DNA from: Rhizobiales bacterium Ga0077548
Lineage (GTDB): Bacteria > Pseudomonadota > Alphaproteobacteria > Rhizobiales > Xanthobacteraceae
DNA length: 37,292 nucleotides
Direction: 5' to 3'
Assembly: GCA_001464215.1 (NCBI GenBank)
Contig: LNEZ01000026.1
Coordinates: 1 to 37,292, forward strand
A program made the position numbers and the translations under genes. The notes beneath the pieces are model-generated. The model worked only from the letters and a program-made list of their open reading frames with translations, made no database searches and was not told where the DNA came from. This document shows positions 1-37,292 of the stretch, piece by piece. Position 1 is the stretch's first letter, and every line of letters begins with the position of its first letter.

Positions 1-226
1 TTGAGTTGCAATTGGCTCGGCAAAAGGACCTGAGTATGCATTGCAGTCACGATATCCGTTAAACCAAAACGCTATCCTGCGTTGGACGCTAGCAAGTCGC
101 AACAGTTCGTACCGGCGTACCATCTCATTAACCTCCTTCCCCTACCCTTCCTCCTCTGGCGCGAACGAAAAGTTCCCGCCCGCATCCGACTCTCAGGAAA
201 TGTCTTTGGGACGAATGGAGGGAGTG

Positions 227-475
227 ATGAGAAAGATTCTATTTGCCGCTGCGGTTTCGCTTGCAGCGCTCGCAGCATCGGCGCCCGCACAGGCACAGAG
301 TCCGACATGGACCGGCGCCGTGGTCGGCGGACTGACCGGCCTCGTGGTCGCCGGCCCTGTCGGTCTCGTTGTCGGGGGCGTTGGTGGTGCTGTTGTCGGC
401 AACAATGTCGAGCGCCCGCGCCGCAGCGTCTGTTACGTCAACGACCGTGGCCGGGAAGTCTGCCGCCCGCGCTGA
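227..475 (+). CDS. Small exported glycine-zipper protein
   Basis: An 82-residue protein of unknown function. It begins with a signal peptide (MRKILFAAAVSLAALAASAPAQAQ, cut near residue 24). A Gly/Val/Ala-rich stretch follows at about residues 29-61 (GGLTGLVVAGPVGLVVGG), typical of glycine-zipper segments that pack in or against a membrane. The tail is short and basic with two cysteines (CYVNDRGREVC). The reading frame is open further upstream, but the ATG at 227 is preferred because GGAGGG lies just upstream (217-222) and the signal peptide starts there. A strong terminator follows the stop. The role is inferred only as envelope-associated. Confidence 0.75.
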   Translation: MRKILFAAAVSLAALAASAPAQAQSPTWTGAVVGGLTGLVVAGPVGLVVGGVGGAVVGNNVERPRRSVCYVNDRGREVCRPR

Positions 476-496
476 ACAAATTTAGATTAAGTAATA

Positions 497-524
497 GAGC
501 CGCCCTCGGGCGGCTCTTTCTTTT
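497..524 (+). terminator. Rho-independent terminator
   Basis: GAGCCGCC-CTCG-GGCGGCTC forms a perfect 8-bp stem (497-504 with 509-516), followed by TTTCTTTTC. It sits 22 nt after the stop of the glycine-zipper gene. Confidence 0.9.
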
Positions 525-612
525 CGTTCTTCATTCAACAATTCATTCATCCGTCATTCACCGCACACGAACGTGAATTGAAAACGCGGCCGGCGCGCAT
601 AATCTTCCCGGC

Positions 613-1176
613 ATGAAACCGCGCCGACTATCCTTCGCAATAACAGCTTTTGCGCTGGTGCTTGCCGCCGGTTCTCCGGCGTTGGCCGGCACGTCCCGCG
701 GCTTCGAAAACGGCGGATATTTCAGCCGCTTCAATCCCGTCGTCGCGGAGTATAACCGCAGCGGCGATCCATTCCGCATCATCGGACTATGTCAGTCCGC
801 CTGCACGCTATTTCTGTCGATCCGCAATATGTGCATTGAGCCGCAGGCAACATTCCAGTTTCACGCGGGCAACGACGGCAAGGGTAACCTCTCAAAGGAC
901 GCGACCCAGCATATGCTGAACGCATACAGCCCGAAGCTGCGCCGCTTCGTAATCGAGAACGGCTACATGGAGACGTTCGATTTCCACACGATTTCCGGCC
1001 GGGACATGATCGAGAAGTTCGGCTACCCGGCCTGCACGGCGCAGCATCGGATCGCCAATTCCGAATCGCCCCGCAACCTGGGGCGCGGAAACGAGGGCGT
1101 CTTCAACGGATCGGCACAGCAGACAAACGAAACAAACCAAATTGCGCTACGCGGCAGAGAAGGCGTTTTCAGGTGA
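613..1176 (+). CDS. ClpP-like periplasmic protein (COG3904-type)
   Basis: A 187-residue exported protein with a signal peptide ending near residue 25 (SPALA). The core segment GLCQSACTLFLSI (residues 58-70), followed by a conserved Cys and FQFHAG (82-86), matches the predicted periplasmic ClpP-like family of alphaproteobacteria. In that family the Ser of SAC and the downstream His are the presumed catalytic pair (here Ser62 and His84). The C-terminal ~40 residues are polar and low in complexity. No strong ribosome site is visible before the ATG. Substrate and partner are unknown. The family assignment rests on motif recognition only, and proteolytic activity is inferred. Confidence 0.65.
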   Translation: MKPRRLSFAITAFALVLAAGSPALAGTSRGFENGGYFSRFNPVVAEYNRSGDPFRIIGLCQSACTLFLSIRNMCIEPQATFQFHAGNDGKGNLSKDATQHMLNAYSPKLRRFVIENGYMETFDFHTISGRDMIEKFGYPACTAQHRIANSESPRNLGRGNEGVFNGSAQQTNETNQIALRGREGVFR

Positions 1177-1211
1177 GCGTTTGACGACTGGCCCTGCCGA
1201 AACGAAGCGAT

Positions 1212-1240
1212 AGGCCGCCCCACCGGGCGGCCTTATCATT
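1212..1240 (+). terminator. Probable terminator hairpin
   Basis: AGGCCGCCC-CACC-GGGCGGCCT is a perfect 9-bp stem (1212-1220 with 1225-1233) located 36 nt after the ClpP-like gene. Only a weak T-rich tail follows (TATCATTT). Confidence 0.75.
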
Positions 1241-1395
1241 TCTACACACCGTAAATATCTGAAAAATAACAAGAATCTACGCTCACACGCGCCTGTGATT
1301 GGCCGCGTGATGCCCATCACACCGGCCTCGCCTCTCCGCTCCTAGGTTCGCTGCAAGTCAAGGGAATGAAACGAACCCATCTCATGGAGAGAAAA

Positions 1396-1893
1396 ATGTT
1401 CAACCGAATGATCATCATTGCAGCCACCGCCGCCCTTTCCGCCATGCTCGTTGCAGGCACTGTGCAGGCGCAAGTCCCGGGCAAGCTCATCGTCAACCAG
1501 CTTTCCGGCAAGTGCCTCGACGTGCCGGGCATCTCGAACTTCACGCCGGGCACGCCCTTGCAGCTGTTCGACTGCGAAACCAACGGCCTCGATTACAGCG
1601 GCAAGACGTCCGACCAGTTCTGGGCTTTCGGCCCGCAGGGTCAGATCCGCAACACGCTCTCGGGCCTGTGCATCGACATTTCGGGCACCGAAAACGGCAG
1701 CCTGATCCAGATCAAGACCTGCGACCCGACCAACGTCGCGCAGAACTGGATCGTCCGTCAGGACGGCTTTATCCAGAACGAGGTGACTGGTAAGTGCATC
1801 AACACCTTCGGTGCAACGACCAACACCACGCCCCTGCAGCTTACCGAATGCGAAATCGGCCTCGCACAGACCGCCCAGCGCTGGCGCTCGTAA
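1396..1893 (+). CDS. Exported ricin-B-type beta-trefoil lectin, copy 1
   Basis: A 165-residue protein: a signal peptide (about residues 1-25, ending VQAQ) followed by a single beta-trefoil domain. Three internal repeats are visible, each with a GKCLD-like segment (SGKCLDVPG, SGLCIDISG, TGKCINTFG) and the Q-x-W signature of ricin-B/CBM13 folds (QFW at 74-76, QNW at 116-118, QRW at 161-163). Such folds usually bind sugars; the ligand here is unknown. The start at 1396 is chosen because GGAGAGA (1386-1392) precedes it; an in-frame ATG at 1366 would add ten residues ahead of the signal peptide. It is a tandem paralogue of the gene at 2047. Confidence 0.85.
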   Translation: MFNRMIIIAATAALSAMLVAGTVQAQVPGKLIVNQLSGKCLDVPGISNFTPGTPLQLFDCETNGLDYSGKTSDQFWAFGPQGQIRNTLSGLCIDISGTENGSLIQIKTCDPTNVAQNWIVRQDGFIQNEVTGKCINTFGATTNTTPLQLTECEIGLAQTAQRWRS

Positions 1894-1912
1894 TACTTAT
1901 GCAAACTAATAG

Positions 1913-1946
1913 TTGGCGCTGCCGGAAACGGCGGCGCCAAAATCTT
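1913..1946 (+). terminator. Terminator between the two lectin genes
   Basis: TTGGCGCTGCC-GGAAAC-GGCGGCGCCAA forms an 11-bp stem with one G-T pair (1913-1923 with 1930-1940), followed by AATCTTTTA. It suggests that the two lectin genes are separate transcripts. Confidence 0.75.
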
Positions 1947-2046
1947 TTATGGCGGCGCACAGCAAAAAAAATACGCGGCTCCAGTTCACAACGCGGTCTT
2001 TCGGCTTAAAGTGTCACAGTAGAACTACGGTCGAGGGGGGACACCG

Positions 2047-2547
2047 ATGATCCGCAATTCTATTTTTCTGGCCGCGCTCGCGGCAATCTGTACTTTGTTG
2101 TCTGCTGGCGCACAGGCGCAGGTAGCAGGACGCCTCATCGTCAATCAGCAATCCGGAAAATGTCTCGATGTGCCCGGCATATCGAACTACACGCCGGGCA
2201 CGCCCTTGCAGCTTTACGATTGCGAAGGAAACCGCGTGGACTTCAGCGGCAAACCTTCGGATCAGTTCTGGGTTTTCGGCGTGCAAGGCAATATCCGCAA
2301 TTCGCTTTCCGGAATGTGCTTGGACATTTCCGGCGCGCAGTCCGGCGCCCTGTTGACGGTCGCCCTGTGCAATCAGGGTAACCCGGCACAGGTCTGGGTC
2401 GTCCGTCAGGACGGCTTTATCGTGAACGCCGCGACCGGGAAATGCGTCGGACCGGCGGGCTATGCAGGGTTAGGCAACCAGACGCCGCTGCTCCATGGCG
2501 ATTGTGAGTTCGGGAATCCGCAAACGCTTCAGCGCTGGCGTTACTGA
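2047..2547 (+). CDS. Exported ricin-B-type beta-trefoil lectin, copy 2
   Basis: A 166-residue paralogue of the preceding gene. It has the same layout: a signal peptide (ending AGAQAQ near residue 25), then one beta-trefoil domain with three repeats (SGKCLDVPG, SGMCLDISG, TGKCVGPAG) and Q-x-W motifs (QFW, QVW, QRW). The segment from LIVNQ through DVPGISNYTPGTPLQL is nearly identical to copy 1, while the third repeat has diverged. A purine-rich GAGGGGGG stretch upstream of the ATG supports the start. Carbohydrate binding is inferred from the fold. Confidence 0.85.
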   Translation: MIRNSIFLAALAAICTLLSAGAQAQVAGRLIVNQQSGKCLDVPGISNYTPGTPLQLYDCEGNRVDFSGKPSDQFWVFGVQGNIRNSLSGMCLDISGAQSGALLTVALCNQGNPAQVWVVRQDGFIVNAATGKCVGPAGYAGLGNQTPLLHGDCEFGNPQTLQRWRY

Positions 2548-2570
2548 GCACGAGCAAGCCGAAGCAGGCA

Positions 2571-2594
2571 GGCGCCGCGCTCGAACGCGGCGCC
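2571..2594. terminator. Hairpin between convergent genes
   Basis: GGCGCCGCG-CTCGAA-CGCGGCGCC is a perfect 9-bp stem lying between the ends of lectin copy 2 and the DUF1993 gene. Neither side carries a clear T-tract, so its activity as an intrinsic terminator is uncertain. Confidence 0.5.
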
Positions 2595-2596
2595 GC

Positions 2597-3088
2597 TCAA
2601 CTCCTGCCGAGGAAATCCATCTTTCCTAGCGCGACACCTTTGTGGCGCAGGATCGCGTAAGCGGTCGTGACATGGAAGAAGAAGTTAGGGATTGCGAAAC
2701 CTTGAAGGTACTGCACGCCGGTGAACTTGTATTCGTTCGGCCCTGCCTTGAAGTTGATTTCGCGCTCCTCGCTGCCGTCGATCGCGGATGACGGCACGCT
2801 CGTCAGATAGTCGATGGTTTTCTGGATGCGCTCATGCAATTCGGGAATGGTTTTCTCGACATCGGGAAAACCCGGCGCGGGTGTCGCCGATAGCCGCGCG
2901 GCGCAGCCCTTCGCGGCGTCGCTTGCGCGCTGGATTTGCCCCACGAGGGTCAGCATATCCGGCGCGAGCCGCGCTTCGGCAAAAGAGGCCGCGTTCGGAT
3001 GCGCCTCACCCTTCTTCAGTATCTCCGAGAGATTGCGCAGCGCGCGGATAAACAAAGGCACGGACGCTTGCGACATCGAGAGCGGCAT
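2597..3088 (-). CDS. DUF1993 domain protein
   Basis: A 163-residue cytoplasmic protein that matches the DUF1993 family along its whole length. It opens with the characteristic MSQASVPLFIRALRNLSEIL, continues with RLAPDMLTL, and has the conserved IDGSEEREINF and FFFHVTTAYAILRHKGV segments near the end. The family resembles DinB-type four-helix proteins, but no reaction is established. It lies 12 nt downstream of the membrane-protein gene at 3101-3577 on the same strand, so the two are probably co-transcribed. AAGGAAA precedes the ATG. Confidence 0.85.
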   Translation of the reverse strand: MPLSMSQASVPLFIRALRNLSEILKKGEAHPNAASFAEARLAPDMLTLVGQIQRASDAAKGCAARLSATPAPGFPDVEKTIPELHERIQKTIDYLTSVPSSAIDGSEEREINFKAGPNEYKFTGVQYLQGFAIPNFFFHVTTAYAILRHKGVALGKMDFLGRS

Positions 3089-3100
3089 TGAGAAATTTCC

Positions 3101-3577
3101 TTACATCGCGGGCTTGAATGCCCGCGCAGCTTTCCAGATCAGCCAGACGAAGAACGCGAGCACGATGACTTGTGCAATCGCAAACGGCGGCTCCATCAAG
3201 GTTGGAGCCATCGCACGCAGTACCGGCACCTTCTTGAAGAGCTGCGCGACCAGCACGAATACGTTGAAGTAGAGCGCGAGCAACGCCGTGACCGCGTAAA
3301 TCCAGCGCCACGAACCGCGATAGCGGAAGACATATTGCGCGGCTATCACGGCGGCGAGCACGATCAGCGAGATCAGCCCGACCCAGTGCGAGTCGCCAAA
3401 ACGCGAGAATGGAAACAGGAAACCCGTGACGCTCGTCAGCACCGTGGTTACTAGAAATACGACGGTCCAGAACTTGGTCGCATTATTGCGCAACAGGCCC
3501 AAGGCAAGCGGGATTCCGGCGGCAAGCGCGACGATGCTTAAGCCCGTATGAATATAAGTGAGAAGCGTCAGATCCAT
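3101..3577 (-). CDS. Four-helix membrane protein, unknown function
   Basis: A 158-residue integral membrane protein with about four hydrophobic segments (near residues 8-28, 36-54, 67-85 and 92-112) and a further one near the C terminus (132-150). No catalytic motif is recognised. A GGGGGT stretch precedes the ATG. It is the first gene of a probable two-gene operon with the DUF1993 gene and is divergent from the gene starting at 3679. Confidence 0.7.
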   Translation of the reverse strand: MDLTLLTYIHTGLSIVALAAGIPLALGLLRNNATKFWTVVFLVTTVLTSVTGFLFPFSRFGDSHWVGLISLIVLAAVIAAQYVFRYRGSWRWIYAVTALLALYFNVFVLVAQLFKKVPVLRAMAPTLMEPPFAIAQVIVLAFFVWLIWKAARAFKPAM

Positions 3578-3678
3578 GGCTACCCCCGTTGGTGGCTGGC
3601 GCGGATGCTAGTTTGCCCAAGCGACAAGAGCCAGCGGTCCGCGCTATAGAAAACGCATCGCTGAATCGTGAGCCGCGC

Positions 3679-4194
3679 ATGAGCCAGCCCAACACGACAC
3701 CGCCGGAAAAAGCACCTCCCTCACTAGGAAGCACGCTTTTCCTGAGCGGCATCTGCATCCTGATGGGCGGCGTGGTTTTCCTGATCGGCATTGGCGTGAT
3801 TCCAAGCGGCAGGGCCGACCCTTCAGCATTCGCGCGGCTGCTCGCAATCGGCGCGGGTCTTTTGTTTATCTTCGCAGGCTTCATGGTGATCGTCCGCGAT
3901 CTCGGCGGCGCCAGAGATAAGCAGGAACTGCCCGCGAACGCGCCGCTCTTGTTTCGGATCGGCGAGCAGGCACTTTCCATCGTGCTGCTCGCGATCTTCG
4001 CGGCCGTGTCGAGCATCATCGCTTTCGGCCCGTTCTTCGCAAGCGGCGCGCTGCCTGACATGACGCGCCAGATGGGCAGCTTCGGCGCGGCGGTCTTCCG
4101 TCTTATTAACGGCGCCTTTGCCCTCGTACTCTGGTATGCCGTGATCTATCTCGTGATCTCGAAATTGAAGAAGCGCAGCGGCGGGCCGCAATAG
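3679..4194 (+). CDS. Four-helix membrane protein, unknown function
   Basis: A 171-residue protein with a Pro-rich polar N terminus and four predicted transmembrane helices (about residues 18-38, 51-70, 94-115 and 136-155), ending in a basic tail (KLKKRSGG). The frame is open upstream to 3589, but ATG 3679 gives the natural start of a membrane protein; no strong ribosome site decides it. The next gene begins 1 nt after its stop (TAGaATG), so translation is probably coupled to the DsbA-like gene. No function is assigned. Confidence 0.65.
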   Translation: MSQPNTTPPEKAPPSLGSTLFLSGICILMGGVVFLIGIGVIPSGRADPSAFARLLAIGAGLLFIFAGFMVIVRDLGGARDKQELPANAPLLFRIGEQALSIVLLAIFAAVSSIIAFGPFFASGALPDMTRQMGSFGAAVFRLINGAFALVLWYAVIYLVISKLKKRSGGPQ

Positions 4195-4195
4195 A

Positions 4196-4810
4196 ATGAA
4201 AATAACCAGACGCAGTTTCGTCGCGGGATCGCTCGCGCTTTCCGCGATCCCCGCTTTCGCGCAGAAGGACGATGTTCTTACCGAAGAACTGATCTGGCGC
4301 GATCCGGCAATTCCCGTCGCCGGGAATCCGAAGGGCGATCTTACCATCGCCGAATATTCCGATTTCAACTGCCCCTACTGCCGCAAGGTGTTCCCGGTGT
4401 TGCAAAAAGTCGTGCGCGAGGACGGCAATATCCGTCTCGCTTACAAGCTATGGCCGATCTTCGGCCCGCCGTCGGTTTACGGTGCGCAGATGACGCTGGC
4501 TGCCCGCGCACAGGGGAAATATGTACAGGCTTACGACGCGCTGATGTCCAGCAATACGCGCATCACCGAAGAAACCACCGACCGCATACTTGCCGGCGCT
4601 GGTGTCGACGTGAAAAGGGCGAAGCAGGACTTGCAGAAGAATATTACCGAGATCGGCGCCGTGCTGAAGCGCCATCACGCGCAGGCGAACGCTTTCAGCT
4701 TTCAGGGCACGCCGTCTTTCATCATCGGAAAATTCCGCCTCTTTGGCGCGCAGCAAGAAGAAGTGTTCAAGCAGGCGATTGCCGACGCGCGGAAAGCCTT
4801 GAAGAACTGA
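4196..4810 (+). CDS. DsbA-family thioredoxin-fold protein, Tat-exported
   Basis: A 204-residue periplasmic thiol-disulfide protein. The N terminus carries a twin-arginine signal (RRSFVAGS, then SAIPAFAQ). The mature part has the thioredoxin fold of the DsbA/Thioredoxin_4 group: FNCPYCRKV places the redox pair at Cys59 and Cys62, and FQGTPSFIIG holds the expected cis-proline loop before the last strand. Expected roles are oxidation or isomerisation of disulfides in exported proteins, which fits the many small Cys-containing exported proteins nearby; that link is inferred. It lies between the membrane-protein gene (1 nt away) and the small Cys protein gene (8 nt away). Confidence 0.85.
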   Translation: MKITRRSFVAGSLALSAIPAFAQKDDVLTEELIWRDPAIPVAGNPKGDLTIAEYSDFNCPYCRKVFPVLQKVVREDGNIRLAYKLWPIFGPPSVYGAQMTLAARAQGKYVQAYDALMSSNTRITEETTDRILAGAGVDVKRAKQDLQKNITEIGAVLKRHHAQANAFSFQGTPSFIIGKFRLFGAQQEEVFKQAIADARKALKN

Positions 4811-4818
4811 GAATAGAA

Positions 4819-5082
4819 ATGCGCCTGCTGCTAGCCTTGCCTCTTCTGCTTATCTTTTTCATTCCCGCAGCCGCGCAGCAAAGCGCGAAGGACAAGGAAT
4901 GGATTGCGCATTGCATCTCGCAGATTTCGGAAACGAATAAATCCCGTGCGCGGGCTTATTGCGGCTGCATGGCGGGAACCGTGGATACTTCGGAGAAATT
5001 GCGCCAGACGGAACTAGAGCGCTCGTTCCCGTCGGTGCATCAAGAGTGTTTCAAGAAGGCGGGATTTAAGGTGCCGAACTAA
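4819..5082 (+). CDS. Small exported cysteine-containing protein
   Basis: An 87-residue protein with a signal peptide (MRLLLALPLLLIFFIPAAAQ). The mature part has four cysteines (WIAHC, YCGC, ECFKKAG) spaced as in a small helical disulfide-linked protein common in alphaproteobacteria. The start at ATG 4819 is supported by GAATAGAA just upstream and by the signal peptide. It lies 8 nt after the DsbA-like gene, so it could be a client of that protein; this is inferred from position. Function unknown. Confidence 0.7.
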   Translation: MRLLLALPLLLIFFIPAAAQQSAKDKEWIAHCISQISETNKSRARAYCGCMAGTVDTSEKLRQTELERSFPSVHQECFKKAGFKVPN

Positions 5083-5087
5083 AGTAC

Positions 5088-5450
5088 TTACGTTGGTTTA
5101 TAAGTACCATCATCAAGCCCAAAAATGCACATTCCGGCATCCATAGACTGAATTCCCTCTCCAGCTTCCGCAAGCGCTTCGAGTGCTTTCCGCCCCAAAT
5201 CTGGAGCGATCGCCAGAGTTGCCTTTATTGCATTTAGCCGTACTTGTGGATTTTCATGATCATAGAGTGCAAGCAATAAACGCCGTTGATCGCCTTCCCG
5301 CCGCTGTAATTCATCTTCCACGGCTACTATTTTGTCGAAGAGGCGGTTGAATTTCGCAATCTCGTCCATCATCAACGCGTCATACTGCGCCGAGCCTATT
5401 TCAATACATTTCGCTACCAACTGTTCAGCGGTCATGTACGAGAGCTTCAT
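5088..5450 (-). CDS. DUF2019 protein, probable immunity partner
   Basis: A 120-residue protein that matches DUF2019 along its length: MTAEQLVAKCIEIGSAQYDA, IAKFNRLFDKIVAVEDEL, then GDQRRLLLALYDHENPQVRL and the C-terminal DAGMCIFGLDDG. It is predicted to be all-helical and HEAT-like. Its ATG overlaps the stop of the upstream nuclease-like gene by 4 nt (ATGA at 5447-5450), so the two are translated together. DUF2019 genes are often found beside predicted toxins, hence the immunity call; binding to the neighbour is inferred. The region is AT-richer than its surroundings (118 of 240 bases G+C over 5101-5340). Confidence 0.75.
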   Translation of the reverse strand: MKLSYMTAEQLVAKCIEIGSAQYDALMMDEIAKFNRLFDKIVAVEDELQRREGDQRRLLLALYDHENPQVRLNAIKATLAIAPDLGRKALEALAEAGEGIQSMDAGMCIFGLDDGTYKPT

Positions 5451-6097
5451 GGTTTTAGAACCCTGACCGCGATCAACGCCTCTCTTCCGACTCTAAGGCG
5501 CGTCGCCCAATCTTTCCCTTCTAAGTATTTTCGCGGCGACTGGAATCCGTAACGTCGATTCTTCGTTTGATACCAAGCGTTAATTTCCCAGTGCTTCAAA
5601 GTGGGTACGCGGACTAAGTTCTCAGGAGAATCGATCATCGACCTTGGGAAACCATCTCGCTCAGCTGCGGTCTGTTCTACTAAGTGGTGAATATCATACG
5701 CCTTCGCAGGATTGCTGACAGCCTCTTGCAACTCACCGAGCGACTTCGGGAGATCAAGATAAGACCGGATATAAGGGTAGGCTTCATCTAGAATCTGAGC
5801 TGCATCCAGAAGGTTTAGAAGCGTCCCCAGAAATGGGCCAAATGTTACTTCTTTTGCGGCCGCTCGCGCGAGCAAAAGCGCTACCTCTTTGATGATTTGA
5901 TTTTTTAGCTTGGTATCACTGTTGCCCGAACTGTTGGAGCCCGTATCAGTCCATCTGCCGCGGTCGTCACGAGGCTGATTGGGATCAAAGTTGGCTTTCA
6001 GCGATTTAGCCAACTCTCCAAGACGAAGTTGCACTGAGAATGCAGCGCCCAACCACTTCGCCCTCAAACCCCCAGAAGAATAACTATCGAGTAACAT
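5447..6097 (-). CDS. HNH-like nuclease toxin candidate
   Basis: A 216-residue protein. An N-terminal region carries FDPNQPRDDRGRWTDTG (about residues 37-53), a motif seen in phage-derived and toxin-linked proteins of rhizobia. A helical middle follows, then a C-terminal domain with DIHHLVEQ (His137, His138), ENLVRVP (Asn160) and LKHWEINAWYQ (His169). The His-His / Asn / His spacing resembles HNH/endonuclease VII-type toxin domains. The start is ATG 6097, with GGAG four bases upstream. No signal peptide or delivery domain is seen. DNase activity is inferred from the motif pattern; RNase or a dead fold remain possible. Confidence 0.6.
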   Translation of the reverse strand: MLLDSYSSGGLRAKWLGAAFSVQLRLGELAKSLKANFDPNQPRDDRGRWTDTGSNSSGNSDTKLKNQIIKEVALLLARAAAKEVTFGPFLGTLLNLLDAAQILDEAYPYIRSYLDLPKSLGELQEAVSNPAKAYDIHHLVEQTAAERDGFPRSMIDSPENLVRVPTLKHWEINAWYQTKNRRYGFQSPRKYLEGKDWATRLRVGREALIAVRVLKP

Positions 6098-6159
6098 CAA
6101 ACTCCAATCCTAAACCTCATACTAGATAGGATTATTTTCCTTGTATGTCAAGACAAACA

Positions 6160-6186
6160 AAAAGGCCGCTCTCTCGACGGCCTTTT
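6160..6186 (-). terminator. Terminator for the DUF2852 gene
   Basis: AAAAGGCCG / CGGCCTTTT form a perfect 9-bp stem (6160-6168 with 6178-6186) with a 9-nt loop. Read on the minus strand it is followed by TTTGTTTGTCTT, which fits termination of the minus-strand gene ending at 6301. Confidence 0.8.
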
Positions 6187-6194
6187 CACTCCCT

Positions 6195-6284
6195 CGTCAT
6201 GGCCGGGCTTGTCCCGGCTATGCACGCCTTATCTGGGTCAACTCAGGAAAGACGTAGATGCCCGGCACAAGGCCGGGCATGACG
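6195..6284. repeat. Palindromic intergenic repeat (rhizobial type)
   Basis: A roughly 90-bp imperfect palindrome. It begins CGTCATGGCCGGGCTTGTCC and ends ACAAGGCCGGGCATGACG, with CGCCTTATC and GAAAGACGT in the interior. I recognise this as an extragenic palindromic element dispersed in Bradyrhizobium and related genomes. It lies between the DUF2852 gene and its terminator. Confidence 0.75.
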
Positions 6285-6300
6285 CTTCCTGTTTGTCGAA

Positions 6301-6750
6301 TTACTCCGGCCGCTGTTCGCCTTTCGGCTCTTCGTTCGCGGGGCGGTTCTTGCGCTCGTTCATGAATTCGTCGAACTCGGTCTTGTCCTTCGCGAAGCGC
6401 AAGCGGTCGAGAAATTCCTTGAACTCGCTCTGCTCGTCTTCGAGCCGCTTCAGCGTCTCCGAGCGATATTCGTCGAAGGCGCGGTTGCCGGAAGTCGGCG
6501 CGTAGTCATAGGCGTGGCCGCCCATCATGCGCGAACGCATACGATCCATCTTCCATTGCAGCTTCTGCATCTTGTACTCGCCGCGATCGGCACAACGTCC
6601 GTAACCCATGTGACCTCTCCCGAATCTTCCCGTGAAAATGATGAACGCGAGGGTGGCGAGACCTAGCGGCCACCAAATGACGAAGCCCAGAACCATCAAG
6701 AAGACCCAGGCCAAGACTCCAAACTGATCGATCTTGAACGCGATAGGCAT
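6301..6750 (-). CDS. DUF2852 membrane protein
   Basis: A 149-residue protein with one hydrophobic segment pair at about residues 10-40 (VLAWVFLMVLGFVIWWPLGL...), then a Gly/Arg-rich linker, and a charged, probably coiled-coil C terminus containing the DUF2852 signature NRAFDEYRSETLKRLEDE and FLDRLRFAKDKTEFDEF. ATG 6750 is preferred because GGAGAGCGAA precedes it; the frame could extend to a GTG at 6777. A probable TetR operator (6793-6811) lies 43 nt upstream. Function unknown; the family is widespread in Hyphomicrobiales. Confidence 0.8.
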   Translation of the reverse strand: MPIAFKIDQFGVLAWVFLMVLGFVIWWPLGLATLAFIIFTGRFGRGHMGYGRCADRGEYKMQKLQWKMDRMRSRMMGGHAYDYAPTSGNRAFDEYRSETLKRLEDEQSEFKEFLDRLRFAKDKTEFDEFMNERKNRPANEEPKGEQRPE

Positions 6751-6792
6751 TTCGCTCTCCATTTGCAGGCCCGCCACGGGCCTCTCGTGTAA

Positions 6793-6811
6793 ATGTAAAT
6801 AACATTCACAT
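6793..6811. promoter_or_regulatory. Probable TetR operator upstream of the DUF2852 gene
   Basis: ATGTAAA-TAACA-TTCACAT is an inverted repeat with 7-bp arms (one mismatch) and a 5-bp centre. The same architecture appears at 7506-7524 over the start of the neighbouring tetR gene, with the two arm variants exchanged. It lies 43 nt before the DUF2852 start, where a repressor could cover the promoter. Confidence 0.65.
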
Positions 6812-6874
6812 TGGCCAGGTCAAGGACTTTTCGAAGATATTTTGAGCGTCGGTGGAGAAGGCGGCGGGAAAGCC

Positions 6875-7507
6875 TCAGACCTGCAAGCCCAAGCCTTTGA
6901 GATAAACCAGCATTTGCGCTTCCAGGAGGTCTTCCGCGCTCATGGGCAAGGGTCTCCGCGCGGCGTCCGCGCGGGCAAACAGCGAGGCGATGCCATGGGT
7001 CATCGACCAGATATGGAGCGCCACCATCAGCGCTGGCGGCCTGCCCTTCTCCGGCATTTTGGCGACCAGAATTTCCGCCGCCGCACGCAGCGACTGGAAT
7101 GAGCGGTCGGCCGCCTCGCGCAGTTCCGGATCGTTGCCGATCGCAACCCCGCCCTCGAACATCGCGGCGTAATAGCCGGGCTCGTTGCGCGCGAAGTTTA
7201 AATAGGCAGCGCCAATGCGCTTGAATGCTGCGGCGGTCGAAGGCTTCCCCTCGCCCCATGCTTCGCGGAGCTTCTCCGAAAACAGTTTGAAGCCGCGCTT
7301 GGCGACATCGATCATCAACTCGTCGCGGTCGCGGAAATGACGATAGGGCGCGGCCGGCGAAACGCCAGCCCAGCGCGCAGTATCGGCAAAGGTGAAGCCC
7401 GCGGGCCCCTTCTCCTTGATCAGTTCCAGCGCCGCGCGGACGAGATCCTCGCGCAGATCGCCGTGATGATAGCCGCGCGAGCCGCGCCCGCCTGGTTTCC
7501 AGCTCAT
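6875..7507 (-). CDS. TetR/AcrR family regulator with WHG (TetR_C_33) domain
   Basis: A 210-residue transcriptional regulator. The N-terminal DNA-binding domain spans about residues 14-62 (DLVRAALELIKEKG, then FADTARWAGVSPAAPYRHF, the helix-turn-helix). The C-terminal ligand/dimer domain contains YLNFARNEPGYYAAMF and ALHIWSMTHGIASLF, matching the WHG-type TetR C-terminal domain. Two copies of a shared palindrome, one overlapping its own start codon and one before the DUF2852 gene, suggest autorepression and control of that gene. The ligand is unknown. It is transcribed in the same direction as the DUF2852 gene, about 120 nt upstream of it. Confidence 0.9.
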   Translation of the reverse strand: MSWKPGGRGSRGYHHGDLREDLVRAALELIKEKGPAGFTFADTARWAGVSPAAPYRHFRDRDELMIDVAKRGFKLFSEKLREAWGEGKPSTAAAFKRIGAAYLNFARNEPGYYAAMFEGGVAIGNDPELREAADRSFQSLRAAAEILVAKMPEKGRPPALMVALHIWSMTHGIASLFARADAARRPLPMSAEDLLEAQMLVYLKGLGLQV

Positions 7508-7524
7508 GTGAATCGCTTTTACAT
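7506..7524. promoter_or_regulatory. Probable TetR operator over the tetR start codon
   Basis: ATGTGAA-TCGCT-TTTACAT has the same 7-5-7 layout as the site at 6793-6811. Two of its bases belong to the tetR start codon (CAT at 7505-7507 on the plus strand), so binding would also block translation initiation or early transcription. Autoregulation is inferred. Confidence 0.65.
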
Positions 7525-7552
7525 TGCGCCTGCCCGCCCGTCGAGGCGGCGC

Positions 7553-8156
7553 TCAGCGCCACGCAAACAGCGGCTGCTCGAACTCAGATACGCGGGCGAT
7601 ACGGCCGTGAAGCAATTCCGAAAATTGGTAAATGATCGCGGCGGTCGGCGCGTGCAGATGACTTCCCATGAGCGCGATCTTGATGACTGGCCGCGTGCTT
7701 TCCTTGATCGAAGCGAAGCTGACGCTCTCTTTTGTCACGAACCCGTCGAGCGGGATTCGATAAGCGAACGCCACTTCCTCCGGATTCAGCCGCAAGGGTT
7801 CGCTGTTTTCGGCCCAGACCACGATCGGCGTGATGCGGTAGCCGGACCGCGACACGAAATCGTCGAGCGTTCCCAGAACCTCCTTCGATTTCGCGAAGTG
7901 CCGCCTGCGCAATCGTCTCGCCTTCGTCGCAACGCCCGCCCGGCAGCGCCCACTGCCCCGCGTGGTTGCGCATGGTCGAAGGCCGCTCGGTCAGAATAAA
8001 CGCCGCGCGCCCGGAGCCGTTATCGGCAAGCGTCACCGCGACGGCCGCCTGCTTCAGCGCTTTGTCGGCAGCAATCGCTTCGCGCTCAAATGCAGCGCAG
8101 CGCGTGGCGACCAGCGCCTTGAATTCGGCATCAAAGAGAAAAGACAGGGGACCGCG
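7553..8156 (-). pseudogene. NUDIX hydrolase, disrupted
   Basis: Two frames together make one NUDIX protein. The upstream part reads RGPLSFLFDAEF ... GQWALPGGRCDEGETIAQAALREIE, the first two thirds of a NUDIX box (GGRCDEGET...REIE). The rest continues in another frame as VLGTLDDFVSRSGYRITPIVVW. At the join (7880-7886) only seven bases separate REI from VLG, where relatives usually have about 12-13 residues including the catalytic EExG. The loss therefore removes the metal-binding glutamates and shifts the frame. No ATG is visible at the 5' end: the frame opens after a TGA near 8188, and the first GTG is at 8036. It probably descends from a CoA-pyrophosphatase-like enzyme. An assembly error is the alternative. 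Confidence 0.75.
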
Positions 8157-8248
8157 CCTTGAACATTTGGAACTTAAGGTTCCTCAAAGCGTTTTTTCCC
8201 GTTGAGGGCAACTGGGGATGTAGCGGCCTTTTACCGACGGAGATCAAT

Positions 8249-8458
8249 ATGCGCATCGCAATCGCTGCCGCTATTTTTGCGGCTTCCTCCGGCTTCGCCA
8301 CGGCGGACTTTTACGTCGTCCATAATATGCAGACCGGGAAATGCTCGATCGAACAGGAACTGCCGTCCTCGGCCGGGACGCAGATTCTTCTAAACAACAT
8401 ATTCACGGAGCGCGCGGACGCGGAAGCTGCGCTGAAAGACGTTCCGGCCTGTAACTAG
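8249..8458 (+). CDS. Small exported protein, unknown
   Basis: A 69-residue protein with a signal peptide (MRIAIAAAIFAASSGFATA) and a short mature part (DFYVVHNMQTGKCSIEQELP...) with two cysteines. The frame is open upstream to 8159, but ATG 8249 has GGAG at 8239-8242 and starts the signal peptide. Its stop overlaps that of the convergent DUF3551-like gene (CTAG at 8455-8458). I recognise it only as a type of small alphaproteobacterial periplasmic protein. Confidence 0.65.
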   Translation: MRIAIAAAIFAASSGFATADFYVVHNMQTGKCSIEQELPSSAGTQILLNNIFTERADAEAALKDVPACN

Positions 8459-8715
8459 CGGCGATAGCGCTGATCATATCGCGGATTCAGGAAGCAGCCG
8501 GTGTTTCCCGGGCTTCGTGAAGCCATGCACTGCTCGTAGGTATACGCCTCGCAGACTTGCCTGGACCCGTGGTCCAGATTGTCAAATCTGCACCAGCGGT
8601 CTGCTTGCGCTTGCGCCTGCACCTGGATCTCGCCTCTCTGCATTTGCGTTGTTTGCGAGAGCGTCGGCGTAGCCGCGAATATGACAAGAGCAATCAGCGG
8701 CAATCGGATTTTCAT
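8455..8715 (-). CDS. DUF3551-like small exported protein, copy 3
   Basis: An 86-residue protein with a signal peptide (MKIRLPLIALVIFAATPTLSQ), a Gln/Ala-rich spacer, and the DUF3551-type core: WCRFDNLDHG, VCEAYTYEQCMASRS, GCFLNPRYD. The four cysteines are conserved in the two upstream paralogues. ATG 8715 has AGGAG just upstream; longer frames lack this. It is the last of three tandem genes with 11-12 nt gaps, probably one operon. Function unknown; the pattern suggests a disulfide-stabilised periplasmic protein. Confidence 0.75.
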   Translation of the reverse strand: MKIRLPLIALVIFAATPTLSQTTQMQRGEIQVQAQAQADRWCRFDNLDHGSRQVCEAYTYEQCMASRSPGNTGCFLNPRYDQRYRR

Positions 8716-8726
8716 CGGGAGTACTC

Positions 8727-8966
8727 CTAGCGGAAACGCGGGTCGTAGCGCGGGTTCATGTAGCACCGCTCGGTTTGGCTGGCGCGCGAAGCCATGCACT
8801 GTTGGAACGTGTAAGCCATGCAGATCGTCGCGGTTGAGCTGCCGGTGATCGGCTGATCGCGGCACCAAAGATCGGAAGGCGGATTCTGCGGTGCGCGCTG
8901 CTGCGCCTCAGAAATTACAGGGGCAACTAGAAACAAGGCGGTTGCGGCAAGCAAGAGCTTTCTCAT
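8727..8966 (-). CDS. DUF3551-like small exported protein, copy 2
   Basis: A 79-residue protein with a signal peptide (MRKLLLAATALFLVAPVISEAQ) followed by the shared core WCRDQPITG, ICMAYTFQQCMASRA, RCYMNPRYDPRFR. The second Cys-containing half (YT-x-QCMASR-x5-6-C-x2-NPRYD) is closely similar to copies 1 and 3. The start is ATG 8966; an in-frame GTG six bases earlier is less likely. It lies 11 nt before copy 3 and 12 nt after copy 1, which indicates co-transcription. Confidence 0.75.
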   Translation of the reverse strand: MRKLLLAATALFLVAPVISEAQQRAPQNPPSDLWCRDQPITGSSTATICMAYTFQQCMASRASQTERCYMNPRYDPRFR

Positions 8967-8978
8967 TTCCACACGTCC

Positions 8979-9248
8979 TCAGTAATTCGGATTACGGCGC
9001 CGCCAGTCGGCGAAGCGCGGATCGTAAAGCGGGTTCAGATAGCAGCTCTCGGTATGGCTCGTGCGAGAGGCCATGCACTGCGCGTAGGTATAACCGCGAC
9101 ACACCATGGTGCTGCCGCCAAAGCCGGTCTGCACGTCGCGGCACCACGCATCGTAATAGGGTGCCTGCTGGCGCGGCTGCGCGTGGGCGCCGGTAATCGC
9201 AATCGCGCTGACCGAAAGCATCGCAAGCAGCATGGATTTTGTCTTCAT
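8979..9248 (-). CDS. DUF3551-like small exported protein, copy 1
   Basis: An 89-residue protein with a signal peptide (MKTKSMLLAMLSVSAIAITGAHAQ) and the shared core WCRDVQTGFGG, VCRGYTYAQCMASRT, SCYLNPLYDPRF, plus a short basic extension (WRRRNPNY) that the other copies lack. ATG 9248 has GGAG six bases upstream; the frame is open further upstream to 9314 but without support. It is the first gene of the three-gene tandem array, and its promoter should lie in 9249-9420. Confidence 0.75.
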   Translation of the reverse strand: MKTKSMLLAMLSVSAIAITGAHAQPRQQAPYYDAWCRDVQTGFGGSTMVCRGYTYAQCMASRTSHTESCYLNPLYDPRFADWRRRNPNY

Positions 9249-9420
9249 CGGTATCTCCGTTGGCGGATCGCTTTTGTGGCCCCGCATGGTGTTTATTTTA
9301 GGCCTTATTGCCAAACCCGGCAGTTCACGACTTTGCTACCGGCTAAAACCGCCTGCGGTGACAGAGGTTGCACGCCATGTTTGACTTAAGTCGGAAACAC
9401 AACATCTGTCTGGAAACCCA

Positions 9421-10026
9421 GTGAAAACCAAGCCGCGGATCGCACTTCTCCTTGGCGCGTTCTTCGCGCTTGCACAAACAAATTCTGCGTCTGCTTGCGC
9501 CTGCTGCACCCATACGGGCCAGCGTTATGTCGAAAACACCAAGCTGCTGCCGTACCATCGAAGCATCGTGGACGAACTGCGTTTCGCCAATCAGGCCAGT
9601 CTGTTCGTCGATGAGCGCGATCTCACCGAGATCAAGGGCATTGCAAATCCGTCGGAGAGTTACAGCCTGACCGTCACAAGGCAGAAAGACCGCTTCGTGT
9701 TTTCATTCCGTGACGAGAAGAAGAACGAAGGTACGCTCACGCTCGCCGTGGCGGACTTGATCGCAATATTCGAGGTCGATACGCGTGACGAGCCCTACAA
9801 AGATCAGGGGCTTGGCCCTGTGCTGTATAAAGAATGGCGGCTGACAGCGCCTTTCGCCGGTACCGGGATTTTCAAAGCCGGCAACGGCGGATATCAACGC
9901 ATCACCTTGATCAACCAGGGCCGCGGGCGCGGCTGCACCGATGCCTTGCACTTCACGCACTGGACAATTTCCGTCCACGGCCCGCTCGGCAATTACCTGC
10001 TCTACGGCGAATTCGAGAAGCAGTAG
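9421..10026 (+). CDS. Exported protein, unknown function
   Basis: A 201-residue protein starting with GTG (9421), preceded by TGGAAA. The signal peptide ends near residue 24, directly before a cysteine cluster (ACACCTHTGQRYVEN) at the mature N terminus. The rest is a mixed beta-rich domain (LTVTRQKDRFVFSF, KEWRLTAPFAGTGIF, CTDALHFTHWTISVHGPLGNYLLYGEF). A clustered N-terminal Cys motif could bind metal, but no family is recognised. It ends 6 nt from the convergent DUF4189 gene. Confidence 0.65.
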   Translation: MKTKPRIALLLGAFFALAQTNSASACACCTHTGQRYVENTKLLPYHRSIVDELRFANQASLFVDERDLTEIKGIANPSESYSLTVTRQKDRFVFSFRDEKKNEGTLTLAVADLIAIFEVDTRDEPYKDQGLGPVLYKEWRLTAPFAGTGIFKAGNGGYQRITLINQGRGRGCTDALHFTHWTISVHGPLGNYLLYGEFEKQ

Positions 10027-10032
10027 CGCTGC

Positions 10033-10461
10033 TTATTCCCGCTCGTCGCAATTCGTCAGATCGAGCGCACAGGCGGACTTCCGCTCCTCCCGCGAGCGCA
10101 TCTTGCACAAGGCTATCGCACGCGCTTCGGCAGCCGCTTTGGTCGGTGCAATGGCATAGCCGTAGCCCGGCTCCTTGGTGCTCGGATCGAATGCCACCGC
10201 GTAGCAGCTGCGCCGGAAGTTCGCGATAACGACGCAGTTCGGTGTCGCCTTCGGCGCACCTTTGAAGCCCCGGCACTGTTCCAGCGCGACCTGCTCGGCC
10301 TTCTCCCGGTTTGGAGAATTCACAACGGCGCCGACCGCAATCCCGTCGTCGGTGAGGTTAAACGTCATGCCGACCGCAAGCGCGCCTTCCGCGCGCGCCG
10401 ATCCCGAAACCGCGATAAATAAAAGCAGTGCAACCGCCGCAATGATGTTCTGATGGCGCAT
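10033..10461 (-). CDS. DUF4189 domain exported protein
   Basis: A 142-residue protein with a signal peptide (cut after SARA, about residue 24) and one DUF4189 domain: alternating alpha/beta repeats with the family pattern ALEQCRG, CVVIANFRRSCYAVAFD, GYGYAIAPTKAAAEARAIALC and a terminal LTNCDE. Six cysteines probably form disulfides. AAGGGGAA precedes the ATG. DUF4189 proteins occur in several exported-protein contexts without an agreed function. Confidence 0.85.
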   Translation of the reverse strand: MRHQNIIAAVALLLFIAVSGSARAEGALAVGMTFNLTDDGIAVGAVVNSPNREKAEQVALEQCRGFKGAPKATPNCVVIANFRRSCYAVAFDPSTKEPGYGYAIAPTKAAAEARAIALCKMRSREERKSACALDLTNCDERE

Positions 10462-10557
10462 ACGATTCCCCTTTACCGAACCATATCCATGCTACATCGG
10501 CTCCTCAGCCCTGTCACAAATCCGTAATCGCGGTCTTGCAGGAAGCGTGACAGGCAA

Positions 10558-11088
10558 ATGACGTCCACCGGCAAGAAATCTGCATCGCAACTACCCGTTC
10601 TCGCGGCGGGCGGCGTCGTGCTGCGGGGAAAGAAAAGACCGCTGATCGCGGTCGTGCAAATGCGTCACCAGAAAACCTGGGTGCTGCCGAAAGGCAAGCT
10701 GCATAAAAATGAAACGGTGCTCGCCGCCGCAAAACGCGAAGCAACGGAAGAAACCGGGCGCGAAGTGCGCCTCCATGAATATCTGGGCAAGATCGCATAC
10801 GAGAGCGAGGGCCTGCCGAAGGTCGCGAAGTTCTGGCGCATGGAAGCGCATGGCAAGCCTGGCAAACTCATGCGCGATGTACAGGCGGTACAATGGCTGC
10901 CGCTTGCAAAAGCGATCGCCAAATTATCCCGTCCGCGCGAACGGAAATTCCTGCAGCGCGTAGGGCCGAGAGCGCTGGCGGCGGCGACACATAAAAATGC
11001 GCGCCACTCGGGTCTCTCCCGCCTCATGGGCTGGGTCGGTCCGCGCATCAAGCGGTTGCGCTTCTGGAGATATTTACTCCTCGGTTGA
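10558..11088 (+). CDS. NUDIX hydrolase, intact
   Basis: A 176-residue enzyme that should hydrolyse a nucleoside-diphosphate-linked substrate. The NUDIX box is complete: G46-x5-E52-x7-R60-E61-x2-E64-E65-x-G67 (GKLHKNET...KREATEETG). The WVLPKGKL lead-in resembles the diadenosine-polyphosphate and diphosphoinositol-polyphosphate type of NUDIX proteins. The C-terminal 40 residues are basic (PRIKRLRFWRYLLLG) and unusual for the family. The substrate is not predictable from sequence. It contrasts with the broken NUDIX gene at 7553-8156. Confidence 0.85.
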   Translation: MTSTGKKSASQLPVLAAGGVVLRGKKRPLIAVVQMRHQKTWVLPKGKLHKNETVLAAAKREATEETGREVRLHEYLGKIAYESEGLPKVAKFWRMEAHGKPGKLMRDVQAVQWLPLAKAIAKLSRPRERKFLQRVGPRALAAATHKNARHSGLSRLMGWVGPRIKRLRFWRYLLLG

Positions 11089-11121
11089 TTGCGCCGAAAC
11101 TGACGCGAGGAGAATGCCGCC

Positions 11122-11736
11122 ATGTCGCTCAATCTTTACCTCGCCTATCTCGCCGCCTGCATCGTGCTTGTCATCGTACCCGGCCCTACCGTGACCGTGA
11201 TTGTCGCGAACAGCCTGCGCTATGGCGCCCGTGCCGGACTTCTGAATGTCGCGGGCACGCAGCTCGGGCTCGCAGTCATGATCGGCATCGTCATTCTGGG
11301 TCTTGCTTCGCTCCTGGAGGCGATCGGCTGGTGGTTCGAAGTGTTGCGGCTCGCGGGTGCTGCTTATCTGATCTGGCTCGGCATCAAGCTGTTCCGGTCG
11401 GACGGCGCGTTCGATTCTGCGGACGCAGCACCGAAACCACGCGGCGGATTTTTCTTTCAAGGCTTCGTCGTGCTGATGAGCAACCCGAAGATCATCGTGC
11501 TGTTCGGCGCGCTGTTCCCGCAATTCATCGATCCGAAAGGCAACTACCTCGAACAGGTTCTGCTCCTTGGCGTCACCGCGATGATAACGGCAGCCGTCTT
11601 CGACACGATCTACGCGATCACGGCGGGGCGTGCCGGCGCGCTGCTGTCGCGCGCCCGCGTGCGCCTGCTCTCCAGAATCTCGGGCGGGTTCCTGATCGGC
11701 GGCGGCGTCTGGCTTGCGCTTACAAGGGCGCGGTGA
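11122..11736 (+). CDS. LysE/RhtB family amino-acid exporter
   Basis: A 204-residue inner-membrane protein with six hydrophobic segments. It carries the family signature near the N terminus (IVPGPTVTVIVANSLRYGARAGL), then AGAAYLIWLGIKLFR and NPKIIVLFGALFPQF in the middle. LysE/RhtB proteins export amino acids or related compounds using the proton gradient; the substrate is unknown here. GAGGAGAA lies upstream of the ATG. It is 33 nt downstream of the NUDIX gene on the same strand, so the two may be co-transcribed. Confidence 0.9.
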   Translation: MSLNLYLAYLAACIVLVIVPGPTVTVIVANSLRYGARAGLLNVAGTQLGLAVMIGIVILGLASLLEAIGWWFEVLRLAGAAYLIWLGIKLFRSDGAFDSADAAPKPRGGFFFQGFVVLMSNPKIIVLFGALFPQFIDPKGNYLEQVLLLGVTAMITAAVFDTIYAITAGRAGALLSRARVRLLSRISGGFLIGGGVWLALTRAR

Positions 11737-11876
11737 TTTGGCCGCGGCCGGAGTGTTGCCTAAAAATCGCGTCTCCGGGCCACGACAATAGACCCGTTGC
11801 ATCGCGCCGCGTCTGCCATCATCATCAGCGGCAACAGCCAAAAGAGCCGGATAAAACAGGGATTTCCTAGACCGTT

Positions 11877-13082
11877 ATGCGCGCGCTCGTAATTGCAGCT
11901 TTTGCTGCCGCTGCATCGCTTGCCGTACCGGCAAATGCGGCGACGATCACCAGCTACAAGGTCGCCGGCTGGAACATGGGCGCCTATACCAACGACCAGA
12001 CCGGCCGCTTCTCGCATTGCGCGGCGTCCGCGCGTTATCAAAACGGATTGTTGCTGCTGTTCTCCGTGAGCGAGTCGTTCCGGTGGTCGATAGGCTTCTC
12101 GAGTCAGGACTGGAACCTGCGCGAGGGCCGTAGCTTCGACATCACGTTCAACATCGACGGCGGCCGCATGAACACCGTCCGCGGTACCGCGGTAACCAAC
12201 CGGCTAATCCGCGCACCGCTGGCTGACAGCGTAGAACTGTTCAACCAGTTCCGGCAGGGCCTTCGTCTTGTAGCGAACGTAGACGACAATTCGCCGGTGA
12301 CGTTCAATCTCACTGACACGAACGTAATGCTGACGGAAATCCTGCAGTGCGCGCAGAAACACAAAAGCTATGTCGCGAATAACGACAACCGTTCGCGCGA
12401 AGGCGACCGCGATTTCGGCCCCGGCAACAACAATCGCGTGACGCAGCCGGAGCGCAACCAGCAGCCGAACAGCAACACCGGCTTAGGTTCGGGTGGTGTG
12501 CGCAAAGACAACAACCTCGATAATCGTGTCGCCCGCGCGCCGGACCGCGACGACGATCCGATGCGGCCCGACCGTCAGCCCGAGCAGCCGCCGGCGAATA
12601 CGCCAACCGTCGGACCGACCCCTGAATCGCGCAAGGAAGCAACCGAGATCGCAACCGACATTCTGCGGCGCGCTAATTTCACGTTTGAATTCCAGAAGCC
12701 CGAGCAACTAACCGGCGATCTGCGCGACAAGTATGACACCGTGTGGCGCGCCGACGGAATCTTGGGCACCTTGCGCATTCTTACCGGCGCACGCGGCGCC
12801 AGCATCGACAAACTTCGCGGCGAGTTGATTGCCGATGACGCAAGCTCCTGCAAAGGCAAGTTCGCGTCGGGCGCAGTACCCGCGATGAGCGGCTCGCAGT
12901 CGCAATCGATCTACACGTCCTGCGAAGGCCAGAACAACTGGTCGGTCTATTACATCGCGGTGCCGCGCCGCAAAGGCGGTATCTATCTCCTTGGCATCGC
13001 CGGCACCGGCGAGGCGGCAGCCCGCTTGCAGAACGTCGCCAACGCCTACCGCACGGTTGCGCTCGAAGTTCTTGAGCGGTGA
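11877..13082 (+). CDS. Large exported protein, unknown, two domains
   Basis: A 401-residue protein with a signal peptide (cut near ANAA, residue 22). The N-terminal domain (about 25-165) is beta-rich, with FSHCAASARYQNG and WNLREGRSFDITFNIDGG. A long disordered Asn/Arg/Pro/Gln-rich linker follows (about 166-245). The C-terminal domain (about 248-401) contains ASIDKLRGELIADDASSCKG, CEGQNNWSVYYIAVPRRKGG and TGEAAARLQNVANAYR. I do not recognise either domain. Its stop overlaps the GTG start of the RidA gene (GTGA at 13079-13082), so the two are translationally coupled. Confidence 0.7.
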   Translation: MRALVIAAFAAAASLAVPANAATITSYKVAGWNMGAYTNDQTGRFSHCAASARYQNGLLLLFSVSESFRWSIGFSSQDWNLREGRSFDITFNIDGGRMNTVRGTAVTNRLIRAPLADSVELFNQFRQGLRLVANVDDNSPVTFNLTDTNVMLTEILQCAQKHKSYVANNDNRSREGDRDFGPGNNNRVTQPERNQQPNSNTGLGSGGVRKDNNLDNRVARAPDRDDDPMRPDRQPEQPPANTPTVGPTPESRKEATEIATDILRRANFTFEFQKPEQLTGDLRDKYDTVWRADGILGTLRILTGARGASIDKLRGELIADDASSCKGKFASGAVPAMSGSQSQSIYTSCEGQNNWSVYYIAVPRRKGGIYLLGIAGTGEAAARLQNVANAYRTVALEVLER

Positions 13083-13483
13083 GCGCCAGCAAGAAATTTC
13101 CGGAGAACGTGAAGCCCGGCGGTCATATGCCGGCGGGCTTGCCTTTCTCCGAGGGCATGGCTGCCGGAAATCTCGTATTTCTTTCCGGCCAGCTCGGCAC
13201 CCTGCCGGACAAACTGGAGCTGAACAACAAAACCGCCGAAGACGAATTCCGTCAGGTGATGGAAAATGTCTTCTCGACGCTAAAAGCAAACGGCCTCGGC
13301 GCGAAGAATGTCGTCAAATGTCTCGTGATGCTTGCCGACATGAAAGACTGGCCGGCCTTCAACAAGATTTATCTCGAATATTTCGAGGAGCCCTACCCGG
13401 CACGTTCCGCCTTCGGTGCGAACGGACTTGCGCTCAACGCCCGCGTGGAGCTTGAAGTAATCGCAATGCGGAGTGACGGATGA
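13079..13483 (+). CDS. RidA family protein
   Basis: A 134-residue member of the RidA (YjgF/YER057c/UK114) family, small trimeric proteins that often deaminate reactive enamine/imine intermediates. Visible marks are LPFSEGMAAGNLVFLSGQLG near the N terminus, the central LKANGLGAKNVVKCLVML, and PARSAFGANGLALNARVELEVIA, which carries the active-site arginine of deaminating members. It starts with GTG overlapping the upstream stop (GTGA), and its own stop overlaps the next ATG (ATGA at 13480-13483). Confidence 0.9.
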   Translation: MSASKKFPENVKPGGHMPAGLPFSEGMAAGNLVFLSGQLGTLPDKLELNNKTAEDEFRQVMENVFSTLKANGLGAKNVVKCLVMLADMKDWPAFNKIYLEYFEEPYPARSAFGANGLALNARVELEVIAMRSDG

Positions 13484-13647
13484 CAAGTGCTTATGGGTTT
13501 GCCTTGGGTGCGGCGGTAGCCATCGCCGGCGCCTATTTCACGGGCCGCAACGGCGGCATCGAGTTCTGGCTGTTCGTGATCGGCGCGGTGGGTTTCATCA
13601 TTGCCGCGGCGGGCCAGTACTTCAAAGCCAAGCAAAGCAAGGGTTAA
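13480..13647 (+). CDS. Small two-helix membrane protein
   Basis: A 55-residue protein with two hydrophobic segments (FALGAAVAIAGAYF and FWLFVIGAVGFIIAAAG) joined by a short polar turn (TGRNGGIE), and a basic tail (KAKQSKG). The ATG overlaps the RidA stop by 4 nt, which is the main support for the gene. It is the third member of a coupled trio ending just before ssrA. Unknown function. Confidence 0.65.
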   Translation: MTSAYGFALGAAVAIAGAYFTGRNGGIEFWLFVIGAVGFIIAAAGQYFKAKQSKG

Positions 13648-13679
13648 TTGCCCGCCCTTTAACCGCCACGCTAGAGCGC

Positions 13680-14035
13680 CTATATTCAGGGTGCCGGAGC
13701 AATCCGGCTATGGCGATAAACGCTCGTTGTAATAAACCTTTCGGACCCGGGGGCGGTACCCGGCGCCTCCACCCAAACCCGGCTCCCGGCACGGATTTCG
13801 CCGGGCTTCGGCGGGGGCGAAATAGGATCGACGAGGGCGTAAAGAGCGCGGCTTTTGCTCGGCATGGTTCCGCCGTTATCGGGCCATTGATAGTTGCGAA
13901 TGACAACTATGCTCCGGTTGCTCAGGCCGCGTAAGCGGTTTGATCACTGGGAATTAAGCCCTGAGGGTTAGCACTTTCAGGCGGGGTTCGGAGGCACCTG
14001 GCAACAGAAGCCTCCACTACTCTTTCTGCTCGCTG
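13680..14035 (+). ncRNA. ssrA: tmRNA, circularly permuted two-piece gene
   Basis: Transfer-messenger RNA rescues stalled ribosomes and tags the nascent chain for proteolysis. The permuted alphaproteobacterial layout is visible. The acceptor (3') piece comes first and ends GGCGGTACCCGGCGCCTCC at 13752-13770. A short spacer follows. The coding (5') piece begins GGGGGCGAAATAGGATCGAC at 13813. CGCCTCC (13764-13770) pairs with GGGGGCG (13813-13819) as the 7-bp acceptor stem. The tag frame 13896-13934 encodes ANDNYAPVAQAA and ends TAA. The acceptor end is followed by ACCC, so the terminal CCA may need completion. Outer ends are approximate. The sspB gene follows at once. Confidence 0.93.
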
Positions 14036-14068
14036 GCGCGCTCACACGGAATCGGGTTCTATCCATCG

Positions 14069-14638
14069 ATGACCGATTTAATCCGCTACGACCTCCTCGC
14101 GCAGGACGCGCTTCGCGGCGTTGTCCGCAAGGTGCTGGTCGATGTCGCGAAAGACGGGTTGCCCGGCGAGCATCACTTCTTCATTGCCTTCGATACGCGT
14201 GCACAAGGGTTGCGCATCTCGGATCGCCTCCGCGCACAATTCCCCGAAGAAATGACCATCGTCTTGCAGCATCAGTTCTGGGACTTAAAAGTCGGCGATC
14301 ACGCCTTCGAAGTCGGCGTTTCCTTCAACGGCGCACCGGAACGGCTGTTGATTCCCTTCGCCGCCGTCAAAGGCTTCTTCGATCCGTCGGTGCAGTTCGG
14401 GCTTCAGTTCGAAGTCGTCTCGAACGAAAACGCCGAAGGCCAGACTGGCGAGTTGAAAATCGCGAACAACGACAAGACCGGCGAAAAGCCGGTTGCAGTT
14501 ACACCGCCGAAGGGCGCCGCCTCGGAACCGGAAGTCGCAAAGCCCGCGCGCGAGAAAGCGCCGGAGAGCGCACCCGCCGAGAAGCCTGATGCCTCCGGCG
14601 CGGAAATCGTCAGCCTCGACAAGTTCCGCAAGAAGTGA
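14069..14638 (+). CDS. sspB: SspB, ClpXP adaptor for ssrA-tagged proteins
   Basis: A 189-residue alpha-type SspB. The N-terminal domain (about 1-120: IRYDLLAQDALRGVVRKVL, HHFFIAFDT, MTIVLQHQFWDL, FNGAPERLLIPFAAVKGF, DPSVQFGLQF) is the tag-binding fold. A flexible Ala/Pro/Lys/Glu-rich linker follows, then a short C-terminal motif (EIVSLDKFRKK) of the kind that docks on ClpX. It delivers tmRNA-tagged proteins to ClpXP. It lies directly downstream of ssrA, so tag and adaptor are genetically linked. The stop overlaps the GTG start of folA by 4 nt. Confidence 0.92.
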   Translation: MTDLIRYDLLAQDALRGVVRKVLVDVAKDGLPGEHHFFIAFDTRAQGLRISDRLRAQFPEEMTIVLQHQFWDLKVGDHAFEVGVSFNGAPERLLIPFAAVKGFFDPSVQFGLQFEVVSNENAEGQTGELKIANNDKTGEKPVAVTPPKGAASEPEVAKPAREKAPESAPAEKPDASGAEIVSLDKFRKK

Positions 14639-15150
14639 ATTCGCTGCCACTCGTTCTCGTCGTCGCCGTGGCAGAGAACGGCGTGATCGGCCGCCGCGGG
14701 CAAATGCCGTGGCGCATCTCCGGCGATCTCAAACACTTCAAAGCCGTTACGATGGGAAAACCCATTCTCATGGGCCGCAAGACCTATGACTCGATCGGCA
14801 AGCCGCTGCCCGGACGCACCAGCATCGTGCTGACGCGCGATAAAAACTGGCGTGCCGAAGGCGTCCTCGTCGGGCACTCGCTTGATGAAGTCCTTAAACT
14901 CGCAAACGACGATGCGAAGAAAACCGACGCCCGCGAAATCGCGATCGTCGGCGGCAGCGCACTGTTCGAAGAGACGCTCCCGATCGCCGCGAAGATCGAA
15001 CTTACCGAAGTGCACGCTTCGCCCGAAGGCGATGTGCTGTTTCCCAAATACGACCGCAACGCATGGCGCGAAACGCGCCGCGAAGGCCCGATGCAAGGCG
15101 ATAAAGACGAATTCGCCTATTCGGTCGTGACGCTGGAGCGGAAAAGCTAG
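14635..15150 (+). CDS. folA: Dihydrofolate reductase
   Basis: A 171-residue enzyme reducing dihydrofolate with NADPH to tetrahydrofolate. Visible motifs are ENGVIGRRGQMPWRISGDLKHFK (substrate/cofactor loop with the Met20-like segment), GKPILMGRKTYDSIGKPLPGR (NADPH site), IAIVGGSALFEETLP (GG nucleotide-binding turn) and ELTEVHASPEGDV. GTG 14635 overlaps the sspB stop (GTGA), indicating coupling. Its stop overlaps that of the convergent AsmA-like gene (CTAG). thyA, a frequent partner of folA, is not present in this window. Confidence 0.93.
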   Translation: MNSLPLVLVVAVAENGVIGRRGQMPWRISGDLKHFKAVTMGKPILMGRKTYDSIGKPLPGRTSIVLTRDKNWRAEGVLVGHSLDEVLKLANDDAKKTDAREIAIVGGSALFEETLPIAAKIELTEVHASPEGDVLFPKYDRNAWRETRREGPMQGDKDEFAYSVVTLERKS

Positions 15151-18100
15151 TTCTGGCTGCGCGGCTGCGGTGCGGTCGGAATGTTCGCCGGCGGCGGCAG
15201 CAACGGCGCGCTCTCGATATCGCTCTTTGCCGGCAGGCGCTTTTTCTGCACAGGTGGCACGACGCGATCTTCCTGCGGAAGATTCATGTTGGCAGGGTTT
15301 TGTCCCCCGCGTTCGATCGCGCGAAGCGTGATCGCGGTAATCAATGCCTTGGCATCCACTTTACGCTCCGGCGCTTCGAACGGTCCGGCCCAGCGAATGA
15401 CGGCCCCCGGACGCACCGCCGAATTGCCGGCCACTTCGATATTCAGAAGCGCTTCGGCACTTCGCTTCGGCAGGTTGAGCGAACCTGAAAGCAGGATTTC
15501 GATATTGCCAGCCTTTGCCTTGGCCGATCCGCTGCGGAGAATGCCGTTTGCAATGACAAGCGGCGCCTCGAGCTTTGAGACCTTGAGCGGCGCGCGATCG
15601 AGCGCGGCAAGCAGTGCCTGCTCGATTTTCTTTTCGTCGGGCGTATCCTTCGCTGTCGCCGCAAAGACCGTACTGACCGAGGTCGCGTCGGTCTGGTCGA
15701 TTTCAAGCGCAGTTAAAGCAATCGTCCCCTGCCCCGAAATACTCGCGAGCAGGCTGTCCTGATAACTGCCGTTTGCGCTTAGGGTGAGCGAACTCCGTAA
15801 CGTCCCGCGCAGCGCCTTGGCCGAAAGCAATGTCGCGAGCGCCACATCGGTCAGGTCGAGTTTGATCTCGGCCACGCGCGGAAAAGTGTCGGCAAATCGC
15901 AGGCTGCCTGTGATTTTGCCCCCGGCAAGCTCGCCACGCAGATTATCGAACACGGTTTCATAGCGGCCAACGCGCAGGTCCAACTCTGCTTTCTGCACGG
16001 CGGCACGCTCGGAGAGTACGAGTGTCGCAACTTCCATACGCAATGCGCCGGGGAAATTGGATAGCACCGGAACGCTGAGTTCCGCGGTCGCTTCATTCGC
16101 GCGGCCAATAGCAAGCGAGATCAACGCGGCTGCATTCGCGCGCTCCAACGCGATCTGACCCGCGAAGGGCGACACCTCACCGGCAGGAAACGTGAAACGC
16201 CCCGTCCCGCGCGAGCCTGCAAGGTCAAAAGCAAGTTTTTCGAAGACGAAATTGTTCCCTTCGCGCAGGAGATTTGCGCTGCCGCTTGCGGACAGCACAT
16301 CCGGCGAAGCGCGGTCGGCAAGCACGAAAGCCTTGCGCAAATCCTTCGATTTCAGGTTGAGCGCGAGCACGGGCTCGAAGCGCCCGTCCGGGCCGAAACG
16401 AAACTCGCCTTTCGCGGTGATCTCCGTCTCCGGCAAACGGAATACAGCATCGACCGGCTGGCGCGCGTTACGAAGCTCGCCAAGATCGAATGCAAGCGTA
16501 GCCTCGCCCGATTTCGCAAGCACGCGCCAGCCGTTCTTGACCGGCAAGAACGTGCCAGAGAGCCGCAAAGGAGAATAAGAAGCAGCATATTTGCCCACGA
16601 TCAGAGCAAAATCCTCGCTGCCCGAAAGGCGCTCAAGCAGCGTGACAAAGCCGCCATTGCGGATGATTTCCGCCGTGAATTCGGTCGCGTCCTGCGCCTG
16701 CTTCGCGGTGAGAGTCACGCCGTCGAAATCGTTGAGTTCAAGGCGTTCGATCTTGAACTCGCTGCCGTCGCGTTTCACCGTCAGTCCCGCCTTCCTGACC
16801 GGCCTCTCGAACAATCGGGCATCTGTTGCGGAAAGCTCGGCAAGAATATCGATCTCTTTGCCAAAATTCGAAATATTCTGGGCGAACGGAATAAGCCCAT
16901 CCAGTTCGGCATTTCTCAGAGCGAGCTTCAATTCTGCCAAAGGCGGCTTGCCATCCGAGCCGGAGCGAAGCGCAACCGAGCCCGTGATACTTGCAGCACC
17001 AAGAGTAACTTCGAGATTGCGGAACGAAGTCAGTGACGGCGCGAAAGAAAGCTCGCCTTTCACACGAAGCGTCTGGCCCAACGAAAACTTTGCAGCCGCT
17101 TCTTCTCCAAGCAGCCAGCGCGCAAAAATCTGCGGCTCCTCGCTTTCGAAGGAAAGCGGGCCTGAAAAAACGTCTTTATCGGTTATCCCCGTGAGCGTGA
17201 CTGCTGCCCGTCCCGGCAGCCGCGCCTCCAAACGCTCCAGCGCTACCGCGCCGTTCTGCGCGCGAAGATTTACCCGCACATCGCGCGAAAGTTGTCCTCC
17301 GGCGAGAAGGCCGTCAGCGGCAATCGCAATCCGGGAGGCGAGCGGCAGTGAAGCGAGTAATCGCCGCGCTTCGGAAAGCAACGGCAACACGTGCGCGGCA
17401 CCGCTCGACGCCGCTTTCTGGTCGCCGAGATCTAGGTCGATGCGCTTGCTTGCGAGCGTTGCCTCAAGCGAGCCGTCGGCACGCGGATCGAGTTTCGCTT
17501 CGCCCGAGAGCGTGATCGGCAACTCGCTTTGCCCGAGCGCAAGTTCGAGATTGTTGAAACGAAGTTCGGAAACAACGCCCGACACATCGGACGAAACGCG
17601 CCATGGCAACACACCGCTGCGCTGCGCGGCAATTACTTTGCCGTCGAAACGGGGAGCGGCATCCGCAAGCGCGAGCAGACCATCTGCTTCAAAGGAGATG
17701 CCGTCGCCCGGACGCTCAAGCGCGAGCCGGACGCGGGCAGAATGTTCGGCGGTGAAGCGCCCGGACGACGCGCGAAGAATCCACCGCATCCCGTTCAGAC
17801 GAAATCCGCCATCGACGCGGAAAGGGCCTTCGCGCGAGACCAGTTCGCCGCGCGCGGAGAAGTCGTCGGCGAGAAATGTCGAACTGGTGCGGCGATCCTC
17901 GATCGTGAGCGAACCAGCTTCCAACACGAAGCCGCTTACAGAGATCTCCTGGCCGCCAGTCGCGGAAGGTAAAAGCAACTTGCCATCCTTTTCGATCACA
18001 ATCCGGATCGCGGGACGCGAGACGACAAACTCGCTCGCCTCCACTTTTCCCGAAAGCAACGCAGGCAAGGAAAGCGATCCGCGCATCTCGCTGGCGCGCA

Positions 18101-18335
18101 TACCAGTACCCTTCTCGGCGTCACCGAGCGAAACATTGCGCAACACGAAAGCGGGCGTGGGAAGAAGCGTCAGATCGATATTACCGGAGATGGTGACGCG
18201 CGTGCCAGCAAGCGCACTCGCCTGCGCTTCAAGCTGCGGCCGCCACTCGTTCCAGTCGATGAAGAACGGCGCCACGAATGCAGCCAAGATCGCGGCAATC
18301 AGCGCAAGTCCAAGCCCAAGCAAGGTCGTCTGCAA
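15147..18335 (-). CDS. AsmA family protein
   Basis: A 1062-residue protein anchored by one N-terminal membrane helix (LLGLGLALIAAILAAFVAPFFIDWNEW). The N-terminal AsmA segment follows (ALAGTRVTISGNIDLTLLPTPAFVLRNVSLGD), then a long beta-repeat body. The C-terminal AsmA-like region lies at about 840-1010 (LTLSANGSYQDSLLASISGQGTI, LLNIEVAG), with a disordered Pro-rich end. AsmA-type proteins are elongated periplasmic bridges linked to lipid transport and outer-membrane assembly; the exact role here is inferred. The start is TTG at 18335 with GGAG upstream. The last four bases overlap folA. Confidence 0.88.
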   Translation of the reverse strand: MQTTLLGLGLALIAAILAAFVAPFFIDWNEWRPQLEAQASALAGTRVTISGNIDLTLLPTPAFVLRNVSLGDAEKGTGMRASEMRGSLSLPALLSGKVEASEFVVSRPAIRIVIEKDGKLLLPSATGGQEISVSGFVLEAGSLTIEDRRTSSTFLADDFSARGELVSREGPFRVDGGFRLNGMRWILRASSGRFTAEHSARVRLALERPGDGISFEADGLLALADAAPRFDGKVIAAQRSGVLPWRVSSDVSGVVSELRFNNLELALGQSELPITLSGEAKLDPRADGSLEATLASKRIDLDLGDQKAASSGAAHVLPLLSEARRLLASLPLASRIAIAADGLLAGGQLSRDVRVNLRAQNGAVALERLEARLPGRAAVTLTGITDKDVFSGPLSFESEEPQIFARWLLGEEAAAKFSLGQTLRVKGELSFAPSLTSFRNLEVTLGAASITGSVALRSGSDGKPPLAELKLALRNAELDGLIPFAQNISNFGKEIDILAELSATDARLFERPVRKAGLTVKRDGSEFKIERLELNDFDGVTLTAKQAQDATEFTAEIIRNGGFVTLLERLSGSEDFALIVGKYAASYSPLRLSGTFLPVKNGWRVLAKSGEATLAFDLGELRNARQPVDAVFRLPETEITAKGEFRFGPDGRFEPVLALNLKSKDLRKAFVLADRASPDVLSASGSANLLREGNNFVFEKLAFDLAGSRGTGRFTFPAGEVSPFAGQIALERANAAALISLAIGRANEATAELSVPVLSNFPGALRMEVATLVLSERAAVQKAELDLRVGRYETVFDNLRGELAGGKITGSLRFADTFPRVAEIKLDLTDVALATLLSAKALRGTLRSSLTLSANGSYQDSLLASISGQGTIALTALEIDQTDATSVSTVFAATAKDTPDEKKIEQALLAALDRAPLKVSKLEAPLVIANGILRSGSAKAKAGNIEILLSGSLNLPKRSAEALLNIEVAGNSAVRPGAVIRWAGPFEAPERKVDAKALITAITLRAIERGGQNPANMNLPQEDRVVPPVQKKRLPAKSDIESAPLLPPPANIPTAPQPRSQN

Positions 18336-18443
18336 AAAGTCAGCTCCAAGGAATTCAACCGTACTTGGCCGAAACCGGCCCGGTCCACCAGCAAGAAGAC
18401 CCTAGCGTCCCGATTGAGCGGGAATGGGGCAAGGGTTTTATCA

Positions 18444-18492
18444 GCGCATGGCCCCGAAAAGTGGGTACCGGTTTTCGGATAAGGCCATGCGC
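18444..18492. repeat. Palindromic intergenic repeat (rhizobial type)
   Basis: The arms GCGCATGGCC and GGCCATGCGC are perfect 10-bp inverted repeats. The inner part has CCGAAAAGTGGGTACCGG followed by TTTTCGG. I recognise this as a dispersed palindromic element of Rhizobiales genomes. It fills the gap between the AsmA-like gene and the dehydrogenase gene; the rest of 18336-18497 shows nothing else. Confidence 0.8.
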
Positions 18493-18497
18493 CAAAC

Positions 18498-19904
18498 TTA
18501 AAGCGCGACGATCTTTCCCGGATTCATGATGTTGTCGGGGTCGAGCGCGCGTTTGAGCGTCCGCATCATCTCGATAACCGCCGGGCCGTGCTCGGCTTCC
18601 ATATACTTCATCTTGCCCTGCCCGACGCCGTGCTCGCCGGTGCAGGTGCCTTCCATGCGATGCGCACGCTCGGTCAGACGATCGAGAAATACTTTGACGC
18701 GCGAAAGCTCGTCCTCGTCGTCCATGTCGATGACTAAGCTGACGTGAAAGTTTCCGTCGCCGACATGGCCGACGATGGGGCCGAGCAGTTTCATGTCCTG
18801 CAAGTCTTTGTCGGTCTCGAGCACCGCCTCAGCGAGTTTCGAGATCGGCACGCAGATGTCGGTAGCAAGCGCCTTCGCGCCGGGGCGGAGAGACATCATC
18901 GCGAAATACGCATCGTGACGCGCCTGCCAGAGTTTGGTGCGCTCCTCGGCCTGCGTCGTCCATTGCAACGGCCCGCCGCCGCACTCGGCTGCGATCTCGC
19001 CGAAGCGCTCGGTCTGCTCCTTCACGCCGGCTTCCGAGCCGTGGAATTCGAGAAACAGCGTCGGCGCTTCCGCGAGATTTAATTTCGAATAATTATTGGT
19101 CGCCCGGATCGCCATGGCATCGATGAATTCAATGCGCGCGACCGGAATGCCGGACTGGATCGTCGCAATCGTCGCCTGACACGCGCCTTCCACCGACTTG
19201 AACGGGCATACTGCGGCGGAAATCGATTCCGGAATTGCGGAGAGCTTCAACGTCAATTCGGTAATCACGCCGAGCGTGCCTTCGGAGCCGACGAAGAGCC
19301 GCGTCAGGTCATAGCCCGCCGAAGACTTCTTCGCGCGGGAAGCCGTGCGGATCAGTTCGCCGTTCGGCAACACGGCTTTTAGCGACAGCACGTTGTCCTT
19401 CATGGTGCCGTAGCGCACCGCATTGGTACCCGAGGCGCGCGTTGCCGCCATGCCGCCCAGCGAAGCGTCCGCTCCCGGATCGATCGGGAAGAACAGTCCC
19501 TGATCGCGCAAATACTCGTTGAGTTTCTTGCGGGTGACGCCGGGCTGGATCACGCAGTCGAGATCCTCGGCGTGGACCGCCAGCACCTCGTTCATTTGGG
19601 CGACGTCGATGCAGATGCCGCCCATCGGCGCATTCACATGACCTTCGAGCGAGGTGCCGGTCCCGAACGCGATCACCGGCACCTTGTGCGCGGCTGCGAT
19701 CTTGACCGCGTCCTGCACATCTTCGGTGGAAGCGGCATAGACCACGGCGTCGGCGGCCTCGTTCGGCAGCCATGTCGTGGTGTTCGCGTGCTGGCGGCGG
19801 ACTTCCATCGAGGTCACGACTTTGTTGCCAAGCTTGGCGTGCAGCGCAGCGATGGCCTTTTCGACCGCGGCGGGTTCGGCCCGCTTCAGGGCGGCGTTCT
19901 TCAT
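18498..19904 (-). CDS. FAD-linked oxidase, D-lactate dehydrogenase/GlcD-like
   Basis: A 468-residue flavoprotein. The N-terminal FAD-binding domain (about 40-220) shows VPVIAFGTGTSLEGHVNAP, VQAGVTRKKLNEYL-like VIQPGVTRKKLNEYL, DPGADASLGGMAATRASGT and FVGSEGTLGVITELTLKL. The C-terminal FAD-oxidase domain ends with MEGTCTGEHGVGQGKMKYM and DPDNIMNPGKI. The layout is that of cytochrome-linked D-lactate dehydrogenases, with D-2-hydroxyacid dehydrogenases of the GlcD group as the alternative. GGAGG lies before the ATG. No glcE/glcF partners are nearby, which favours a stand-alone enzyme. Confidence 0.88.
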   Translation of the reverse strand: MKNAALKRAEPAAVEKAIAALHAKLGNKVVTSMEVRRQHANTTTWLPNEAADAVVYAASTEDVQDAVKIAAAHKVPVIAFGTGTSLEGHVNAPMGGICIDVAQMNEVLAVHAEDLDCVIQPGVTRKKLNEYLRDQGLFFPIDPGADASLGGMAATRASGTNAVRYGTMKDNVLSLKAVLPNGELIRTASRAKKSSAGYDLTRLFVGSEGTLGVITELTLKLSAIPESISAAVCPFKSVEGACQATIATIQSGIPVARIEFIDAMAIRATNNYSKLNLAEAPTLFLEFHGSEAGVKEQTERFGEIAAECGGGPLQWTTQAEERTKLWQARHDAYFAMMSLRPGAKALATDICVPISKLAEAVLETDKDLQDMKLLGPIVGHVGDGNFHVSLVIDMDDEDELSRVKVFLDRLTERAHRMEGTCTGEHGVGQGKMKYMEAEHGPAVIEMMRTLKRALDPDNIMNPGKIVAL

Positions 19905-20092
19905 TGGCGTCCTCCGGTTGCAGACGACTTTAGCAAACAGATTTGCCTGCCGTCAGTCATGTGCCGTCTCAAGCAGGAAAAGAGTCCAAGGAATCGCCGC
20001 AAACGCGCCAAACCATTGCCCGTCGTAAAGTTACAATGCATGATTGTAGTCAGAACAAAGAAAAGATTCGACCACAGGGCCGGTTACAAGAA

Positions 20093-20602
20093 ATGTTGCA
20101 GCGCCTCGACTTCGAACCAGTCTTCTTTGCACCGTTCGTTTCCTCGGCGAGGACGGTCGAGCCCGGCTGGATCGACTACAACGGCCACCTCAACATGGCC
20201 TATTACAACGTGCTGATCGACCGCTCGGTCGATGAGGCGTTCGCGCTGGTGGGCCTCGGCCCGGAATACGTGAAAGAGCGTGGCCACTCCTTCTTCACCG
20301 CCGAATGCCATGTCCGCTATTTGCGGGAGCTTCAGGCCGGCGAGACCGTCCGCACCACAATCCGGCTGATCGACTACGACGAGAAGCGCATTCACTTCTT
20401 CGCCGAGCTCTACCACGCCCATGAAGGCTGGATGTCGGCGACCTCCGAGCAGATGGCGCTGCACGTGAGCCTGAAGTCGAAGAAGGTGGTGGCGCTGCCT
20501 GACGACGTGCTCGACCGGTTGGCGGCGATGAAGGCCGCGCACGGGGCACTGCCTGCCCCCGAAGGCATCGGTCGCAAGATCGGCATGGCCAAGCGCAGCT
20601 GA
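20093..20602 (+). CDS. Hotdog-fold thioesterase
   Basis: A 169-residue acyl-CoA thioesterase-like protein of the 4HBT group. The signature VEPGWIDYNGHLNMAYYNVLID (residues 22-43, with the active-site Asp/His region) is followed by RGHSFFTAECHVRYLRELQAGE and the strand-rich IHFFAELYHAHEGW. The substrate may be a small acyl-CoA. The reading frame is open upstream, with an ATG at 20036 giving 19 extra residues; neither start has a clear ribosome site, and 20093 is chosen because homology-like sequence begins there. The stop codon lies inside the first unit of a 30-bp tandem repeat. Confidence 0.8.
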   Translation: MLQRLDFEPVFFAPFVSSARTVEPGWIDYNGHLNMAYYNVLIDRSVDEAFALVGLGPEYVKERGHSFFTAECHVRYLRELQAGETVRTTIRLIDYDEKRIHFFAELYHAHEGWMSATSEQMALHVSLKSKKVVALPDDVLDRLAAMKAAHGALPAPEGIGRKIGMAKRS

Positions 20603-20680
20603 AGACTGCGCCAAACCAAAAAGCGTAGCTGAAAGCTACGCTTGGCAAAAAAGCGCAGCCTGCTCTGCCCGCTTGGGCGC
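20591..20680 (+). repeat. Three degenerate 30-bp tandem units
   Basis: Units start at 20591, 20621 and 20651, each opening AAGCGYAGC. Units 1 and 2 agree at 21 of 30 positions. The second folds into a perfect hairpin (AAGCGTAGCT-GAA-AGCTACGCTT, 20621-20643); on the minus strand it is followed by TTTTTGG. The first unit contains the stop codon of the thioesterase gene. Confidence 0.6.
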
Positions 20681-20780
20681 CATTTGCCCCCGATAGTTAA
20701 TCAAACATTACCGTGATCATGCACCCCTGCGGGGTCGGTCATGCAACCTTACCTATTCTAGGTGCGTCGCAAAATGACTA

Positions 20781-20795
20781 TATTGCAATGCAATA
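20781..20795. promoter_or_regulatory. Perfect palindrome upstream of the DUF1127-like gene
   Basis: TATTGCA-A-TGCAATA is a perfect 7-bp inverted repeat with a 1-bp centre, located 61 nt before the start of the small gene at 20856. It could be an operator within the promoter region; the binding protein is unknown. The surrounding 20681-20855 also has an ACCCC-TGC-GGGGT hairpin and no gene. Confidence 0.4.
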
Positions 20796-20855
20796 GACGA
20801 TTTGCACGACCGGCCGGGCGGTGTCCCGGCACGAAGCGGAAGAAGGAGAACTCCC

Positions 20856-21059
20856 ATGGCCGCACTAACCTACTCCCCTACCTATGCTCCCGCTGCCACA
20901 GCCGCAGCGAAGACCGGTAAGAGCTTCTGGGCCCGCGTTTGGGATCGGATTGTCGAAGCGCGTATGCGTCAGGTCGAGCGCGAAATCCGTATGCACCTGA
21001 GCTACGTTCCGGAAGAACTGCTCAAGAACTACCGCGACCTGCCGTTCATCAAGAACTGA
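20856..21059 (+). CDS. Small basic protein, DUF1127-like
   Basis: A 67-residue cytoplasmic protein. The first 20 residues are Ala/Thr/Tyr-rich and probably disordered. The rest is a charged helix pair (FWARVWDRIVEARMRQVEREIRMHLSYVPEELLKNYRDLP) resembling DUF1127-type small proteins of alphaproteobacteria, some of which regulate phosphate, carbon or RNA processes. AAGGAG precedes the ATG at good spacing and a strong terminator follows, so it is a stand-alone, probably well-expressed transcript. The family call is by resemblance only. Confidence 0.75.
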   Translation: MAALTYSPTYAPAATAAAKTGKSFWARVWDRIVEARMRQVEREIRMHLSYVPEELLKNYRDLPFIKN

Positions 21060-21080
21060 GCGACGCGAAAAGCGAATTCG

Positions 21081-21120
21081 AAACGCCCCGGCCTCCCCCG
21101 CCGGGGCGTTTTTCTTTTCA
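21081..21120 (+). terminator. Strong rho-independent terminator
   Basis: AAACGCCCCGGC / GCCGGGGCGTTT form a perfect 12-bp stem (21081-21092 with 21100-21111) with a C-rich loop, then TTCTTTTC. It closes the DUF1127-like gene. Confidence 0.93.
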
Positions 21121-21130
21121 GCGCGCTCGA

Positions 21131-21158
21131 ACCGAAGTCGGATTTATCCGACTTCGGT
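21131..21158. repeat. Perfect 13-bp palindrome abutting the prmA stop
   Basis: ACCGAAGTCGGAT-TT-ATCCGACTTCGGT is a perfect inverted repeat ending one base before the prmA stop codon. No T-tract follows on either strand, so it may stabilise the prmA mRNA end or act as a transcription-end hairpin. It is separate from the terminator at 21081. Confidence 0.6.
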
Positions 21159-22034
21159 CTATAACTTTCTAAGCGTGAGCGTCGTCCAGTTCTCAATCGT
21201 CTCACGACGAACAAGCCGCATCCCTTGCGCGCGGTAGCGCGTGAGCGCCGCAAGCGCCTGCCACGGAAGAAGGCCCGAGAGAATGACGGTCGCGCCCGGT
21301 GCCGCGAGCGAAGCAATCGGCCGCGATAGCTGCTTCAACACAGGCAAGAGGATATTCGCGAAAATCAAATCGTAAGGCGCGTATTGCGCGATTGTCGGGG
21401 CACTCAGGCTACCCGTGTGCAACAGACCTACATACGGCGAAGCGCGGTTCGCTCGCACGTTTTCTTTCGCGACCACGACCGAGGCGCGGTCGATCTCGGT
21501 CCCGATCACCGGCGCCTTGAAAACACGCGCGGCGGCAATCGCAAGCACGGCGGTGCCCGTGCCGACATCGAGAATACGTTTCGGCTTATCGGTCCGCGCA
21601 AGGCGCTCGAGTGCGCGCAGACAGCCAAGCGTGGTGCCGTGATGGCCGGTGCCGAAGGCAAGTGCCGCTTCGATCTCGACCCCGATTTCGTTCGCTCTGA
21701 TCTTGTCGCGGTCGTGCGAGCCATGGATTGCGAAACGTCCGGCGCGGACGATCTTCAAGCCTTCGAGACTCGCCGCGATCCAGTCTTTCGCGGCCAGCGT
21801 TTCGTATTCGACGGAAGCGTCCTGCTTTATTTCTGTGACCGCGGCTGCAATCGCGTGCTTGTCGGGCAGATCCGGAAAATGCGCTTCGGCAACCCACGAG
21901 CCGTCGGATGCCTCGAACGCGCCGACCGCGCCCTCGCCTTCGAAGAAGCGTTCCAGCAGATGATCTGCAATGCGTTTGGCGTCATGCTCGTTCGCGCGCA
22001 CGCGAACGACGTGGCTTTCCGGGAAATCCGCCAA
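21159..22034 (-). CDS. prmA: Ribosomal protein L11 methyltransferase
   Basis: A 291-residue SAM-dependent methyltransferase that trimethylates ribosomal protein L11. The C-terminal catalytic domain shows the family block AFGTGHHGTTLGCLRAL, motif I ILDVGTGTAVLAIAAA, an acidic second strand (VIGTEIDRASVVVAKENV) and the substrate-side FANILLPVL. The N-terminal ~120 residues form the L11-recognition domain. It starts with TTG 2 nt after the helicase stop, with AAGG upstream, so it is coupled to that gene. Confidence 0.93.
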   Translation of the reverse strand: MADFPESHVVRVRANEHDAKRIADHLLERFFEGEGAVGAFEASDGSWVAEAHFPDLPDKHAIAAAVTEIKQDASVEYETLAAKDWIAASLEGLKIVRAGRFAIHGSHDRDKIRANEIGVEIEAALAFGTGHHGTTLGCLRALERLARTDKPKRILDVGTGTAVLAIAAARVFKAPVIGTEIDRASVVVAKENVRANRASPYVGLLHTGSLSAPTIAQYAPYDLIFANILLPVLKQLSRPIASLAAPGATVILSGLLPWQALAALTRYRAQGMRLVRRETIENWTTLTLRKL

Positions 22035-22036
22035 GA

Positions 22037-24346
22037 TCAGGCCTTCTTGAGAAAGGAAGCCACCAGCTTCTTCTCGCCGGCCTTGTCGAACTCGACGGTC
22101 ACCTTGGTGCCTTCGACTTCCATCACTTCGCCATAACCGAACTTGTCGTGGAAGACGCGATCGCCGATGTCGAAGTTTTCGGAAGACCCGGTCGAACGCC
22201 CGATCACATCGCCTTCGATGGTCAGTCCGCGCCCGCGCGGGCTTTCCGAGAAGCCCTGCCCGCGGCGGGCTGCCGCGCGTTGCCAGCCGGGCGTCGAATA
22301 GCCGGAAGTAAAAGGCTCGGCACGATCGAAGCGGCTGTGCACCTGCGTGCCGTAGCCGGTAGTGGCATCCACCACCTCGACATGGGCTTCAGGCAGTTCG
22401 TCGAGAAAACGGCTCGGCACGGTCGTATTCCAGAGACCGTGCGTCTGCCGCCGCGAAGCGAAAGAGATCAACGCGCGCTGTTTTGCCCGCGTGATGCCAA
22501 CGTGTGCGAGCCTGCGCTCTTCTTCGAGGCCCGCGCGGCCAGTTTCGTCGAGCGAACGCTGGTGTGGAAGTAATCCTTCTTCCCATCCGGGCAGAAACAC
22601 AGTGTCGAACTCGAGACCCTTGGCCGAATGCAGCGTCATCAAGTTTACCTTGTCTGCATCGGCGCCGCCGTCCGCATCCATCACAAGCGAAACGTGCTCA
22701 AGGAAACCCTGCATATTCTCGAACTGCTCCATCGAGCGAACGAGTTCTTTCAGGTTTTCAAGACGGCCGGCCGCCTGCGCCGACTTGTCGTTCTTCCACA
22801 TTTCGGTATAGCCGGATTCATCAAGCACTATGCGCGCCAGCTCGGTGTGCGAGGTCGCTTCGAGTTGCGTGCGCCAACGATCGAATTGCGCGACCAGTTC
22901 GCGCAGCGCCGCACGCGGCTTCGGCTTTAAGTCTTCGGTCGAAGAGATCACCCGCGCGGCTTCCAGCATCGGCACCGAATTCTGGCGTGAATAATCATGC
23001 AACATCTGCATGGTGGTATCGCCAAGACCGCGCTTCGGCACATTCACGATGCGCTCGAAGGCAAGTCCGTCGGCCGGCGAGACGATCACGCGGAAATACG
23101 CCATCGCATCGCGGATTTCCTGCCGCTCGTAGAAGCGCGGACCGCCGATCACGCGATACGGCAGCCCCAAAGTCACGAAACGATCTTCGATTTCGCGCAT
23201 CTGGAACGACGCGCGCACAAGAATGGCAATATCCGAGAGCTTATGTTGCTTCCGCTGCAACTGTTCGATCTCTTCGCCGACCTGCCGGGCTTCTTCGGTC
23301 GAGTCCCACGCGCCGGTGACTTTCACCTTTTCGCCCGGCTCGTCTTCGGTGCGCAGCGTCTTGCCGAGGCGGCTTTTGTTCTTCGCGATCAGATGCGATG
23401 CAGCGGCAAGGATATTCGCGGTCGAGCGGTAATTGCGCTCGAGGCGAATAACTTTCGCGCCGGGAAAATCCTGCTCGAAGCAGATCGACTGGTCGTCGTC
23501 GCCGACGCAGCAGATATTGCGCGACCCTTGAGCAAGCAGACGCAGCCACAGATACTGCGCGACGTTCGTATCCTGATACTCGTCCACCAGCATGTAGCGG
23601 AAGCGCTGCTGATACTGCACAAGCACCTCGGCATTGTTCTGGAACAGCCGCAAGTTTTCCAAAAGCAGATCGCCGAAATCGACCGCGTTCAGAACTTTCA
23701 GCCGCGCTTGATAATCGATGTAGAGTTGTTTTCCCTTGCCGTTCGCAAACGACATCGCCTCGCCGGCGGGCACCTGCTCTGGGCCAAGACCGCGGTTCTT
23801 CCAGCCGTCGAGATAGCCGGCGAACAACCGCGCGGGCCAGCGCTTCTCATCGATATTGTCGGCTTGCAAGAGTTGCTTGATCAGCCGGATCTGGTCGTCG
23901 GTGTCTAAAATAGTGAAGCTCGGGTTCAGGCCCACAAGCTCCGCATGACGGCGCAGGATTTTCGCGCCTATCGAATGGAACGTACCCATCCACGGCATGC
24001 CTTCCACGACATCGCCAACCATGCGGCCAACGCGCTCTTTCATTTCGCGCGCGGCTTTGTTCGTGAACGTCACGGATAGAATGTTGGAGGGCCGCGCCTT
24101 TCCCGTCGCAAGCAGATGCGCGATTCGGGTCGTCAGCACCCGCGTCTTGCCTGTGCCCGCACCCGCAAGCACCAACACCGGACCGTCGAGGCTCTCGACT
24201 GCTTCGAGTTGCTCCGAGTTCAAGCCGTCGAGATAAGGCGCGATCGTGCTCGCGCGGGCACGCGCGGCAATCCCGCCGGGCTTTGGCGCAGGCGCTTCGT
24301 CGAGCGGAAAAGGTTTGAATTGCGGGTCGGCCACGTCGGCTTTCAC
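22037..24346 (-). CDS. UvrD/PcrA-type DNA helicase, motif III deleted
   Basis: A 769-residue superfamily 1A 3'-5' helicase of the UvrD/PcrA group. Most motifs are intact: Walker A AGAGTGKT (61-68), SVTFTNKAAREM (Ia), VDEYQDTN (Walker B, 254-261), RNYRST (IV), TLHSAKGLEFD (V) and HVGITRAK (VI). A PcrA-like basic tail ends with a tudor-like segment (DRVFHDKFGYGEVMEVEG). GDDDQSI (282-288) runs straight into CFEQDFPGAK, whereas relatives have about 13 residues here including YGWRGA, so motif III is missing (join at 23480-23484). The start is GTG 24346. Helicase activity may be lost. It is coupled to prmA. Confidence 0.88.
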   Translation of the reverse strand: MKADVADPQFKPFPLDEAPAPKPGGIAARARASTIAPYLDGLNSEQLEAVESLDGPVLVLAGAGTGKTRVLTTRIAHLLATGKARPSNILSVTFTNKAAREMKERVGRMVGDVVEGMPWMGTFHSIGAKILRRHAELVGLNPSFTILDTDDQIRLIKQLLQADNIDEKRWPARLFAGYLDGWKNRGLGPEQVPAGEAMSFANGKGKQLYIDYQARLKVLNAVDFGDLLLENLRLFQNNAEVLVQYQQRFRYMLVDEYQDTNVAQYLWLRLLAQGSRNICCVGDDDQSICFEQDFPGAKVIRLERNYRSTANILAAASHLIAKNKSRLGKTLRTEDEPGEKVKVTGAWDSTEEARQVGEEIEQLQRKQHKLSDIAILVRASFQMREIEDRFVTLGLPYRVIGGPRFYERQEIRDAMAYFRVIVSPADGLAFERIVNVPKRGLGDTTMQMLHDYSRQNSVPMLEAARVISSTEDLKPKPRAALRELVAQFDRWRTQLEATSHTELARIVLDESGYTEMWKNDKSAQAAGRLENLKELVRSMEQFENMQGFLEHVSLVMDADGGADADKVNLMTLHSAKGLEFDTVFLPGWEEGLLPHQRSLDETGRAGLEEERRLAHVGITRAKQRALISFASRRQTHGLWNTTVPSRFLDELPEAHVEVVDATTGYGTQVHSRFDRAEPFTSGYSTPGWQRAAARRGQGFSESPRGRGLTIEGDVIGRSTGSSENFDIGDRVFHDKFGYGEVMEVEGTKVTVEFDKAGEKKLVASFLKKA

Positions 24347-24367
24347 ATTTTGCTGATTCTAAGAACA

Positions 24368-24390
24368 AAATGGCATCGCAAGTGCCATTT
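24368..24390. promoter_or_regulatory. Perfect inverted repeat upstream of the helicase
   Basis: AAATGGCA-TCGCAAG-TGCCATTT is an 8-bp perfect inverted repeat with a 7-bp centre, 22 nt before the helicase start, in the divergent promoter region shared with pepP. It could be an operator or an mRNA hairpin. It is not the alphaproteobacterial LexA box (GTTC-N7-GTTC). Confidence 0.4.
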
Positions 24391-24489
24391 GGCGAGGGTA
24401 CGGGTCTAATTGCCGCGCGAATTAAGGCTGAAATAGCGGCATTCCGAGCCGCGCTGTTGCACCTGGAACTGAGCGCCTAAACTAAACGA

Positions 24490-26291
24490 ATGTTCGAAGC
24501 GAAATTCCAGACCTTCCGGGACGAAGGCGACAAGACGCAGTCCGGCGCGCGGCTCAAAGCCTTGCGCGCAGAGCTGGCGCGGCAAGGCGTGGATGCCTTC
24601 ATCTTCTCGCGCGCCGACGAGCACCAAAACGAATACGTGCCGCCTTCCGAGGAGCGCGTGGCTTGGCTCACGGGCTTTACCGGCTCGGCCGCGATTGTCG
24701 TCGTCCTTGCCGACAGGGCCGTGCTCTTCACCGACGGCCGCTACACGCTTCAGGCAAAAGACCAGATCGACACGAAGCTGTTCTCGATCGAACACATGAT
24801 CGAAAAGCCCACCTCGAAGTGGCTTGCGGAAAATCTCCCGACTGGTGCCGTATTAGGATACGACCCATGGCGCACGACCTCCGACGGTGTCGAGCGGCTG
24901 GAGAAAGCCGTGAAGGAAGCCGGTAGCAGGCTCGTCGCAGTAAAAGAAAACCCGCTCGACAAAGTCTGGACCGGGCGCCCCTCTCCGCCGCTGACGCCGG
25001 TCGTATTGCATGGCGTGAAATTCTCCGGCGAAGAGGCAACCAAGAAAATCGCGCGCATCCGCGAGGTGCTCGCAAAAGAAAAAATTGGCGTCGCCGTGCT
25101 ATCCGATCCCGCCTCGGTGGCGTGGACCTTCAACATCCGCGGCAATGATGTTGCGCATACGCCGCTGCCGCTGTCATGGGCGATTTTGCCGCGCGAGGGC
25201 GAGCCGCAGCTTTTCGTCGATGCCCGCAAACTCTCGAACGAAGTGCGCGATGCGCTTGCGAAGCTCGCAGACGTGCGTGAGCCGCGCGAACTCGAAGTCG
25301 AATTGCACGAGGCGGCGCGGGGAACGAGCGTACGGCTCGATTCTGCGACCGCGCCTGCACGCCTCGCCGAGATTGTGACGCAGGCCGGCAGTAGTATCTC
25401 GAAAGGCGCGGACCCGGTCACGAACCTGAAAGCGATCAAGAACGAAACCGAAATCGCGGGTATGCGCGCAGCACACCTGCGCGATGGCGTGGCGCTGACG
25501 CGCTATCTGGCATGGCTGGATCGCGAAGCGCCGGGCGGCAAGATTTCGGAAATCGATGCGGTCGCAGCACTCGAAACCTTCCGCTTTGAAACCGGCAAGC
25601 TGAAAGAGATTTCCTTTCCGACGATTTCCGGCGCGGGCCCGAACGGCGCAATCGTGCATTACCGCGTGACGGAGGCGACCAACCGCAAGCTAAAATCCGG
25701 CGAACTCTTTCTGGTCGATAGCGGCGCGCAATATGAAGACGGCACAACAGATGTAACGCGCACAATCGCAATCGGCACGCCGTCACAGGAAATGCGCGAG
25801 CGTTTCACGCTTGTCCTGAAAGGTCATATCGCAGTGGCAAACGCGGTATTCCCCGAGGGCACCAACGGCGCGCAGCTTGACCCTTTCGCACGCCGCGCGC
25901 TGTGGGAAGCGGGCCTCGACTTCGACCACGGTACCGGCCACGGCGTAGGCAGCTATCTTTCCGTGCACGAAGGCCCGGCGCGCATTTCGAAACTCGGGAG
26001 TGCCGCGCTCCTCCCCGGCATGATTCCAAAGCGGGCGCTTACGGCATCCGTATCGAAAATCTTCTGCTTGTCGAGAAACGTAAAGCCGGGATCGAAAAGC
26101 CATTGCTCGGCTTTGAGACGTTGACCTTTGCGCCAATCGATCTTCGCCTCGTCGAACTGAAACTGATGAGCGCGGAAGAAATCGCGTGGCTGAACGCGTA
26201 TCACGCGGAAGTAGCCAAGAAGATCGGCCCCGCGCTCGACGCCACCGACCGCAAATGGCTCGCACAGGCGACCGCTGCGCTTAAAGCCTAA
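24490..26291 (+). pseudogene. pepP: Aminopeptidase P (M24B), frameshifted
   Basis: A roughly 600-residue Xaa-Pro aminopeptidase read in two frames. The N-terminal creatinase domain (about 1-310) precedes the pita-bread catalytic domain. Metal ligands Asp410 and Asp421 (VDSGAQYEDGTTDVT) and His484 (HGTGHGVGSY) are intact. After GPARISKLG...LLPGMI (Ile512) the frame is lost and resumes at 26028 as KAGAYGIRIENLLLVEK through to the natural C terminus (WLAQATAALKA). Relatives have LSNEPGYY between these points: 24 nt are replaced by 2, a net loss of 22 nt that removes one metal-ligand glutamate and shifts the frame. Without a correction the product ends at 26124 with a wrong tail. Confidence 0.82.
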
Positions 26292-26355
26292 GCAGGGAAC
26301 CGTACGCAACGGCGGGCGTTTCAATCTCACGCCATCGCAGACGTGAGGCTAGAAT

Positions 26356-26511
26356 ATGCTTTCAACCATTCTCATCGTACTTCTGATTTTGATCCTGGTC
26401 GGCGCGCTGCCGCGCTGGGGCTACAGCGGCAACTGGGGCTACGGTCCCGGCGGTCTCGTCGGCGTGATCCTGATTATCGTCGTCGTGCTCGCGCTCGCGG
26501 GAAGAATTTAA
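26356..26511 (+). CDS. DUF3309 small membrane protein
   Basis: A 51-residue protein matching the DUF3309 pattern: a hydrophobic N-terminal helix (MLSTILIVLLILILVGALP), the conserved middle WGYSGNWGYGPGG, and a second helix (VGVILIIVVVLALAGRI). The ATG follows GAGGCTAGA. The stop directly abuts the stop of the convergent ligA gene (26511/26512). DUF3309 proteins are common in Hyphomicrobiales; function unknown, probably envelope-associated. Confidence 0.85.
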   Translation: MLSTILIVLLILILVGALPRWGYSGNWGYGPGGLVGVILIIVVVLALAGRI

Positions 26512-30301
<3,790 letters not shown>

Positions 30302-30407
30302 GAATACTCGCCGTATCGGCAAAGCCGATTCGGCCCATTGAGAACGAAACGTGATTGAAGATTAGCAGGAAGGACGCGTCAATTCGCGCCCGGCACGGGC
30401 AACAAAA

Positions 30408-31289
30408 TTAGCCCCGGATGCTGCCCCAGGCGCGGCTGATCCAGGAGCCTTTATCTTCGCGCGGAACATTGCCGCCCGTGGTCACGAGCGCATAGGCGTC
30501 CTTGTACCAGGGGCTGTCAGGGAAGTTGTGGCCGAGCACGACGGCGGCGGTCTGCGCTTCGTTGACGATACCGAGCGACATATAGGCCTCGGTGAGGCGC
30601 GCGAGCGCTTCCTCGACGTGCCGCGTGTTCTGGTACTTGGTGACGACGACTTTGAAGCGGTTGATCGCGCCGGTGTAGTTGCGGTTCTTCAGGTAGTAGC
30701 GGCCGGTCACCATTTCCTTGGCGGCGAGCTGGTCGCGGGCGACATCGACCTTCTTGCGTGCGCTGGTCGCATATTCTGTGTCCGGATATTTGCGGATCAC
30801 TTCGGTCAGCGCATCGAGGGCGGTCTCGGTGCGGCGCTGGTCATGCTCGATGTTCGGAATTTCGTCGAACAGCGCGGAGGCCGCGAGATACTGCGCATAG
30901 GCCGCATCCGGGCTGCCCGGATGCAGCGCCAGATAACGGCGCGCGGCGGCAACGGTCTCGGGATGTTTCTGGCCTTCGTAATAGGCATAAGCCGACATCA
31001 GCAGCGACTTGCGACCGAACTCCGAATACGGATGCTGACGATCGACTTCCTCAAACTTTTTGGCCGCGGCGGCATATTCCTTCTTGTTCAGAAGGGTGAG
31101 CGCCTCGTTGTAGAGCAGGTCCGCGGGCTGGTCCGGCAGGAGCTCATCGTCTTTCTTGTCGCCCCAAAGACTGCCCAGGCTGAAGCCAGAGAAGCTGGCG
31201 CAGCCCGCGAGCGAAATACCGAGCGGCAGGATCGCGAGCACCCGAAGTGCTGCGGCAAAACCCGTGCTGCGTAGCTTGCTGGAAAGCAT
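30408..31289 (-). CDS. bamD: Outer-membrane assembly lipoprotein BamD
   Basis: A 293-residue lipoprotein of the BAM complex, which inserts beta-barrel proteins in the outer membrane. The lipobox LAGC puts the lipidated Cys at residue 30. The mature part has TPR repeats: ADLLYNEALTLLNKKEYAAAAKKFEEVDRQHPYSEFGRKS, TVAAARRYLALHPGSPDAAYAQY-like TVAAARRYLALHPGSPD, RTETALDALTEVIRKYPDTEYA, and NYTGAINRFKVVVTKYQNTRH. ATG 31289 is chosen because the signal peptide begins there; an in-frame start at 31343 would add 18 polar residues. It sits between lpxC and recN, as in many alphaproteobacteria. Confidence 0.94.
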   Translation of the reverse strand: MLSSKLRSTGFAAALRVLAILPLGISLAGCASFSGFSLGSLWGDKKDDELLPDQPADLLYNEALTLLNKKEYAAAAKKFEEVDRQHPYSEFGRKSLLMSAYAYYEGQKHPETVAAARRYLALHPGSPDAAYAQYLAASALFDEIPNIEHDQRRTETALDALTEVIRKYPDTEYATSARKKVDVARDQLAAKEMVTGRYYLKNRNYTGAINRFKVVVTKYQNTRHVEEALARLTEAYMSLGIVNEAQTAAVVLGHNFPDSPWYKDAYALVTTGGNVPREDKGSWISRAWGSIRG

Positions 31290-31414
31290 TGGTACTCGAA
31301 CCCGCTGATGAAGGGCCTCTCGGCCCCGCCCCTTGATTGGCATGGGATAGCGAAACTAGCGCGTCCCGGCTACGGCGCTAACGGCCGAATCCGCCGCGAT
31401 TATGGCTGAAAAAG

Positions 31415-32347
31415 TTAAGAAAGGTCAGCGCGATAGGCCGGGGAGACCTGGGCGCCGATTTCGGCGTGTCCCCGGCGGCGCTTGGCGGCCGGTTCAGCTT
31501 CCACAACCGTCCAGGCGGAGCGATCCGCCATCAGGGCTGCGACCACGGCTGCATTGAGCTTGTGGCCGCCGCAGAGCGAACGATAGCGGCCGAGGATCGG
31601 CAGACCCGCCATGGCAAGGTCGCCGACCGCGTCGAGCGCCTTGTGGCGAACGAACTCGTCGGCAAAACGCAGGCCTTCTGGGTTCAGCACGCGATCGTCG
31701 GCAAGGCAGATCGTGTTGTCGAGCGAAGCGCCGAGCGCAAGACCGGCACCCCAAAGCTTCGACACGTCGCGCATGAAGCCGAAGGTGCGGGCGCGGGAAA
31801 GGTCGTCGCGGAAAACGTCCGGTGTGATCATGCCGGCATAGCGCTGGCGGCCGATCGCGGCGTGCTCGAATTCGATTTCGACTTCGACGCGGAAGCCGGC
31901 GTCGTAGGGAAGTAATTCAGCCGAAGCGCGGCCATTTTCGACCTTGATCGGCTTCAAAATCTTGATGTAGCGGCGCGCAGCTTCCTGCGTTTCCACGCCG
32001 ACAGCATCGATTGCCTCGACGAAGTTCGCGGATGAGCCGTCGAAAGCCGGGATTTCTTCGCCCTCGACCTCGACCACGACGTTATCGATGCCGAGACCGC
32101 CGAAAGCGGCCATCAGGTGTTCGACGGTGGAGCATTTGGAGCCGTTGGTATCGCCGATGACGGTAGCGAAATCGGTGTTACGAACGGCTTCAGGGCCTAC
32201 CGAGATTTTTTTGCCGTGAATTTTGAAGACGATGCCGGTATTCGGCGCAGCGGGCATAAGGCTGATGCGGGCGGGAGTACCGGAATGAAGGCCGCGGCCC
32301 GTGAGGTCCACGCGATCAGCGAGGGTGGATTGAAACTGAACTTGCAT
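31415..32347 (-). CDS. lpxC: UDP-3-O-acyl-N-acetylglucosamine deacetylase
   Basis: A 310-residue zinc enzyme catalysing the committed step of lipid A synthesis. Zinc ligands and catalytic residues are visible: His77 (STVEHLMAAF), His235 and Asp239 (FVRHKALDAVGD), and the general acid His262 (GGHKLNAAVV). The N terminus has LTGRGLHSG, and the middle has ARTFGFMRDV and RVLNPEGLRF. It is separated from ftsZ by about 310 nt carrying the ftsZ terminator, so it may have its own promoter. Confidence 0.96.
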   Translation of the reverse strand: MQVQFQSTLADRVDLTGRGLHSGTPARISLMPAAPNTGIVFKIHGKKISVGPEAVRNTDFATVIGDTNGSKCSTVEHLMAAFGGLGIDNVVVEVEGEEIPAFDGSSANFVEAIDAVGVETQEAARRYIKILKPIKVENGRASAELLPYDAGFRVEVEIEFEHAAIGRQRYAGMITPDVFRDDLSRARTFGFMRDVSKLWGAGLALGASLDNTICLADDRVLNPEGLRFADEFVRHKALDAVGDLAMAGLPILGRYRSLCGGHKLNAAVVAALMADRSAWTVVEAEPAAKRRRGHAEIGAQVSPAYRADLS

Positions 32348-32602
32348 CCCGCCGTACCAAAGCCGCTCGAAAAGATCGCCCGGCTTTTGCCCCAGTTACT
32401 GTCCCAGTTCCAAGGCCACATTTCCCCGTGGTTTCTTGGATTTAGGGACACTACCCCCTCACCCCTGCGTCACAAGTCACGGTTTCTTACGCTTTGTTAC
32501 GAAATCTTGCCGGGTTCGCGGCTATTTTTCGCCACGATTTCAAGGGGCTGGCAACCCTACTCGTCCACAGCTTTTCCACAGGCGGCCAATTCGTGAGCAG
32601 GC
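32348..32602. other. Intergenic region upstream of lpxC, no gene seen
   Basis: Together with the ftsZ terminator this makes the ~310-nt gap between lpxC and ftsZ. I see no ORF with coding character. It should hold the lpxC promoter and leader, but no clear -35/-10 pair can be named. A T-rich stretch with GTTACGAAATCTTGCC lies in the middle. Confidence 0.4.
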
Positions 32603-32637
32603 CCAAAAACAAGACGCCCCGGCGTGACCGGGGCGTC
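32603..32637 (-). terminator. ftsZ terminator
   Basis: GACGCCCCGG / CCGGGGCGTC form a perfect 10-bp stem (32613-32622 with 32628-32637). Read on the minus strand it is followed by TTGTTTTTG. It lies about 20 nt after the ftsZ stop and closes the ddl-ftsQ-ftsA-ftsZ unit. Confidence 0.92.
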
Positions 32638-32657
32638 CAGAATCTAGGCCTTTAGGC

Positions 32658-34307
32658 TTAGGCTTGGCGGCGCAGGAAGGCCGGGATTTCCAGATCGTCC
32701 TGGGCTTCCGCCGGACGGGCCGGACGGCTGCCCGGATCGAGCAGGCTGCGGCCTTCCGGACGACGAACTGCGACCGGCTCAGGTGCCACTTCAGCCCTGC
32801 GGCGAGCCATGGTCTGCGGCGGCGAGAGGTCGTCCTCGCTATCTGCCTTGCGGGTCTTGCCGCTGAAGCTCGACGCGAGCTTCTCGAGCAGGTTCATCTG
32901 GCGCTTTTCGATCGAATGATCGTCCGACATATCCTCGTTGCGGGCGCGCATCTGGTTCTGGGCTGGCATCGGGAATTCGTCGATCCTCGGCATACGCGGA
33001 CGCAGCGGCGGGCGCTCCGCCTGTTCCGGCACGTAAGGATCACGGTCTTCCGGCTCATCGTTGCGCGGAGCCAACCGCTCCATTTCTTCGATCAACGGCT
33101 GGAAGAAGGTCGGGCGGCGCTCGAGCGGACGGATCGTCACTTCGTCGATCTCAGCCGAGGGCTCGGCATAGTCATCCGCGTACTCTTCGTAGTGCTCTTC
33201 CTGCGGCAGTCCGGGCTGCAAAGAAAGCGGGATATGCGGCACGTCAGCGGTGAAATTGGTCGCGCGCACCGACGGCGACGGCGCCGAGCGGCTGTGGTTC
33301 GAGAAGGTTTCGCGCTGCATATCCGGATGCGAGGCCCCGGCAGCGGTTTCGATGCCGGTTGCAACGACCGACACACGAACGATGCCCTCCAGGCTTTCGT
33401 CGAAGGTCGCGCCGAGGATGATGTTCGCGTCGTGATCGACTTCGTCGCGAATACGGGTCGCGGCTTCGTCCACTTCATGCAGCTTGAGATCGCGGCCGCC
33501 AGTGATCGAGATGAGCAGGCCACGCGCGCCGCGCATGGTGGTCTCATCCAGCAGCGGATTGTTGATCGCATTTTCGGCAGCCCGCAGTGCGCGCTGTTCG
33601 CCCGATGCTTCGCCGGTACCCATCATCGCCTTACCCATTTCGCGCATGACCGTGCGAACGTCGGCGAAGTCGAGATTGATGAGGCCTTCCTTCACCATGA
33701 GGTCGGTGATGCAGGCCACGCCCGAGTAGAGCACCTGATCGGCCATCGCGAATGCGTCGGCGAATGTCGTTTCCTTGTTCGCGACCCGGAACAGATTCTG
33801 GTTCGGGATCACGATCAGCGTATCGACGTGCTTGGAAAGCTCCTCGATACCGGCATCCGCGAGCTTCATGCGGCGCGAGCCTTCGAAGAAGAACGGCTTG
33901 GTCACTACACCGACCGTGAGAATGCCGAGTTCTTTTGCGACGCGCGCAATCACCGGCGCCGCACCCGTTCCGGTGCCGCCGCCCATGCCCGCGGTGACAA
34001 ACACCATGTGCACGCCCTGGAGCATATCGCGCACTTCCGCGATCGCTTCTTCAGCCGCGCTCTTGCCGACTTCCGGATGCGAACCGGCACCGAGGCCTTG
34101 CGTAGCCTCGAGACCGATCTGGATCACGCGCTTTGCTTTTGAGGAGGTCAGCGCCTGCGCATCGGTGTTCGCGACCACGAACTCGCAGCCCTGCAATCCG
34201 GCCGCGATCATATTGTTGACGGCATTGCCGCCGGCGCCACCGACACCAAACACGGTGATGTGCGGCTTCAACTCCCGGATATCCGGCATCTGCAGATTGA
34301 TCGTCAT
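32658..34307 (-). CDS. ftsZ: Cell division GTPase FtsZ
   Basis: A 549-residue tubulin homologue that forms the Z ring. The GTPase domain has [14 protein letters not shown] (21-34), the tubulin signature [10 protein letters not shown] (109-118), NQNLFRVAN and the T7 loop [12 protein letters not shown] long disordered Arg/Pro/Glu-rich linker (about 350-535) leads to the conserved tail [12 protein letters not shown] that binds FtsA. ATG 34307 is preferred, with AAGAGGTGA upstream. The frame also runs to an ATG at 34388 that overlaps the ftsA stop (TGATGA), giving a possible 27-residue longer form. Confidence 0.96.
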
Positions 34308-34387
34308 TTCGTCACCTCTTGCCGCGGCGTTTGCCGTGCCTACTGAACTCTCACTGCCGGGATACGCCGGCACGTTGTCGTCGATCA

Positions 34388-35686
34388 TCAGAAACTTTCC
34401 TTGAACCAGCGGCCTACGCGCCGGAGATAGTTGCTTTCATGCGGCGCGAGACGCCGTCTCGGTTCGAAATGCTCACGTCCCGCGAATTGCGGATAGGCAG
34501 CGAGACCCGCTGCGACCGCGAAAGCCGGGCCGTGCGCCGCGCGATTAAGTCCTGCGATTGCGCGCGGGTTGGCCACGCGAACGCTTGCGCCGAACAAACG
34601 GCTCGCAAGTTCGCCGACACCGCCAAGTTGCGCACCGCCGCCCGTCAGCACGATCCGGCGGCCGGTAAGATTGAGAATGCCCGCCTGCGACATACGCTCG
34701 TGCAGCATCTCGAAAATCTCGTCGATACGCGCACGCACGATGCGGATGACCTGCGCGCGGGTCGTAGAGTTGCCGCGGTCGTGCGAGTTCGCATCGATCG
34801 CCGGCACCATGATGAGATCGGTATGGTCCGAGCCGCCTTCGATCACGTCGCCGTAAAGCGTCTTGATGCGCTCGGCTTCGGACAGCTTCGTGGAAAGGCC
34901 GCGCGCAAGATCGACGGTCACGTTGAAACTGCCGACTGCAATCGCATCCATGTGCACGCAGGTATCGTTCAGGAAGGCCGCAAGCGTCGTCGTGCCAGCG
35001 CCCAGATCGATCACGGTCGCGCCGAGTTCGGCTTCGTCGTCGGAGAGTGCGGCAATGCCCGCAGCATAAGGAGCCGCAATGATGCCTTCGACCGAGAGAT
35101 GACAGCGCTCGACACAGAGAACGAGATTCTGGAGCGCCGGGTAATCCGCGGTCGCGACATGAAGATCGACCGCGAGCGCGCGCCCGAGCATTCCGCGCGG
35201 GTCCTGAATGTTCGATACATCGTCGAGGTGATAGGCAATCGGGATCGAATGCAGCACCGCGCGGCCATCGCGCACCGAGTGTACGCTCGCGGCATCCAGC
35301 ACGCGCGCAATATCGCCGCCTTCGACCGAGCTTCCCGGAACGCGCACGGACGCTGCGAAGGATTCGCTGCCCAAGCGCCCGCCGGTGACGGAGAGCACGA
35401 CGGAAGCGATCTCGACCTTTGCCGAACGCTCGGCTTGATCGACCGCGCGGCGGATCGATTCTTCCGCGGCCTCGATGTCGACGACCGTGCCGGCCTTGAT
35501 GCCGAAGGCGCGGGTATGGCCGAAGCCGATCACTTCCACCGAGTGCGTGCGATTGCGCGGCATATCGCGGCCGCGCTCGGCTTTGAGCTTCGCGATCACG
35601 CAGGCAATCTTGCTGGTGCCGATGTCGAGTGCGGCCACGATGGTGGAGCGCTTGGCTCCAAGCGGTTTCATGCGGGGCGCAATCAT
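34388..35686 (-). CDS. ftsA: Cell division protein FtsA
   Basis: A 432-residue actin-like ATPase that tethers FtsZ to the membrane. It shows the phosphate-1 motif ([17 protein letters not shown]), the 1C insertion ([20 protein letters not shown]), the phosphate-2 motif ([14 protein letters not shown]) and the adenosine motif ([13 protein letters not shown]). The amphipathic C-terminal end ([15 protein letters not shown]) is the membrane anchor. The ATG overlaps the ftsQ stop by 4 nt (ATGA at 35683-35686). Its stop lies next to, and overlaps, the upstream candidate start of ftsZ. Confidence 0.96.
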
Positions 35687-36603
35687 GACGCCCCCTTTTT
35701 CTTCTGCGGCGCGCGTTGCGCGTCGTAGGCCGCTGCCGCAGCATCAGTCATGCGGACGACTACCTGGCCGGGGATGCGCAGGTCGATCATTTCCACATCA
35801 CGCGAGAAAATCTTCTGGTCGCGAGAAAGTTTGATCAGCGCCTCGAAGGCGACGATCAGGTTGCTCTCGGGCAGACGAACATCCACGCCGTTCGTCATGC
35901 GCAGATTCCAGCGCCGCTCCGCGACATAGACCGCGCCATAGACCTCGGCCTTGATCGCGGGGAAACGATCGAGCACAGAAAGAAAATCGTGTGCTGCTTT
36001 GGCTGCACCAGTGCCGACGACGAGCGGAAGTTTTTCCGGCCGCTCCTTCACTTCTTCGAGCACGGTGCCGTCGCGCGCGACGATCGCGAGCTTGCCGTCG
36101 CGCTGCCACAGCGCAAACGCTTCGCGCTCGGTCACTTCGATCTCGACGCGGTTCGGATAAAACTTGCGGACCACCGCGTCCTCGATCCACGGATTGCTTT
36201 TCAGCTTGTCGCGCGCGGCGTCGGCGTTCAGCAGCACCAGCGAAGTTTGCGGCGTAATGCCTGCGGCAGCCAGCACCTGCTCGCGGCGCAGGCGATTGTG
36301 CCCGCGGACATCGGCGTCGAGGATTTCGAAGCCCGCGACGTGCGCAACGCGATCGCCAGTTGCCGTCATCCATTCGTTCACGACCGGCATATGACCGCCG
36401 CGCACGGTGCCGTAAGCACCGGCACCTCCGATCAGCACGAGCGTCAGGAAAACTTCCGCAACGCGGACGGATTTCCTGTGCGAGAGATTGACGAGAACGC
36501 GGCGGAAGAAGAGCGAGAACTTCGAGGGAGACGCAGCGACAAGCACACCGGCCGGGGAAGCCCGGCGGCTCATCGGTTCAGGGAAGCGTCCTCCAAAATC
36601 CAT
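35683..36603 (-). CDS. ftsQ: Cell division protein FtsQ
   Basis: A 306-residue bitopic divisome protein. A short basic cytoplasmic tail is followed by one transmembrane helix (about 48-67, AEVFLTLVLIGGAGAYG), the POTRA domain (GFEILDADVRGHNRLRREQVL ... NPWIEDAVVRKFYPNRVEIEVTERE) and the FtsQ beta domain (WNLRMTNGVDVRLPESN). ATG 36603 is chosen because MDFGGRF resembles the N terminus of related FtsQ proteins; it overlaps ddl by 34 nt. An alternative ATG at 36573 overlaps the ddl stop as ATGA. It links FtsB/FtsL to the ring. Confidence 0.92.
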   Translation of the reverse strand: MDFGGRFPEPMSRRASPAGVLVAASPSKFSLFFRRVLVNLSHRKSVRVAEVFLTLVLIGGAGAYGTVRGGHMPVVNEWMTATGDRVAHVAGFEILDADVRGHNRLRREQVLAAAGITPQTSLVLLNADAARDKLKSNPWIEDAVVRKFYPNRVEIEVTEREAFALWQRDGKLAIVARDGTVLEEVKERPEKLPLVVGTGAAKAAHDFLSVLDRFPAIKAEVYGAVYVAERRWNLRMTNGVDVRLPESNLIVAFEALIKLSRDQKIFSRDVEMIDLRIPGQVVVRMTDAAAAAYDAQRAPQKKKGAS

Positions 36604-37292
36604 CTCACCAGTCCGCCAAACGACAGGCCGCGATAAGCGGCAAGCTCGGGCACCAGCGAGGTCTCGGTCATTCCGGGTTGGGTGTTCACTTCCAAGCAGA
36701 AAAGCTCGCCCGAACCGTCCGAACGGTTATCAAAGCGGAAATCCGCCCGGCTAATTCCCCGGCAGCCGAGGGCGCGGTGCGCCTCAAGGGCCAGAATCTG
36801 CGCTTTCTGGTAAATATTCGGTTTAATTCGCGCCGGAAGAATGTGGCGGGAGCCGCCGGGGGCGTATTTCGCCTCGTAATCGTAGAACCGGGTGGTGGAT
36901 TCAATCTCGATTACGTCCAGCGCCTCGTCTCCCATCACGGCACAGGTGAGTTCCATCCCCGGGATATAGCGCTCGGCGAGCAAAAGCTCCCCATGAGCCC
37001 AGTCCGGCCGGGTCAGCTCCTGCGGGGGGTGGGCGTGGTCTTTGGTGACAATGAAGACGCCAACCGAGGAGCCTTCGGCTACGGGCTTCAGCACATAGGG
37101 GCGCGGAAGCACATGATCCTTCGCGGCTTCGGCGCGGGTGACGACTTTGCCCTCGGCGACCGGCACGCCGGCGTTCGCCATCACGATCCGGGCCTGGCCT
37201 TTGTCCATCGCGAGCGCGGACGAGAGCACGCCTGAATGCGTGTAGGGGATGCCGAGCACCTCAAGCACACCCTGAATGGTGCCGTCTTCGCC
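36570..37292 (-). CDS. ddl: D-alanine-D-alanine ligase, partial
   Basis: The C-terminal 240 residues of an ATP-grasp ligase that makes the D-Ala-D-Ala dipeptide of peptidoglycan; the 5' end lies beyond the right edge. Visible segments are EDGTIQGVLEVLGIPYTHSG (start of the open frame), the ATP-grasp region RPYVLKPVAEGSSVGVFIV, the ELTCAVMGDEALDVIEIES strand, GCRGISRADFRF and the metal-binding CLEVNTQPGMTETSLVPE. It is the first gene of the ftsQ-ftsA-ftsZ run in this window and overlaps ftsQ. The paralogue type (ddlB-like) is inferred from location. Confidence 0.95.
   Translation of the reverse strand, partial: GEDGTIQGVLEVLGIPYTHSGVLSSALAMDKGQARIVMANAGVPVAEGKVVTRAEAAKDHVLPRPYVLKPVAEGSSVGVFIVTKDHAHPPQELTRPDWAHGELLLAERYIPGMELTCAVMGDEALDVIEIESTTRFYDYEAKYAPGGSRHILPARIKPNIYQKAQILALEAHRALGCRGISRADFRFDNRSDGSGELFCLEVNTQPGMTETSLVPELAAYRGLSFGGLVRWILEDASLNR

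Follow-up and report, generated by a model that had tools for sequence, protein, structure and literature searches.

The window, by which we mean the entire 37,292-nucleotide stretch analysed, corresponds to one complete contig (C26) of a 2.62-Mb draft genome, which comprises 109 contigs and has a listed completeness of 90.72% and contamination of 1.77%. On its reverse strand, at 22037-24346, lies a PcrA/UvrD helicase gene (uvrD) encoding 769 amino acids. The translation carries Pfam UvrD-helicase, UvrD_C and tudor domains (PF00580, 264.7 bits, and PF13361, 242.1 bits, both well over cut-off), and its best match in the PDB is PcrA (1PJR). Its score against the NCBIfam pcrA equivalog TIGR01073 (757.7 bits) falls below the cut-off of 911.2, as does that of the intact sister protein from the same-genus genome G003 (803.1 bits), so that the cut-off does not tell the two apart. 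In the translation, aligned with 1PJR and 2IS1, we also found the Walker A, DEYQDT, NYRST, LMTLHSAKGLEF and GITRA motifs, and these motifs and domains bear out the prediction of an otherwise intact helicase. The neighbouring gene on the forward strand, at 24490-26291, encodes a pepP-like M24 aminopeptidase, and a NUDIX hydrolase gene occupies 7556-8177 on the reverse strand; both families were assigned from the intact congener genes.

Within the uvrD translation, NICCVGDDDQSI is joined directly to CFEQDFPGAKVIRLERNYRST, such that GDDDQSI is followed at once by CFEQDFPGAK. A codon alignment with seven genomes of the same genus revealed a single in-frame gap, 36 nt long and located between positions 23481 and 23482 of the window (reverse strand), and pairwise DNA alignments with G003, G006 and G007 each placed a 36-nt gap at 23482. 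The missing segment, YGWRGADVDNIL, is present in all seven congeners, and the codon after the gap, TGC (Cys) in the window, is an Arg codon in every one of them. Outside the gap, the gene is open and ~93% identical to that of G003. The PF00580 match of the window protein reaches only position 252 of the 271-position profile, whereas that of the intact sister runs to the end (271 of 271). The original prediction had described an in-frame loss of 36 nt that removes the YGWRGA part of the protein, and the alignment with sister genomes, which it had proposed together with a check of read coverage, confirmed both the loss and its length, with the refinement that only half of motif III is gone: YGWRGADVDNIL is its second half, and GDDDQSI, the first half by the usual numbering, is kept. 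The aromatic and Arg residues of a complete motif III are missing with YGWRGA from the sequence as given. The window protein shares all domains and remaining motifs with the PcrA/UvrD helicases of superfamily 1A, but, as the gene is written, its motif III has no Tyr-Gly-Trp-Arg-Gly-Ala half, and the six residues that follow are missing too. A second PcrA/UvrD gene, for which a search had also been suggested, was absent from the draft, in which the sole further match covered 52 residues on contig C63 (E 9.5e-4).

The motif GD[DPA]DQ[SA]I[YF]x[WF]RGA was present in 109 of the 111 loci gathered; because at least three contigs of the genus are, by their lengths, duplicated among the loci (L003/L032, L005/L033 and L008/L034), the 109 represent no more than 106 distinct loci. 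The two loci without the complete motif were the window itself and a 1.8-kb stretch (L002) with a 52-residue match to another helicase. Judged by these sequences, the absence of the segment from the window UvrD is not due to chance.

When the intact sister protein was aligned with Deinococcus radiodurans UvrD (4C2T), YGWRGA corresponded to Tyr261-Ala266, counted along the printed line. According to a report on the Deinococcus protein (PMC3797037), nucleotides stack on Phe263 of motif III, another base is sandwiched between Arg264 and Phe196, and Tyr261, also in motif III, helps to keep the stacking residues in place. By this alignment, the lost residues include the counterparts of Tyr261, Phe263 and Arg264, which bind or support ssDNA, in agreement with the proposal that the missing residues contact ssDNA, and a protein lacking them would be expected to be crippled.

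We compared ~268 kb of the draft with congeners in total. A DNA screen set five draft contigs (208 kb; C26, C12, C10 and C18 whole, and C16 to base 40000) against the syntenic regions of G003, G006 and G007, with aligned draft lengths of 117, 149 and 159 kb, respectively, and counted gaps of at least 6 nt that had conserved flanks and were seen against at least two relatives. In a protein screen, each target was searched with open reading frames from the remaining genomes, and the agreement of two query genomes was required; a first, looser version was too noisy because of shadow open reading frames and was redone with stricter rules and this two-genome support. Rows with a single internal stop, which occurred in all four genomes and resembled shadow reading frames or start-site differences, were excluded from the counts of the stricter version. 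A second sample consisted of the first 20 kb of each of contigs C7, C9 and C11 (60 kb), compared with G006 and G007.

The DNA screen counted 7 gaps of at least 6 nt in the draft and 5, 4 and 7 in G003, G006 and G007; gaps of at least 16 nt numbered five in the draft (22, 27, 29, 36 and 39 nt) and zero in each of the three congeners. When the flank requirement was relaxed and the minimum size set to 10 nt, 6 gaps were counted in the draft and 2, 6 and 3 in G003, G006 and G007. G003 then showed a gap of 32/34 nt, and G006 one whose size was inconsistent (10 or 40 nt); the draft gained a gap at C10:3914 that was also inconsistent in size (49 or 26 nt) and is not included among its deletions. In the stricter protein screen, the draft (293 tests) had three places where genes were split over two or more frames, namely valS, the pepP-like gene and the region 19774-20599 of the window, and no gene was in two frames with two-genome support in G003 (267 tests), G006 (292 tests) or G007 (307 tests). 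Among the matches listed in the looser version was one control row read in two frames (G007, C2c 17745-18925), with one query genome only. In the second sample, 70 tests of the draft turned up two genes split over two frames, gyrA and a dihydroxy-acid dehydratase gene, and neither control had any (0 of 67 and 0 of 66). The region 19774-20599, read in two or three frames in the protein screens, was dropped as a deletion, for it is a stretch of variable length that has a long insert in G006 and shows no clean gap. Within it, at 19940-20160, length varies among the congeners, and the long G006 insert is absent from the window.

Besides uvrD, the draft has seven deletions of 21 to 50 nt relative to its congeners and one 1-nt frameshift in the ~268 kb compared. 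A 34-nt gap, at about 3167 of contig C10, shifts the frame of the gene whose intact congener counterpart is named valine--tRNA ligase (valS); all that the draft has of this gene are two pieces in different frames, and the remaining matches are distant (23-45% identity). Both DNA screens overlooked this gap, which was detected through the protein screens. The gyrA gene has two gaps, one of 21 nt and one of 50 nt, at about 3021 and 4611 of contig C7 in one order or the other, with a frameshift, and is read in two frames; besides its pieces, the draft holds no close copy, only a 52% identical paralogue. Within the window, the pepP-like gene has a 22-nt gap near 26027-26033 that shifts its reading from frame 1 (to 26025) to frame 3 (from 26028), and the NUDIX hydrolase gene has a frameshifting 29-nt gap near 7880-7883. 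Only the looser protein screen showed the NUDIX gene in two frames, and it did so with each of the three relatives; the gene lies below the identity limits of the stricter screen. In-frame gaps of 39 and 27 nt lie in an ABC transporter ATPase gene and, at C12:446, in a gene that we recognised by eye as presumably metH, respectively, and a 1-nt gap puts the dihydroxy-acid dehydratase gene in two frames. Of the eight coding gaps of at least 21 nt, four are multiples of three (21, 27, 36 and 39) and four are not (22, 29, 34 and 50), so that there is no clear selection for frame.

These results suggested that the missing 36 nt are very probably an assembly or consensus error of the draft and not a property of the organism, and that the helicase of the living bacterium is most likely an ordinary PcrA/UvrD in which motif III is complete. 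Similar gaps were also seen elsewhere in the draft, in core genes present as single copies, and none such were found in the congeners. Both valS and gyrA are essential in bacteria, and because a cell in which the only valS and gyrA were broken should not live, the class of gaps as a whole must for the most part be error. Because the uvrD gap has the size range and look of this class and lies 2.5 kb from the gap in pepP, another of its members, we infer that it belongs there too. Several observations speak against reading it as an error: the gap is exactly in frame and leaves the remaining gene open, with looser flanks the congeners show a few gaps too, and in-frame gaps of 8 to 9 residues were found by the protein screen in control genes as well, for example in the uvrD of G007. 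By these control genes, an in-frame gap alone is unremarkable.

The original prediction had instead taken the gap, if real, to mark a helicase variant, a reading that we consider very unlikely. The strain would then have a PcrA/UvrD whose motif III lacks its second half and which is inactive or altered as a helicase; the open frame, the ~93% identity to G003 outside the gap and the lack of a second copy in the draft speak for such a deletion. It is made improbable by the 21- to 50-nt deletions and frameshifts that the same draft, unlike its congeners, carries in core genes, including the single-copy valS and gyrA, since these genes cannot all be truly broken, and by the presence of the segment in all seven congeners. 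In Bacillus subtilis, moreover, cells do not survive inactivation of pcrA (PMC7385302), and the same may be true of the window bacterium. That the lineage's only UvrD-type helicase should lack the ssDNA-stacking Tyr-x-Trp-Arg part of motif III is likewise very unlikely; if true, it would be a natural variant in which ATP hydrolysis drives movement along DNA in an altered way or no longer at all. Still less likely is that the draft samples a lineage undergoing erosion or hypermutation, with true deletions of 20 to 50 nt in many of its core genes. Several core genes are indeed hit together, but a cell could not live after losing its only valS and its one close gyrA, and the congeners, judged by gaps and frames, show nothing of the kind in the same stretches; erosion would leave stop codons and larger losses too.

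If the gap is an error of the draft, as we think by far the most probable, it resembles the gap and frameshift errors of draft assemblies in that short gaps are scattered over single-copy core genes and are absent from congeners, and it differs from them in that the sizes are mostly 21 to 50 nt rather than 1 to 2 nt (there is one 1-nt case). Comparison of the gaps yielded no sequence rule that accounts for them. The possibility that each gap lies in the most conserved stretch of its gene, as might result from the collapse of sequence shared between metagenome species, fits uvrD and pepP but was dropped as a rule, the NUDIX gap being in a variable stretch. Slippage between short direct repeats was likewise rejected: by eye, only the 27-nt gap has a repeat at its edges, an imperfect one, and the uvrD gap has none. 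As biology, the uvrD gap is most likely immaterial. It does serve as a caution that a draft listed as 90.7% complete and 1.8% contaminated can still have short gaps in core genes, some of them in frame; where a single motif is missing in such a draft, other single-copy genes should be compared before a functional variant is called.

Length variation of another sort was seen in the UvrD proteins of relatives. Some, at loci that include L031, L038, L041, L044 and L107, have long inserts in the loop that precedes motif III, just ahead of NICCVGDDDQSI, and the spacing from DEYQD(S/T) to VGDDDQS is 20 residues in 72 loci, 24 in 28 and 39 to 80 in 7. The DNA of the insert in the UvrD of G014 matches 17 other stretches of the G014 genome, as if a dispersed repeat were being read in frame there. 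In 11 of 17 genomes of the same family outside the genus, the UvrD matches are split, on one contig, at the loop before motif III. Separately, a stretch of ~95 nt on contig C12 of G000 (8037-8131, L130) matches dozens of places in G006, often in both orientations, as well as some in G001, G003 and G007, and it appears to be a dispersed, inverted-repeat-like element of the genus.
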